Assembly: GCA_003170275.1 (NCBI GenBank)
Contig: PNAM01000009.1
Location: 124,001-188,000 of the forward strand
Length of the DNA: 64,000 bases
From: Myxococcales bacterium
GTDB lineage: Bacteria; Myxococcota_A; Polyangia; Palsa-1104
Direction: 5' to 3'
Shown here: piece after piece, positions 1-64,000 of the stretch
Layout of the letters: each line of letters begins with the position of its first letter
Numbering within the stretch: position 1 is the first letter of the stretch
Made by a program: the position numbers and the translations under genes
The notes under the pieces: generated by a model
Told to the model about the DNA's origin: nothing
Seen by the model: only the letters and a program-made list of their open reading frames with translations
The model's database searches: none

Positions 1-1353
1 GCCACCTCGTCGAGCCAGGTGGCGATCTCGTTCGCCGAGGAGGATCTCAACGGCGGCATCTACTACTGGCAGTCGGTGAACGTGACCGGCCTGCAGGGCG
101 CCACCGGCGGCATCTTCCGCTACGACTTCGGCAAGCGCGGCCAGACGCCCACCGCGTTCCTCGCACCGACGCCCGGAGGCGGCATGATGCAACGGTGCAT
201 CGGCTGTCACTTCCTGTCGCGCGACGGGAAGAAGATGACCTACGGCAACGACGATCCGGACGCCGATGACGAGTACAGCGACCTCAAGAGCACGCTCCTC
301 GACGTCGCGACCAAGGCGGCCGTGCAGCTCAACCAGCCCGGCTTCCAGGCGTTCTCGCCCGACCACCTGCAGCTCCTGGCGTCGAACGGAACCGGCAAGA
401 CCAACCCGACCAGCTTCTCGCTGTTCAACGGAGAGACGGGCGCAGCCGGCACGCCGGCGCTGGTCTCGTCGGGGGCCGCGCGCGGAACGCAGCCGGATTG
501 GTCGGCCGACGGCAGCAAGATCGTGTTCGTGCAGCCAACCAGCTTCACCTTCCCGACCAACAACCGCATCGACGACAACCACTTCACCGGCGGCAGCCTG
601 TTCACCATGGGCGCCACCGGCGGCGCCTTCGCGGCCCCCGTCTCGCTGCTCGCCTCGCAGGGCGAGAACAACTACTACCCGGCGTTCTCGCCCGACGGCG
701 CGTTCGTGATCTTCAACCGCGTGCCGCTCACCGGCACCGCCAACGCGTGCACGGCCAATTCGTGCCCGAACGACGCGTTCTCGAACCCCAACGCGCGCGT
801 CCTCTTGATGCCCGCAGGCGGCGGCACGCCGATCGATCTGGCCGCGCTCAACGGCACCGGCACGCTGGCCAACTCGTGGCCGCGCTTCGCGCCCAACGTG
901 CAGATGTACAAGGGCGACCAGATCGCCTGGGTTACCTTCTCGTCGACGCGCGACTACGGCGACGTGGTGCGCAACTCCACCCCGGTCAACGGCATGCCGC
1001 AGATCATCTGCTATCCCCCCGAGTCGGCGGAGAACACCTCGACGACCAAGAACGTGACCACCGATCCGAAGTGCCAGCAGCCCCAACTGTGGATGGCGGC
1101 CATCAACCTCTCGAAGGCCGCGGCGGGCGACTCGAGCTTCCCGTCGTTCTGGTTGCCGTTCCAGGATCCGACCGCCCACAATCACATCGCGCAGTGGGTG
1201 GTGAGCCTGGCCGGGCCACCGCCGCCCACCGACGGCGGCGTTCCCGCCGACGGCGGCGCCTGCATCCCGGACAACACCGTGTGCACGCCGGGCTCGGGGG
1301 AGTGCTGCAACGGGATCTGCTGCGCGGCCTCGGTCTGCGGCTGCATCCCCTGA
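1..1353 (+). CDS. PD40/TolB-like beta-propeller protein with one CxxCH haem-type motif, 5' truncated by window edge
   Basis: Frame open to base 1; motifs MMQRCIGCHFLSRDGKKM, QPDWSADGSKIVFV, YYPAFSPDGAFVIFN; Cys-rich C-terminus. Confidence 0.7.
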   Translation, partial: ATSSSQVAISFAEEDLNGGIYYWQSVNVTGLQGATGGIFRYDFGKRGQTPTAFLAPTPGGGMMQRCIGCHFLSRDGKKMTYGNDDPDADDEYSDLKSTLLDVATKAAVQLNQPGFQAFSPDHLQLLASNGTGKTNPTSFSLFNGETGAAGTPALVSSGAARGTQPDWSADGSKIVFVQPTSFTFPTNNRIDDNHFTGGSLFTMGATGGAFAAPVSLLASQGENNYYPAFSPDGAFVIFNRVPLTGTANACTANSCPNDAFSNPNARVLLMPAGGGTPIDLAALNGTGTLANSWPRFAPNVQMYKGDQIAWVTFSSTRDYGDVVRNSTPVNGMPQIICYPPESAENTSTTKNVTTDPKCQQPQLWMAAINLSKAAAGDSSFPSFWLPFQDPTAHNHIAQWVVSLAGPPPPTDGGVPADGGACIPDNTVCTPGSGECCNGICCAASVCGCIP

Positions 1354-1391
1354 CGCGTTGAATTTTCTCGGGCGGCCTTCGTCACAGGCCG

Positions 1392-2078
1392 ATGAGCCCG
1401 CTCGCCTGCTGCTTCCTCGTGGCGCTCCTGTTCAAGGCCGAGCTGCATCCCGCGGTGGCGACCATGCCCCCCAACGCCGAGGCCAGCATCGAGACGGTCG
1501 CCAGGTACATCGCCGCGCACGAGCTCGATCCGCTGCAGCGAATCAAGGCGCTGCACGACTATGTCGCCGACCGGATCGCCTACGACGTGCGGGCGCTGGC
1601 GGGCGACGTGCCGCTGGAAGACGCGTATCCCGAGGACGTGTTCCGCAACCGCAAGGGCGTGTGCGCCGGATATGCGCGCCTCTTGGAGAACCTGGGCGCC
1701 GCGATCGGAATTCCCATTCGTACCGTGCATGGGATGACTAGGATGGGTCCGCACGCGTGGAACGCCGTGCTGCTCGCAGGTCGCTGGTATGAGATCGACG
1801 CGACGTGGGACGCGGGCAACGTGGTCAATAATCGATTCATCAAAGAGTACTCCACCAAATACCTGTTCTTCTCGCACCGTCCCGATCACGGGTCCTACAC
1901 CATCCAGGAAGAGCTGTCCGACGACTACAGCCCCAGGCTGTGGCGGGTCGCCGAGGCCACGCTCCGCGCGCGCGAGGCGCGATTCGTGGGTAACAAGGCG
2001 TGGGACGATTGGCGCCAGGCGGCCGAGACCGCGCGGATCACCCGCCTGGAGGCGCTCGGGAAAGAGCTCGGATTGTAG
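1392..2078 (+). CDS. Transglutaminase-like domain protein
   Basis: KGVCAGYARLLENLGAAIGIPIRTVHG...HAWNAVLLAGRWYEIDATWDAG gives the Cys-His-Asp pattern. Confidence 0.8.
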   Translation: MSPLACCFLVALLFKAELHPAVATMPPNAEASIETVARYIAAHELDPLQRIKALHDYVADRIAYDVRALAGDVPLEDAYPEDVFRNRKGVCAGYARLLENLGAAIGIPIRTVHGMTRMGPHAWNAVLLAGRWYEIDATWDAGNVVNNRFIKEYSTKYLFFSHRPDHGSYTIQEELSDDYSPRLWRVAEATLRAREARFVGNKAWDDWRQAAETARITRLEALGKELGL

Positions 2079-2126
2079 AGCTCAGGGGTTGCAGGATGAG
2101 GACATGCGCTGTATTCACATATCCGC

Positions 2127-2498
2127 ATGCCAGCAAGTCACGCGGCCGCCGACCTGAAGGTTCGTCCCCTCTCGCGCATGATGAAGGCGCTCGGGGATGA
2201 GACTCGGCTGCGCATCGTCGCGCTGATCTCGCACGGCGAGCTGTGTGTTTGCCACGTCGAGGGAGCGCTCGGGCTCACCCAGCCCACCGCGTCACGCCAC
2301 CTGAGCGTGCTGCGAGCGGCCGGCGTGGTCGATCACCGCCGCAAAGGCACCTGGGTCCACTACCAGCTGGCGGAGCAGCTCGATCCCGACTGTCGCAAGG
2401 TCCTGCGCGCGCTGGTCGGCTCGTTCGCCAAGCACGACCTGCTCAGGCGCGACGTCGAGCGGCTGCTCAAGACGCGCGGTCCGGGCGCGTGCAGGTAG
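2127..2498 (+). CDS. arsR: ArsR-family metalloregulator
   Basis: Winged HTH with ELCVCHVEGALGLTQPTASRHLSVLRAAGVV; adjacent arsenic genes. Confidence 0.85.
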   Translation: MPASHAAADLKVRPLSRMMKALGDETRLRIVALISHGELCVCHVEGALGLTQPTASRHLSVLRAAGVVDHRRKGTWVHYQLAEQLDPDCRKVLRALVGSFAKHDLLRRDVERLLKTRGPGACR

Positions 2499-3169
2499 CG
2501 CTCGCCAAGCGCGCGGTCTCCGAGGCGATCGGAACCGCGCTGCTGCTCGCGACGGTGGTCGGATCGGGAATCATGGGCGAGCGGCTGTGCGGCGGGAACG
2601 TGGCGATCGCGCTGCTCGCCAACACGCTGGCCACCGGCGCCGCGCTGGTCGCGTTGATCCTCACCTTCGGACCGATCTCCGGCGCGCACTTCAATCCCGC
2701 GGTCACGCTGGTCGACGCCTGGCAGGGCGGCCTGGCCTGGCGCGAGGTGCCCGCCTACCTGGCCGCGCAGGTGATCGGCGCCTTCGCCGGCGTCGCGACG
2801 GCGCACACCATGTTTGGCGAAGCGATCTTTTCAGCGTCGCGGCATGCGCGCAGCGGCCCAGCCCAGCTGTTCAGCGAGTTCGTCGCGACGTTTGGATTGT
2901 TGGCGGTGATCTGGGGAGTGGCGCGACGCCGGGCGGAGGCGGTGCCGTACGCGGTCGGCGCGTACATCGTCGCAGCGTACTGGTTCACTTCGTCGACCTC
3001 GTTCGCCAATCCGGCGGTGACCCTGGCGCGCGCAGCGAGCGACACCTTCGCCGGGATCCGTCCGGCCGATGCGCCGGGGTTCATCGCCGCCCAGCTCCTC
3101 GGGGCGGTCGTCGCGACGGCGCTGTTTCGCTGGTTGGTGCCCGCGCTGCCGAGAGCGGAGACCCGATGA
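2489..3169 (+). CDS. MIP/aquaporin family channel, likely arsenite permeation (AqpS-like)
   Basis: SGAHFNPAVTL and second loop SFANPAVTLAR; GTG start 2489 overlapping arsR end; stop overlaps arsC ATG (ATGA). Confidence 0.85.
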   Translation: MQVALAKRAVSEAIGTALLLATVVGSGIMGERLCGGNVAIALLANTLATGAALVALILTFGPISGAHFNPAVTLVDAWQGGLAWREVPAYLAAQVIGAFAGVATAHTMFGEAIFSASRHARSGPAQLFSEFVATFGLLAVIWGVARRRAEAVPYAVGAYIVAAYWFTSSTSFANPAVTLARAASDTFAGIRPADAPGFIAAQLLGAVVATALFRWLVPALPRAETR

Positions 3170-3588
3170 AGACCGTCATTTTTGCATGTATACACAACGC
3201 GGGGCGCTCGCAGATGGCGGCGGCGTTCTTCAATCAGCTGGTCGACCCGTCGGTGGCTCGCGCGATCTCGGCGGGCACGCAGCCGGCCGAGCGCGTTCAC
3301 CCGGAGGTGGTGACCGCGATGAATGAGGTCGGCATCGATCTCGGCGACGCCAGGCCGCGCAAGCTGACGCAAGCACTGGCCGAAGGGGCGCAGCTGCTGG
3401 TGACCATGGGCTGCGGCGACGCGTGCCCGGTGGTGCCCGGACTCCGGCGCGAGGACTGGCCGCTACAAGATCCCAAGGGTCAGAGCGTCGAGCAGGTCCG
3501 CAAGATCCGCGACGAGATCCGCTCGCGCGTCGCGAAGCTCAGCGCAGGTCGATGCCGAGCAGATCGAGCAGACCCTGAACGAAGGTGA
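3166..3588 (+). CDS. arsC: Arsenate reductase, low-MW PTP (thioredoxin-coupled) type
   Basis: CIHNAGRSQMA (CX5R) and TMGCGDACPVVPG. Confidence 0.85.
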   Translation: MKTVIFACIHNAGRSQMAAAFFNQLVDPSVARAISAGTQPAERVHPEVVTAMNEVGIDLGDARPRKLTQALAEGAQLLVTMGCGDACPVVPGLRREDWPLQDPKGQSVEQVRKIRDEIRSRVAKLSAGRCRADRADPERR

Positions 3589-4291
3589 GGGGGTGAGGCG
3601 GGCAGCCCGGGACGTACAGGCTGGGCTCGAAGCGATCGAGGAACGCGCGATCGAGCGCCGGCGAATTCGCGAACGGCCCGCCCGACAGCGCGCACGCGCC
3701 GAACGCGATCACCAGCTTGGGATCGGGCATGCCCGCGTAGGCGAGCTCCAACGCCTCGGCCATGTTGCGGGTGATCGGTCCGCTCAGCACCAGCCCGTCG
3801 GCGTGGCGCGGCGAGGCCACCCAGTCGATGCCGAAGCGGCCGAAGTCGAAGTTGACGTTGGCCATTGCGTTGAGCTCGAGCTCGCAGCCGTTGCATCCAC
3901 CGGCGGAGACCGAGCGCAGCTTCAGCGATCGGCCGAACAGCCGCTTTAGCTCGCGCGAGACCATCGCCGGCTGCGGCGACTGTTCGCCTGCCGAGACCAC
4001 CAGGCCCGCGCGCGCGGCCGACGCCATCTTGGTCTCGGGCGTGAGGCGGATCTTCTGCGTCGGGCACTCGAGCGCGCACTCGTTGCAAAAGATGCAACGC
4101 GCCAGATCGATGCGCACCGGCCCGAGCGCGATCGCCTGGGTCGGGCACACGTCCGCGCAGGTGGTGCAGGTCGCCTCGCAGGCGCCCTGGTCGATCACCG
4201 GCCGGCCGTGGAAGCCGGTGGGGACCGCGCGCCGCACGTCGGTGATGTACTGCTTGCCCTGGGAGAACCTGACCTTGAGCGCGCTGAACAT
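3539..4291 (-). CDS. Hyf/Hyc-type small subunit: 2x[4Fe-4S] ferredoxin domain fused to NuoB-like 20 kDa subunit
   Basis: CEATCTTCADVCP, CIFCNECALECP, then CNGCELELNA...YVPGCPPHP. Confidence 0.85.
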   Translation of the reverse strand: MFSALKVRFSQGKQYITDVRRAVPTGFHGRPVIDQGACEATCTTCADVCPTQAIALGPVRIDLARCIFCNECALECPTQKIRLTPETKMASAARAGLVVSAGEQSPQPAMVSRELKRLFGRSLKLRSVSAGGCNGCELELNAMANVNFDFGRFGIDWVASPRHADGLVLSGPITRNMAEALELAYAGMPDPKLVIAFGACALSGGPFANSPALDRAFLDRFEPSLYVPGCPPHPLTFVQGLLDLLGIDLR

Positions 4292-4300
4292 CGCGATCCC

Positions 4301-5766
4301 CTATAGATCGTTTCCGCAGTAGGACAGATCGAAGCTCTTGTTGCAGATCGGGAAGTCCGAGATCTCGTTGTTGCGTACCGCGAGCGCGAGGCCGAACCAG
4401 TTGCGCAGCGACGGGTCTTGCACCTTGTAGTGCAGCAGCTTCCCGGCGCCGTCGGTCTCCAGGCAGTGCACCACCTCGCCACGCCACCCCTCGGCGACCG
4501 AGATCGCCAGCGTGTCCGGCGCAAGCGCACCGATGGTGGCGCGCGAGAGCTGCAGCGTGCCGCACGCCTTGACCGCGGCGTCGAGCCAGCCGAGCGACTC
4601 GTCGAGCTCCCGAATTCGCAAGCGCGCGCGCCCCCAACAATCGCCGCCGGGCTCGGTCACCACCTTCACCGGCTGGCGCTGAAAGGCCGGTCGCTGAAGC
4701 TGCGTGCGCGCGTCGAGATCGAGGCCGCACGAGCGCGCGGCCATGCCCACCAGCCCGAGCTCGAGCGCCTGCGCCCGGGTCACCGTCCCGACGCCCTGGA
4801 GCCGGTGCTGCACGCTGCGTGCGCTCAGGAAGTGTTCGTTGATGATCGCGACGTCCTTGCGCAACAGCGCGAGGTTCGCCTGCACCGTCCCGGCGACCTC
4901 GCTGGTCATCACCGCGCGGCTGCTCGCAGGGCGCAGCCAGCCGCGCCCGAAGCGGCTTCCGCACAAGAGCATCGAGGTGTTGATCGCGGTGGTGCGCAGC
5001 CGGCCGTAGCTGGCGCCGCCTTGCAGGAAGGCGATGTCGGTCGACATGCCGGCCAACCCGGCCAGGTGCATCGCCACCCGCTCGAGCTCGAGCGCGATCG
5101 CGCGGGACCATTCGATCTCGGCCGGGACCTCGACGCCGGCGAGCGCCTCGAGCGCGTCGCAGTAGGCCCAGGCGTGCGCGATGGTCGAGTCGCCGGCGAT
5201 GGTCTCGATCACCGGCGCCAGCAGGCGCGCGTCCCGCTCGAGCAGCAGCGACTCGGCCGCGCGATGCTGGTAGCCGAGCTGGATCTCCAGGTGATGGACC
5301 GTCTCGCCGAGGCACATGAAGCGAAAGTGCCCGGGCTCGATCACGCCCGCGTGGATCGGGCCGACGCCCACCTCGTGAACTTCCTTACCGCTGATCTTAT
5401 AGAAGGGATAGCTGGCGGTCTTTCCCATCGACGCGCCTTCGAAGCGCACCGGCTTGAGCCACGGGTGATCGTGCGGCTGCACGCCGAGCTGCTCGTAGAG
5501 CTCGCGCTCGAAGATGTGCAGCGGCGGAAGGTCGCGCGTCAGCGTGTGATAGCCCCGCTCCCGGCTGACCGAGGTGCGGAGGATCTCCAACCGGCCCGCC
5601 TCGGCCACCACCGCCGTCAGGATCACCTCGGCCGGATCGGCGGAGGGCCGACCGTAGAAGGTCACCAGCCGCGCGCCCGCGCCCAGGCGCGCACGGATCG
5701 CCGCGCGAAACTCGTCCAGCGCGACCGACCGCGCGGCCGCGTTCCCGACCCAGGTCGACGCGTTCA
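4301..5766 (-). CDS. HyfG/HycE-like large subunit (NuoC+NuoD-like), NiFe-binding cysteines not conserved
   Basis: HDHPWLKPVRFEG, VGPIHAGVIEPGHFRF, C-terminal DFPICNKSFDLSYCGNDL; ATG at 5766. Confidence 0.85.
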
Positions 5767-7140
5767 TGGCGCGCCCAGGCTGACCGCCACCTGGCGGAAC
5801 AGCGTGTTGACCGGCGCCGGCAGATAGAGCCCCATCGCCACCAGCGCGCACAGAAACACCAGCTTGGGCAGGATCGCGGCGATCGGCTGGCTGCCCCAGT
5901 TCACCTTCCGCTTCGGCTCACCCCAGATCATCGGGAACATGGAGCGGCCGGTGGCGACGAAGGTGACGGTCAGGATCACGCAGAACGCGACGAACACGGT
6001 CACGTAGCCGGCGCCGATGAGCACGCTCATGATGATCAGCTCACCGAGGAAGCTGCCGAACGGCGGCAGCCCGAGCAGCGCGAAGGTGCCGACCATGAAG
6101 AACAGGCCGCTGTAGGGTAGATCCTTGATCAGCCCGGCGACCTCGCCCATGTCCTCGGTGTGGTAGTGCGAGCGGATCTTGCCGGCGGTGAGAAATAAGA
6201 TCGCCTTGATGAAGGCGTTGCTCACCACGTAGACGATCACCCCGTACGCGGCGTTCTTGCCGATGCCCAGCCCGATCGCGATCACGCCGGCGTGGTTGAT
6301 CGACGCGTAGGCGATCAACTTCTTGTAGTTGCGCGTGGCGATCACGTTCAGCGCAGAGACCGCCATGGTGGCCAGCCCGAGCGCGATCAGCTCGAAGCTG
6401 ACCATCGATTGATCGGCGGCGCGGTACACCTGCAGCACGCGCAAGAGCACCATCAGCGCGACGTTGAATTGCACGGCGGCGAGCAGCGCGGTGGTCGCCG
6501 GAGGCGCGGCGTCGTAGGTCTCGGGGAGCCACGAGTACATCGGCGCCAGGCCGAGCTTGGTGCCGAAGCCGAGGAACACCAGCATCAGGCCGAGCCGGCG
6601 CCACACGTCGGGCGGAAACTGCGCCGCTTGCGCGAGGCCGTCGAAGAAGTAGGTCACTTCGGGGCCACCCGAGAGCTCCATGCTGCGCCCCAGACAGGCG
6701 AAGCCGAGGAACGCCAGCGCCAGCCCGACGCTGGAGAAGAGAAAATATTTCCAGGACGCGCGCAGGGCGGCGGTTCGCCCGCCGTGCTGGATCAGCGGGA
6801 TCGCCGCCAGCGTGCTCACCTCGACGAACGCCCACATGGTGATCAGGTGATGCGAGATCACCGCCAGGTTGCACGCGGCGATGAACACCAGCGCAAAGGT
6901 GACGTAGCGCGAGATGCCCTCTTTGAGGAGCGGCTCGCTGCGCACGCGCGTCCAGACGTAGGTCGCGATGCCCAGGAAGATCAGGTTCACCAGCAGCAGG
7001 AACAGCCGCGAGGTCGAGTCGACGACGAAGAAGTTGTCGGCGAAGGTGAAGGTTCCCTGCGCGGTTGCGCCGAGCGCGAGTAGGAAGGCGACGCCTACGT
7101 CGACCAGCGCGATCAGGACCAGCAGCACCGGCGCGGTCAT
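5764..7140 (-). CDS. hyfF: HyfF-like (NuoN/M-type) proton-translocating membrane subunit
   Basis: Multi-TM antiporter-like sequence with GTKLGLAPMYSWLPETYDAAP, YKKLIAYASINHAGVIAIG. Confidence 0.8.
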   Translation of the reverse strand: MTAPVLLVLIALVDVGVAFLLALGATAQGTFTFADNFFVVDSTSRLFLLLVNLIFLGIATYVWTRVRSEPLLKEGISRYVTFALVFIAACNLAVISHHLITMWAFVEVSTLAAIPLIQHGGRTAALRASWKYFLFSSVGLALAFLGFACLGRSMELSGGPEVTYFFDGLAQAAQFPPDVWRRLGLMLVFLGFGTKLGLAPMYSWLPETYDAAPPATTALLAAVQFNVALMVLLRVLQVYRAADQSMVSFELIALGLATMAVSALNVIATRNYKKLIAYASINHAGVIAIGLGIGKNAAYGVIVYVVSNAFIKAILFLTAGKIRSHYHTEDMGEVAGLIKDLPYSGLFFMVGTFALLGLPPFGSFLGELIIMSVLIGAGYVTVFVAFCVILTVTFVATGRSMFPMIWGEPKRKVNWGSQPIAAILPKLVFLCALVAMGLYLPAPVNTLFRQVAVSLGAP

Positions 7141-7757
7141 AACGTCGGTCGCTCCGGAGAGTCGACGCGGACCACCGGATCGAGCAGGCGGTCGAGGAAG
7201 TTTCCCAGCAACAAGACCGAGACGAAGAAGATCAGCGCGACGCCGATCTGGACCGGGATCGAGAAGCGATGCGGCGAGCCGATCTCGAACAGCGCGATGC
7301 CGTTCTCCAGGCGCAGCACGCCGACGATCTGGCTGAACGGCGAATTCTGCGTCGACAACACCAGCAGGCCCAGGAACAGCGCCGCGCCCGCCACCGCGAG
7401 GTTGGTCACTGCGGCGGCGTCGCCGTGTGACAACGTGCCGGCACAGCGGAACGCCAAGAGCACGATCGTCCCGGCCAGCGTCCAGAAGAGCAGGTTGGCC
7501 GGGATGACGTCGTTGCGCGGCGGCGCGTTGCGGCTCTTCATGATGCCGTACAGGTAGCGTGGCGCGAGGACCCCGCGCACCAGCACGAAGTCGATCAGCA
7601 AGAGGAGCATCGACGGCGAGAGCCCTTCGTCCTGACGCAGCGACATCCAGCCCAGCAGGAAACCCTGCAGCGCCAACCCGAACAGGCTCATGCGCCAGGT
7701 CGCCGCCACCAGCGGGATCAGCAGCACCACCAGGAACGCGATCTGCAGGGAGTTCAT
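7137..7757 (-). CDS. hyfE: HyfE-like membrane subunit
   Basis: MNSLQIAFLVVLLIPLVAATWRMSLFGLALQGFLLGWM..., NSPFSQIVGVLRLENGIALFE; overlaps neighbours. Confidence 0.8.
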   Translation of the reverse strand: MNSLQIAFLVVLLIPLVAATWRMSLFGLALQGFLLGWMSLRQDEGLSPSMLLLLIDFVLVRGVLAPRYLYGIMKSRNAPPRNDVIPANLLFWTLAGTIVLLAFRCAGTLSHGDAAAVTNLAVAGAALFLGLLVLSTQNSPFSQIVGVLRLENGIALFEIGSPHRFSIPVQIGVALIFFVSVLLLGNFLDRLLDPVVRVDSPERPTL

Positions 7758-8677
7758 CCGATCCCCCCTTGCCGCCAGGCGGTGCTGAGCAGCGCGACGA
7801 AGGCGGCGACCAGCGCGATCGCGATGTACTGCGGAACCGCGCCCAGCCGCAGCCGGGCGGTGAGCGATTCGCCGAAGCCGATCAGCACGCCGACCAGCAA
7901 GATCAGCCCGACGTTGGCGAGCCCCACCAGCCACACGCCGTGCGCGAGCGGCAGCGGATTGACCACCGTGGCCACCAGCGCGGCGCAGAGGGTCAGCTTC
8001 ATGGCGGCCGCGTACTGCAGCGCGGCGAGGTCGGGGCCGCTGTGATCGAGGATCATGACCTCGTGGATCATCGTCAGCTCGAGGTGCGTGCCCGGATCGT
8101 CGACGGGGACGCGCGCCGCTTCGATCTGCAGCACGAGCACGAACGTGACCACGCACGCGACCGAGACCACCACGTGCACGGGCGAGCCGACGCCGATGTG
8201 CAGGATGCCGGCGAACGACGAGTTTCCCGTGACCGCCGCCAGCGCGCCGAGCGCGAGCAGCACCGCCGGCTCGAGCAGCGCGGCGAAGGTCGCTTCGCGG
8301 CTCGCGCCCATTCCCTCGAAGGAGCTGCCGGTGTCGAGCGCGGCGAGCATCAGGAACATGCGGCCCAGGCCCCACAGGTACAGGACGGCGATGAAGTCGA
8401 AGGAGAACGTCCAGGGCGCAATCGAGCCGAGGAGCGGCACCATCAGCCCCGAGACCAACGTGCTGGCCAGGATCACCAACGGCGCGAGATGGAACAGCGG
8501 CGTGGTCACCTCGCTGTACACCGGCTTCTTCCTGAGCAGCCGCGCGAGATCGAACGCGAGCTGAAGCAGCGGCGGTCCCTTGCGCCCGGCCCACAGCGCC
8601 TTGGTGCGGTTGATGACGCCGCTGAGCAAGATCGGCAGGAGCAACAAGATCGCCAGGTGCGCCGCCCACAGCCGCAT
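7754..8677 (-). CDS. hyfC: HyfC/HycD (NuoH-like) membrane subunit
   Basis: LSGVINRTKALWAGRKGPPLLQLAFDLARLLRKKPVYSE...VDDPGTHLELTMIHEVM. Confidence 0.85.
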   Translation of the reverse strand: MRLWAAHLAILLLLPILLSGVINRTKALWAGRKGPPLLQLAFDLARLLRKKPVYSEVTTPLFHLAPLVILASTLVSGLMVPLLGSIAPWTFSFDFIAVLYLWGLGRMFLMLAALDTGSSFEGMGASREATFAALLEPAVLLALGALAAVTGNSSFAGILHIGVGSPVHVVVSVACVVTFVLVLQIEAARVPVDDPGTHLELTMIHEVMILDHSGPDLAALQYAAAMKLTLCAALVATVVNPLPLAHGVWLVGLANVGLILLVGVLIGFGESLTARLRLGAVPQYIAIALVAAFVALLSTAWRQGGIG

Positions 8678-10671
8678 CACTGCCCGCCTCCGCTCACGAC
8701 CACGCCGACCATCACCGCGAGGATCAAGAGGCCCAGCCCGAAGGCCAGCCGCGGCTCCTCCGACAAGCGCAGGATCACGCGCGAGACCAGCTCCTCGCCT
8801 TCGCCGAGCACCTCGAAGATGCGCCGCTCGACCGCGTCGACGGTGTGCGTGTTGAGGTGCGCGTCGCCCTCGGGGAACGGCGTCTCCGGCAGCTTCTCGC
8901 GGCGCAGGCGCACCAGGATCGATTGAAAGATCCCCGCGAGCTGCGACGAGAACGAGGTGCCGGTGTACTGCATGCGCGGGTTCGGCGCCGGGTAGCCGCA
9001 GCCCCAGGTGACCTGTCGTTTGGCCGGCACGCGCGGTCGCAACAGCCAGCGAACGATCAAGAGGCCGCCCAGGACCGCGAGAAAGACCCACGAGACGGAG
9101 AAGATCGGCGCGAGCACGGAGGACGCGTCGTTGATCGCGTCGACGGAGGTGGCCGGCTGGAGGTCGAGGAACAGGCGAGCGGGCATTCGCGCGAGGCGCA
9201 GCGGAATGGCCGGGAACAGCCCGAACACCACGATGCCGAGCGCGTGGACCCACATGCTCGCGCGCATCGAGAGCGGCGCATCGCCATCGGCGTGCACGTG
9301 CGGATCGCGCGGCTTGCCGAGGAACGTCAGCCCGAACGAGCGCACCATCGCCAGCACGGAGACGCCGCCGACGAACGCCAACAGCGCCGCCGCGCAGATC
9401 AACAGCCCCTGCTCCACCCCGCCCGGCACCGCGTGGTGGAGCAGGCCGGAGTAGATCAGGAACTCGCTGACGAAGCCGTTCAGCGGGGGCAGCGCGGAGA
9501 TGGCCACGCCGCCCAACAGAAAGAATCCGGCGGTCCACGGCATGCTGCGCGCCAGCCCGCCCAGCCGCTCGAGATCGACCACGTGCGTCGCGCGGTAGAC
9601 CGCACCGGCGGCGTAGAACAAGAGGCACTTGAACAGCGCGTGGTTGAGGATGTGCAAGAGGCCGCCGGTGAAGCCGAGCGCGACCAGCACCGGCTGATGC
9701 CAGCACAAGCCCAGGTAGCCCACGCCGAAACCGATTCCCGCGATGCCGACGTTTTCCGTCGAGGAATAGCCGAGCAGCCGCTTGAGATCGCGCTGCGAGG
9801 TGGTGTACAGGACGCCCATCAGCGCCGAGAGCGCGGAGAACGAGATCAGGTACCAGCCCATCCACGCCTCGGGCTCGCCCATCATCAGCGTGAAGCGCAA
9901 CAGCCCGAACAGGCCGGCCTTGTGAATGACGCCCGACATGAGCGCGGAGACGTGCGCGGGTGCGGCCGAGTGCGCGCGCGGCAGCCAGGTGTGGAACGGG
10001 AAGAACGCGGACTTGAGCCCGAACGAAGTGACCAGCAAGACGAACGTGACGTTGCGCAGCTGGCTCGGCGCCTTGAGGAACGTGGCGAACGAGTCGAAGT
10101 CCATCGAGCCGGTCTGGCTGTGCATCATCATGAACGCCGCGACCAGGAAAAAGAAACCGACGTGGGTCGAGACCAGATAGTTGAAGCCGGCGAAGCGGAT
10201 CTTCTGGTTGCGATGCTCCCAGATCACCAGCAGCCACGCGGCGACGGCGGCGATCTCCCAGCCGAGGAGAAAGACCACCGCGTTCTCCAGCGTGTAGATC
10301 ATCACGAAGGACAGCGCGGTGAGGTTGAGGAGCGCGAACTGCACGCCCGCGTTGCGGGTCGCGAAAGACGGCCGCAGGTATCCGATCGAATAGATCGTTC
10401 CGAGGAGCGTCATCGGCAGGGACCAGGAGAGGAAGAAGGCGCCCAGCGGATCGAGGTGGACCGTGATCGTCTCGATCGGGTACGACCAGGAGGCGACGTC
10501 GCGAATGCTCGCGCCGTTGGTCAACGACGGGATCACCGCGGCCAGCACCAGCGCGGTGGCGACCGCCTGGGACAGCACGCTGGCGGCGGCGCGGTAGGAG
10601 TTGTTCGGCAGCGCCAGCGCGAGGATCGTGCCGATGAGTAGGACGATCGATGCGAGCGCGAGGGCGGTCAT
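8677..10671 (-). CDS. hyfB: HyfB-like (NuoL-type) proton-translocating subunit
   Basis: 664 aa multi-TM; KSAFFPFHTWLPRAHSAAPAHVSALMSGVIHKAG, SQRDLKRLLGYSSTENVGIAGIG. Confidence 0.85.
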   Translation of the reverse strand: MTALALASIVLLIGTILALALPNNSYRAAASVLSQAVATALVLAAVIPSLTNGASIRDVASWSYPIETITVHLDPLGAFFLSWSLPMTLLGTIYSIGYLRPSFATRNAGVQFALLNLTALSFVMIYTLENAVVFLLGWEIAAVAAWLLVIWEHRNQKIRFAGFNYLVSTHVGFFFLVAAFMMMHSQTGSMDFDSFATFLKAPSQLRNVTFVLLVTSFGLKSAFFPFHTWLPRAHSAAPAHVSALMSGVIHKAGLFGLLRFTLMMGEPEAWMGWYLISFSALSALMGVLYTTSQRDLKRLLGYSSTENVGIAGIGFGVGYLGLCWHQPVLVALGFTGGLLHILNHALFKCLLFYAAGAVYRATHVVDLERLGGLARSMPWTAGFFLLGGVAISALPPLNGFVSEFLIYSGLLHHAVPGGVEQGLLICAAALLAFVGGVSVLAMVRSFGLTFLGKPRDPHVHADGDAPLSMRASMWVHALGIVVFGLFPAIPLRLARMPARLFLDLQPATSVDAINDASSVLAPIFSVSWVFLAVLGGLLIVRWLLRPRVPAKRQVTWGCGYPAPNPRMQYTGTSFSSQLAGIFQSILVRLRREKLPETPFPEGDAHLNTHTVDAVERRIFEVLGEGEELVSRVILRLSEEPRLAFGLGLLILAVMVGVVVSGGGQ

Positions 10672-10755
10672 GATGCGCGCTTCACATCCTACGCGCTCGG
10701 TCGCGAAGCGCGGCGCTTTTGATCGTGTATGATGCGCAACTCTGGAGGTGTGCCC

Positions 10756-11055
10756 ATGCGAATGATGATGAAGGTCAGCATCCCGGCGGAGGGTGGAAAC
10801 AAGGCGATCAAGGACGGAACGCTACCGAAGACGATGGCGGGCTTCATGGAGCAGCACAAGCCGGAGGCTGCGTACTTCACCTCGACCGGCGGCGATCGGA
10901 CTGCCTACTTCGTGTTCGATCTGAAGGACGCGGCGTCGATTCCGTCGGTCGCGGAGCCGTTCTTCAACGGCCTCAACGCCAAGATCGAGATCTCTCCGGT
11001 GATGAACGCCGAGGATCTGAAGGTGGGTCTCGATCGGGTCGCCAAGAGCCACTGA
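10756..11055 (+). CDS. Small conserved hypothetical protein (DUF3303-like?)
   Basis: GGAGG 9 nt upstream of ATG; MRMMMKVSIPAEGGNKAIKDGTLPKTMAGFMEQHKPEAAYF. Confidence 0.6.
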   Translation: MRMMMKVSIPAEGGNKAIKDGTLPKTMAGFMEQHKPEAAYFTSTGGDRTAYFVFDLKDAASIPSVAEPFFNGLNAKIEISPVMNAEDLKVGLDRVAKSH

Positions 11056-11056
11056 G

Positions 11057-11335
11057 CTACGCGTCGGAGATGCGGCGACTCGCCTGCTCCGCCAGCTGCT
11101 GGAGGCCGAGCTCGTAGGACTGCCGCACGGCCGCGAGGATCTCCTCGATCGCGGCGCCGGTGCGCGCTGCTCCCTGCCCGAGCGCGAGGGCCAGCGCACC
11201 CAGGCCGACGGACGGGTTGCCCTGGCTGGCGACGATGGTGGTGCCGATGATGACATGCGAGACCGCCTCGACCTGCCGTGTGACAGTCGCCGTGGGCGGC
11301 TCCTGGGTCCGATCTTCGAAGTCAATCCGCGTCAT
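11057..11335 (-). CDS. Hypothetical protein
   Basis: 92 aa C-terminal part of a long minus ORF starting MTRIDFEDRTQEPP; convergent with 10756-11055. Confidence 0.45.
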   Translation of the reverse strand: MTRIDFEDRTQEPPTATVTRQVEAVSHVIIGTTIVASQGNPSVGLGALALALGQGAARTGAAIEEILAAVRQSYELGLQQLAEQASRRISDA

Positions 11336-11424
11336 AGTGAAGAACCTGCTCACGAACCGGTCGCCCCGCAAGCGGTATACTCGACGCTGGTGCTGTTTCT
11401 CGCGCTCCCGCTCTGAGACCGGGG

Positions 11425-12429
11425 CTACCCGGCGCGCTCCACGCGACCGTCGGGATGGCGCGCGAAGCGGCCTTCGCCTCGCTCGTGCACCGGACCGTCG
11501 CTCGGCCACGGCCAGCCGCCGAAGCGGGTGCGTCGAAAATCCGCGAACGCCTGCTGCACCTCGGCGGGCGAATTCATGACGAACGGCCCGTGCTGCGCGA
11601 CCGGCTCGCCGATCGGCCGGCCCTGCAACAGCAAGAGCTCGGCGGAATCCGGACCATTCGTGAGGGTCGTCTCCGCGTCGGCGCGCAGCTCGACCGCCGA
11701 GGACGCCGGGATCGCGCGATCGCCGGCGCGCAGCGCGCTGCCGCGGAAGAAATACAAGACCCGGTTCGATCCCGCCCGCGCGCGCGGCAGCGTCCACTGC
11801 GCGCCCGGCGCCAGCTCGACGGTCCAGATGGCCACGTCCGAGTCGGGCGCGGCGGCCCACGATTTCGGCGGCGGCGGCGCGGCCCGCACCTCGCCGAGCT
11901 TGCCGGCGACCACGGTGACCCGCGCGCCGGCGCTCTGGAACACCGGCACCGCGTCGCGCCAGAGCATCGAGAAGTGCGGCTCGACCAGCTTGTTGGCGCG
12001 CGGCAGGTTGACCCAGATCTGGAACAGCTCGAGCGGGTTCGGCGCATCGCGATGGATCAGCGGGAACATCTCCGAATGGACGATGCCCTTGCCGGCGGTC
12101 AGCCACTGCACGTCGCCGCCGCCGAAGCGCGCGACCGCGCCCAACGAATCGGCGTGATCGATGAGGCCGCGCTTGACGATGGTCACGGTCTCGAAGCCGC
12201 GGTGCGGGTGCTGGGGAAAGCCGGGCACCACGTCGCCGTGATACATGCGCCAGCCGTCCTTGCCCTCGAAGTCCTGGCCGAGGTGGCGGCCCTCGAGCGA
12301 CGCCGCCGGCGCCAGGCGCTCGTCGCCGGCCGGATAGGCGTCGGTGTGATGGACGCAGATCAGGAAGGGATCGGGCGTCTGCCACGGAAATCCCAACGGC
12401 TTCACGCTCAGCACCGCATCGTCGCTCAT
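11425..12429 (-). CDS. Pirin family protein
   Basis: PQHPHRGFETVTIVKRG, HADSLG, VQWLTAGKGIVHSEMFP. Confidence 0.85.
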   Translation of the reverse strand: MSDDAVLSVKPLGFPWQTPDPFLICVHHTDAYPAGDERLAPAASLEGRHLGQDFEGKDGWRMYHGDVVPGFPQHPHRGFETVTIVKRGLIDHADSLGAVARFGGGDVQWLTAGKGIVHSEMFPLIHRDAPNPLELFQIWVNLPRANKLVEPHFSMLWRDAVPVFQSAGARVTVVAGKLGEVRAAPPPPKSWAAAPDSDVAIWTVELAPGAQWTLPRARAGSNRVLYFFRGSALRAGDRAIPASSAVELRADAETTLTNGPDSAELLLLQGRPIGEPVAQHGPFVMNSPAEVQQAFADFRRTRFGGWPWPSDGPVHERGEGRFARHPDGRVERAG

Positions 12430-12460
12430 GGAAGCTCCCAAGTTGTAGTACAAGGTAAAC

Positions 12461-13300
12461 ATGATCTCGCCCGCGCGCCTGCTCGGCAAGACCGGCGCCT
12501 CCGTATTGCCCGTGTCGCTCGGGGGCGAAGGCGTGCTGCGCACCACCGGCCGCGCGCGCGATGCCGTGCCGGTGATCCTCGAAGCGCTGCGCCTCGGGGT
12601 GCGCTGCTGCGACACCGCGCCGGCCTACCAGGAGAGCCAGGACTACTACGGCGAGGCCTTTCGCCAGGCCGGCGCGGGCGCGCGTGATCAGGTGTTCCTG
12701 GCGTCGAAGTGCCACGTGCGCGGACGCGACCGCGCGCTGCGCCTGCTCGACGATTCGCTGCGACGGCTGGGCACCGATCGCCTCGATCTGTGGCAGATGC
12801 ACGATCTGCGCGAGCGCGGCGAGCTCGACGAGATCTTCGGCCCGGGCGGCGCGATCGAGGCGGCCGAGGCGGCGCGCGCCGACGGTCGCGTGCGCTTCAT
12901 CGGGCTGACCGGGCATCACGATCCGGAGATCCTGCTCGAGGCGATGCGCCGCTACCCGTTCGACAGCGTCTTGTGCGCGGTGAACCCGGCCGATCCGGCG
13001 CGCCTGCCGTTCATGACCACCGTGGTGGCCGACGCGCGTCGCCGCGGCATGGGCGTGGTCGGCATGAAGGTGCTCGCGGCCGGCCGCCTGGTCGCCGAGC
13101 GCACCGCGGGCGCGCCCGAGCTGATCCGTTACGCGGCGAGCCACACCGACACGGTGATCATCGGTTGCTCGAGCGTCGAAGAGGTGCGCGCGAACCTGGC
13201 GATGAACCAATCGTTCGAGCCGATGCCGCCCACCGAGCAACGGGCGCTCGAGACGCGCATCGCACCGCACGCGGACCGCTACGACACCTTCAAGCGCTGA
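12461..13300 (+). CDS. Aldo/keto reductase family protein
   Basis: LPVSLGGEGVLRT...DSLRRLGTDRLDLWQMHDLRE...RFIGLTGHHDPEI. Confidence 0.8.
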   Translation: MISPARLLGKTGASVLPVSLGGEGVLRTTGRARDAVPVILEALRLGVRCCDTAPAYQESQDYYGEAFRQAGAGARDQVFLASKCHVRGRDRALRLLDDSLRRLGTDRLDLWQMHDLRERGELDEIFGPGGAIEAAEAARADGRVRFIGLTGHHDPEILLEAMRRYPFDSVLCAVNPADPARLPFMTTVVADARRRGMGVVGMKVLAAGRLVAERTAGAPELIRYAASHTDTVIIGCSSVEEVRANLAMNQSFEPMPPTEQRALETRIAPHADRYDTFKR

Positions 13301-14352
13301 TGCCGATGTGGGTTTGGGCGTTGCTGGTCGGGGTCGTGGCGGGTTGCGCGGAAGCGCGGCTGGCGGCGCCGATGGGGGTGCCGGTCGAGGTCGAGCCGGC
13401 GCTGCAGCGCGCGCGCGCCAACGGGATCGAGCTGGCGTGGGAGAGCTTTGGCGACCAGCACGCGCCGGCGGTGCTGCTGATCATGGGCCTGGGCATGCAG
13501 ATGATCGGCTGGGACGAGCAGTTTTGCACCCAGCTCGCGGCGCGCGGCTTTCGCGTGATCCGCTTCGACAACCGCGACGCGGGCCTGTCGACGAGCTTCG
13601 ATCAGGCGGGCGATCCCAACCCGCTGAAGGTGTGGGACGACCTGCGGCGCAAGAGACCGGCCACCGCCGCCTATCACGTCGCGGACCTGGCCGACGACGC
13701 GATCGGGCTGCTCGACGCGCTCGGCATTCGCTCGGCGCACGTGGTCGGCGTGTCGATGGGCGGGATGATCGCGCAGGAGATGGCCATCCGTCACCCCGAG
13801 CGCGTACGCACGCTCACGTCGATCATGTCGAGCACCGGCGATCCGGACGTGCAGGGCCCCACGTTCGAGGTGCTCAGCGCCCTGCTCGCGCCCTTTCCGC
13901 CCGACCGCGCGGGCTTCATCGAGCGCTCGGTTCAGCTCGCGCGCACCATCGGCAGCCGCGGCTTTCCGTTCGAGGAGGCGCGCATCCGCCGGTTGGCGGG
14001 CCGCTCCTTTGAGCGCGCGTATCATCCGAGCGGCACGCGCCGCCAGTTGGTCGCCATCTGGGCGTCGGGCAATCGCAAACCGGCGCTGGCCGGCGTGCAC
14101 GTCCCGACGCTGGTCCTGCACGGCGCGGCAGATCCGCTCATTCCCGTCGAGAACGGCCGCGACACCGCGCAGGCGATCCCCGGCGCGCGCCTTCAGATCA
14201 TCGCGGGCATGGGCCACGATCTGCCGCGCCCGGTCTGGCCGCAGCTGATCGACGCGATCGCAGCCCTCGCGCTCAGCGAGGCAGGCTTGCCTGGCATTGG
14301 CGCGCCAGCAGGAACAACGTCACCGCCAGCGCGAGCCCGGCCAGCGCAGTGA
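13300..14352 (+). CDS. Alpha/beta hydrolase, lipoprotein-like N-terminus
   Basis: RVIRFDNRDAGLST, VVGVSMGGMIAQEMA (GxSxG), VPTLVLHGAADPLIP. Confidence 0.85.
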   Translation: MPMWVWALLVGVVAGCAEARLAAPMGVPVEVEPALQRARANGIELAWESFGDQHAPAVLLIMGLGMQMIGWDEQFCTQLAARGFRVIRFDNRDAGLSTSFDQAGDPNPLKVWDDLRRKRPATAAYHVADLADDAIGLLDALGIRSAHVVGVSMGGMIAQEMAIRHPERVRTLTSIMSSTGDPDVQGPTFEVLSALLAPFPPDRAGFIERSVQLARTIGSRGFPFEEARIRRLAGRSFERAYHPSGTRRQLVAIWASGNRKPALAGVHVPTLVLHGAADPLIPVENGRDTAQAIPGARLQIIAGMGHDLPRPVWPQLIDAIAALALSEAGLPGIGAPAGTTSPPARARPAQ

Positions 14353-14896
14353 GCGGCACCCCCCTCGAGACGTTGACGAACCGCTCGAGGACGGTGGTCG
14401 CGCCCATCACCCCGGCCGAGACATACACGCCCACCGCCAACGTCGGGTGCGCGTCGCCGCCACTCTCCGTCTGAATGCGCACCAGCACGTAGGCGATCGC
14501 GGCGAACGCGCCCGCGTCGACCAGCACCACCAGCCCCGAGAGCAGCCCCGACAGCTCCCACTCGACGTGCACCATGAACAGCCCGGTTCGCAGCGCCCAG
14601 AACAGCGGCCGCAGCAGCGTCGCGAGCCCGCCGAAGATCGCCAGCTCGCGCACCTTCCAGCGGTCCGGGCCGTCGGCGACCTTCAAGAGCCCGCCGATCA
14701 GCACCGCCTCGGCCACCAAGCGCGCGATCAGCGGGAGCCAGCCGCGCGCGGCGAACGGGAGCGCCGGCACGTAGGGCCCGACCAGCCCGATCGCGTACGC
14801 TCCGGCCAGCCAGCCGAGGCCGGTGATCACCTGCTTGAGCCCCAGCCTGGCGATCCCGACCTGGTTGGCTTCGATGTTCTGCGCGGGATCGGCCAT
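14273..14896 (-). CDS. Putative integral membrane protein
   Basis: MADPAQNIEANQVGIARLGLKQVITGLGWLAGAYAIGLVG..., several hydrophobic segments. Confidence 0.55.
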   Translation of the reverse strand: MADPAQNIEANQVGIARLGLKQVITGLGWLAGAYAIGLVGPYVPALPFAARGWLPLIARLVAEAVLIGGLLKVADGPDRWKVRELAIFGGLATLLRPLFWALRTGLFMVHVEWELSGLLSGLVVLVDAGAFAAIAYVLVRIQTESGGDAHPTLAVGVYVSAGVMGATTVLERFVNVSRGVPLTALAGLALAVTLFLLARQCQASLPR

Positions 14897-14990
14897 GCAC
14901 CAACGGTACCCTTGGCGACGGCCCGGCGGCAAGCCAGGACGCCACGAAGATTGCTCGCTCAATGCGGGCGGTGTTAGGCTCGCTGTGGCC

Positions 14991-16442
14991 ATGCGCTTCG
15001 TTCTTGTCTTCTCCTTAGTGAGCCTGATGGGGTGTATTCGCTCGGCGGACGTGATCTGCACCTTCGTCGGGGATCCGGTATGCGACCCCAACGCAGTGTG
15101 CGATCCGAACCTGCTCGTCTGCGTCGAGCCACCACAAGACGCTGGTGTCGATGCGCGCGTCGACGGCCCCGTCGACGGCATGGTGGGAGAAGGCGGCTCT
15201 TGCATGGCGAGCGTCGAGTGCGCGCCGACCGCGCCGATCTGCGGGATGGGCGCGTGTCGCCCGTGCACGGCAGGCGACGAAGCCGAGTGTGCCAAGCGTA
15301 GCCTGATGACGCCGATCTGCGACACCGGAACGCACGAGTGCAGCGGCTGCCGCAAGGGGCAAGCCGCCGATTGCCCTGATCCGGCCATGCCTACTTGCGA
15401 CGCGAACGGCGCCTGTCGCAAGTGCGTGCTCCACACCGACTGCACCTCGATGGTCTGCAACAGCGACGGCACCTGCGAATCGACCTCCAACATTCTCTAC
15501 GTCGACAACAAGAACGGCACCTGCACGGGGCTCAACCAGGGCTCGATGGCCGATCCGATTTGCGACATCAACGCGGCCGTCACGATGATCGCCGGCGCCA
15601 AGACGATCATCCGCGTGCTTCCGAGCACCGCGGCCTACGGACCGGTCGCGATCAACAACATCTCGGTGACCATCATCGGCGCGGGCATCAAGGGCGCAGG
15701 CGGCACTGCGATCGCCGGCGGCACCAACGCAGGCGTCAACATCACCGGCACACCCACCGTCGTCCTCGATGGGCTCGACATCAAGAGCTCGACCACCGAC
15801 GGCGTCACCTGCTCCGGCGGAGCGACCCCGGCCACCCTGATGATCGTCCGCTCGTTCATCCACAATGTCGGCGGCATCGGCGCAAACATCGTCAACAAGT
15901 GCAATGTGACCCTCAACCGCGACGAGATCGGGCCTGGAAACACGGGCGGCGGTGTCTCGGTCAGCGCCGGCACCTACACCATCACCAACTGCTTCATCAC
16001 CGGGAACGGCACTGGGGGAGCCGGCGTGACGCTGGCGAGCTCGGCCACCGGAATGTTCGTGCACAACACGGTCACCGCGAACTCGACCACGGTTGGGTTG
16101 GCGGGGATCGACTGCGGGTCGATGGCCACCAAAGCGATCGAGAACTCGATCGTCTGGAACAATACGAAGGATCCGCTCGCCCTTCCTTCTAGCCAGGTGG
16201 GCACGAAGTGCGTCCTCACGTTCGTGGACATCAATGAGTCGAACGCCGGGCTCGGCAACTCCATGACGCAGCCCACCTTCGTGGACTCCCCCAACAACAA
16301 CTATCGGCTGGTCAAGGGCGACACCAACAATGGTGCGTGCTGCGTCGATCGCATCGACACGTCGAGTGTGCTCGACGACATCGACGGCACGCTGCGGCCG
16401 GTGAACCTGAAGTGGGACATCGGCGCGCACGAAGTGAAGTAG
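14991..16442 (+). CDS. Cys-rich lipoprotein with right-handed beta-helix-like region
   Basis: Lipobox LVSLMGC; many Cys; repetitive ITNCFITGNGTGGAGVTL...VHNTVTANSTTVGLAGIDCG. Confidence 0.65.
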   Translation: MRFVLVFSLVSLMGCIRSADVICTFVGDPVCDPNAVCDPNLLVCVEPPQDAGVDARVDGPVDGMVGEGGSCMASVECAPTAPICGMGACRPCTAGDEAECAKRSLMTPICDTGTHECSGCRKGQAADCPDPAMPTCDANGACRKCVLHTDCTSMVCNSDGTCESTSNILYVDNKNGTCTGLNQGSMADPICDINAAVTMIAGAKTIIRVLPSTAAYGPVAINNISVTIIGAGIKGAGGTAIAGGTNAGVNITGTPTVVLDGLDIKSSTTDGVTCSGGATPATLMIVRSFIHNVGGIGANIVNKCNVTLNRDEIGPGNTGGGVSVSAGTYTITNCFITGNGTGGAGVTLASSATGMFVHNTVTANSTTVGLAGIDCGSMATKAIENSIVWNNTKDPLALPSSQVGTKCVLTFVDINESNAGLGNSMTQPTFVDSPNNNYRLVKGDTNNGACCVDRIDTSSVLDDIDGTLRPVNLKWDIGAHEVK

Positions 16443-16512
16443 CCGCAAGGATGTGGCGCGCCGTGCTGGTGCCGGTCGACATCGAGCGGCGTCTGCGTTA
16501 GCGTCGCCTCCA

Positions 16513-18360
16513 GTGCACATCATTCTATTGAGGTTGGGCCTGTTTTTCGGCCTGGTATGCGCGGGCTGTGCGGATCGCCCGTTATTCTTCCCCGGCGGTC
16601 CCAACGGCGGCGGCAACGGCAACAATGGCAACGGTGGAAATGGCGGCGACGGCGGCCTGAAGCCGGGCGATCCGGGGTACGACCCGAACAACCCCAACGG
16701 CAATGGGCCGCCGAAGTCGCCGCGCTTGATCGGCCCGCTCTCGACGGCGACGGTGACCTCGCAACAGCCGCGGCTGCGCTGGGACATGACCGGCGTCGCG
16801 GGCGCCGCCGAGGTGGATCTGTGCGCCGATCGCGCGTGCCAGACGGCGCGCGGACACGCCACCGTCGACGGCAGCGGCGCGGCGGCGACGCCCGATGCTG
16901 CGCTGCCGCCCGGCCCGCTGTTCTGGCGGGTTCGCGCGGGCGCGCAAGTCAGCGCCACGTGGGAATTCTTCGTCGGACATCGCAGCGCGCCGGCCGACAC
17001 CAGCTACGGCGCCACCCTCGACCTCGACGGAGACGGCGTGCCCGACGTGGCCACCAGCGCCGCCAGCGGAGACGTGGCGGTCTACCTGGGCGGGGTCGCC
17101 GGGCTCGCCCGCGCGCCGCTGGTGCTCGCCAACCCCGACGGCAAGAAGTCCGGCTTCGGGTTCGTGCTGGCCGCGGCCGGCGATCTCAACGGCGACGGCT
17201 ACGGCGATCTGGCGATCGGCGAATGCGGCGGCGCCGGTGGCGTGCGCGTGTACTTCGGCGGGCCGGCCGGGCCGCCCACCGCTTCGTCGCAGGCGCTGGT
17301 CTCGCCCGACGGGATGAGCGGCTTCGGCTGCCGCGTGACCGGCGCCGGCGATCTCGACGGTGACGGCTACGCCGATCTGGCGGTGGCGCGCGTCGGCGGC
17401 GACGTCACCGGCGGCCTGTACATCTACAAGGGCGGTCCGCAGGGCGTGCCGGCCACCACCACGCGCATCGACTCGCCGGTGCAAAAGCCGTCGCGGCTCG
17501 GCTACTCGCTGGCTGGCGTGGGCGATCTCGACGGCGACGGCTTCGCCGATCTGGCCGCCACCGAGATCGACTACAGCGATCTCACCGGCCAGGTCCACCT
17601 CTACCGCGGCGGCCCCGACGGGATCTCGAACCAGCGCGTGGTCACCATCAAGAGCCCCGACCCGATCGGCGTGCAGTACGGCAGCTCGGTAGCGTGCGCC
17701 GGCGACGTCGACGGCGACGGCTATCCCGACTTCGTGATCGGCGCGCCGGCGGTGCCCACCGTCAAGTTCCCGCCCAAGGTGCATTTGTACCTCGGCGGCG
17801 CGGGCGGCCCGAGCGCGAGCGCCACGCCCATCGATCTACCCACCGACGGCGCCAACGGCTTCGGCACCGAGGTCGAAGGCGCCGGCGATCTCGACGGCGA
17901 CGGTTACAGCGACGTGGTGGTGACCTCGCAGACCGGCCTGGTGGTGTTTCGCGGCGCCGCGGGCGGAATCGCGCCCGCCGGCACCAGCGTCGACGCCGCC
18001 GGCCAGGGATCGAACCCGCGTCACCTCGCGAGCGCCGGCGATCTCGACGGGGACGGCACCGCCGACGTGCTGATCGAGGACGGCGCGGGCGTCGAGGCGC
18101 TGCTCGGCGCAGCCGGCGGGCTCGCGCGGTCGCGCCCGGGCGCCGTGATCGTCGTTGCACCGCCGGCCGGCGCCTCCGGCTTCGGCGGCGCGGTGGTACG
18201 CAAGACCAGACTTCACCAACCAACGGAGGATGCCCATGAAAGGTACGCTCGCGCTCGCGGTCGCACTACTCGGCAGCACGGTGGCGCACGCCAAGCCCAC
18301 CGATTCATCGGTCGCGCCAGCGACGGCGACGGCGACCGCGCCCGCCGTCTTCAAGGCTAA
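16513..18360 (+). CDS. FG-GAP/VCBS repeat lipoprotein
   Basis: Lipobox FGLVCAGC; repeated GDLDGDGYADL/GDLNGDGYGDL units; C-terminal tail overlaps next gene. Confidence 0.75.
   Translation: MHIILLRLGLFFGLVCAGCADRPLFFPGGPNGGGNGNNGNGGNGGDGGLKPGDPGYDPNNPNGNGPPKSPRLIGPLSTATVTSQQPRLRWDMTGVAGAAEVDLCADRACQTARGHATVDGSGAAATPDAALPPGPLFWRVRAGAQVSATWEFFVGHRSAPADTSYGATLDLDGDGVPDVATSAASGDVAVYLGGVAGLARAPLVLANPDGKKSGFGFVLAAAGDLNGDGYGDLAIGECGGAGGVRVYFGGPAGPPTASSQALVSPDGMSGFGCRVTGAGDLDGDGYADLAVARVGGDVTGGLYIYKGGPQGVPATTTRIDSPVQKPSRLGYSLAGVGDLDGDGFADLAATEIDYSDLTGQVHLYRGGPDGISNQRVVTIKSPDPIGVQYGSSVACAGDVDGDGYPDFVIGAPAVPTVKFPPKVHLYLGGAGGPSASATPIDLPTDGANGFGTEVEGAGDLDGDGYSDVVVTSQTGLVVFRGAAGGIAPAGTSVDAAGQGSNPRHLASAGDLDGDGTADVLIEDGAGVEALLGAAGGLARSRPGAVIVVAPPAGASGFGGAVVRKTRLHQPTEDAHERYARARGRTTRQHGGARQAHRFIGRASDGDGDRARRLQG
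17180..18060 (+). repeat. Degenerate intragenic repeat encoding GDL(D/N)GDGxxDL Ca-binding units, about 7 copies
   Basis: Recurring ggcgatctcgacggcgacggc-like segments near 17180, 17350, 17520, 17700, 17885, 18040. Confidence 0.75.
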
Positions 18361-18874
18361 GTTCAACACCACCAAGGGCGACTTCGTGATCGAGGTGCAT
18401 CGCGACTGGGCGCCCGCCGGCGCCGATCGGTTCTACAACCTGGTCAAGAGCGGCTACTTCACCGACGTCGCGTTCTTCCGCGTGATCAAGGGCTTCATGG
18501 TGCAGTTCGGCATCCACGGCACGCCGGCGATGAACACCACCTGGCGCGACGCGAAGATCCCCGACGATCCGAGCGGCAAGCAGTCCAACACCAAGGGCAT
18601 GCTCACCTTCGCGACCTCGGGGCCGAACTCGCGCACGGTGCAGCTGTTCATCAACTACGGCGACAACCGCAACCTCGACAGCATGGGCTTTTCGCCCATC
18701 GGCAAGGTCTCGCAGGGCATGGACGTGGTCGAGTCGATCGAGGGCCAGTACGGCGAAGGCGCGCCAGCGGGCCGCGGCCCCAACCAGGGACGCGTTCAGG
18801 CCGAGGGCAACGCCTACCTCAAGGCATCGTTCCCCAAGCTCGACTACATCAAGGGCGCGACGGTCGCTCCGTAG
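18236..18874 (+). CDS. Cyclophilin-type peptidyl-prolyl cis-trans isomerase, exported
   Basis: Signal peptide; TTKGDFVIEVHRDWAPAGADRFYNLVKSGYFTDVAFFRVIKGFMVQFG. Confidence 0.9.
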   Translation: MKGTLALAVALLGSTVAHAKPTDSSVAPATATATAPAVFKAKFNTTKGDFVIEVHRDWAPAGADRFYNLVKSGYFTDVAFFRVIKGFMVQFGIHGTPAMNTTWRDAKIPDDPSGKQSNTKGMLTFATSGPNSRTVQLFINYGDNRNLDSMGFSPIGKVSQGMDVVESIEGQYGEGAPAGRGPNQGRVQAEGNAYLKASFPKLDYIKGATVAP

Positions 18875-19232
18875 GATAGCCTTCGATCGCCTGCTTGAGC
18901 TGCTCGAGCGTGGCCGGCTTGCTCGCCGCCGCGTCCGCGACGCCCGTCTGCACCAACTCGCCGAGGAACTCGCTGCGCGAGCCGGAGTAGATCACGCGGC
19001 GCACCGACGGATGCTCGCGATGGATGCGGGTCAGCACCGGCAACATGTCGAGATCCGAGATCACCACGTTGGGTACCTCGATCGCGCACTCGCGCATGGC
19101 GTTCAGCGCATCCGTCGCCGTGCGCACGCGATAGGCCGCGTTGAGAAAGCGACGCGTCGCCCTCACCACCAACTCGTCGTCGTCGACGATGAGAATGCCC
19201 AGCCGCTTGTCGTCCACGGTCTGTTCCAACAC
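18849..19232 (-). CDS. Stand-alone response-regulator receiver domain
   Basis: LGILIVDDDELVVRATRRFL...VVISDLDMLPVLTR... Confidence 0.75.
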   Translation of the reverse strand: MLEQTVDDKRLGILIVDDDELVVRATRRFLNAAYRVRTATDALNAMRECAIEVPNVVISDLDMLPVLTRIHREHPSVRRVIYSGSRSEFLGELVQTGVADAAASKPATLEQLKQAIEGYPTERPSRP

Positions 19233-19293
19233 TAGCCGGTTTGCAAGCCGGGAGTGAGGATTTTCGTCAGCATTTCAGATACGATAGTAGCGA

Positions 19294-19824
19294 TTGGAGC
19301 CCAATCACCCGCAAACGGTCCTGCTCGTGGACGACGATCCGATCTTGCGCCGCGCTTTGCAGCGTGAGCTCGAGCGGGAAGGCTTCGCCGTCGAGCAGGC
19401 AGACGGCTACCACGCCGCCTTGAAGCTCGCTCGCACCACGCACTTCGACCTCGCGCTGGTCGATGTGCAGATGCCCGAGCACTCCGGGCTGGACGTCCTC
19501 GAGAGCCTGCAGGCGCAGCGCCCGCGCGTGCCGGTGGTGCTGATGACCTCCTACGGCTCGATCCCGACCGCCGTCGAGGGGATGCGGCTCGGCGCGGTCG
19601 ACTACCTGACCAAGCCGGTCCAGGCCGACCAGCTGATCGCTGCGCTGAAGCGCCTGCCGGCCGAACCCGAGCAGCGGCTGACCACGCTCGCGCGCGCCGA
19701 GTGGGACCACCTGCAGCGCGCCCTTTCGGAGGCGCGCGGAAACATCTCGGAGACTGCGCGGCGGCTCGGCGTTCCGCGCCGCACGCTGCAGCGCAAGCTG
19801 CGCAAGACGCCGCCCCGTCGCTGA
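19294..19824 (+). CDS. RegA/ActR-like response regulator with Fis-type HTH
   Basis: VLLVDDDPILRRALQRE...LALVDVQMPEHSGLDVL...AVDYLTKPVQ...ARGNISETARRLGVPRRTLQRKLRK. Confidence 0.85.
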   Translation: MEPNHPQTVLLVDDDPILRRALQRELEREGFAVEQADGYHAALKLARTTHFDLALVDVQMPEHSGLDVLESLQAQRPRVPVVLMTSYGSIPTAVEGMRLGAVDYLTKPVQADQLIAALKRLPAEPEQRLTTLARAEWDHLQRALSEARGNISETARRLGVPRRTLQRKLRKTPPRR

Positions 19825-21009
19825 CTAGCGCGGCTCGGCCCGCGGGAGCCAGAAGGACACCTGCGTGCCGCGTCCCTCCGCGCTGGTGATCTCGAGCTCA
19901 CCGCCGGCCTGGCCGATCAGCCGGCGGCACTGCGAGATGCCGAGCCCGGTGCCCTCGTCGCGCGTCGAGAAGAACGGCGTGCCGACCTTGGCCAGGATCG
20001 CGGCCGACATGCCCGGTCCGTTGTCCTCGACGACGAAGCGCACCACCGCGCCGTCCTCGCGCGCGTGCACCGTGACCTGGCCGCCTGATCGGGCCGGCTT
20101 GATCAGCGCCTGGGCGGCGTTGGCGACCACGTTGATCAGCACCTGCGACAGCTCGGTCGCGCCGATGCGCACCGGCGGCAGCTCGACCGGCCCTTCGTAA
20201 CGCACGCGCGCCCGCGCCTGAACGCTCAGATCCTGCGAGACGCGGATCGCGTAACGGATGATCGGCAGCGCGTCGGTGGAAGGCGAGCTGCCAGGCACCA
20301 TCGGGCCCGGCTGCAAGAAGCGGCGCAGCGATCCGGTGATCTCGCGCAGCATGTTGCAGCTCTGCACCATCTCGTCGGCGACCTCGGGCAACTCGCTGGC
20401 CAGCTCGCCCGCGCGCGCCCGCTCCGCCTCGCTGAGCCGCGTCACCGCCCCGGCGAGCCACCTGGCGATCACCGGCGCGGCCGCGCTCAGCTCGACGGTG
20501 CGCTGCGAGTTGGTGAGCAGGTTGACCAGCGGCTGGTTGAGATCGTGGAGCACCGCCGCCGCGAGCGTGCCGATGGTCGCCAGGCGCTCGGTCTGCAACA
20601 GCCGGAGCTGCAGCGTCGAGTCCTGCCGCCCGAGCTCGAACGCGGCCAGGCCCCAGCTCAAGATCTCCTCCAGCTCGGCGCGGTTCCACGGCTTGATCAG
20701 GTAGCGCGCGACCAGCCCTTCGTTGATCGCCGCGAGGATCGCGTCGAAGTCGGTGTAGGCGGTGATCACCACGCGAACGACGTCGGGATACTGCGCTTTG
20801 CAGCGCACCAGCAGCTCGTGCCCGGACATCTCCGGCATGCGCTGATCGGTCACCACCACCGCCACCTGATCGCTCTTGAGCACCTCGAGCGCGGCCGCCC
20901 CCGACTCGACGGTCTTGACGCGAAAGCGCTTGCCGAACGACTGCTCGAACACCAGGCGATTGGCGTGCTCGTCATCGACATACAGAATGAGCGGTCTCAT
21001 TACCGTCAT
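19825..21009 (-). CDS. Receiver domain-histidine kinase
   Basis: LILYVDDEHANRLVFEQ...VVVTDQRMPEMSGHEL; LHDLNQPLVNLLTNSQ; VIFNPG-type NVVANAAQAL, DNGPGM, GTGLGIS; ATG overlaps upstream kinase stop. Confidence 0.85.
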   Translation of the reverse strand: MTVMRPLILYVDDEHANRLVFEQSFGKRFRVKTVESGAAALEVLKSDQVAVVVTDQRMPEMSGHELLVRCKAQYPDVVRVVITAYTDFDAILAAINEGLVARYLIKPWNRAELEEILSWGLAAFELGRQDSTLQLRLLQTERLATIGTLAAAVLHDLNQPLVNLLTNSQRTVELSAAAPVIARWLAGAVTRLSEAERARAGELASELPEVADEMVQSCNMLREITGSLRRFLQPGPMVPGSSPSTDALPIIRYAIRVSQDLSVQARARVRYEGPVELPPVRIGATELSQVLINVVANAAQALIKPARSGGQVTVHAREDGAVVRFVVEDNGPGMSAAILAKVGTPFFSTRDEGTGLGISQCRRLIGQAGGELEITSAEGRGTQVSFWLPRAEPR

Positions 21010-24002
21010 GATCCGGCACCTCGCGAGAGGGGAATTTCCAGGTGAAACACCGATCCGCGCAGGTGATCGCGGACCTCGAGCACGCCCTGATGGCGGCTGA
21101 CGATGTCGCGCGCCGTCGACAAGCCGAGGCCGGTGCCCGCGCCCGGCGGCTTGGTGGTGAAGAACGGCTCGAAGATCCGCTCGCGCAGCTCCGGCGGCAC
21201 GCCCGGGCCGCTGTCGGAGACCTCGACTACCAGTCGCTCCGCCTCGGCGTGCGTTTCCAGACGCACCCAGCCCGTCGGACCGGCCGCGTGCGCCGCGTTC
21301 TCGAACAGGTTCGCCAGCACCTGCGTCAACAGCGGCGCCGCGCACCACACCGGGCCGCGATAACCGGCCTGGTCCTGGAAATCGATCCCCAGCAGCGCCG
21401 GCCCGGTGAGCGACAGCGCGCGCGAGATGATCTCGCCGAACGGCAGATCGCGCCCTTCGACCTGCCCCGCCCGCTTGAACCCGAGCAGCTGCTTGCACAG
21501 GTGCGCGACCTGCTCCGAGCAATCGCGCAACACGTCGAGGAGCTGCGTGACGGGCGAATCACCCGAGCGCAGCTCGAGCGGCAGCAGCTCGCGCAGCGGC
21601 TCCACCGCGTTGACGATCGCGTTGGCCGGATTGCGCAGCTCGTGCGCCAGGCCTGCCGCCAAGGTTCCCAGCGCCGCCAGCTTCTCGGTCTCGTGCAGGC
21701 GCAGCGCCCAGCTCTTGAGCGTGAGCTGCGAACGCACCCGGGCGCGCAGCTCGGCCGGATCGAACGGCTTGGTGATGTAGTCGACCGCGCCGGCCTCGAA
21801 CCCCGACAGCCGATCGGCCGCGCCCGCGTAGGCAGTCAGCAGCAACACCGGCGCCAGCCGATTTCCCGGCAGCTCGCGAAAGCGCTTGGTCAGCTCCAGG
21901 CCATCCATCCCCGGCAGCCCCACGTCGCTGAGCAGCAGATCGGGCAGGTGCGTGCGCGCGAGCTGCAGCGCGCTCAGCCCGTCCGGCGCGATCAGCACGC
22001 GGTACTCGTGGCGCAAGAGCGAGGTGAGCTCGGCGGCCAGATTCGGGTCGTCCTCGGCAATCAGCAGCGTGGCCGCAGGTCGCTCCGGCGACTCGATCGC
22101 GCGCGGCGCCGCGATGGTGGTCTGGATGCCGAAATCCGCCGGCGCGAGCGTAGGCGCCACCGCGCGCACCGGCCCGCTCCCCGCGATCGCCGGCAGGCGC
22201 ACGCTGAAGCGCGATCCGCCGCCGCTCGCGCTGTCCACGCCGACCGACCCGCCGTGCGCCTGCACCAGCTCCTTGACCAGCGACAGCCCGATCCCCGAGC
22301 CGCGCGCGCCGGGGTGCACCGGCGGCCGGCCCTGCTCGAAGCGCCCGAAGATGCGCGAGCGAAAGTTCTCGTCGATGCCGATCCCGGTGTCACTCACCAC
22401 GATCTCGAGCTCGTGCGCATGCTCGATCAGCTCCGCCTGCACGGTCCCGCCCTGCGGCGTGAACTTGAGCGCGTTCGACAAGAGGTTGGTCACCACCCGC
22501 TCGATGGCGCGCTCGTCGAGCGACACCACGCAGCGCTCCGGCCCCGAATAGCTGAGCTGCAGCCCGTGCGCCAGCGCCGCGCCCTTCCAGCTCGCGACCA
22601 GGAGCCGCATGAGCTCGGCCAGATCGATCGGAGCGCGGGTGATCTGGAGCTTCGCCTCGTGCCCGGCGGCGAGCAGGAGCAACTCGTCGACCAGCCGCAA
22701 CAGCTTGCGCGCGCCCAGCTCGATCGAGACCAGCTTGTCGAGCGCGCCCGGGTGGTCGATCTTGAGCGCCTCGACCGCCATCGTGATCAGCGAGAGCGGC
22801 GTGCGAATCTCGTGGTTGATGTTGGAGAAGATCCGATCACGCGTCTCCTGCGCGCGACGCAGATCCTGCACGGTCTCCTGCAGCGTATCGCGCGCCTGGC
22901 TCAGCTCGGCGGTGCGATCGGCGACCTTGCGCTCGAGGTTCTCGCGATAGTCGGCGAGCGCCTGGTAGGTGATGGCGTTGTCGATGGCCATCGCGATCGG
23001 CGGCACGATCGACGCCAACAGCTTCTCCTGTCGCGCGTCGTCGGCATCGCGCGCCCATAGCCGCAGATCGGCGATCCTCCGCCCGCGGCTCTCCAGCGGC
23101 ACGTCGAGCGCGCTCACCCCCACCGGCCGCTCGCCCTGCGCGACCGTGCGCCGGCTGTTGACCCCGTCCGAGTCGGAGACCAGCCGCACCTCCGACGCGG
23201 CAAACCCCGCCACCTCGACCAGCGTCTTGGCCACCGTCACCAGCGTTCGCTCGAGGTCCAGGTCGCCGTGGATGATCTGGCTGATGCTCTGCGCGGTCTG
23301 CAACTGCGTCGCCTGCAGCGCGAGCACCGAGCGCGCCTGATCGAGCTCCTGATAGCGCGCCTCGAGGCCCACGTTCGCCTCCATCAATTGACGAGCAACC
23401 GCGCGCGCAGCGAATGGCCAGGCGAGCATCTTGCGAACGCCGCCAATCCAGCCCCCTCCGCTCGGATACCGCACCTCGTAGCGCGCGCCACGTGGCAGTT
23501 GCTCCATCTCGACTACGGCGCGTTCGAGACCCAGCAACTGCGGCAGGACAGAGAAACCGCCGCGTGAGAGCAGATAGAACTCGCGGCAGGGTTGATATCC
23601 CTCTTGTAAGGTCAGCTCGATCTCGAGTCGATTGGGTCCGGTCTCGCGGCAACTCGGCTGGATGCAGGTGAACAGCAACCCACCGCCTCCTTCGTTGGGC
23701 CCTTTGTTGACCCAGAAATAGAAATCCTTGGCCGAGAAAAGCAAGCGACCGACGACCGCCAGTGGGCGCATGATCGGCGAGACGACGATCTGCGCGCCGA
23801 TCTCGACCAACTCGTCTTCGCTCCACACCAGCCGAGCGTTCGCCATGATCCGGACGAACTCGTGCCAGCGAATTCGCTCCTTGCCGTTGCGCAGATGGGA
23901 AAGCGTGTAGGGTGTTCCCGCGGTCAAGGTGTCGTCCGAAAGCTTCCGCTTTTCAGCTTCGCGAAGCACCGGCGCGATCACTTTGCACGAGACTTCTTTC
24001 AC
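21006..24002 (-). CDS. Hybrid sensor: N-terminal unknown domain - kinase - REC - second kinase
   Basis: [12 protein letters not shown] (HisKA 1), [29 protein letters not shown]...[16 protein letters not shown]...[23 protein letters not shown] (HisKA 2), [16 protein letters not shown] start at 24002 overlaps KAS III stop. Confidence 0.8.
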
Positions 24003-25069
24003 CCGCGTCCCCACCGCAGCACCACGGACGCCCAGGTCTCGCCGGTGCCTCCCGAGAACACCGCCACCAGATCGCCGTTCCGCAAGAGCCCCTCGCGTTG
24101 CCCGATGGACATCACCAACGGAATGTTGGCGGCGCTCAAGCTGGCGAACGACGCGTACGTGTCCACCCAGCGCGCGCGGTCCAGGCCGCAGTACTCCTGC
24201 GTCACCTCGCGCAACCATGGAACGCCCTGATGGCACGCATAGAAGTCGACGTCTGCGGGCGTGAAGCCGGCCTTCCCCAGCGCCTCGGGGATGATCTGTT
24301 GTGCCCGATCGACCGAGCCAAGAATGATCGCCTGCGCCATGGCTGGATCCTCAGAGTAGCCCACGATCCGCCCATCCTCATACCAGCGCTTCCCGGGGAC
24401 GCCGCACACGACCGCGCGATGGCGTGAGCCATCCGTCCCGTGCGCGTAGGAGATCACGCCGTGCCCTCCACCAACCGGACCCAGCACGACTGCTGTAGCA
24501 CCGTCGCCGAGCCACGGGGACATCGGCGACTCCGCGGGCATCACCTTCGAGAACGCCGCCGACTGCAGCAGCAACACGTTGCGGATCGTTCCACTGCGGA
24601 TCATCTGATCCGCCAGCGTGAGCTGCACGGGAAAGGTGTTGCACGCCGCTTCGACGGTGAATGTCAGGCAGCTCGACGAGAGCCCGAGCCGCTCGTGCAC
24701 TACGCAACCCGTCGGCGCGCATAAGTAGTCAGGGCAGAACGTGAAAGAGATGACTGCGTCAATCTCCTTCGGATCGATCTGTGCCTGCTCCAACGCCTGC
24801 TTGGCGGCGATGGTCTCCATCTCCGACGACCACTGTTCCGGTGTCATTACGCGCCGCTCGATCGATCCGTTGAAGGGATCGTTCTTCAGCTTGCCCATTG
24901 CGGCCAAGGCGCGATTCACACCTTCGGTGGCAGGCAACGGCAGTCGGTCGATGCGGTGCATCGCCTTCTCGCGCCAGCGCGAGACGACCGACTCAGGCCA
25001 CCAGTCGTTGCGGCGAATCGTCTCCGGCAGATACACACCGATACCCAGAATCCCAGCCGCTACTCCCAT
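23999..25069 (-). CDS. 3-oxoacyl-ACP synthase III (FabH/KAS III)-like enzyme
   Basis: VEAACNTFPVQL (Cys143), FYACHQGVPWL (His280), SAANIPLVMS, GGTGETWASVVLRWG. Confidence 0.8.
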   Translation of the reverse strand: MGVAAGILGIGVYLPETIRRNDWWPESVVSRWREKAMHRIDRLPLPATEGVNRALAAMGKLKNDPFNGSIERRVMTPEQWSSEMETIAAKQALEQAQIDPKEIDAVISFTFCPDYLCAPTGCVVHERLGLSSSCLTFTVEAACNTFPVQLTLADQMIRSGTIRNVLLLQSAAFSKVMPAESPMSPWLGDGATAVVLGPVGGGHGVISYAHGTDGSRHRAVVCGVPGKRWYEDGRIVGYSEDPAMAQAIILGSVDRAQQIIPEALGKAGFTPADVDFYACHQGVPWLREVTQEYCGLDRARWVDTYASFASLSAANIPLVMSIGQREGLLRNGDLVAVFSGGTGETWASVVLRWGRG

Positions 25070-25082
25070 GTTGTTGCCTCCA

Positions 25083-26822
25083 TTAGTTGGTCAGCTTGCG
25101 GCCGACGATGTCACCGAGGAATTTGAATCGCGCGTTCTTGGGCATGCGCACGCCGCGATCGATGCGCACGTCGATCACCACCGGTCCGTCGCGCATTAGC
25201 TCCGTCAGATCGAGCGCGGCGAGCTCGCCCGCGCGCTCCACCACCACCGGGCGCGCGCCCAGGCCCCTGGCCACGTTCGGAATGTCGATCCGTCCTGATC
25301 CGTACGGCGGCGTGCGGCCGTAGACCTCGTTGTTGCCGATCTCGACCATGCCGTAGCGCTCGTCGTTTAGCACGACCACCGCGAACGGAACGCGCTCCTG
25401 GACCGCGGTGGCGATGTCGGCGAGCCCCATCGCGAAGCACCCGTCGCCGCACACCGCCACCACCGGGCGATTCGGCTGGCCCAGCTTGATGCCCAGTCCC
25501 GCGCCGATGCCCGACCCCATCGAGCCGAAGCCCAGGCTCAAGATGAAGCTGTTCGGCTCGTTGATGCGCAGGTGATGGATGCCGAACAGCATGTGCTCGC
25601 CGATGTCGAGGCTATAGATCGTGTCGGCCGGCATGATCTGTTGCAGCTCGGCGAGCGCGCGCTGCGGCGAGATGCGTCCCTCGGGACCGTTGGCCAGCGT
25701 GGCCGCCTCGTCGTAGCGGCGGATCCCGAAGCTGCGCGGCGGCCGGCGCGCCGGTCCGAGCTGGCGGGTCAGATCGCCGAGCACCAGGGCGGCGTCGCCT
25801 GCAAGGCCGATGGTCACCGGATAGGTGCGCCCGAACTGGCGCGCGTCGATGTCGATCTGGATCAGGTGCTCGCTCGGTCGGAGCAGCGGGCTCCAGCCGC
25901 TGGTCGCCGCCTCGCCCAGGCTGGTGCCGATCGCCAGGAGCACGTCGACGCCGCCGGTGAGGTAGTCGCTGGTCGACGGGTGGCTGCCCAGGCCGAACAC
26001 GCCGAGGCTCAACGGATGGTCGTCGGGAAACAGTCCCTTGCCCTTGGGCGTGGTCATCACCGGCGCCTGCAGCCGCTCGGCCAGCTCGCGCACGCGGCGC
26101 GGGCCGTCGCCCCAGCGCGCGCCCGATCCGACGAACAGCACCGGACGTTGCGCGCGTTCGAGCACGTCGGCGGCGGCGCGCGTGAGCTCGCTGTCGACGG
26201 CCAGCTCGAGCCGCGGCGCCATCGCGATGCGCGGCGGTCGGATCGGCGTGGTCGCGACGTCGATCGGCAAGGTCAACAGCACCGGCCCCGGGCGGGCCGA
26301 GGTGGCCGTCGCGATCGCGCGGCGCAGCAGCGCGGGCACCGCGTTGGCCTCGCGGCACTCGGCGGAGAGCTTGGTGATGCGAGCGGTCATGTTCACGATG
26401 TCGAGCTCGTAGGGCGATCCCTCCTGCAACGCGCCCTGTCCGAACCGGCTGCGCGGCACCTCGCCGGCGATGATCAGGATCGGCAAGCTGTCGTAGTACG
26501 CCGAGGCGATGCCGGTCATCGCGTTGAGTACGCCCGGGCCCGAGGTCACCATCACCACGCACAGCCGGCCGGTCGAGCGCGCGTAGCCGGCCGCGGCGAA
26601 GATCGCGCCGGCCTCATGGCGCGTGGTCACCATGCGCACCTGCGGATGATCGAGGAACGCGTCGTGCATCGGCGAGATCGCGCCGCCCGGCAGGCCGAAG
26701 ACCAGCTCCACGCCGGCCGCGACGAGCTCGCGAACGATCGCCTCGGCCGCCCGGATCGGAGCCACCGGCGCATCGACTCCCGACACATCGGAGAGCCCGG
26801 GGAGACTACGTTGTTCCCTCAA
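25083..26822 (-). CDS. Thiamine diphosphate-dependent acetolactate synthase-like enzyme
   Basis: GLPGGAISP, TTRHEAGAIFAAAGYAR, VTSGPGVLNAMTGIASAYYDSLPILIIAGEV, TPP motif GDGCFAMGLADIATAVQERVPFAVVVLND. Confidence 0.85.
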   Translation of the reverse strand: MREQRSLPGLSDVSGVDAPVAPIRAAEAIVRELVAAGVELVFGLPGGAISPMHDAFLDHPQVRMVTTRHEAGAIFAAAGYARSTGRLCVVMVTSGPGVLNAMTGIASAYYDSLPILIIAGEVPRSRFGQGALQEGSPYELDIVNMTARITKLSAECREANAVPALLRRAIATATSARPGPVLLTLPIDVATTPIRPPRIAMAPRLELAVDSELTRAAADVLERAQRPVLFVGSGARWGDGPRRVRELAERLQAPVMTTPKGKGLFPDDHPLSLGVFGLGSHPSTSDYLTGGVDVLLAIGTSLGEAATSGWSPLLRPSEHLIQIDIDARQFGRTYPVTIGLAGDAALVLGDLTRQLGPARRPPRSFGIRRYDEAATLANGPEGRISPQRALAELQQIMPADTIYSLDIGEHMLFGIHHLRINEPNSFILSLGFGSMGSGIGAGLGIKLGQPNRPVVAVCGDGCFAMGLADIATAVQERVPFAVVVLNDERYGMVEIGNNEVYGRTPPYGSGRIDIPNVARGLGARPVVVERAGELAALDLTELMRDGPVVIDVRIDRGVRMPKNARFKFLGDIVGRKLTN

Positions 26823-26835
26823 GGACCACCCACCC

Positions 26836-27438
26836 TCACCCCGCGCGAAGCGGAACTTTCAGCTCGCTGAGCACGACTTCCAGATCGAGCGGCTTGCGCA
26901 AGCAGCGCCGCGCGCCCGCCTCGAGCGCGGCTTCTTCGACGCCGGCGCTCATGTGGCTCGACACCAGGACCACGCCGATGCCGCTAGTCAGGCGGTTGGC
27001 TTGCAACCGGCGGCACACCTCGAGCCCGTCGAGCTCCGGCATGAACACGTCGAGCAGGATCAGGTTGGGCTTGAACGAGCCGACCAGCACCAGCGCGTCG
27101 ATGCCGTTGCTGCTCAGTGCGACCTCGACCTGATCGGCATGGCGCTTGAAGCTGCGCCCGAGCGCCTTCAGGTGCGTCTCGTCGTCATCGACGATCAGCA
27201 GCCGGCGCCGGAACGCCGCCGACAGGCACTTCGGGATGGGCATCTTGTGCAGATCGAGGAACGAGACCAGATCGGCGACGCGGATCCGCCGGTGCCCGCC
27301 GGGCGTGCGGAACGCGACGATGCGCCCCTCGTTGACCCACTTCTTCACCGAGCTCGGGTTCACTTGAAGAAGCGCGCCGACCTCCGAAGAGGTCAAGAGC
27401 TGCTCCGGATCGATTTTCCCCTCAGTCACGATTTTCAC
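26836..27438 (-). CDS. Excisionase/MerR-type HTH fused to response-regulator receiver domain
   Basis: LLTSSEVGALLQVNPSSVKKWVNEGRIVAFRTPGGHRRIRVADLVSFL then LLIVDDDETHLKALGR...LILLDVFMPELDGLEV...KPLDL. Confidence 0.85.
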   Translation of the reverse strand: MKIVTEGKIDPEQLLTSSEVGALLQVNPSSVKKWVNEGRIVAFRTPGGHRRIRVADLVSFLDLHKMPIPKCLSAAFRRRLLIVDDDETHLKALGRSFKRHADQVEVALSSNGIDALVLVGSFKPNLILLDVFMPELDGLEVCRRLQANRLTSGIGVVLVSSHMSAGVEEAALEAGARRCLRKPLDLEVVLSELKVPLRAG

Positions 27439-27464
27439 GGTTTACCTCAATTTGATGATCCAGG

Positions 27465-29081
27465 TCAACGACTAGCAATGTGACGATTGCGATCCACGCC
27501 CGGATACGCAGCGCGAAAGCGTGCGGCGAACAGCGCATCGAGCGCCGCGAAGTGCGCGCCGTCGCGACGCAGCGCCACGCCGTAGGTAAACGCGTCCGGG
27601 TAGAAGTCGTAGTGCGTCCAAAACTCGTCGCTGTCGAGCAGATCGCGGATCATCTGCGTGTAGTCCCAGTGAGGCATCCAGATCGCGTCGGGTTTGCGCC
27701 GCATGAGCTCGCGCGCCGAGAAGCCGTCGAGCGCGAAGCGCGGGTCGTGCAAGCCCGCCAGATCGATGATCACCGCGCGGGGGGCGCGCGCGGACACCAG
27801 GCCGTGCTCGGTCATGGCGAAGCTGGTTCCGGGCGGCGCCGACGCGGCGAGCTGCGCCAGGTCGATCGAGGACTGCCACGAGTCGCGCTGCGGCAGCGGC
27901 TCGCCCGCGGCGATCTGGTAGCCCTCGAGGCTGGCGAGCGGCTGCGTCAGCGCGCGCCGCTCGTAGCGCCGGCCGCTCGCCTCGAGCAGCGGCCCGCCGC
28001 CGAGCAGCACCAGCAGCGCCAGCGCGGCACGCCATCGCGCGATCGGCCACAGCGGCGCATCGATCACCGACGCGGCGCCGGCGATCAGCAACGCCAGCGA
28101 CGGGAAGTAGAAGCGTCCCAGGTGCCCCATGATCTGGTTGACCGAAAAGAAGAAGCCGATCGTGGCGGCCATCGGCACCAGCAGCGCGGCGAGCAGGCGC
28201 GCGTGCCGGCGCCTGGCCAACAGCACCAGCACGACCAGGAACGGCGCCGCGGCGCGCGCGAACACCTCCAGGAAGAGAAACGGGTTCCAGGTGTACTCAC
28301 CGACGAAGCCGCCGTAGGCGAACGGGCGCTTGGCGTAGAACCCGAGCGGCAGCGCGGTGCCGAGCAGCCAACGGTTCGCGAGCAGCTCCGCGCCCAACAG
28401 GACCGTGAGCGGCAGCAAAAACGCGACCAGCAGCGCGCGCCGCGGCGGCGGGCACACCAACAGGATGGCCAGGAGCGGCACGCCGAGCGCGTACAGCCCG
28501 TTGTCCGGCCGCGCGAAGCAGGCCAGCCAGCCGGCGCCCGCGCACCACACCGCGGCGCCGCGCGTCGGTCGCTCGCACAGCCGCAGCACGGTGTAGAGCA
28601 GGCCCACGAGCGCGAGCAGCGACGACATCGTGTCCATGCCGCTCGTGCAGTGGAAGACGAACGGCTCCGAGTACGCCGCGAGCGGCAGGATCATCGCGCA
28701 CCACTCGAGCGGCCGTCCGCGCAGCCGCGGATGGCGCGCGAATCGTGAGCACACCAGCGCCAACGCGATCAGCGCGAGCAACCCCGCCGCCGTCGACGCC
28801 GTCTGCAGCACGCGCGCGTCGCTCCACGCCGGGCGCGCCCAACGGAGCCCGGTGACGATCACCAGGTGCAACAGACCCGTGACGCCGTTGACCGGCGCGC
28901 TGCCCGGGTTCCAGACCAGCCCGTTGCCGGCGAGCAGGTTGTCGGCGTAGCGCAGGAACATATACGCGTCGTCGAAGTCGGTCGGCGGCGCCGCAGCGAG
29001 CGTGAAGGCGCGCTCGAGGCCCACCAGCGCGACCACGCACGCGCACGCGGCGGTCAGGAGTCTCGACGCACGCGAGGACAC
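27465..29081 (-). CDS. Multi-TM glycosyltransferase-like membrane protein (AftB/GT-C type)
   Basis: N-terminal TDFDDAYMFLRYADNLLAGNGLVWNPGSAPVNGVTGLL; many TM segments. Confidence 0.65.
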   Translation of the reverse strand: MSSRASRLLTAACACVVALVGLERAFTLAAAPPTDFDDAYMFLRYADNLLAGNGLVWNPGSAPVNGVTGLLHLVIVTGLRWARPAWSDARVLQTASTAAGLLALIALALVCSRFARHPRLRGRPLEWCAMILPLAAYSEPFVFHCTSGMDTMSSLLALVGLLYTVLRLCERPTRGAAVWCAGAGWLACFARPDNGLYALGVPLLAILLVCPPPRRALLVAFLLPLTVLLGAELLANRWLLGTALPLGFYAKRPFAYGGFVGEYTWNPFLFLEVFARAAAPFLVVLVLLARRRHARLLAALLVPMAATIGFFFSVNQIMGHLGRFYFPSLALLIAGAASVIDAPLWPIARWRAALALLVLLGGGPLLEASGRRYERRALTQPLASLEGYQIAAGEPLPQRDSWQSSIDLAQLAASAPPGTSFAMTEHGLVSARAPRAVIIDLAGLHDPRFALDGFSARELMRRKPDAIWMPHWDYTQMIRDLLDSDEFWTHYDFYPDAFTYGVALRRDGAHFAALDALFAARFRAAYPGVDRNRHIASR

Positions 29082-29142
29082 CGTCGCCAGTGTACGTCAG
29101 AAGCGCTCGTCTAGACGCGCGCGATCGGGCATCATGCACGCC

Positions 29143-29670
29143 ATGAAACGATATTCGCTGGTCCTGGTCTTGCTCTTCGCCGCCGGCTTCGTCGCGGCGC
29201 GCGCCACCGCGCAGCAGCCTCCCGCCGCAGCCGCCGCCGCGCCGCAAAACTGCAAGACCTACGGCTCGGGCAAGTGCTGCGATCCGGCCATCGCCGCCCA
29301 CCTCACCAAGGACGCGGTGTTCTCCGCCTGCGGCGAGTCCGACGCCACCTTCCTCGGCGAGCAGGGCTCCAAGGACACCTGCAAGTACTTCTTCAAGGTG
29401 GCCGGCCAGAAGGACGAAGACATGTTCGTGCAGGTCTACGCGCCGCCGCAGAAGGACGTGCCGGCCGCGCCCAACGATCCGTTCTTCAAGTGGGGCAAGG
29501 TCGGACCGGTGTTCTTCACCGACCGCGCGCTCTCGCCGAAGTCGCAGCCCATGTTGGCGAACTCGACCGGCCTGTGGCTGCCCGGCAAGGGCTACTTCGT
29601 CGCCATCAACGCGTCGACCAAGGTGTGCACCAAGCCCGAAGCCAAGCGCCTCGCCACGCGCATGAAGTAG
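29143..29670 (+). CDS. Exported hypothetical protein
   Basis: Signal peptide MKRYSLVLVLLFAAGFVAARATAQ; conserved Cys. Confidence 0.6.
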   Translation: MKRYSLVLVLLFAAGFVAARATAQQPPAAAAAAPQNCKTYGSGKCCDPAIAAHLTKDAVFSACGESDATFLGEQGSKDTCKYFFKVAGQKDEDMFVQVYAPPQKDVPAAPNDPFFKWGKVGPVFFTDRALSPKSQPMLANSTGLWLPGKGYFVAINASTKVCTKPEAKRLATRMK

Positions 29671-29676
29671 CCGCCT

Positions 29677-30639
29677 CTAGTGTAGCGAGCGCAGGATCGA
29701 GCGGATCTCGCCGGCGTACGAGCCGCGCGGCGCGAGCGAGAGGTAGCGCTCGTAGGCGCTGCGTGCGTCGCCGTTGCGGCCGTTCTGCTGCTGCGCGGCG
29801 CCGATCACCAGGTACGCGTCGGCGTTCTGCGGATTGGCCTGGGTCGCGCGCGTGGCGCTGGCGAGGGCCTTGCCCGCCGCGCCGCGATCGAGCTGGCAGT
29901 GCGCCAACACCGTCAGCGCCTCGTCCCCGTCGGGCTTGCGCTCGATCGCCTGCTCGAGCAGCGCGACCGCGGCCTTGAGCTGGCCCTTTTCGTAGCGCGC
30001 TTTTCCATCCTTGAGCAGCGACTCGTAGTCCGGTCCCTCGGGCTCGGCGGGCTTCTCGACCGGCGCGATCACCGGCGCGACGACGGGCGCAGCGACCGGC
30101 GCGACGACGACCGGCGCAGCGACGACCGGCGCAGCGACGACCGGCGCAGCGACGACCGGCGCAGCGACGACCGGCGGCGCAGCCGGGGCCGCGACCACCG
30201 CGATCGGGGCCGCCGCGCGCGGGCGCACGACCAGGGCCAGGCCCGCCGCAGCCGCGAGGCCGATCCCGGCGAGCACCAGCCACCTGGTCGGCGGCGCGGC
30301 CTTTGCCGGCGCGTCCTCTTCTTCTTTTCCCTCGTCGAGCCACGCGCGCAGCGCAGGCGCAGGCTCCTCGACCAACGGCAGCGCCCGCTCGCACACCAGC
30401 TTCTCTTCCTGCAGCTTGCACAGGACGCGCAGCACCTCGAGCGCGGGAAACCCGGAGTCGTCGATCACCCGCCGCAGCGTGCGACGCCCGTCGAACAGCC
30501 GCAGGATGTCTTCGATCTCGTCGGGAATCTCGTCGGTGCGTCCGGCCAGGCCGCGGAAGTCCACCTCGAAGACGGTCTCGAGCGGCGGCAGCCGATCGCT
30601 CTTCACCAGTGCGCGTTCGCGGTTCGGGGTCATCGTCAT
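29677..30639 (-). CDS. TM-anchored TPR protein with Val/Ala/Pro-rich linker
   Basis: TM WLVLAGIGLAAAAGLALVV; VVAAPVVAAP linker; TPR-like KDGKARYEKGQLKAAVALLEQAIERKPDGDEALTVLAHCQLDRG. Confidence 0.75.
   Translation of the reverse strand: MTMTPNRERALVKSDRLPPLETVFEVDFRGLAGRTDEIPDEIEDILRLFDGRRTLRRVIDDSGFPALEVLRVLCKLQEEKLVCERALPLVEEPAPALRAWLDEGKEEEDAPAKAAPPTRWLVLAGIGLAAAAGLALVVRPRAAAPIAVVAAPAAPPVVAAPVVAAPVVAAPVVAAPVVVAPVAAPVVAPVIAPVEKPAEPEGPDYESLLKDGKARYEKGQLKAAVALLEQAIERKPDGDEALTVLAHCQLDRGAAGKALASATRATQANPQNADAYLVIGAAQQQNGRNGDARSAYERYLSLAPRGSYAGEIRSILRSLH
30106..30180. repeat. 15-bp in-frame minisatellite (gacgaccggcgcagc), 4 perfect plus 1 imperfect copies
   Basis: Read directly; encodes VVAAP on minus strand. 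Confidence 0.9.
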
Positions 30640-31097
30640 TCTGCCGACAGCATCAAGGGAAATTCGAAGTCGTACTCGGTCTTGGCCGCGGGAAACGCCC
30701 ACTTCTTCATGGTCTGCGCCAGGCACTCGCCGATGTCGCCATCGCCGAGCGGCGAATCGCCGAAGCTCACGTCGGTGACCTGCCCCGAGCGCTCGATCTT
30801 GAGCCGGGTCATCATCTTGGCGATGGTGAGCGTGGGATCGCGCTTCAGGATCCGCTGGTAGCACAGCAGCATGGTCGCGCGGTTCTCCTGCACCACCGCG
30901 GCGAGCCGGGAATCGTCGACCGGCCGCTCGCGCACCCGCGGCACGATGCGCTGCTGCGTCGGAATGTGATCCGCCGCAACCACCTTCACCGTCGCCGGTT
31001 TGGTCTTTTTCGCCAGGGCGACCGGCTGCGAGACGACGAGTGCGCCCATCAAGAGGAGGCCGAGGGCTGCAGGCTGGAGATGCGGCATTTCCTTCAA
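30636..31097 (-). CDS. AgmX/PglI C-terminal-domain-like protein
   Basis: IQxx-type LLCYQRILKRDPTLTIAKMMTRLKIERSGQVTDVSFGDSPLGDGDIGECLAQTMKKWAFPAA; stop overlaps next ATG. Confidence 0.65.
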   Translation of the reverse strand: MKEMPHLQPAALGLLLMGALVVSQPVALAKKTKPATVKVVAADHIPTQQRIVPRVRERPVDDSRLAAVVQENRATMLLCYQRILKRDPTLTIAKMMTRLKIERSGQVTDVSFGDSPLGDGDIGECLAQTMKKWAFPAAKTEYDFEFPLMLSAE

Positions 31098-31193
31098 TAG
31101 GTAGTACCACGAGCCGGGAATCTGATGAAAACAGCCAAAGGATGACTTGGATCACGCTCGGTTAGCCCACTTCGCTGCTATGTAGCTAAGCGC

Positions 31194-31928
31194 ATGTTCC
31201 GAGCCGCCAAGCACCGCGACGAGCTTCCCCGCCAGCTCCGGCTGGCCGAGTGGGTGTTCGATCAGCTCGCCGCCGAGATCCTCGAAGGCACCTTCGGCGC
31301 GGGCCAGGCGCTGCCCTCCGAGGAGGCGCTCGCGGATCGCTTCGGCGTCTCGCGCATGATCATGCGGCAGGCGATCCACCGCCTCGCGGACCTCGAGCTG
31401 ATCTCGGTGCGCCAGGGCTCGGTCACCCGCGTGCTGGACGTGGCGCAGTCGCACGATCTGCGCATCCTCGAGCTGCTCTATCGCCTCGCGCCGTCGGCGT
31501 CCCCGTCGAGCGTCCCGGCGCTGATCGATCCGCGCGACGTGGTCGAGAAGCAGCTCCTGCAGGGGCTCGCGCTGATCGACATCGCCGCGCGGCGCGGTCG
31601 CACCGAGGAGCTGGCGCTGATCGCGGCCGGCGTCGAAGCGTTCGCCGCCGCGCCGCTGTCGGAGGCGGTCTTCGTCGCGTTCGAAGAGCGCTTCTGGCAA
31701 GCGGTCGCGCGCGCGGGCGGCAACCGCATCCTGCAGATGGAGACCAACTGGTGGTACCGGGTGCTCGCCGAGCGCCCGCGGCCCGAGGCGCTGGTCCCCT
31801 CCCCGCTCGCCGTGCGCGTCGGCTTCTACCGCGAGCTCGCGCGGCGGCTGCACGCGCGCGACGGGGCCTCGCGCTACTACCTGGAAACGGTCTCGCCCAT
31901 CCTCGCAGCGCTGGAGAACAAACCATGA
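31194..31928 (+). CDS. GntR/FadR-family transcriptional regulator
   Basis: LPSEEALADRFGVSRMIMRQAIHRLADLELISVRQGSVTRV. Confidence 0.85.
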   Translation: MFRAAKHRDELPRQLRLAEWVFDQLAAEILEGTFGAGQALPSEEALADRFGVSRMIMRQAIHRLADLELISVRQGSVTRVLDVAQSHDLRILELLYRLAPSASPSSVPALIDPRDVVEKQLLQGLALIDIAARRGRTEELALIAAGVEAFAAAPLSEAVFVAFEERFWQAVARAGGNRILQMETNWWYRVLAERPRPEALVPSPLAVRVGFYRELARRLHARDGASRYYLETVSPILAALENKP

Positions 31929-32818
31929 GGTCCCGTCTCGCACCGATCTTCGTGATGATCTCGCTCGCCGGCTGCGGCGCGCTTCCGTTCAGCCACAGCG
32001 ACGGCGGTGCGGCCGATGCACGCCAGTTCGACGGCGGCGAATCGGTGGCGCTCACGCTGGACACGTTCAGCGTTCCGGCCGGCGGCGAGGTCTACAAGTG
32101 CCAGGACTTCGCCAATCCGTTCGGCGGCGCCGAGGTCTCGGTGAGCGGCTTCGAGTCGCACATGACGCCCGGCTCGCACCACCTTTTGATGTTCTTCAAG
32201 GACGGCGCCAGCAACGGCGCGCTCAGCGATTGCAGCGGCTTCGAGTTCGGCGCCGGACCGTACGGTTCGCAGCGCCCGGACGATCAGATCTCGTATCCGC
32301 CGGGCATCGGCGTCACGATCGCGCCCTCGCGCGGCTTTCGCGTGCAGGTGCACTACCTGAACTCGTCGCCCAACCCGATCGAGCCGCAGGCGCAGGTGCT
32401 GTTCCACGTCGCGCAGCCGGGATCGATCACCAATCGCGCGGCGGTGCTGTTCTTCAACAACACCTCGATCGTCGTTCCGCCCGGGGCCACGCCGACCACC
32501 ATCTCCAAGACCTGCACCATTCCCTACGACATCAATCTGTTGCAGAGCACCGGTCACATGCACCTCGCCGGCACCGACTTCCTCGCCACCGCCGGCGCGA
32601 CCAGGCTGTTCGAGTCGAGCACGTGGGAAAACGTCGCCCCGGCGATGTACGACCCACCGCTCGCGCTGAAGGCCGGCTCGACGGTGACCTTCGCGTGCAC
32701 CTACCTCAACACCACCGGCGTCGCGCTGACCTTCGGCGAATCGGCGCGCACCAACGAGATGTGCATCTTCACCGGCCAGTTCTATCCGGCCATCGGCGAC
32801 GGCCTCGGCTGTCAATAA
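31925..32818 (+). CDS. Lipoprotein of the copper type II ascorbate-dependent monooxygenase (PHM-like) fold
   Basis: GSHHLLMF, QVHYLN, TGHMHLAGTDF, TNEMCIFTGQFYP match PHM copper ligands. Confidence 0.75.
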   Translation: MRSRLAPIFVMISLAGCGALPFSHSDGGAADARQFDGGESVALTLDTFSVPAGGEVYKCQDFANPFGGAEVSVSGFESHMTPGSHHLLMFFKDGASNGALSDCSGFEFGAGPYGSQRPDDQISYPPGIGVTIAPSRGFRVQVHYLNSSPNPIEPQAQVLFHVAQPGSITNRAAVLFFNNTSIVVPPGATPTTISKTCTIPYDINLLQSTGHMHLAGTDFLATAGATRLFESSTWENVAPAMYDPPLALKAGSTVTFACTYLNTTGVALTFGESARTNEMCIFTGQFYPAIGDGLGCQ

Positions 32819-32834
32819 CCCGGAGGGGAAAGAC

Positions 32835-33284
32835 ATGCGTACCCTGCTCGTGCTCTGCACAACCCTGTTTCTCGCGTGCGCCGCCGATCCGGCCGCCGAC
32901 TACGTCGGCACCTGGAGCTTTGCGTCCGGCACCGACAACGTGAGCTGCCCGACGGGCAACACCGCAGTGGCGCTCACCGGCAACGTCACGATCAAGAAGG
33001 GCGTCGACGGAAAGCTGGTGGTCCTCGACGCCGACGGCTGCAATTTCACGTACACGCTGATGGGCACCGCCGCGACCACCTCGAACGCGATGTGCACGCG
33101 GCCCGCGCCCGAGGTCGGCGCCGGCGTGACCGCCGCGACAGACTTCAGCCAGATCACGCTGAACACCGCCGACGGCAAGAGCATGAGCGATACGTTTGCT
33201 GGCACGGTCGCGTTTACGTCGGCGGCGGGGACGCTGGATTGTACGTTCTCGGGATCGGGAGCGCTGAACAAGATCGCGGACTAG
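32835..33284 (+). CDS. Hypothetical lipoprotein
   Basis: MRTLLVLCTTLFLACAADPA lipobox; GGAGGGG upstream. Confidence 0.6.
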   Translation: MRTLLVLCTTLFLACAADPAADYVGTWSFASGTDNVSCPTGNTAVALTGNVTIKKGVDGKLVVLDADGCNFTYTLMGTAATTSNAMCTRPAPEVGAGVTAATDFSQITLNTADGKSMSDTFAGTVAFTSAAGTLDCTFSGSGALNKIAD

Positions 33285-33285
33285 G

Positions 33286-34302
33286 TTACGGCGGCGGCTC
33301 GCCGATGCGGATCGAGGCGCGGCCGAGGAGCTGGCCGCTCTCGGTCTCGACGGTGCAGGTCCAGTGGCCGGGGCCGGGACTGCGGCGGTAGGACCAGGTG
33401 CGGAAGCCTTGCGGCCGGCCGCCGCGAATCTCGAGCGGGATCTCCGCCCGCACCACACCATTCTGCCGCCACACATGCCGCAGCCTGTCCTTCAGCCCGC
33501 GCGGCGCGGCGATCGCGGTCGCGCAGACCAGCTGCGCGGGAGCGGCCGCCAGGGTGGTCGCGGGATCGATCAGCCGGCGCTCGACCACCTGCGTGCCGAT
33601 CGCGCCCTCGACGAAACGCAGCGGCGCCGGCGGCACCACGCGCGCGCCGCCGAACAGCAGCGCCGCCGCGAGCCCGACGCTCACCAGCAACCCCGCCGCG
33701 GTCCTGACGCGCCGCTTCTCACCCGCGGGCGCGGTCGCGCGCACTGCGAGCGGCAGTCCGGCGGCAGTCGACAGCGCCGCGACGATCAGGCTCACGCGAT
33801 TGCTCGCGCCGAGCACCGGCAGCACGCAGTCGAGCCCGGCGAACGAAGCGATCGCCTGCAGCGCGGCGGCGCTCACCGGCACCTTGAGCGCGGCGCGATA
33901 GAGCGGCGTCCACAAGGTCACCCCGCCGGCAGCGGCGATCACCGCGACGAACGCGTAGTGCGCCGGCACCGCGGAGGCGCGCGCGAAGAACGGCAGCGAG
34001 AAGAACAGGCATAGCTGCATCAGCGACTGCGTGCCGAACACCGTCGAGAACTGCGCGGCGCGAGCGGCCAGCGCCTGGTTGCGCGACAGGCGACGCGGCT
34101 CGAGCCCGTCGAGCACCGCGAACGCCGCGAGCACCAACCAGCCGCCCGCCGCCGCCGCCGCCACCAGCCACGCGCGCTCGGGCCGGCGATCCATCCCCAG
34201 CGCGCCCGACACGCCGAGCAGCAATGAGGTCCACGGCAGGATGCGGCGCAGCGCCCGCCACCAGCGCGACGACGACTTCTCCGGCTCGTTGCCTGGCGCC
34301 AT
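33286..34302 (-). CDS. Membrane protein with DUF2914-like C-terminal domain
   Basis: HVWRQNGVVRAEIPLEIRGGRPQGFRTWSYRRSPGPGHWTCTVETESGQLLGRASI. Confidence 0.7.
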   Translation of the reverse strand: MAPGNEPEKSSSRWWRALRRILPWTSLLLGVSGALGMDRRPERAWLVAAAAAGGWLVLAAFAVLDGLEPRRLSRNQALAARAAQFSTVFGTQSLMQLCLFFSLPFFARASAVPAHYAFVAVIAAAGGVTLWTPLYRAALKVPVSAAALQAIASFAGLDCVLPVLGASNRVSLIVAALSTAAGLPLAVRATAPAGEKRRVRTAAGLLVSVGLAAALLFGGARVVPPAPLRFVEGAIGTQVVERRLIDPATTLAAAPAQLVCATAIAAPRGLKDRLRHVWRQNGVVRAEIPLEIRGGRPQGFRTWSYRRSPGPGHWTCTVETESGQLLGRASIRIGEPPP

Positions 34303-34453
34303 GGCGTGCCTATCCTAAGGCATCCTTGCGGAGCATTTTCGCTCCGACTCTCCGAAATCCGAGCGCACGCAGCGATCGATTCCACGCCGGCCGTGGCTCT
34401 CGACCTGGCAGGGGAGTTGCTCAGCTCTACGCTGAATCCACGAGGAGGTTCCC

Positions 34454-34903
34454 GTGCGTACCTTGACCTACCTGTTCGTAACCGTGCTCGGCACCACGCC
34501 CGCGTTCGCCCAGATCCACGTCGAGATCGGCGTGCCCGAGCCGCCGCGGGTGATCGTTCGCGCTCCCGCGCCGCGCGTGATCGTGGCGCCGCCGCCGTCG
34601 GTGCGCTACGTCGCGCCGTCGGTCCGCTTCGAAGCGCCCCCGCCGCTGGTGACCGTGCAGCCGGGCGTTCAGGTGGTCGAGGACTCCGAGCAGGAAGTGT
34701 TCTTCGTCGACGGCTACTACTGGCACGCAGGCGCCGACGGCACCTGGTGGCATACGCGCGATCATCGCGGCGGATGGGTGGTCGCGCCGCGACGCGCGGT
34801 GCCGGGCGCGCTGGTGCGCTTTCCGCGCGGGCAGTATCGCCACTACCGGAAGCGCCACGAGGAGAAGGCCGAGCGGAAGTTCGAAAAGCACCACGGGCGC
34901 TAG
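34454..34903 (+). CDS. Exported hypothetical protein
   Basis: Signal peptide MRTLTYLFVTVLGTTPAFAQ; GTG/ATG after GAGGTTCCC; YYWHAGADGTWWHTRDHRGGW. Confidence 0.6.
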   Translation: MRTLTYLFVTVLGTTPAFAQIHVEIGVPEPPRVIVRAPAPRVIVAPPPSVRYVAPSVRFEAPPPLVTVQPGVQVVEDSEQEVFFVDGYYWHAGADGTWWHTRDHRGGWVVAPRRAVPGALVRFPRGQYRHYRKRHEEKAERKFEKHHGR

Positions 34904-34936
34904 CTGCGGGGGTACCATGTTCGAAGGAGGTGCATC

Positions 34937-36292
34937 ATGAGTTACCTCTACGGGGACTCGAGCTCCTCATCCCTGCAGATCAATTACATCGACTTTCTGC
35001 GCGACGCGCTCGACTTTTCGGTGCAGGTGCTGGCGGCCGATCACCGGATGCGCGAGGGCGAGGCGCGAGTGGTCGAGGTGCGGCGCGCGTGCGCCGAAGA
35101 GGTCGGGCGGCTCGAGGCGCTCGGCGCCGCGATCGCGCGCTCGGTCGAGGGGGCGCCCATCGGCCCCGCCGAATCTCCGACGGCCCTGTGCGCGCAGGCG
35201 GTGTTGCGCGCGAGCGCCGACCAGGTGCGCGCGGCGATCGATCGCGTGCACGCTACGCTCACCAGCGATCTGGCGCAATCGGAGTCGCAGTCCGGGCGCG
35301 AGCGCGAGAGCGTGGTCGCGGCGCTGTCCACCCTCCTGCTCCGTCACGACCTCCCCGAGATGACCAGCGAGCTGCGCCTGCAGCAACAGGGCGGCACGCG
35401 CTATGCGGCGCACGTGCACACGCGCAGCCTCGACGATCTCGAGGCGGTGCTAGAGCTCGAGATCGCCGCCGCTCACCCGCTCGCCCACGTGCTGCGCGTG
35501 GAGAAGCTGGTCGAGCGGCTCGAGGTGCAGGCGCCCGAGACCGGCGGCTGGCTGCGCAAGGAGGTCAAGCTGCGGCCGCAGCGGCTCGACAAGGAGTACA
35601 TCACCGAGCTGGTGCTCGGCGGCGCGCAGACGATCATCAAGCTGCGCAGCGCGGCCGACGGGACGGGCGTGGGCTACGACGTGCTGGTGCGCGCGGAGGC
35701 GCCGCGCGTTCAGCTGCTGCGCACCGGCGAAGCGACCGATCTGCCGGCGTTCGATCTCGGCGTCGACGACGCCGCCAAGCTGATCGATCTCGAGGCCAAG
35801 CTGATCGCGGCGACCGGCGAGCTGTTGCACGCGCGCAAGGCGCTGGTCGACGCCAGGCTCGGCGACGGCCCGCTCGCCGAGTGGCGCAATCCGAAGAAGA
35901 TGGTCGAACGGCTGGTGGCCAAGATGGCGCCGGTGGTGCAAGAGATCGCCAAGCGCTCGCTGACGCCCACCGAGCTGGTGCTCAAGCGGCAGCTCGGCGA
36001 TGGACGGCGCGAGGAGATCTTTGTCTCGCGCGACGAGCTGCGTCGCAAGCTCGGCCCGCTCGCCAACGGCTCGCGCGCGCTGTTCGCCCCGCTCGGGCTC
36101 GGCGAGCCCGCGTCCGAGCCGGCGCCGGCCCCGGTGCACGCGCCGGTGCCGGTCGTGGAAAAGGCCGCGACGGTGGTCGTGCCGCGCTCGCCGCCGCCGC
36201 CGCCCGCCAAGAGTGAAACGGCGGCCATCTCGCTCGACGACTCGCTCGACCGGATGATCGTCTCCGAAGCGCCCTCGCGCAAACCCGACTGA
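34937..36292 (+). CDS. Hypothetical protein, 451 aa
   Basis: GAAGGAGG before ATG; MSYLYGDSSSSSLQINYIDFLRDALDF. Confidence 0.65.
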   Translation: MSYLYGDSSSSSLQINYIDFLRDALDFSVQVLAADHRMREGEARVVEVRRACAEEVGRLEALGAAIARSVEGAPIGPAESPTALCAQAVLRASADQVRAAIDRVHATLTSDLAQSESQSGRERESVVAALSTLLLRHDLPEMTSELRLQQQGGTRYAAHVHTRSLDDLEAVLELEIAAAHPLAHVLRVEKLVERLEVQAPETGGWLRKEVKLRPQRLDKEYITELVLGGAQTIIKLRSAADGTGVGYDVLVRAEAPRVQLLRTGEATDLPAFDLGVDDAAKLIDLEAKLIAATGELLHARKALVDARLGDGPLAEWRNPKKMVERLVAKMAPVVQEIAKRSLTPTELVLKRQLGDGRREEIFVSRDELRRKLGPLANGSRALFAPLGLGEPASEPAPAPVHAPVPVVEKAATVVVPRSPPPPPAKSETAAISLDDSLDRMIVSEAPSRKPD

Positions 36293-36297
36293 ACCGA

Positions 36298-36564
36298 CTA
36301 GTTTCTGCCGTCCTCTCCCTGGCGCGACTCGACCTTGCGGTCGAGCAGGTTCAGCGCCGTGCGCAGCTGTGTGACCAGCTGCATCAACCGGCGCGCGTCG
36401 TCGAGCGCGAGCGCCCTGGGCTTCAACCCACCGAGATTTGGCAGCACCTCCGCCGCGCAACGCCTGGCCTCGGCGACCTGCGGCCCGGTCGGCTCGTCGA
36501 GCGCGGCGTAGGTGAACGCCAGCGCCCGCTCGAGCATGCCCTCCATCCACTGAAAGCTCTTCAT
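36298..36564 (-). CDS. Small hypothetical protein
   Basis: 88 aa ORF starting MKSFQWMEGMLERALAFTYAALDEPTG. Confidence 0.45.
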   Translation of the reverse strand: MKSFQWMEGMLERALAFTYAALDEPTGPQVAEARRCAAEVLPNLGGLKPRALALDDARRLMQLVTQLRTALNLLDRKVESRQGEDGRN

Positions 36565-36625
36565 CGAACCGTCCTCCTCCGACTCTCTTGCGTGACCCCT
36601 GTATGGAAACGCCTGGGCGCGCTCC

Positions 36626-37225
36626 TCATTCCAATCGCATCGTCCGCCACAGCAGTCCCGCCGCGAGCAGCGCGAACAGCAGGCTGACCGCGTCCAGGGC
36701 GAGCACCACCTGCAACGCGCCGCGCCGCGCGCCGCCGATGGTCGCCGCCAGCGCGCGCGAGTGGCTCGCCGCGCGATCGAGCGCGACCAGCGCGGTGCCC
36801 GAGATCTCCTCGACCGCAGGCAAGATGCGCCCGGTCACCTCGCGCTGCTGCGCCGGATCGTGCGGATCCCAGCGGCCCACCGCGCTGCCGATCATCGACT
36901 GCAGCGCGGCGAGCTGGTGGGCGAAGCGCGGCGATTCCGCGGTCGTCTCCAGCGACAGGTAGGTCTCCAGCTCGGCCTGGGCGCGCTGCCAGCTGCGCTC
37001 GACGTGATCGCGGCGCGCATCGGCTTCGCGCAACAGCGCGCCGAGCTGGCGCAGATCTTCGCAGCCGTTGGTGAGGTACTGGATCCCGGGCGCCACGCTC
37101 TCGGCGAGCTGGTGGGCCGCCGCATCGATCGACCCCGCGCGATACTCGGAGTACGCGGTCGCGGCGATGAACGAGGTCACCACCACGCCCAGTGCGGCGA
37201 GGGCCGCCCGCCCCGACGCGGTCAT
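36626..37225 (-). CDS. Two-TM helical periplasmic sensor-like protein with no output domain
   Basis: TM at N-terminus and C-terminus (VVLALDAVSLLFALLAAGLLWRTMRLE); ATG overlaps sulfatase stop. Confidence 0.55.
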   Translation of the reverse strand: MTASGRAALAALGVVVTSFIAATAYSEYRAGSIDAAAHQLAESVAPGIQYLTNGCEDLRQLGALLREADARRDHVERSWQRAQAELETYLSLETTAESPRFAHQLAALQSMIGSAVGRWDPHDPAQQREVTGRILPAVEEISGTALVALDRAASHSRALAATIGGARRGALQVVLALDAVSLLFALLAAGLLWRTMRLE

Positions 37226-38985
37226 GCTCCCAGCACCCCGAAGGCGGCCTGCGAGTAGGTCCGCAACACGCGCAACATTTCCAAGGCATCGTCCGAGATC
37301 TCCTGTCGCTCCTCCGGATCGACTCGCAAGTGGTACAGCTCGTTGTATCCCAACGACGGATGCGCGATCAGTTTCCAGCCGTCCTCGATCACCGCGATCT
37401 GCGGGTCCCGCTCGAGCTCCGAGGAGATCAGCACCGGTCCGTCGGCGGAATACGGGCGGCCGGTGACCGCGTTCAGGATGTAGCCGGCGGTCCGATCGTG
37501 CGACACGGGCAACAGGGGCGCCCCGTAGCTCCGTCCGACAGCCGGAGACCACACGATCAAAGGGACGCGAACGGCCGCTTCGTGCAGGCTCGCGCCGTGA
37601 AAGTAGTCGCCGTGCTCGCCGAACTCCTCGCCGTGGTCGGCGGTGAGCACGACCAGCACCTGGTCGCGCCAGCTGCCTGCACGCAGCGCGTCGGCGAGCC
37701 GGCCGATCGCGGCATCGGTGCGTCGCACGGCCACCGCGTAGGCGGCCACCGACTGATCTTTGAGCGGCGAGGGCGAAGCCGGGTCGGTCACGTACGGGAA
37801 ATGCGCGTCGAAGTAGTGGGCCCAGATGAACTGGCGCGAGCCGTCGTCGGCCGACAGGTGGTCGAGGACGCGATCGGTGACCGCCTGGGCGGTGGTGTGC
37901 GTGGCCACCGAGGCAGCCACGAGCGAGCGGTCGATCTCGTCGAAGCTGGCCCGCACCTGCGCATCGCCGACGGTGTTGGGATGCGTGATGATCGCCGAGC
38001 TGCGATAGCCGAGGTCGCGCAGCTGGTCGGGAAGCGGCGCGCTCGGCCCGCTCAAGAGCGCGGTCAACGAAGGAGTGGTCGTGGGCGCGTTACTATAGTG
38101 ATCGAAGCGCACGCGGCCCTCCTGCGCGAGCCGCGTGATCGAAGGGCAGACGTCGAACAGCTCCGGCCGGTCGCCCCGCCCGAACCCGCAGCGGAAGGCG
38201 TCGATGGTCAAGAGCAGGATGATCCGCGGCGCGTCCCGGCGCAGCGTCGTGGCCGGGGTCGCCGCCGCTGGGCGCGCTTCGGGTCGCGCGTGCTCGGTGG
38301 CGTTCACCCGCGCGATCCCCACCAGCTGCTGCGCCAGGCGGAGCAGGTGCGAGTCGATGGTTCGTCCCTGCACGAGCTGCCGGTAGCTGGCCCGGGCGGG
38401 AGCGCCGACCAGGATCGCGATCACCAGCAGCCCCGGCACCAGCGCCGCCCACCTCAGCCTGGCGGCGCCGACCCGCGCGGCGGCCGTGAAGCACAAGAGC
38501 GTGGCCACGACCAAGAGGCCGTGCAGCCGCGTGTACTCGGGCTCGAGCCCGCCGGTGTCGAGCACGCCGCAGCAGATCCCGCCCGCGAGCAGCACCGCGC
38601 ACAGCGCCGTCTGGTGGGAGGCAGGCGATCGCCGGCGGGCCCGCTGCAGGATCGCGCGCAGCGCCGCCACCAGGCCGACGACCACGAGGCCGCCCACCAC
38701 GTACGCCGACAAGGTCCACACGCCGTACGGCGCGTCGACGAACAGCAGGTTGGCCGCGTAGACGGCGCAGCCCTCGAGGAACGCGGCGGCGCCGACCAGC
38801 GCGCTGATCGCGCCCACCTCGAGGTCGAAGCGCTCGAGCAACAGCGCCATCACCAGCGCCAGCGGCGAGAGCAGGACCACCGCGATCGCGGTCCGGTGGA
38901 CGCTGCTCCAGGGCGCCGACGTGCTCGCCGCCAGCGTGGCGCCGAGGATCGACACGGACGTGGTGCGAAAGAGCCGGCCGTTCAT
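37222..38985 (-). CDS. Membrane-anchored sulfatase/alkaline phosphatase-superfamily protein
   Basis: ILLLTIDAFRCG, APTTTPSLTALLSG, VLTADHGEEFGEHGDYFHGASLHEAAVRVPLIV. Confidence 0.8.
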   Translation of the reverse strand: MNGRLFRTTSVSILGATLAASTSAPWSSVHRTAIAVVLLSPLALVMALLLERFDLEVGAISALVGAAAFLEGCAVYAANLLFVDAPYGVWTLSAYVVGGLVVVGLVAALRAILQRARRRSPASHQTALCAVLLAGGICCGVLDTGGLEPEYTRLHGLLVVATLLCFTAAARVGAARLRWAALVPGLLVIAILVGAPARASYRQLVQGRTIDSHLLRLAQQLVGIARVNATEHARPEARPAAATPATTLRRDAPRIILLLTIDAFRCGFGRGDRPELFDVCPSITRLAQEGRVRFDHYSNAPTTTPSLTALLSGPSAPLPDQLRDLGYRSSAIITHPNTVGDAQVRASFDEIDRSLVAASVATHTTAQAVTDRVLDHLSADDGSRQFIWAHYFDAHFPYVTDPASPSPLKDQSVAAYAVAVRRTDAAIGRLADALRAGSWRDQVLVVLTADHGEEFGEHGDYFHGASLHEAAVRVPLIVWSPAVGRSYGAPLLPVSHDRTAGYILNAVTGRPYSADGPVLISSELERDPQIAVIEDGWKLIAHPSLGYNELYHLRVDPEERQEISDDALEMLRVLRTYSQAAFGVLGA

Positions 38986-39079
38986 CGCGACGAGTATCCG
39001 GCGCGAATGTTTCGCTACGTTGTACGGAGTGTGAAGAAATGTAAATCCTCGTAGACTGGATCTGCACCTCGAGGGCGAC

Positions 39080-40524
39080 GTGCTCCCCGCCGGCGGCGAC
39101 TACGTGGTGGTGCCGTTCGACGTGCCCGCCGGCACCGTCGAGCTCGAGATCGCGCGAACGGTCCCGACGGCGGACGCGATCCTCGACTTCGGCGTGTGGG
39201 GACCGGCCGGCTTCGCGGCTGGGGCGGCGGGCTCACCGAGCCGACCACCATCGGCGTCGACGATTCGTCGCGCGGCTATTTGCCCGGATCGATCGCGCCC
39301 GGCGGCTGGCAGCTGGTGATCGGCAAGGCCAACATCGCCGACGCCGGGGCGCACTACACGGCCGATCTCACCTTTCGCGACGCGGCGACGCTCATGCCGC
39401 GCGCGCGCGCGCCTTTTTCACCCACGGTGCTGCGTACCGGCGCGGGTTGGTACAAGGGCGACTTTCATGTGCACTCGCGCGAGAGCGGCGACGCGGCGGC
39501 CACCTTCGACGAGATCATCGCGCTGGCACGCGCGCGGCACCTCGACTTCGTGGTCCTCTCGGATCACAACACGGTCTCGCAACACGGGCTGATCGCGGCG
39601 GTGCAGCCGTCGCTGCCGGATCTGCTGCTGGTGCGCGGCATCGAGGTCACCACCTACGCCGGCCATGGCGGCGCGCTCGGCGCCACGGCCTACGTCGACC
39701 ATCGCATCGGGCTCGACGGGCGCACCGCCGCCCAGCTGATCCGCGACGTGAACGCGCAGGGCGGGCTGTTCATCGTCAATCATCCGGCGCTCGATCTCGG
39801 CAAGGCGTGCATCGGCTGCGCGTGGCGTCACGCGGATACCCCGTGGCCCGAGGTGGGCGCCATCGAGATCCAGACCGGCAACTACAAGGTCGGCATCACG
39901 CTGTTCACCCAGCCGAGCCTCGATCTGTGGGACGCGCAGCTCGACGCCGGCGCGCGGCTCGCCGCGGTCGGCGGCTCGGACGATCATCGCGCGGGCATGG
40001 ACACCGGCGGCTCGGCGAGTGAGATCGGCAGCCCGACGACGCTGGTGTGGGCCGATGAATTGTCGGAGGCGGCGATCCTCGCCGGCGTGCGCGCGGGACG
40101 AACCACGGTCGCGTTGCGCGGCCCGGACGATCCCCACGTCGAGCTCACGGCGATCGACGGTGACCAGCGTCTCGGCATCGGTGACACCGCGACCGGCAGC
40201 AGCGTCACGGTGGAGACGCACGTCACCGGCGGCAACGGGCAGGTGCTGTTCCTCGTCGAGGACGGCGTCGAGACCGCGCAGGCGACCGTCGATCGCGACG
40301 ACTGGACCCGGCGCTTCGAGGTCCCCGTGCGCCCGTCGGGAAGCCGCGTGCGCGCGCACCTCACCGACGGCGTCGATCCGATCGTCGTGACCAGCCATGT
40401 GTGGCTCGCGTACGCCGCGCCGAAGAGCGGCTGCGAAGTGGGCCGCGAAGGAAATTTCGGCCTGATCATGCTCGCCATGATCGCCGGAATCGCGCTGATT
40501 TCCCGCCTGCGACCTCAGCGATAG
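39080..40524 (+). pseudogene. PHP-domain (CehA/McbA-like) metallohydrolase gene with apparent single-base frameshift near 39214
   Basis: Family-like N-terminus DYVVVPFDVPAGTVELEIARTVPTADAILDFGVWGPAGF in one frame continues as RGWGGGLTEPTTIGVDDSSRGYLPGSIAPGGWQLVIGKA in another; then GDFHVHSRESGDAAATFDEIIALARARHLDFVVLSDHN. Confidence 0.65.
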
Positions 40525-40680
40525 TTCCCTACAACACCGTTTTCAACCTCCAGTAATCGCTATTTATTATTCCAGGAATTGTGATTTTCATACCCAATCT
40601 TACGTGTTCTCGCCTACATCCGAATTCTGCGAGGGTGAATTTACCGCCGGGATGTAAATCACCGGTGGAAGGAGGGCCCG

Positions 40681-43600
40681 ATGCAGTATTCCAGGATGTT
40701 GCCGTGGTGCCTGAGTCTCGCGGCCGCAGCATGCAGCACCAATCCGCAGCCAGCCGCCGAGTCGTCGACGGAGCTGGGCAAGGTGCCGCAGTCGGCCAAT
40801 CCGTACACGCTGTTCGAGACGCTTCAGGTGCGACCGCTGGCGATGTCCTCAGATGGAAGGCTGCTGTTCGCCGCGAATACGCCGGACAACCGGCTGGAGA
40901 TCTTCCGCATCACCACCTCGCAGGGCAAGGGCGGCAGCTCGAGCTCGCTGACTCCGGTCGGCTCGGTGGTGGTCGGCCTCGAGCCGGTCGCGGTCGCCGC
41001 GCACGGCGACGACGAGGTGTGGGTCGTCAACCATCTCTCGGACTCGGTGAGCATCGTCCGCGTGGAGGATGACCACGCCCGCGTCGTGCGCACCCTGCAC
41101 GTCGGCGACGAGCCGCGCGACATCGTGTTCGCCGGCACGCGCGGCGCGCAGCGCGCGTTCATCACCACCGCGCACCGCGGGCAGAACTCGCCCGACCCGT
41201 ATGATCTGCAGACCCAGGGCGTCGGTCGCGCCGACGTCTGGGTGTTCGATCCCGCGAACCTCGGGACGGCGGCGGGTGGCGCGCGGCTGACCAAGATCAG
41301 CCTGTTCGCCGACACGCCGCGCGCGCTGGCGGTCTCGGCCGACGGCCGCCGGGTCTACGCCGCGGCGTTCTTCTCCGGCAACCAGACCACCTCGGTCTCC
41401 GAGGAAGCGGTCAAGATCGTCTACGCGACCAACGGCATGACGCCGCCGCCCAACACCATCACCCTCGGGCCCTACGTCTTTCCGCAGCCGCCGGTCGGCT
41501 TGATCGTCAAGTACCGCAACGGCCACTGGCTCGATGCGTACGGCGCCAACTTCGACGGCTTCGTGAAGATCAACCTGCCCGACAAGGACGTGTTCGCCAT
41601 CGACGCCACCGCCAATCCGCCGGCGGCGATCGCCGACGCCGTGTACAGCCACGTCGGCACCACGCTGTTCAACATGGCGGTCAACCCGCGCTCGGGCAAG
41701 CTGTACGTCACCAACACCGACGCGCGCAACGACGTGCGCTTCGAAGGCCACACCGCCGGCTTCACGTCGGTACGCGGCCACATCACCGACAGCCAGATCA
41801 CGGTGATCGACCCGGCGTCCAAGAGCGTGACCCCGCGCCTGCTCAACACGCACATCAACTACAACGCCGAGGGCTCGGCCGCGGAGAAGGCGCTCAGCGT
41901 GGCGTTCCCGCAGGATCTCGCGGTCTCGCGCGACGGCTCGACGCTGTACACGGTCGCGCAGGGCTCGAGCAAGCTGGCCATCTACAACACCGCGGCGCTC
42001 GAAGCGGGCACGGCGACGCCGAGCCTGGCCGATCAGGTGGTGCTCACCGGCGGCGGGCCGACCGGTCTCGCGCTCGACGAGGATCACAACCGCGCCTACG
42101 TGCTGACCCGCTTCGACAACAGCATCTCGATCGTCGACTTGACGGCGCGCAAGGAGATCAAGAAGCTGGCCATGTTCAGCCCCGAGCCGGCGAGCGTGAC
42201 CAACGGCCGCAAGTATCTGTACGACGCGAACCTGACCTCGGAGCACGGTGACACCGCGTGCTCGAGCTGCCACATCGGCGGCGACAACGACGGGCTGGCG
42301 TGGGACCTCGGCAACCCGGGCGGCATCCCGCTCACCATCACCAACCTGGGCGACGTGAACACCATCAACCCGGCGCTGATCGTCGCGCTGCTCGGGCCCG
42401 CCACCGCCGGCCTGTTCAAGTACTACATGCCGCTCAAGGGGCCGATGACCACGCAGAGCCTCCGCGGCATGGACAACCACGGCGCGATGCACTGGCGCGG
42501 CGATCGCAACGGCGCGATCAACCAGGACGGATCGCCGGTGATCGATGCGGCGACCGGCATGCCGATCGTCTCGGCGCAGCCGAACGCGGGCATCTTCGAC
42601 GAGGTCAAGGCGTTCACCTCGTTCAACGTGGCGTTCCCCGGCCTGATCGGCGACAGCGCACAGCTCAGCCAGGGCGACATGCTCGACTTCGCGACCTTCG
42701 TGCTGCAGGAGTCGTATCCGCCCAACCCGATCCGCAACCTCGACAACACGCTCACTGCCGAGCAGCAGATCGGCCACGACTTCTACTTCAACTCGATCAC
42801 GCTGGCCGACGGGCCGCACGAGCTACCGTCGGATCGCTTCCACAACTGCAACGGCTGCCACACGCTCGACGCCAACGGCAACGCCGGCTCGACGGCGCAC
42901 CCCGGCTTCTTCGGCACCTCGGGCAAGCTGTCGTTCGAGTTCGAGACCCAGATCTTCAAGGTCCCGCACCTGCGCAACCAGTACACCAAGGTCGGCATGT
43001 TCGGCAGCTCGCCGGATTCGCTGCAGCCCGGCACCATCCTGTTGCAGCAGGCGCCGGCGATCGATCAGGTGCGCGGCTTCGGCTTCCAGCACGACGGCTC
43101 GCTCGGTCAGCTCGAGCACTTCTTCACCGGCCAGGTGTTCTTGAAGGTGCTCACCAACGTCACGCTGGCCAACGGGACGGTGGTGCCGCCGAATCCGTAC
43201 GGCATTCCGTTCGTCGATCCGAACACGCTCGGCGGCAATCCGGCCGACATCAAGTTCATCGACGACGGCGGCTTCGCGCTGCGTCACGCGATCGTCGCGT
43301 TCATGATGGCGTTCGAATCGAACCAGGCGCCGATCGTCGGCCAGCAGGTCACGCTGACCCCGTTCAACGCGGCGACGGCCGGCCCGCGCATCGACCTGCT
43401 CGAGGCGCGCGCCACCGCCGGCGAGTGTGACCTGGTGGTGCGCGGCGGGCCGTTCGGCGCCAACATCGGCTGGCTGTTCACCAACGGTCAGTTCCAGGCG
43501 GATCGCTCGGTGTACGCCAAGCTGCCCGACGCGGTGCTGCGCGGCCTGGCGCAGTTCGGCTGGGAGTCGGAGCTGACCTTCACGGCCGTGCCCAAGGGCT

Positions 43601-43701
43601 CGGGCGTGCGCATCGCCATCGATCGCGACGGCGACGGTTACGCCGACGGCGACGAGCTGGCGCTGCACACCAACCCCGCCGACGCCAGCAGCCACCCGTA
43701 A
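40681..43701 (+). CDS. YVTN-propeller/di-haem c-type cytochrome lipoprotein
   Basis: CSSCHIGGDNDG and CNGCHTLDANG haem motifs; propeller-like N-terminus; C-terminal DRDGDGYADGDELALHTNP; GGAAGGAGG upstream. Confidence 0.8.
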   Translation: MQYSRMLPWCLSLAAAACSTNPQPAAESSTELGKVPQSANPYTLFETLQVRPLAMSSDGRLLFAANTPDNRLEIFRITTSQGKGGSSSSLTPVGSVVVGLEPVAVAAHGDDEVWVVNHLSDSVSIVRVEDDHARVVRTLHVGDEPRDIVFAGTRGAQRAFITTAHRGQNSPDPYDLQTQGVGRADVWVFDPANLGTAAGGARLTKISLFADTPRALAVSADGRRVYAAAFFSGNQTTSVSEEAVKIVYATNGMTPPPNTITLGPYVFPQPPVGLIVKYRNGHWLDAYGANFDGFVKINLPDKDVFAIDATANPPAAIADAVYSHVGTTLFNMAVNPRSGKLYVTNTDARNDVRFEGHTAGFTSVRGHITDSQITVIDPASKSVTPRLLNTHINYNAEGSAAEKALSVAFPQDLAVSRDGSTLYTVAQGSSKLAIYNTAALEAGTATPSLADQVVLTGGGPTGLALDEDHNRAYVLTRFDNSISIVDLTARKEIKKLAMFSPEPASVTNGRKYLYDANLTSEHGDTACSSCHIGGDNDGLAWDLGNPGGIPLTITNLGDVNTINPALIVALLGPATAGLFKYYMPLKGPMTTQSLRGMDNHGAMHWRGDRNGAINQDGSPVIDAATGMPIVSAQPNAGIFDEVKAFTSFNVAFPGLIGDSAQLSQGDMLDFATFVLQESYPPNPIRNLDNTLTAEQQIGHDFYFNSITLADGPHELPSDRFHNCNGCHTLDANGNAGSTAHPGFFGTSGKLSFEFETQIFKVPHLRNQYTKVGMFGSSPDSLQPGTILLQQAPAIDQVRGFGFQHDGSLGQLEHFFTGQVFLKVLTNVTLANGTVVPPNPYGIPFVDPNTLGGNPADIKFIDDGGFALRHAIVAFMMAFESNQAPIVGQQVTLTPFNAATAGPRIDLLEARATAGECDLVVRGGPFGANIGWLFTNGQFQADRSVYAKLPDAVLRGLAQFGWESELTFTAVPKGSGVRIAIDRDGDGYADGDELALHTNPADASSHP

Positions 43702-43764
43702 CCCCGCCCCACCAACGCACACACTCCGGTCTGCTGCTATCATTGCGCGACCGGAGTGTGTGAC

Positions 43765-45282
43765 ATGCCCCCGACCGGCGAGGCCCAGCCCCGCAAGCGG
43801 CTCCTCATCTTCGTGATCGCCTACTACGCCGACTCGACCCTCAAGGAGGTGCTCGAGCGCGTGCCGCGCAGCATCCTCACCGACTTCGATTGCGAGGTGC
43901 TGGTGATCGATGACGCGTCGCAGGACCGCACCTTCGAGGTCGGCCGCGCGTATCAGGCTGCGCACCCCGAGATGCCGATGACCGTGCTGCGCAACGAATA
44001 CAACCAGGGCTACGGCGGCAACCAGAAGATCGGCTACGCCTACGCGATCGCCAAGCGGTTCGATTTCGTCGCCATGCTGCACGCCGACGGACAGTACGCG
44101 CCCGAAGCGCTGCCCGAGCTGATGCGGCCGCTCGCCGAGGGGCGCGCCGACGCGGTGCTCGGCAGCCGCATGATGCAGCCGATGGACGCGCTCAAGGGCG
44201 GCATGCCGCTGTACAAGTTCGTCGGCAACCGCATCCTGTCGCGGCTGCAAAATCTGATGTTGGGCACGCGACTGTCGGAGTTCCACTCGGGCTATCGCAT
44301 CTACTCGGTGCGCGCGCTCGAGCGGCTGCCGGTCCGGCTCAACTCCGACGACTTCCACTTCGACACCGAGATCATCATCCAGATGCTCAACGCGCGCGCG
44401 CGGGTGGTCGAGCTGCCGATTCCGACCTACTACGGCAGCGAGATCAGTCGGGTCAACGGGATGAAGTACGCCAAGGACGTGCTGCTCGCCACCGTCAAGA
44501 ACGTGCTGCACCGCTCGAACGTCTTCTACCAGCGACGGTTCGACGTCGGCGGCGCGGGGAACACCCACTACGAGCTCAAGCTCGGCTACGCCTCGAGCCA
44601 CACGTTCGCGATCGACGCGGTGCCGGCGGGCGCGCGCGTGCTCGACGTGGGCGCGGGCCCGGGTGGCGTGGCCAGCGAGCTTCAGCGCAAGGGGTGCCAC
44701 ACCGCGGTGGTCGATCAGTTCGCGCCCGCAGAGGTCGCCGGCGAGGAGCCGGTGTACGTGCAGGACCTCAACGATCCGCCACGATTTCCCGTCGGAGATC
44801 GCGACTACCTGCTGCTCCTCGACGTGATCGAGCACCTGCGCTCGCCCGAGCAGTTCCTCGCGCAGCTGCGCGCGCGCTTCGACAACCGGCCCAAGACGAT
44901 GATTCTCACCACGCCCAACATCGCGTTCGTGGTGCAGCGACTCATGCTGCTGTTCGGGCAGTTCAACTATGGACGCCTGGGCATCCTCGACCGCACGCAC
45001 ACGCGGCTCTTCACCTTCCGCACCATCCGCCAGTTGCTGGTCGACGAGGGCTTTCGCATCAAGCGGGTGCGCGGCGTGCCGGCGCCGTTTCCCAAGGTGT
45101 TCGGCAACGGCTTGATTGGACGCGGCGCGCTGGCCGCCAACCTGGCGCTCATCCGCGTGTCGAAGACGCTGTTCTCGTATCAGATCTACATCGAGGCGGA
45201 GACGACGCCCGACGTGGACTTCCTGCTCGCGGACACCACCAGACAGAGCGCCCGGCGCGCCGAGCTCGCGACCGGTTCATGA
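43765..45282 (+). CDS. Family 2 glycosyltransferase fused to class I SAM methyltransferase
   Basis: VLVIDDASQDRTFEVGR, LHADGQYAPEALPEL; then RVLDVGAGPGGVASELQRKGC, LLLLDVIEHLRSPEQFL. Confidence 0.85.
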   Translation: MPPTGEAQPRKRLLIFVIAYYADSTLKEVLERVPRSILTDFDCEVLVIDDASQDRTFEVGRAYQAAHPEMPMTVLRNEYNQGYGGNQKIGYAYAIAKRFDFVAMLHADGQYAPEALPELMRPLAEGRADAVLGSRMMQPMDALKGGMPLYKFVGNRILSRLQNLMLGTRLSEFHSGYRIYSVRALERLPVRLNSDDFHFDTEIIIQMLNARARVVELPIPTYYGSEISRVNGMKYAKDVLLATVKNVLHRSNVFYQRRFDVGGAGNTHYELKLGYASSHTFAIDAVPAGARVLDVGAGPGGVASELQRKGCHTAVVDQFAPAEVAGEEPVYVQDLNDPPRFPVGDRDYLLLLDVIEHLRSPEQFLAQLRARFDNRPKTMILTTPNIAFVVQRLMLLFGQFNYGRLGILDRTHTRLFTFRTIRQLLVDEGFRIKRVRGVPAPFPKVFGNGLIGRGALAANLALIRVSKTLFSYQIYIEAETTPDVDFLLADTTRQSARRAELATGS

Positions 45283-46907
45283 GCAGGCCCGACGCGCGCC
45301 AAGCGCCGTCGCTAGCTCGCATCGTGCTCGGCGTCGCCCTGGTGGCGGCGCTGGTGCGGTTCGCGCACTTGATCTCGTTCTACGGCTCGCCGTTCTATCT
45401 ACTGCCTCCGCTCGACGGGGAAGTCTATCTGTTGACCGCGAAGCAGCCGATCGAGGGCGTGTACTTCCAATCGCCGGGCTACGTTCATTTTCTCAAGGCC
45501 GTGCTCGCGGTGTGGAATGGGATGCTCGGCTTTCGCGTCGTGCAGTGCCTGCTCGGCACGGGCACCGCGGCGCTCACCACGATCATCGCCGCGCGCGTGG
45601 TTCGCAACCGCTGGTGGGCGCTGGTCGCGGGGCTGGCGATCGCGTTGTGCGGGCCGCTGGTGGTGGTCGATCTGTGGCCGGCGCTCGAATCGCCCAACAC
45701 CTTCGCGCACGCCGCGACCTGCGCCGCGCTGCTCGCCGCCGGTTCCGCCGCGTCGCGACCGGGCGCTCAGGGACGGCTGCTCTACCTCACGCTGAGCGGG
45801 GTCGCGCTCGGCGCGGCGATCCTCCTGCGCCCGTCGGCGCTGCTGTTCCTGCCGTTGGTCGCGTTCTATCTATGGAAGGCCGACCCGCGAGCGAGGCGCG
45901 CGCGCCTGGCGACCGCCGCGCTGCCGATCGGCTTGGCACTGCTGGTCGTCGCGCCGGTCACGCTGCACAACCTGGAGAGCGGCGATCGCGTGCTGGTGAC
46001 CGCCTCGGGCGGGCTCAACCTGTACCTCGGCAACGGCGAAGGCGCGATGGGGCTGTACCGAATCCCCGATAGCTTGCCGGGCGCGGGCAACGCGCTGAGC
46101 ATGGCCGAGGTGTCGCAGTCGGTCGCCGATCGCGAGGTCGGCCGCCACCTCAAGCCGTCCGAGGTGTCCGACTATTTCTTCCGGCGCACGCTCGCCGACG
46201 TGCGCCGCGCGCCGGGCACGTGGCTGCGACTGATGGGCAAGAAGGTATTGCTGGCAATCAACTGGTTCGAGGCGCCGTGCAGTGAGGACTACTACCTCGA
46301 GCGCTCGCAGTCGCGACCGCTTCAGCTCGCGTTCGTCACCTTCGGGCTGTTGGCGCCGTTCTTCGCGCTCGGCGTGCTGGCCACCTTCTTCGCCGATCCG
46401 CGCCGCCGCGATCGACTGTTGGTGCTCGCGTTCGCCGCCGTGCCGATGGCCACCACCGTGTTGTATTTCTATCTCGGCCGCTACCGCCTGCCGGCGCTCC
46501 CCGCCGTCGCTGTTGTTGCCGCGCTGGGCGGCGAGTACCTGGTGGCAACCGCGCGCGCCCGCCAACGCCGCACCATGCTCGTGTGCTGCGCGATCCTGCT
46601 GGCGACGATCGGCGTCGTGCACCTTCCGCTGGTCGACTTCGATCGCTCGCAGGAATACACCAAGCTCGGCACCGCCGCCGCCCAGCTCGACCGCCCCGAC
46701 GAAGCCGCCTCCGCCCTCGAGCACGCGCTCCGCTACAACCCCGACAACCTGCGCGCCCTCCGCAACCTCGCCGTCGTCCGCGAAACCCAACATCGCCCCG
46801 CCGACGCCCGCGCGCTCTTCACCACCCTCCTTACCCGCGCCACCCAGCTCCACGACCAACGCCAACTCGCCGCCGCCGAAGCCGCTCTCCGCCGCCTCCC
46901 CCCGTAA
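45279..46907 (+). CDS. GT-C-type membrane glycosyltransferase with C-terminal TPR
   Basis: Multi-TM; PPLDGEVYLLTAKQPIEGVYFQSPGYVHFLKAVL; C-terminal LDRPDEAASALEHALRYNPDNLRALRNLAVV. Confidence 0.75.
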   Translation: MSRPDARQAPSLARIVLGVALVAALVRFAHLISFYGSPFYLLPPLDGEVYLLTAKQPIEGVYFQSPGYVHFLKAVLAVWNGMLGFRVVQCLLGTGTAALTTIIAARVVRNRWWALVAGLAIALCGPLVVVDLWPALESPNTFAHAATCAALLAAGSAASRPGAQGRLLYLTLSGVALGAAILLRPSALLFLPLVAFYLWKADPRARRARLATAALPIGLALLVVAPVTLHNLESGDRVLVTASGGLNLYLGNGEGAMGLYRIPDSLPGAGNALSMAEVSQSVADREVGRHLKPSEVSDYFFRRTLADVRRAPGTWLRLMGKKVLLAINWFEAPCSEDYYLERSQSRPLQLAFVTFGLLAPFFALGVLATFFADPRRRDRLLVLAFAAVPMATTVLYFYLGRYRLPALPAVAVVAALGGEYLVATARARQRRTMLVCCAILLATIGVVHLPLVDFDRSQEYTKLGTAAAQLDRPDEAASALEHALRYNPDNLRALRNLAVVRETQHRPADARALFTTLLTRATQLHDQRQLAAAEAALRRLPP

Positions 46908-46932
46908 CGCTCCACCGCGCTATGCTGTGCGG

Positions 46933-48093
46933 ATGCGCACGACCGTCGCGTTCTTGCTGTTGACTTCGATCGCACGCGGCGCCGAGCCGCTCTCGTTCAT
47001 CGAGGACGACCATCCGCGCGCGTTGGCCGAAGCGCGCCGGCGGCACGTTCCGCTGTTCGTCGATAGTTGGGCGCCGTGGTGACACACCTGCCGCTTCCTG
47101 CGCGCGTTCGTGTTCACCGATCGCGCGCTCGGCAAGCAGGCCGGGCGGTTCGTCTGGCTCAGCATCGACACCGAGAAGGATCAGAATCGCGCGTTCGTGG
47201 AGAGGCACCCCATCGACGTGTGGCCTACATTAATGGTGATCGATCCGGCGACCGATCAGCCGGTGTTGCGCTGGGCCGGCTCGGCGACCGTGCCCGAGCT
47301 CGAGCAGCTCCTCGACGACGGTGAGCGCGCGGTGCACGGGGAGGATCCGCTCGGGCGCGCCGATCGGTTGGCTGCGGAAGGCAAGCCGGCCGACGCCGCG
47401 CGCGTCTATCGCGAAGCGCTGCCGTCGGTGCCGGCGGGCAAGCGCGCGCGCGTGGTCGAGTCGCTGATCTTCGCGCTCGATCGGACGCGCGACACCGAGG
47501 GTTGCGCGGCGCTGGCGCAGAAGTGGATCGACAAGCTGCGCGGCCCGGCGTTGGTGAACGTAGTGGGAACCGGTCTCGGCTGCGCGCTGAACGCACCGGC
47601 GGGCGCGCCCTGGAAGGTGGCGGCGGTGGCGGCGTTGCGGACGGGCGCAGAGGCGGCGGTCGACGCGCCCGGCGTGCTCGCCGACGATCGCTCGGGCCTG
47701 TACGAGGTGCTGGTCGAAGCCCACAAGCAGGCGGGCGATGCGGCCGGTGCGCGCGCGCTGGCCCGTCGCTGGTCCACGTTCCTCGAAGCCGAAGCCGCCC
47801 GCGCCGGCACGCCGGAGGCGCGAGCGTCGTTCGATCCGCATCGCGTCGTGGCCGCGATCGCCGGCGGCGAACCCGCGCGCGCGATCCCCGAGCTGCAAGC
47901 GAGCGAGCGTGAGCTGCCCGCCGACTACAACCCGGCCGCGCGACTCGCGCTCTTGTATCAGGCGCTCGGCCGCAACGACGATGCGCTCGCCGCCTGCGAT
48001 CGCGCGCTCGCCAAAGTCTACGGCCCGCGCAGAAAGCGACTCGCCGATCTCAAGACCAGGCTGCTAGAGCAGAAGCGCGCGGCCTCGCAGTAG
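46933..48093 (+). CDS. Thioredoxin-like protein with in-frame TGA (47080-47082) at the first Cys of WCxxC: candidate selenoprotein (386 aa if read through)
   Basis: MRTTVAFLLLTSIARGAEPLSFIEDDHPRALAEARRRHVPLFVDSWAPW-[TGA]-HTCRFLRAFVFTDRALGKQAGRFVWLSIDTEKDQNRAFVERHPIDVWPTLMVIDP; same frame on both sides of TGA. Confidence 0.75.
47100..47128 (+). promoter_or_regulatory. Candidate bacterial SECIS hairpin
   Basis: GCGCGCG/CGCGCGC 7-bp stem, T.T mismatch, TCG/CGA 3-bp stem, loop TGTTCAC starting 29 nt after the TGA. Confidence 0.4.
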
Positions 48094-48211
48094 GCCTTGA
48101 CTGATTAACAAGCGTTGTAAACCGATCTTCTCCAGAGCCGCGCCAGCGTGCGTAAATAAAGAAGAAAACGCCACAACGTGACCAGAATCAAGGCTTTGTG
48201 AAATTAACAGA

Positions 48212-48239
48212 TTGACAGAATTGGCGCAGTGCGTAACGA
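48212..48239 (+). promoter_or_regulatory. Possible sigma70-type promoter TTGACA-16-TAACGA, possibly leaderless
   Basis: In an AT-rich intergenic stretch; -10-like element ends 7 nt before ATG 48247. Confidence 0.3.
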
Positions 48240-48246
48240 ATTGTAT

Positions 48247-49536
48247 ATGGGACGCGATATTCGCAGAGTCGTCATCCTGGGCGCGAACGGTGCGATGGGC
48301 GCCGGCGCCGGCGAGGTCTTCGCAGCCGCCGGCATCGATACGGTGTTCCTCGCGCGCACGCGCGAAAAGGCCGCCAGCGGGCTCGAGCGCGCCGAGAAGC
48401 TCGCCAAGTCCGAGGCCATCGGCCGCTACATCACCGTCGGCTCGTACGACGATCTGCCGCGGGTCGTGCCCGATGCCGATCTGATCTTCGAGGCCGTGTC
48501 GGAGGACCTCGCGCTCAAGCGGGTGTACTTCGAAAAAGTGGACGCGCTCCGCCGGCCGGACGCGATCGTCGCGACCGTCTCGTCGGGCCTGTCGATCGCC
48601 GCGATGGCCGAGGGACGCAGCGCCAGCTTCGGGCGGCACCTGTTGGGCATCCACTTCTTCAACCCGCCCAACGTGATCGTCGGCTGCGAGCTAATCCCGC
48701 ACGCCGGCACCGATCCGCAGGTGACCACCGCCGTCGCGTCGCTGTTGCGCGGTCGGCTCGGCCGCGAGCTGGTGCGCACCAGCGACACGCCGGCGTTCTG
48801 CGGCAACCGCGTCGGCTTCAAGGTGCTCAACGAGTGTGCGCAGCTCGCCGAGACGCACGGCGTCGAGTACATCGACGCGCTCATCGGCCCGCACACCGGG
48901 CGCGCTATGTCGCCGCTCGCCACCATCGACTTCGTCGGCTGGGACGTGCACCGCGCGATCGTCGAGAACGTCCACGCCAACACCAACGACGAGGCGCACG
49001 GCGCGTTCGGCATGCCGCGCTACCTCGGTGAGCTGATCACGCGCGGCACGCTCGGCGACAAGACGCCCGAGCTGGGCGGCTTCTTCCGCCGCGGCGCCAA
49101 GGGCACGCCGGTGCTGGTGCTCGATCCCGCGTCGGGCGCGTACCGTCCGGCCACCGGCGAGGTGCCGGAGATCGCGCGCCGCATGAAGGCGCTGCACCAC
49201 GTCGGCCGCTACCGTCAGGCGTTCGAGCTGTTCGCCGACGCCAAGGGCGCCGATGCCGAGCTGATGCGCAACGTGGTGCTCGGCTACGTGAGCTACGCGC
49301 TGTGCCGCGTCGGCGCGGTGGTCGATTCGGTCACCGACGTCGATCGCATCATGGGCTACGGGTTCAACTGGGCGCCGCCGAGCGCGCTCTGCGACACCAT
49401 CGGTGCGCGCCGCACCGTGCTCCTCCTCGAGGCCGCCAAGCTGCCCGTGCCGCGCGTGCTGACCGACGCCGCCGAGCGCAACCAACCCCTCTTCGATCCG
49501 GCCCTCGGCGATATCGGCCGATTCTTTCACGCGTGA
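48247..49536 (+). CDS. 3-hydroxyacyl-CoA dehydrogenase
   Basis: [57 protein letters not shown]. Confidence 0.85.
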
Positions 49537-49543
49537 GGATCAA

Positions 49544-50773
49544 ATGACGCGACCCGTGTACATACTCGGCGGCTACCAGACCGACTTCGCCCGCAACTGG
49601 TCCAAAGAGGGCAAGCACATCTCGGCGCTGATCCGCGAAGCGGTGCTCGGCGGCCTCTCGGCAACCGGCGTCGAGCCGCGCGAGATCGAGGTCGGCCACG
49701 TCGGCAACTTCGCCGCCGAGCTGTACGCGATGCAGGGCCACCTCGGCGCGCTGCTGATCGACGTCGACCCGGCGTTCTCGGGCCTGCCCACCGGCCGCCA
49801 CGAAGCGGCCTGCGCGTCGGGATCGATCGCGCTCAACGCCGCCGCCGCCGAGCTCGAGGCCGGCCGCTACGGTTGCGCGCTGGTGGTCGGCGTCGAGCAG
49901 ATGAAGACGGTCAGCCCGGCGGTCGGCGGCGACTACCTCGGCACCGCCGCGTGGTACGAGCTCGAGGCCAAGGGCGTGGAGTTTCCCTTTCCGAAGCTGT
50001 TCGGCCGGCTCGGCGACGAGTACGACCGCCGCTACGGGCTCAAGGACGAGCACCTCGGGCGCATCTCGGCGATCAACTACGAGAACGCGCGCAAGAACCC
50101 GAAGGCGCAGACCCGCACCTGGTACATGAGCGAGGACCACGCCTGCAAGACGGGGCAGTACAACACGCTGATCGGCGGGCGCATCAAGGTCACCGACTGC
50201 TCGCAGGTCACCGACGGAGCGGTCGCGGTGATCCTGGCCACCGAAGCGTTCGCGACCGCGTGGGCGAAACGCCGCGGGCTCAAGCTCGGCGACGTGCCGC
50301 GCCTGCTCGGCTGGGGGCACCGCACCGCGCCGCTCACCTTCGACGCCAAGGTCGCCGAGAGCCAGGGCCAGCCGTACGTGCTGCCGCACACGCGCCAGGC
50401 GATCCTCGACGCGTACCGCCGGGCGGGCCTCGCGGACTGCTGGGCGCTCGACGGGATCGAGACGCACGATTGCTTCACCACCTCGGAGTACATGGCCATC
50501 GATCACTTCGGGCTCACCGCGCCGGGCGAATCGTGGAAGGCGATCGACGAGGGAGTGATCGCGCCGGGCGGCAAGCTGCCGATCAACCCGTCGGGCGGTC
50601 TCATCGGCTGCGGTCATCCGGTCGGCGCCACCGGCGTGCGCCAGATTCTCGACGCGTACCTGCAGACCACCGGCCAGGCGGGCGGCTATCAGGTCCCCGG
50701 CGCGCGGCGCTTCGCGACCCTCAACATCGGCGGCAGCGGCACCACCAGCTGCGTCTTCATCGTCGGCGTCTAG
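49544..50773 (+). CDS. Thiolase/acetyl-CoA acetyltransferase family protein
   Basis: [57 protein letters not shown]. Confidence 0.9.
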
Positions 50774-51690
50774 TGAAGCGCGTGCTCGCCCTGTTCCTCC
50801 TCCTTCCTTCGTCCGTGTACGCCGATGCTGCGGTCGCGACGCCGAAGGCGGCTCAGCTGTATGCGACCGTCGCAATCCACGGCACGTTCAGCGGGCGCGG
50901 GCGCTTCGATGTCAACCTGATCAATGGTCCGCCGGGTGGGGGGCCTGGCGCGCCTGCCGGGATTGCGGTGTCGAGCGGCTACCTGGCGGCGCTCAACCGC
51001 GCGCTGCCTGCGGCGGTGGACGATACGATCAAGCAGCACGGCTTTCGGCGTATTTCGGGGGCAATGGGCGGCGAGATGATCCACCTCGTCCGCGAAGCGG
51101 AAGGAGACCGGTACTTCGCGCTCGAGGTGCACGCCTCGCCCGGCAACGGTCTCGGCGGCAACTACGGCGGGCTCGACGTGGTCACGCGGCTGCGCAGCCT
51201 GCAGCGCGACGAAGAGATCCCCAACTTCGGCTTCGCGACCGTCGCGATCGGCGCGGAGAGAGAGGCGCCCCGCCTGCTGCGCGAGGCGCTGGGCACGGCG
51301 CTCGATACGTCGCTGCGCGACTTTCGCGCGGCCGTGCACCGGCCGATCGGCGAGGTCGAGCTGGCGTTCGAGCTGACCGGCCTCGACGCGGCGCAACGCG
51401 CGGCGATCGCCGATCCGATCGCGCCGTGCGTGGCACGAATGGCGGCGCCGGTCGAGGATCAACCGGGCGCTGCGAGCGCCGGGCGGGTCGTGCGCAAGCT
51501 CTCGTTTCGCATCGGCCGCTCGGACTCGACGCAGACCGCGGCCACCTGGCTCGACTGGTACCAGGCGCTCCTGCCGGGCCTGGCGTTCATCGGCAAGGGG
51601 CAAGGCTGCGTCGAGCACACGCCGCTGGCCGGTCGGACCGCGTCAATACGCCGCGAGGGCCGCACGCTGCTGGTCACGTTCGCGCACTAG
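50773..51690 (+). CDS. Exported hypothetical protein
   Basis: GTG start; signal peptide [19 protein letters not shown]. Confidence 0.55.
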   Translation: MKRVLALFLLLPSSVYADAAVATPKAAQLYATVAIHGTFSGRGRFDVNLINGPPGGGPGAPAGIAVSSGYLAALNRALPAAVDDTIKQHGFRRISGAMGGEMIHLVREAEGDRYFALEVHASPGNGLGGNYGGLDVVTRLRSLQRDEEIPNFGFATVAIGAEREAPRLLREALGTALDTSLRDFRAAVHRPIGEVELAFELTGLDAAQRAAIADPIAPCVARMAAPVEDQPGAASAGRVVRKLSFRIGRSDSTQTAATWLDWYQALLPGLAFIGKGQGCVEHTPLAGRTASIRREGRTLLVTFAH

Positions 51691-51720
51691 CGCCGGAACG
51701 GTTGGGGGTATATTGGCGCC

Positions 51721-53547
51721 TTGCCCACCCCGTCCCTGCGCCGGCTGGATGCGGTCTCCGACCAACTGCCCGCGGCGATCTTCGCCGTCCACCTCGACGG
51801 CCGGATCCTCGACGTCAACGCGGCCGCGCTGGGCCACTACGGCTTCGATCGCGAGGAGCTGCTGGCCATGACCGTGCGCGAGCTGCGCGCGCCCGCGAAT
51901 CGGGCCGACTTTCCCGCGCGACTCGCGCAGGTGAGGATCGAGCCGATGCTCTTCGAGACCGTGCACGTGCGCAAGGACGCGCGCGAGTTTCCGTGCGAGG
52001 TGAGCACCCGCCCGATCGAGCGCGACGGCGAGCACTTCCTGGTGGCGATCGTGCGCGATCTCTCCGAGCGCAAGCTGGCGGCCGAGCGCGAGGTGCTGCT
52101 CGGCAAGGTGTTCAACGCCAACCCGGTGGTGATCTCGATCGTCAACCTGCTCGACAACACCTACGTCAACGTCAACCAGAGCTACCTCAACCTGTACGGC
52201 TTTCGCCGCGAGGAGGTGATCGGCAAGACCTTCCTCGACCTCGGCTTCAAGATCGAGCAGGACCAGCTCATGAAGCTGGCCACCGCGGTGATGACCCGCG
52301 ACACCCACGACTTCGAGATCACCATGCGCGTCCCCGACGGGCGCTGGCTCACCGGCCGGCAGTGGCTGGAGTTCCTCGAGCTCGACGGCAAGCCGTGCGT
52401 GGTGAGCTGCGGGCTCGACGTCACCGCGCACAAGCGCATGGAGGAGCAGCTGCGCCAGGCGCAGAAGATGGAGGCGATCGGCCAGCTCGCCGGCGGCGTG
52501 GCGCACGACTTCAACAATATCCTCACCGCGATCCTCGGCAACTCCGAGGTGCTGCTCTCCTCGCTCGACGAGAAGTCGCCGCTGCGGCGCCAGGCGGAGC
52601 AGATCCGCAAGGCCGGCCTGCGCGCCGCTTCGCTCACCGGCCAGCTGCTCGCCTTCAGCCGCAAGCAGGTGCTGCAGCCCAAGGTGCTCGATCTGAACGC
52701 GCTGGTCTCGAACCTGAGCGTCATGCTGCAGCGCCTGATCGGCGAGGACGTGGAGCTGCTGGTCGAGTTCGAGCCGCAGCTCGGCAGCGTGCGCGCCGAT
52801 CCGGGCCAGCTCGAGCAGGTGGTGCTCAACCTGGTGGTCAACGCGCGCGACGCCATGCCCAACGGCGGGCAGCTCTCGCTACGCACCGCGAATGTGCCCG
52901 GCCGCGTGCTGCTCGAGGTCGCCGACACCGGCCGCGGCATGGACGCCGAGACGCAGGCGCGTGTGTTCGAGCCGTTCTTCACCACCAAGCGGCCCGGCAA
53001 GGGCACCGGCCTCGGGCTCTCGACCGTCTACGGCATCGTCACCCAGTCGGGCGGGCAGGTGGAGGTGGAGAGCGCGCCCGGCCAGGGCAGCCGCTTCCGC
53101 ATCTACCTGCCGCAGGTCGCAGAGCGGGCCGCGCCCGGCGAGAGCCGGCCGACGCTCTTGCCGCACCCGCAAGGCCGCGAGCGAATCCTCTTGTGCGAGG
53201 ACGACGCGCAGGTGCGCGACTTCGTCCGCCAGGTGCTCGCGTCGCTCGGCTACGACGTGCACACCGCGGCCGACGGCGAGGAAGCGCTGCGCCTGGCCGG
53301 CGAGCGCGCGCACGGGGTCCACCTTTTGGTCACCGATGTGATCATGCCCAAGATGAACGGGCGCGAGCTCGCCGAGCGGCTCACCGCGCTCAGGCCGGAG
53401 GTGCGGGTGTTGTTCATCTCCGGCTATCCGGGCGACGCGCTGTCGCCGTCAGGGTCGAGCGCGCCCGCGGAGCTCCCGTTGCAGAAACCGTTCTCGATCT
53501 CCGAGCTCGCGCATCGCGTGCGCGCGATCCTCGACGGCCGGCGTTGA
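51721..53547 (+). CDS. PAS-PAS hybrid histidine kinase with C-terminal receiver
   Basis: [64 protein letters not shown]...LLVTDVIMPKMNGREL. Confidence 0.9.
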   Translation: MPTPSLRRLDAVSDQLPAAIFAVHLDGRILDVNAAALGHYGFDREELLAMTVRELRAPANRADFPARLAQVRIEPMLFETVHVRKDAREFPCEVSTRPIERDGEHFLVAIVRDLSERKLAAEREVLLGKVFNANPVVISIVNLLDNTYVNVNQSYLNLYGFRREEVIGKTFLDLGFKIEQDQLMKLATAVMTRDTHDFEITMRVPDGRWLTGRQWLEFLELDGKPCVVSCGLDVTAHKRMEEQLRQAQKMEAIGQLAGGVAHDFNNILTAILGNSEVLLSSLDEKSPLRRQAEQIRKAGLRAASLTGQLLAFSRKQVLQPKVLDLNALVSNLSVMLQRLIGEDVELLVEFEPQLGSVRADPGQLEQVVLNLVVNARDAMPNGGQLSLRTANVPGRVLLEVADTGRGMDAETQARVFEPFFTTKRPGKGTGLGLSTVYGIVTQSGGQVEVESAPGQGSRFRIYLPQVAERAAPGESRPTLLPHPQGRERILLCEDDAQVRDFVRQVLASLGYDVHTAADGEEALRLAGERAHGVHLLVTDVIMPKMNGRELAERLTALRPEVRVLFISGYPGDALSPSGSSAPAELPLQKPFSISELAHRVRAILDGRR

Positions 53548-53560
53548 CAGACGCGGACTC

Positions 53561-54319
53561 ATGCGGCTTTTGATCGCGCTCGCGTTCGCCTTCCTTGGCG
53601 CCGGCTGCCGCACGCGCCTGTACGACGGCCTCGATGGCGATGGCGGCGCCGCGCCGGCCGAGTGCACGACGCACCGCCGCGCCCCGCTTCCGCTCGACAG
53701 CCTGGCGCTCGCGGACGACGTCGCGCCCACCTCGGTGCAGACCTTGCGGGTGCGCGCGGACGTGACGTTGCGCGCGTCTTGCGATCAACTCGCCGGCGTC
53801 ACGGTGGTTCGCCAACTGGGCAACGCCACCGACAGCGTGCGCGTCACGATCGAGCTGTGGCGCGACCTGCGCGCCGCCTGCGGCCAGGACGCCACGCTCG
53901 CCTACCTCGTCGCGCTGCCGTCGCCGCAGAACCTGGCGGTGATCGTGCAAGACGGCGCCCCGGGCGGCACCGCACAGCTCCTAGTGAACCCCGCGCAGGT
54001 GCAGATGCCGGCCGACTGCACCATCGCGGGCGGGAACACCTGCGAGGGAGACTGCCAGTGCGCGACCGGCGCGGGCTGCATCCCGCCTGGCTTCTGCGCG
54101 ATCACCTGCAACCGCGACAGCGACTGCCGCGATCCGCTGCGGCCCGTCTGCGTGCCGCCGATCGACACCCAGCAGAGCGGCTTCTGCGCGAGCAGCCCCG
54201 GCGCGGCCACCACGCCCCCGCCCGCGCCGTCGAGCGGCAAGAGCTGCGCGTGCGATTCGGACTGCGTCCGCGGCGAGGTGTGCGACGCCGATGCGCGGCG
54301 CTGCGCGGCGACGATCTAG
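53561..54319 (+). CDS. Cys-rich lipoprotein
   Basis: Lipobox AFLGAGC; CEGDCQCATGAGCIPPGFC. Confidence 0.6.
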   Translation: MRLLIALAFAFLGAGCRTRLYDGLDGDGGAAPAECTTHRRAPLPLDSLALADDVAPTSVQTLRVRADVTLRASCDQLAGVTVVRQLGNATDSVRVTIELWRDLRAACGQDATLAYLVALPSPQNLAVIVQDGAPGGTAQLLVNPAQVQMPADCTIAGGNTCEGDCQCATGAGCIPPGFCAITCNRDSDCRDPLRPVCVPPIDTQQSGFCASSPGAATTPPPAPSSGKSCACDSDCVRGEVCDADARRCAATI

Positions 54320-54849
54320 GTTTCGCCGTCGTCGAAGATCTGGATCTGCTTGGAGTCGACGATCTGGATCGAAGCGGAGTCGATGCCCAGCGCGAGCGCC
54401 GGCAGCGGCGGCGGGATCGGCCGCGGGCGCGGGACGATGATCTCCAGGACCTTGACGCGATATTCGAGATCCGCGTCGGCGAGCGGATGCAGAAAGCGCA
54501 CGCGCACCAGCGCGTCGAGCGGCTCGACGATGCGGAAGCGCACGCGCTGATCGTCGGGCCCGAGCGCCTCGAACACGCTCCCCGGCGTCAGCTCCGCGCC
54601 CTCGGGAAACTCGCCGACGGCGATCTCCTTGACCGGTAGCAGCGCTTCGTTGCCGAACGCGTCCGCCGCGTCGATCTCACCCGACGCCTCCTCGCCCACC
54701 GCCAGCGTCGCGATGCGCTCCTCGAGCGCCGGCAAGAGGCGCCGTTGTCCGAGCGTGAACTCGAGCGGACCGCGCTCCGCCGAAGACTCCACCACCGGCC
54801 CGCCCTTCACCTTGATCTCGTACTCGAGTCGAATCATTGGAGATGCCAT
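54316..54849 (-). CDS. FKBP-type (SlyD-like) peptidyl-prolyl isomerase
   Basis: EYEIKVKGGPVVESSAERGPLEFTLGQRRLLPALEERIATLAVGEEASGEIDAADAFG. Confidence 0.75.
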   Translation of the reverse strand: MASPMIRLEYEIKVKGGPVVESSAERGPLEFTLGQRRLLPALEERIATLAVGEEASGEIDAADAFGNEALLPVKEIAVGEFPEGAELTPGSVFEALGPDDQRVRFRIVEPLDALVRVRFLHPLADADLEYRVKVLEIIVPRPRPIPPPLPALALGIDSASIQIVDSKQIQIFDDGET

Positions 54850-54959
54850 GTCGCCGGGTTTTTCAATAACGGTGCCAGCTTGGGCTTGTATATTTCTAGG
54901 CGGTTGAGCCGGTGTGCGTGGGACCAACCGCCCCGATTCGATGCGAAATTCCCCAGGCG

Positions 54960-55370
54960 TCAGGCGGCGCGGATGTGGGTGCAGCCGGGCCGGACTTCCT
55001 TCACCGGCTCGGCCGAGAGCGCGATCGAGGAGACCGACTTGAGGCTCGCGCACTCGTCGAGCGCGGGGACCAGCACGCGCAACGGACCGCCGAGCTCCGC
55101 CGGCAGCGGATCGGCGCCGCTGCGATAGAGGAGCACCACCTCGTCGATGGTGGCGATGGGGAGGCTCTTGGAGCAGCCGTCGGCCGCGACGATGGTGACG
55201 TAGGCGGCGTCCGCCGGCAGATCGATCGCGTCGAGCAGCGCGCCGAGCCGCACGCCGCCCGCCTCCGAGCCGCGGAACACGACCACCTGGCCCGGCAGCG
55301 CCGCGAGCTCCGCGAACGAGAGCTCGCGCAGCTTCACCCCACCCTCCGCTTCGACCCGCAGCAGGCACAT
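54960..55370 (-). CDS. Small molybdopterin-oxidoreductase (SUOX)-like domain protein
   Basis: LSFAELAALPGQVVVFRG...GVRLGALLDAIDLPADAAYVTIVAADGCSKSLPI. Confidence 0.55.
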   Translation of the reverse strand: MCLLRVEAEGGVKLRELSFAELAALPGQVVVFRGSEAGGVRLGALLDAIDLPADAAYVTIVAADGCSKSLPIATIDEVVLLYRSGADPLPAELGGPLRVLVPALDECASLKSVSSIALSAEPVKEVRPGCTHIRAA

Positions 55371-55568
55371 CTCGCTACCTCCGCGACTGCATCCTTGCGA
55401 GGAGCGTGCCGCACGCAACTCCGCGATGCGACTCGCGCGATCCGTATGCAAACGGAGGTCTCGGGACCGCAGCTGGGGTGCGGAACGACCGGGGCGCATG
55501 TGCGCAGCGGCCCTTCCTTTGCTCGAATTCGCTTGACCCGAATACATCAATCGTTTAATTAATTCTAC

Positions 55569-56183
55569 GTGGCCCGCCCGGTGAACGCGAATGCCGACGA
55601 GACGCGCGGGCGCATCCTGCACGCGGCGATCGGGCTGTTCGCGGGCCACGGCTTCCACGGCGCCTCGACCCGCGAGTTGGCGGCGCTGGCCAACGTCAAC
55701 GTCGCCACCATCAGCTACTACTTCGGCGGCAAGCAGGGCTTGTACGAAGCCACCGTCGACGAGGTCTATCGCCGGCTCGCCGATCGCACCCAGGCCGCGC
55801 TGGCCAGCGCATCGCTGAACGACGTCGGCGCGCTGATCGGCGGCCTCTACGCCGCGGCGCGCTCGGAGCGCGACGGCGTGCGCGTGCTGGTGCGCGAGGT
55901 GCTCGACCACGGCCGCCTCACCCCGCACACCGAGGCCAAGCACTTTCTGCCCGGCGTCGGCAAGCTGAGCGAGCTGGCGGCCGGCGCGCTCGGCTGCAGC
56001 CCGGCGCACGCGCTCACCGGCATCGTCGCGCTCGGCTATCTGCTCAGCCGCTACGTGATCCAGGACGACGCCTCGCTCAAGGCCGCGCTCGGCGCGCGCA
56101 CCGCCAAGGAAGCGCACCAGCGCGTGGTCGCTACGCTGGTCGCCACCGCGCGCGCGCTGCTCTCCCCGTCGAAAAAGGACTGA
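55569..56183 (+). CDS. TetR-family regulator
   Basis: RGRILHAAIGLFAGHGFHGASTRELAALANVNVATISYYFGGKQGLYEATVD. Confidence 0.9.
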   Translation: MARPVNANADETRGRILHAAIGLFAGHGFHGASTRELAALANVNVATISYYFGGKQGLYEATVDEVYRRLADRTQAALASASLNDVGALIGGLYAAARSERDGVRVLVREVLDHGRLTPHTEAKHFLPGVGKLSELAAGALGCSPAHALTGIVALGYLLSRYVIQDDASLKAALGARTAKEAHQRVVATLVATARALLSPSKKD

Positions 56184-56185
56184 CC

Positions 56186-56998
56186 ATGATCTTGCAACCC
56201 CCGCCGACCCGCTTCGTCTTGCGTGGCGCGCTCGATGCCGAGCAGCGCGACTTCCTCGACACCTTCGGCTTCCTGCACTTCCGCGGCTTCGCGTCGCCAG
56301 CGGAGGTCGAGGAGATCCGCGCCTCGCTGCGAGCGATCGAGGCCGACTGGACCCAATCCGGGCGGCAATACGTCAACGGGATTCCGATTCGCTACGGCAC
56401 CGGCGAAGACGGCGCGAAGCTCGTCAACCGCTTCGCGTTCACGTCGCTGTTCTCGCCGCGGCTGCGCGAGTTCCTGGCCGAGCCGCGCTGGGAAGCGGTG
56501 CGGCTGGCGTGCGGCGAGCAGTTCCGGCTCGGCGATCGCGAAAAAGACGGCGTGGTGGTCAACCAGTTCATCAACGTGCCTGGCTCGCGCTACAAGCGCC
56601 TGGGCTGGCACGTGGACTCGCTGCGCGATCTGTTCTACGGCCGGCTGCCGCAGCCGATGCTCAACGTCGGCTTGTATCTGGACGACTCGCACCGCGACAA
56701 GGGCGCGCTGCGCATCCTGCCCGGCTCGCACCGGCAGGGACTTTTCAAGATGCTGTTCGGCAAGTGGCACTTCATCGATCATCGCGACGATCCGCGCGAG
56801 ACCATCCTCGAGGCAGACGCCGGCGATCTGACGCTGCACGACGGGCGCGCGTGGCACCGCGTCGGCCGCGCGCTGCTCACCGGCCAGGCCAGCTTGCGGC
56901 GCACCATGTACGTGCCGTTCCTCACCGGGCCGTACGAGCCCAAGAGCGAGACCAGCCCGGTGCCGTTCTATCATCGCTTCGGCAAGGTGCTGGGCTAG
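56186..56998 (+). CDS. Phytanoyl-CoA dioxygenase family protein
   Basis: GWHVDSLRD (HxD), DDSHRDKGALRILPGSHRQG, HDGRAWHRVG. Confidence 0.8.
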   Translation: MILQPPPTRFVLRGALDAEQRDFLDTFGFLHFRGFASPAEVEEIRASLRAIEADWTQSGRQYVNGIPIRYGTGEDGAKLVNRFAFTSLFSPRLREFLAEPRWEAVRLACGEQFRLGDREKDGVVVNQFINVPGSRYKRLGWHVDSLRDLFYGRLPQPMLNVGLYLDDSHRDKGALRILPGSHRQGLFKMLFGKWHFIDHRDDPRETILEADAGDLTLHDGRAWHRVGRALLTGQASLRRTMYVPFLTGPYEPKSETSPVPFYHRFGKVLG

Positions 56999-56999
56999 C

Positions 57000-58319
57000 G
57001 TGCGCTGGACGCGTTGGGCGCTGTGCCTCGGTTGGCTGGTCGCGCAGGCCGGGATCGCGCGCGCCAGCCCACTGTCGATCGGGCGCTTCGGCGGGCTGCG
57101 CGGCGATCCGATGTACGAGGGCGCGTTCGCGTTGTATTGGGATCCGGCCGCGCTGGCCGGGCCCGGTTGGGACGTCGCGCTCGACGGGCAGCTCCTGTCA
57201 CGCCAGGCGACCTACGACCGCGACGCGGCGCTCAACAACATTCCGGACGATCAGAAGGCCGCCAACGCGGGGCTCGCGCACGTGGCGACCACCGGCTTTG
57301 CGCCCGGGCTGGCCGCGCGCTGGGGCAAGAGCGTCAAGTACGTCGACATCGGCGTCGGCCTCGGCGCGTTCGTCGACACCGGCGGCGCGGCGACCTGGGA
57401 CAAGAACCTGAGCGCGCCCGCCGAATTTCCCGGCGCGGTCGATGGGCCGCAGCGCTGGGCATCGATCAGCGCGAACCTGCTGGTGGTCGATCTGTCGGTC
57501 GGGTTCGCGGTGCGCCACCGTCGCAGCGGGCTGTCGCTGGGGGTCGCGCCGCTCTTGGCGGTCGGCACCTTTTCGACGACGCGCGCGCGCAACATCGATC
57601 GCAGCGAGGACCTGGTCGACTCGGCCGGCAATCTCAAAGAAGGCCGCGCGTATTTCGAGGGCAGCGGCGTGGGCTACGGCGTGGTGGTCGGCGCACGCTG
57701 GGACATCGGGCCACGCTGGGCGATTGCCGCTACCTACCAGCGCGGCGCGCGGCTGATGCTCACCGGCGATCTGCAGGTCGCGTTCGGCACGCAGGCGCCC
57801 TCCTCGCAGCACGCGGTGTTGCGCCTGCCGATCGCCGACACGGTGCGCCTGGGCGCGTCGCTGCGGGTGACCCGCCGGCTCACGCTGCGCCCCTCGCTCG
57901 AGTTCGCGCTGTGGTCGCAGCTCAAGCGCCACGTGTTCGCCGCCGCCTCCGACGGCACGCCGCTGTTGGTCATCGATCGTGAGTTCAGCGACACGGTCGC
58001 GGGGCGACTGCGCGCCGACGTGCGGCTCGGCGATCGCTGGAAGCTGATGTTCGGCATCGGCGCGGAGAAGGGCCCCACGCCGACGCGCACCATGGAGCCC
58101 GGCTTCGGCGAGGGCAACAGCCTCGAGGCGGGCGCGGGCGCGATGGTCGCGCTCAGCCACCACGTCGATCTGTCGGCCACGTTCTTCTTCCACTACTTCA
58201 TTCCGCTCACGGTCACCGACAGCATCCAGCAGCCGCCCACCAACGGCACCTACACCGACCAGCGCCAGTACGTGGTCGTCAGCCTGGAGGTCCACGGATG
58301 GCAAGCGTCGCTTCGTTGA
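57000..58319 (+). CDS. FadL/OmpP1-like outer membrane protein
   Basis: Signal peptide, MYEGAFALYWDPAALAG, beta-rich repeats, terminal VVSLEVHGW. Confidence 0.65.
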   Translation: MRWTRWALCLGWLVAQAGIARASPLSIGRFGGLRGDPMYEGAFALYWDPAALAGPGWDVALDGQLLSRQATYDRDAALNNIPDDQKAANAGLAHVATTGFAPGLAARWGKSVKYVDIGVGLGAFVDTGGAATWDKNLSAPAEFPGAVDGPQRWASISANLLVVDLSVGFAVRHRRSGLSLGVAPLLAVGTFSTTRARNIDRSEDLVDSAGNLKEGRAYFEGSGVGYGVVVGARWDIGPRWAIAATYQRGARLMLTGDLQVAFGTQAPSSQHAVLRLPIADTVRLGASLRVTRRLTLRPSLEFALWSQLKRHVFAAASDGTPLLVIDREFSDTVAGRLRADVRLGDRWKLMFGIGAEKGPTPTRTMEPGFGEGNSLEAGAGAMVALSHHVDLSATFFFHYFIPLTVTDSIQQPPTNGTYTDQRQYVVVSLEVHGWQASLR

Positions 58320-59365
58320 AACCGATCGCGCTGGTCGCGCTGCTGGCTTGCGGCTGCCGCGATCCGAAGGGCGACTACGACGACTACCTGCAGCGCACGC
58401 GCGGCGAGGTGCCGGCGCCCGATCCGCCGGTGCAGAGCCGGTTCGCCGACCTGAACGGCGCGTGGTTGGTGCACGCGCTGCTCGCCGGCGGGCTCGACCT
58501 CGGGCTGCGCATGCGCTTTGTGATGGACGCGAGCGTGGCGCCCGCGCCGTTGCACGCCGGCCTGTGGCTCGCCACCGCCAACCCCGACGTCGATGCGCCG
58601 CTGCTCGAGACCGACACCACCGTCGCCGCCGACGGCACGTTCATCCTGCGCGCGGTGCCGCTGGTGCTCGGCCCCGATGCGCTCAAGGCCAACTCGTCGG
58701 TGTCGGCCAACGTGATCCTGGCGGTCTCCACGCTGAGCGCCGACGCGTGGTGCGGGACCGCCACCGGCAACGTCGAGAAGCCGCTCTCGCTCGATCTGGC
58801 CGGCTCGACCTTCGCCGCGGTGCGCGACGATCTCGGCACCGCGCTGCTCGAGAACGTGATGCAGGGCTGCTACCCGCCACGCAAGACGGGTGACGCGCCG
58901 CCGGTCGCGCGCCCGGCGCCGCCCGATCTCTCGTCGGTGCCGAGCCAACTCGCGGATCTGACAGGCAACTGGCTGCTCAACGCCAGGCTCGCCAACAGCC
59001 TGCCCGAAAAGCTCTGGGCGTCCCTCACGTTCATCCCGGCGACCACCGCGGCGGGCGGCGGCTCGCTCGACGGCGCGCTGCGCAAGGCGATCGATCCGCC
59101 GGGCGGCCCCGCCCTGGTGACCTTCACGACCACCGTGACCGCCGACGGTCGCTTCGAGCTCTGGCTCCCCAACCTGCAAATCGGCACCACCTCGGCCAGC
59201 CTGCTCCTCGTCGGCGCCACCCAAGACGCAACCACCTTCTGCGGCGCCGGCGCCGGCCAGGTCACAAAACCCTTCGACCTCGATCTCGCCGGCACCACCT
59301 TCGCCGCCATCCCCTTCGTCCCCGGCTCCCCCGTCCCCGACTCCGGCCCCGACCACTGCCCCTAG
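58298..59365 (+). CDS. Hypothetical lipoprotein
   Basis: Lipobox ALLACGC; internal duplicated ADLNGAWL/ADLTGNWL units. Confidence 0.6.
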   Translation: MASVASLKPIALVALLACGCRDPKGDYDDYLQRTRGEVPAPDPPVQSRFADLNGAWLVHALLAGGLDLGLRMRFVMDASVAPAPLHAGLWLATANPDVDAPLLETDTTVAADGTFILRAVPLVLGPDALKANSSVSANVILAVSTLSADAWCGTATGNVEKPLSLDLAGSTFAAVRDDLGTALLENVMQGCYPPRKTGDAPPVARPAPPDLSSVPSQLADLTGNWLLNARLANSLPEKLWASLTFIPATTAAGGGSLDGALRKAIDPPGGPALVTFTTTVTADGRFELWLPNLQIGTTSASLLLVGATQDATTFCGAGAGQVTKPFDLDLAGTTFAAIPFVPGSPVPDSGPDHCP

Positions 59366-59368
59366 AAA

Positions 59369-60361
59369 CTATTTGAAGAAGGCGGATTCGGCGGTGTCGG
59401 GGATTTTTTGGTTGGAGAGCTTGGCGCGCTGGAGGAGCTCCCAGAAGTAGCGGTAGGTGGCGCGATCGTGGAGGTCGCCGGCGTGCTGGATGGGGCCCCA
59501 GGAGGCCTTTTGGGCGGCGATCAGGATCTCGGCGGCGCGCTGGACTTCGGAGAAGTCGGGCGACATGGCGTCGACGATCGGCTGGATCTGCGACGGGTAG
59601 ATGGACCACATGCGCAGAAAGCCGAACTGATCGTGGGCGCGCTTGGCGTCGGCGTGGGTCTGGTACACGTTCTTCAGATCGAGCGTCACGTTGTGCGCCG
59701 GCACCACGCCGTGCGCCAGCGCGCAAGCCACCACGTGCGCCTTGGCGCGCGCCACCAGCGCGTGATCGAACTGACCCGGCGACTTCATCGCCGTCGACGG
59801 AATCGCGCCGTGATGGCCGCTGATGAAATCCATCAGGCCGAAGTCGAGCACCTGCATCCACGGCAACCGCGCGATCTCGGCGGCCTCGGCGAGCGCGCCG
59901 TGCGTCTCGATCAGCACGTGGATGGGAATCTCGCGCTTGATCCCGGCCGCCTGCGCGGTCTTCTGCACGTACGCGATCACCTCGGCCACCTGCTTCGCGG
60001 CCGTCGGCTTGGGAATCGTGAGGTACGCGAGCACGTCGCCCGCGCCGCGCACCAGGATGTCGAGGTCCTGCTTCCAGTGCGCGTGCGAATAATCGTGGAT
60101 GCGCGCGCCCGCCATCTTGTGCTGGTTCAGCTCGCTCTTGAGCAGCCGCACGATCAGCTCGGCGTGCTCCTTCTCGCGGCCGGCCGGCGCGCCGTCCTCG
60201 CAGTCGCAGGTGATGTCGAACACGCGGCCGAGCTTGTTCTGCAGCTCGAGCGCCTTGGTGATCAGCTTCTCCGATCCGGCGAAGTGCTCGCACGACGGGA
60301 TGACCGGAAACGGCTTCTCGCCCTCGAAGAGTGCGCGACCAGGATGCGCTGCGTCATTCAT
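59369..60361 (-). CDS. HpcH/HpaI aldolase/citrate lyase family protein
   Basis: FDITCDCEDGAPAGREKEHAELI, IPIHVLIETHGALAEAAEIARLPWMQVLDFGLMDF. Confidence 0.85.
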   Translation of the reverse strand: MNDAAHPGRALFEGEKPFPVIPSCEHFAGSEKLITKALELQNKLGRVFDITCDCEDGAPAGREKEHAELIVRLLKSELNQHKMAGARIHDYSHAHWKQDLDILVRGAGDVLAYLTIPKPTAAKQVAEVIAYVQKTAQAAGIKREIPIHVLIETHGALAEAAEIARLPWMQVLDFGLMDFISGHHGAIPSTAMKSPGQFDHALVARAKAHVVACALAHGVVPAHNVTLDLKNVYQTHADAKRAHDQFGFLRMWSIYPSQIQPIVDAMSPDFSEVQRAAEILIAAQKASWGPIQHAGDLHDRATYRYFWELLQRAKLSNQKIPDTAESAFFK

Positions 60362-60401
60362 GTTTCTTTAGTACAGCGGTCGGTTTGGTTGCGCAAGCGA
60401 A

Positions 60402-61331
60402 TCAGGCCGGGCGACGACGCAGCAACTTTTCGTAGCTCCCGCGCACCACTTCGCCGATGCGGCGCAAGCTGCGCTCGGCGGCCGCGCCACGCCGCCACAC
60501 CAACGCCAGGGTCCGACCCGGCGCGGGCTTGGCGAAGCGCCGGATGCGCAGGTCGTCGCGGCGGTTCTCGGCGGCTACAGCCAGCGACGGCAACAGCGTC
60601 ACGCACTGACTGCCGGCGACCATCTGGGTGAGCGTCGCCAGGCTGGTGGCGCGAAACTCCGACTCGCGCAGCTGCGCGTTTCCGCAGACCGCCAGCGCCT
60701 GGTCGCGCAGGCAGTGACCGTCCTCGAGCAGCAGCACGTCGGCGTTCTCGAGCTCGGCGGGACGGAGCAGCCGCGACGACCTCGCGAGCGGATGCGTGGG
60801 CGCGCTCGCCAGCACGAACGCGTCGCGACCGATCACCTCGTGCTCGACGTCGCCCAGCTCGGCCTCGAGCGCCACCAGCGCCGCGTCCAGCTCGCCGGCC
60901 CAGAGCGCGGCGGCCAGCCGGGCCGTGCGGTCCTCGGACCACAAGATGCGCAAGCGCGGGAACGCCAGCCGCAGCGCGGGCGCGATCTCGGGCAACAGGT
61001 ACGGCGAGATGGTCGGGATGATGCCGACCCGCAGCTTGCCCGCGAACGGATCGGCGAGCTGCGCGGCGGCATCGACCAGATCGTCCGCCTCGACCAGCAG
61101 CTGGCGCGCGCGGCGGATCAGCCCCTCGGCGGCCGGGGTCAACAGCACGCGCCGGCGATCCCGCTCGAAGAGCTGCACGCCGAGGGCCTCCTCGAGCTGG
61201 GCCACCTGGGCGGAGAGCGACGGCTGCGAGACGTGGCACTGCTCGGCCGCGCGCCGGAAGCTGCCGCGCTCGGCGACCGCCACCACGTACTGCAGTTGGC
61301 GCAGCGAGAGCGGATGGGGCGACCAGCGCAT
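60402..61331 (-). CDS. oxyR: LysR-type hydrogen-peroxide regulator OxyR
   Basis: LSLRQLQYVVAVAERGSFRRAAEQCHVSQPSLSAQVAQLEEALGVQLFERDRRR; LLEDGHCLRDQALAVCGN redox Cys region; divergent ahpC. Confidence 0.85.
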   Translation of the reverse strand: MRWSPHPLSLRQLQYVVAVAERGSFRRAAEQCHVSQPSLSAQVAQLEEALGVQLFERDRRRVLLTPAAEGLIRRARQLLVEADDLVDAAAQLADPFAGKLRVGIIPTISPYLLPEIAPALRLAFPRLRILWSEDRTARLAAALWAGELDAALVALEAELGDVEHEVIGRDAFVLASAPTHPLARSSRLLRPAELENADVLLLEDGHCLRDQALAVCGNAQLRESEFRATSLATLTQMVAGSQCVTLLPSLAVAAENRRDDLRIRRFAKPAPGRTLALVWRRGAAAERSLRRIGEVVRGSYEKLLRRRPA

Positions 61332-61332
61332 G

Positions 61333-61369
61333 ATAGGCGCAGGCTATCACAGGCTTCGGAAATATCTAT
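61333..61369. promoter_or_regulatory. OxyR operator in oxyR-ahpC intergenic region
   Basis: ATAG-N7-CTAT-N7-TTCG-N7-CTAT: three of four tetranucleotides match the ATAG/CTAT consensus at exact spacing. Confidence 0.75.
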
Positions 61370-61404
61370 TTGAGTAACCGGGCGCCGGAAGGCATTGTTT
61401 CGCC

Positions 61405-61944
61405 ATGCTGACCGTTGGCGACAAGTTCCCCGAGTTCAATTTGAAGGGCGTCGTGAGCCTGGAGTACGGCAAGGAGTTCCAGGACGTGACCAACCGGAGC
61501 CACCCCGGCAAGTGGCGCGTGGTGTTCTTCTGGCCGATGGACTTCACCTTCGTCTGCCCGACGGAGATCGCCGAGTTCGGCCACCGCACCGCCGACTTCC
61601 GCGAGCGCGGCTGCGAGGTGCTCGGGGCGTCGACCGACACGCACTGGGTCCACCTCGCCTGGCGCAACAGCCACCCGGCGCTCAAGGAGCTGCCGTTCCC
61701 CATGCTCGCCGACACCAAGCGCGAGCTGTCGACCGAGCTCGGCATCCTGCACAAACAGGACGGCGTGCCGCTCCGCGCCACCTTCATCGTCGACCCCGAG
61801 GGGATCATCCGCTGGGCGTCGGTGAACGACCTGTCGGTCGGGCGCAACGTCGACGAAGTGGTGCGCGTGCTCGACGCGCTGCAGACCGATGAGCTGACCG
61901 CGTGCAACTGGCAAAAGGGCCAGCCCACGCTCAAATCCGCCTGA
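61405..61944 (+). CDS. ahpC: Alkyl hydroperoxide reductase C (mycobacterial-type peroxiredoxin)
   Basis: PMDFTFVCPTEIAEFG; C-terminal DELTACNWQKGQPTL. Confidence 0.9.
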   Translation: MLTVGDKFPEFNLKGVVSLEYGKEFQDVTNRSHPGKWRVVFFWPMDFTFVCPTEIAEFGHRTADFRERGCEVLGASTDTHWVHLAWRNSHPALKELPFPMLADTKRELSTELGILHKQDGVPLRATFIVDPEGIIRWASVNDLSVGRNVDEVVRVLDALQTDELTACNWQKGQPTLKSA

Positions 61945-61967
61945 CCCGATCTCCACTGGAGGATCTC

Positions 61968-62687
61968 TTGCGATCGATCTCCTGGCTTCCCCTGTTGCTC
62001 GCAGCCGGCTGCGCCCACACGCCGGCGCCGCATCCCGCGCAGTGGACCTATGACGGCGAGACCGGGCCGGCGCATTGGGGCGAGCTGGTGCCTGCGTGCG
62101 CCAAGCCCCGGCAGTCGCCCATCGATCTCGGCGGCGCGGTCCACAAGCCGCTGCCGGCGATCGCCGTCCACTATCAACCGTCCCACTTCACGGTGGTCAA
62201 CGACGGCCACAACATCGTCGCCAACGCCGCGCCCGGCAGCTTCATCGAGGTGGGCGGCGTGCGCCACGAGCTGACGCAGTTCCACTTTCACCACCCGAGC
62301 GAGCACGTGATCGACGGCAAGCACTATCCGCTCGAGCTGCACGTGGTGAACAAGTCGGCCGCGGGCGAGCTGGACGTGCTCGCGGTGTTCGTGCGCGAGG
62401 GCGCCGAGAACGCGACGCTGGCGCCGCTGTTCGCCGCGCTGCCGGTCAAGGGTGGCCAGCTCCCGCTCGACAACCTGCAGCCGGCCGCGCTGTTGCCGTC
62501 GGTGCAGGCCTACTACACGTACACCGGCACGCTCACCGTGCCGCCGTGCTCGGAGACCCACTGGTTGGTCCTGCCCGACGCGATCGAAGTGTCGGCCGCG
62601 CAAATCGCCGCGTTCGACGCGCGCATCTCGCACAACAATCGTCCGCTGCAGCCGACCGAAGGCCGCGACGTCTCCACCACCCCGTAG
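61968..62687 (+). CDS. Alpha-type carbonic anhydrase, lipoprotein
   Basis: TTG start after GGAGG; lipobox LLLAAGC; KPRQSPIDL, FHFHHPSEH, YTYTGTLTVPPCSETHWLVL. Confidence 0.9.
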   Translation: MRSISWLPLLLAAGCAHTPAPHPAQWTYDGETGPAHWGELVPACAKPRQSPIDLGGAVHKPLPAIAVHYQPSHFTVVNDGHNIVANAAPGSFIEVGGVRHELTQFHFHHPSEHVIDGKHYPLELHVVNKSAAGELDVLAVFVREGAENATLAPLFAALPVKGGQLPLDNLQPAALLPSVQAYYTYTGTLTVPPCSETHWLVLPDAIEVSAAQIAAFDARISHNNRPLQPTEGRDVSTTP

Positions 62688-62695
62688 GAGAGATC

Positions 62696-64000
62696 ATGAC
62701 CAAGAGACCGACTTTGACCACCGAGGCCGGCGCGCCGGTCGATGACAACCAGCACGCGCAGACCGCCGGCCCGAACGGCCCGGTGCTGGCGCAGGACCAT
62801 CATCTGTTCGAGAAGCTGGCCCGCTTCAACCGCGAGCGCATCCCCGAGCGCGTGGTGCACGCGGTGGGCTCGGGCGCGTACGGCTATCTCGAGACGACCC
62901 ATCCCGAGGCGAGCCAGTGGACCAAGATGAAGGTGTTCGCCTCGGTGGGCAAGCGCACGCCGGTGTTCCTGCGTTTCTCGACGGTGGCGGGCTCGCGCGG
63001 CGCGGCCGACACGGCGCGCGATCCGCGCGGCTTCGCGCTCAAGGTCTACTCCGAGGACGGCAACTGGGATCTGGTCGGCAACAACACGCCGATCTTCTTT
63101 TTACGCGACGGCATCAAATTCCCCGACTTCATCCACTCGCAGAAATACGATCCGTTCACCAACCGGCAGGAGCCGGACAACATCTGGGACTTCTTCTCGC
63201 ACTCGCCGGAAGCCACGCACATGTTCACCTGGCTGCACGGCGATCGCGGCATCCCTGCGTCGTATCGCCACATGGACGGCTTTGGCTCGCACACCTATTG
63301 TTGGGTGAACGCGGCCGGCGAGCGCTACTGGGTGAAGTTCCACTTCAAGACCGATCTCGGCATCCGCTTCTTGACCAACGAAGAGGGCCAGCGGCTCGGC
63401 GGCGCCGACCCCGCGCACCTGCAGAAAGATCTCTACACCGCGATCGGCCACGGCGATCACCCGTCGTGGACGCTCAAGGTGCAGGTGATGCCGGAGAAGG
63501 ATGCGGCCGGCTATCGCTATAACCCGTTCGACGTGACCAAGGTCTGGCCGTACCGCGACTACCCGCTGCAGACGATCGGCAAGCTGGTGCTCGATCGCGC
63601 GCCGGACAACTTCTTCGGCGAGGTCGAGCAGGCGGCGTTCGATCCGTCCAACTTCGTGCCCGGGATCGGGCCGTCGCCCGATCGCATGCTGCAGGCGCGG
63701 CTGTTCGCCTACGGCGACGCGCACCGCTATCGGCTCGGGATCAACCACACGCGCCTGCCCGTCAACTCGGCCAAGGGCGTGCCGGGCGGCGCGAGCAACT
63801 ATGGGCGCGACGGCACGATGCGCTTCGATGACAACGGCGCGCGCGCGAAGAACTACGAGCCCAACAGCTACGACGGCCCGGCGCAGACCTCGGCGCCCTA
63901 CGACTTCGGCCTGCCGATGAGCGGCACGGCGGGACCGAGCGCGCGCGTGCTGCACCGCGAGGACGACGACTTCGTGCAGGCGGGCGCGCTCTATCGCGTG
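62696..64000 (+). CDS. Haem catalase, 3' truncated by window edge
   Basis: RERIPERVVHAVGSGAYGYLE, FLRFSTVAGSRGAADTARDPRGFALKVY, NNTPIFFLRDGIKFPDFIHSQK. Confidence 0.9.
   Translation, partial: MTKRPTLTTEAGAPVDDNQHAQTAGPNGPVLAQDHHLFEKLARFNRERIPERVVHAVGSGAYGYLETTHPEASQWTKMKVFASVGKRTPVFLRFSTVAGSRGAADTARDPRGFALKVYSEDGNWDLVGNNTPIFFLRDGIKFPDFIHSQKYDPFTNRQEPDNIWDFFSHSPEATHMFTWLHGDRGIPASYRHMDGFGSHTYCWVNAAGERYWVKFHFKTDLGIRFLTNEEGQRLGGADPAHLQKDLYTAIGHGDHPSWTLKVQVMPEKDAAGYRYNPFDVTKVWPYRDYPLQTIGKLVLDRAPDNFFGEVEQAAFDPSNFVPGIGPSPDRMLQARLFAYGDAHRYRLGINHTRLPVNSAKGVPGGASNYGRDGTMRFDDNGARAKNYEPNSYDGPAQTSAPYDFGLPMSGTAGPSARVLHREDDDFVQAGALYRV

Follow-up and report, generated by a model that had tools for sequence, protein, structure and literature searches.

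The 2026 inventory of prokaryotic selenoproteins (PMC13188914) comprises 119 families, in which the same domain with a different selenocysteine (Sec) site is counted as a separate subfamily. It includes UxxC thioredoxins (PF00085, in its Table 1), together with a thiol:disulfide interchange protein that has UxxC (PF13098) and a Trx7/PDZ protein that has CxxU. UxxC thioredoxin selenoproteins (PF00085) are also present in Anaeromyxobacter, and a repeated Cys-to-Sec pattern has been described for thiol oxidoreductases (PMC1794560). Among proteins with a thioredoxin domain followed by TPR repeats, the chaperedoxin CnoX (YbbN) works with DnaK and GroEL; the Caulobacter protein is a constitutive holdase and a thioredoxin-like reductase, and E. 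coli CnoX is devoid of the first Cys (PMC6282202). A UxxC Thioredoxin_7 protein with a TPR tail is absent from the 2026 inventory, which gives domain and motif and not every fusion. Searches of the open-access literature returned no paper that brings together selenocysteine or selenoproteins, SelB, thioredoxin and tetratricopeptide (an unnoticed earlier mention is possible), and no relevant paper on selenoproteins in Myxococcota.

The window (the whole stretch of 64,000 nucleotides that was analysed) contains a forward-strand frame from ATG 46933 to TAG 48091-48093 with a single internal stop, the TGA at 47080-47082, which occupies the first Cys position of a WAPW-C-HTC motif. The frame has 387 codons including the stop, and its read-through translation (...LFVDSWAPW-U-HTCRFLRAFVFTD...) corresponds to a protein with the active site W46-A-P-W49-U50-H-T-C53. 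The original prediction of this frame, with a lone TGA at the first Cys of a WCxxC motif, was borne out by the sequence. As it had also anticipated, standard gene calling splits the frame: the upstream part is open back to 46282, and the called downstream part (GTG 47110-48093) is without the active site, so that the gene would be an example of a selenoprotein gene truncated or split by standard gene calling. The TPR-like tail had been called unusual for a Sec thioredoxin, in agreement with the lack of any such family in the 2026 inventory. The coordinates of the features are collected in Table 1.

Table 1. Features of the locus, with the evidence for each.
Feature	Position	Strand	Evidence
Very probable selenoprotein gene, predicted exported thioredoxin-fold and TPR-like protein, 386 residues, Sec at 50	46933..48093	+	frame, Pfam, homology search, predicted structure
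Predicted signal peptide (MRTTVAFLLLTSIARGA)	46933..46983	+	by inspection; low model confidence here fits (pLDDT 67-73, residues 1-20)
Thioredoxin-fold domain, residues 22-134	46996..47334	+	PF13899 37.3 bits (cut-off 27), predicted structure
In-frame TGA, very probably read as selenocysteine, first Cys of WCxxC	47080..47082	+	frame, alignment to relatives
TGC, resolving Cys53 of UxxC	47089..47091	+	invariant in 34 aligned members
Candidate bacterial SECIS hairpin	47100..47128	+	folding versus model constraints of PMC13188914
All-helical TPR-like region, residues 141-385	47353..48087	+	predicted structure; TPR_19 just under cut-off

The uninterrupted coding on both sides of the TGA, on which the prediction had also relied, is real, and GC by codon position has a coding pattern before (0.65/0.53/0.86) and after the TGA (0.76/0.53/0.87). 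As an argument by itself it did not hold: at about 69% G+C, the window contains, over all frames, 19 TGA codons that lie in a UxxC or CxxU context and are flanked on both sides by 35 or more open codons. Since open frames are cheap in G+C-rich DNA, openness alone is weak evidence and homology is what counts; only the TGA at 47080 has homology on both sides, and this homology crosses it without a frameshift in all relatives. The neighbouring genes normally terminate with UGA, which argues against genome-wide recoding. The gene upstream (45282-46907) encodes a mannosyltransferase-like (PMT) membrane protein, also with a TPR region at its end; the gene stops 25 bases before ATG 46933, and the two genes might be co-transcribed. 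No conserved gene neighbourhood was found beyond Myxococcaceae/Archangiaceae, and the neighbourhood gave no clue to function.

Relatives were collected in two ways. A search of genome contigs was partly baited with WAPWCHTC, which biased it to Cys; the 80 relatives that it gave came from Myxococcota, Candidatus Eisenbacteria and one Acidobacteriota MAG, among others, and every one of them has TGC or TGT at the Sec codon. Unbiased six-frame searches covered 318 genomes from the class and 379 from the phylum, as well as the relevant order or class of two further genomes. Among the matches listed at E<=1e-15, exactly four genes had an in-frame stop, and no other in-frame stop was found. All four stops are TGA at the same codon: in the window gene (WAPWU), L126 of genome G004 (WAPWUYSC), L169 of G461 (WAKWUHTC) and L170 of G563 (WAPWUHTC). 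The last three are full-length, 39-50% identical to the window protein, and come from three other genomes; the 124 other distinct relatives compared all have TGC or TGT (Cys) at the position of codon 50. Short thioredoxin matches annotated with one TGA were left uncounted: where the alignment reaches it, this TGA is where an ordinary thioredoxin, its Cys intact, normally ends. In the 34-row alignment W46, A47, W49, residue 50 and C53 are invariant apart from the Cys/Sec exchange. The nearest relatives of the window protein are 59-60% identical and all carry Cys, and no relative above about 60% identity was found in the sets searched. In G004 a Cys orthologue (L016/L097, at 60% identity to the window protein) coexists with a diverged Sec paralogue. 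The gene was found in no other genome of the order of G563 (80 genomes; L190, contig C8, 6.2 kb) or of the class of G461 (73 genomes; L192, contig C237), which suggests horizontal transfer or misbinned contigs; the TGA gene of G563, on its 6.2-kb contig, could be misbinned.

The window's genome (G000) encodes the complete Sec machinery, with a tRNA-Sec of 74.4 bits (classified as tRNA-SeC, anticodon TCA, by ARAGORN), SelB (305.7 bits), SelA (539.8 bits) and a Cys-type SelD (371.7 bits), all of these scoring above their curated cut-offs and free of internal stops. These genes lie on four other contigs (C80, C22, C68 and C101) of an assembly of 118 contigs with 6% contamination. With the window, the tetranucleotide profiles of these contigs correlate at 0.94-0.98; parts of the window correlate with each other at 0.95-0.97, and for contigs from the other TGA genomes the value is 0.68-0.91. 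No formate dehydrogenase of the TIGR01553 type was found over cut-off in the window's genome, and when further UGA genes were sought beside the sel genes, only composition-like candidates emerged. A tRNA-Sec is also present in G004 and G461 (77 bits each). In G004 two equally scoring copies (77.1 bits) were seen, at C260:20937-21030 and C272:26952-27045; because the C260 match lies at a contig end, the pair may be one gene assembled twice. In G563, a genome 84% complete, no tRNA-Sec was found; an apparent match of 49 bits was assigned to tRNA-Ser by ARAGORN. Formate dehydrogenases of G563 have TGA at the Sec site (ARI-U-HSS and ARL-U-HSP) and two of G004 have it at the known Sec site, so that both genomes, to judge from these genes, probably decode Sec. 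Among genomes with Cys forms only, several had no tRNA-Sec match over cut-off (G009, G255, G243, G251, G256, G210, G254 and G299) and others do have a tRNA-Sec.

Since relatives have the same stop at the same place and the Sec machinery of the genome is complete, selenocysteine is very probable, and the gene at 46933-48093 is with high confidence a selenoprotein gene in which UGA codon 50 is decoded with SelB, the product being most likely an exported oxidoreductase with a predicted thioredoxin fold and TPR-like region.

Selection was compared between the window gene and L016, L098 and L017: dN was 0.17-0.40 and dS 0.8-1.6 before as well as after the TGA; dS is near saturation, so that only the direction (dN<dS) matters. 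Two trees were built, one of 128 members and a careful one of 42, and both force three Cys/Sec changes on well supported branches, with the window gene beside the Cys proteins L098 and L016 (97/97), L169 with L126 (98/96), and L170 with Cys proteins of Acidobacteriota and Eisenbacteria (99/98). The trees fit independent gains as well as one old Sec with several losses, and these two histories cannot be told apart from the sequences. The position of the window gene among Cys sisters resembles the repeated Cys-to-Sec pattern of thiol oxidoreductases (PMC1794560).

Thioredoxin_7 (PF13899) was matched by all 34 aligned members, and TPR_19 by 21 of the 34, with a score just below cut-off in the window protein (22.3 bits, cut-off 25). 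No NCBIfam model matched the window protein over cut-off. The structure predicted by AlphaFold2 from the 34-row alignment (pLDDT 95.6, pTM 0.90) has a thioredoxin fold at residues 22-134 followed by helices at 141-385. Superposition of the thioredoxin domain on the gamma domain of DsbD (1vrs, 2fwf) gave a TM-score of 0.73-0.76 (target), 2.3-2.8 A and 21-23% identity; the best Foldseek match by E-value (4.4e-6) is E. coli YbbN/CnoX (PDB 3qou), with a whole-chain TM-score of 0.23 and 13% identity. The confident model thus describes a DsbD-gamma/Thioredoxin_7-like domain with an all-helical TPR-like tail, behind a predicted signal peptide.

The bacterial SECIS (bSECIS) model (PMC13188914) specifies a loop of 3-9 nt, an upper stem of 4-16 bp, a G in the first two loop positions and a distance of 16-37 nt from the UGA. 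The window hairpin, GCGCGCG-U-UCG-[UGUUCAC]-CGA-U-CGCGCGC (-16.4 kcal/mol), has a 7-nt apical loop with G then U at loop positions 2-3, 28 nt after the UGA; it agrees with all these constraints, as does that of L126, and L169 and L170 are without the loop G. A loop G is also present in the best hairpin of 39% of the Cys relatives, though rarely in one as stable: of the 124 Cys relatives, 2.4% have a hairpin as stable as that of the window in the permitted place, and 0.8% one that also has G in the first two loop positions. The minimum free energy of the first 60 nt is -24.7 to -31.4 in the four TGA genes versus a mean of -16.7 in the Cys relatives (Mann-Whitney P 7e-4). When synonymous codons were redrawn, z was -1.6, -3.6, -2.1 and -3.7 in the four TGA genes versus a mean of -0.4 in Cys relatives (P 2e-4), and within its own gene the TGA stretch ranked 1st of 325 in L126, 2nd in L169, 36th in the window gene and 31st in L170. 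The z values of formate-dehydrogenase UGA sites, three of the four of which carry the canonical GGUCU loop, are about 0 or higher, so that the redraw folding test is not specific and is no SECIS detector. None of the four TGA thioredoxin genes has a GGUC loop. After the FdhA TGA of L200, L203 and L204 (G004 and G563), a hairpin with an E. coli-like apical loop GGUCU was observed about 18 nt after the UGA, unlike the thioredoxin-gene hairpins of the same genomes. A search with Rfam gave no SECIS; many bacterial SECIS do not resemble each other (2026 review, PMC13188914). The window hairpin is therefore a plausible candidate element, with moderate evidence.

A recent nonsense mutation (TGC to TGA), by which a young pseudogene would have lost its catalytic Cys codon, is very improbable. 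Such a pseudogene would still appear intact downstream, and it would fit with the Cys found in all the nearest relatives and with a window hairpin only moderately unusual within its own gene; yet only one of the 100 possible single-base nonsense changes in the gene yields TGA at codon 50, the same codon is TGA in three other genomes, no other stop occurs among the family members listed, and the genome has a complete Sec pathway. An assembly or sequencing error, TGC read as TGA, is even less probable: a single base would suffice and the assembly is fragmented and partly contaminated, but the error would need to strike precisely the codon at which three independent assemblies also have TGA. Equally slight is the chance that UGA is read as another residue by a suppressor tRNA, or that there are two genes, the second starting at the GTG 47110 given by standard callers. 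UGA terminates the neighbouring genes, and the short product would be devoid of the UxxC site, the signal peptide and the initial strands and helices of the thioredoxin fold, all of which are kept by the Cys relatives.

The selenocysteine reading therefore remains strongly preferred. The original prediction had held that a random nonsense mutation was unlikely to hit this codon and that selenocysteine replaces a redox Cys, and both points gained from the comparison: selA, selB, selD and tRNA-Sec are all in the genome, homologues aligned across the TGA have Cys at that codon, the stops seen in homologues are TGA at this very codon and not random, and constraint downstream is intact.

In the mechanism that we propose, the UGA at codon 50 would be decoded by SelB and Sec-tRNA(Sec), probably helped by the hairpin. 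The result would be an exported protein in which a thioredoxin fold with the active site W-A-P-W-Sec-H-T-Cys precedes a TPR-like helical solenoid. This protein would act as a periplasmic thiol:disulfide oxidoreductase: Sec50 may attack a substrate disulfide, the substrate being bound by the TPR-like tail or delivered by way of it; Cys53 would resolve the resulting selenenylsulfide, and recycling of the protein would fall to a DsbD/CcdA-type reductant in the membrane. On the predicted structure, an exported thiol:disulfide oxidoreductase with a UxxC site, whose helical tail binds a substrate or partner, is the most likely function.

We lean, with reserve, towards an unlisted selenoprotein family of exported Thioredoxin_7-TPR proteins, mostly from Myxococcota, in which the nucleophilic Cys was replaced by Sec (or Sec was lost) with at least three changes, and whose hairpins differ from the SECIS elements that the same genomes have in formate-dehydrogenase genes; for the window's genome this family may be among the few reasons to keep the Sec machinery. 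One family would thus be added to the prokaryotic selenoproteome. Natural Sec/Cys pairs (the Cys orthologue and Sec paralogue of G004; the window gene and its Cys sisters at 60%) would allow a direct measurement of what Sec offers over Cys to an exported oxidoreductase.

Compared with known systems, the protein shares the thioredoxin fold and Sec as the first residue of UxxC with the PF00085 selenoproteins, but these are small thioredoxins, whereas the window protein has Thioredoxin_7 as its best fit, a predicted signal peptide and a 245-residue TPR-like tail; it scores 24.2 bits with PF00085 (cut-off 23.5) and remains below the thioredoxin equivalog TIGR01068 (27.3 bits, cut-off 96.8). UxxC and a thiol:disulfide exchange domain are shared with the interchange selenoprotein PF13098, whose model is under cut-off here (24.1, cut-off 27) and whose inventory entry names no TPR-like tail. 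The Trx7/PDZ selenoprotein (NF041199) likewise has a Thioredoxin_7 domain in a multidomain protein, but with CxxU (Sec second) and a PDZ partner, whereas the window protein has UxxC, no PDZ and no NF041199 match. TsoB, a rhodanese/DsbD fusion-like selenoprotein (NF045694), has a DsbD-gamma-like thioredoxin domain that aligns weakly (28 bits, cut-off 805) within a different architecture. The domain order, thioredoxin then TPR, is that of CnoX/YbbN (PDB 3qou; PMC6282202), but the arrangement differs, as the whole-chain TM-score indicates, and the window protein appears exported and carries the probable Sec. Its thioredoxin domain is close to the C-terminal (gamma) domain of DsbD, from which it differs as a separate, apparently exported protein with a TPR-like tail and Sec replacing Cys. 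The family, though apparently new, is of a well-known type and calls for no new mechanism, Sec in place of the nucleophilic Cys of a thioredoxin fold being long known.
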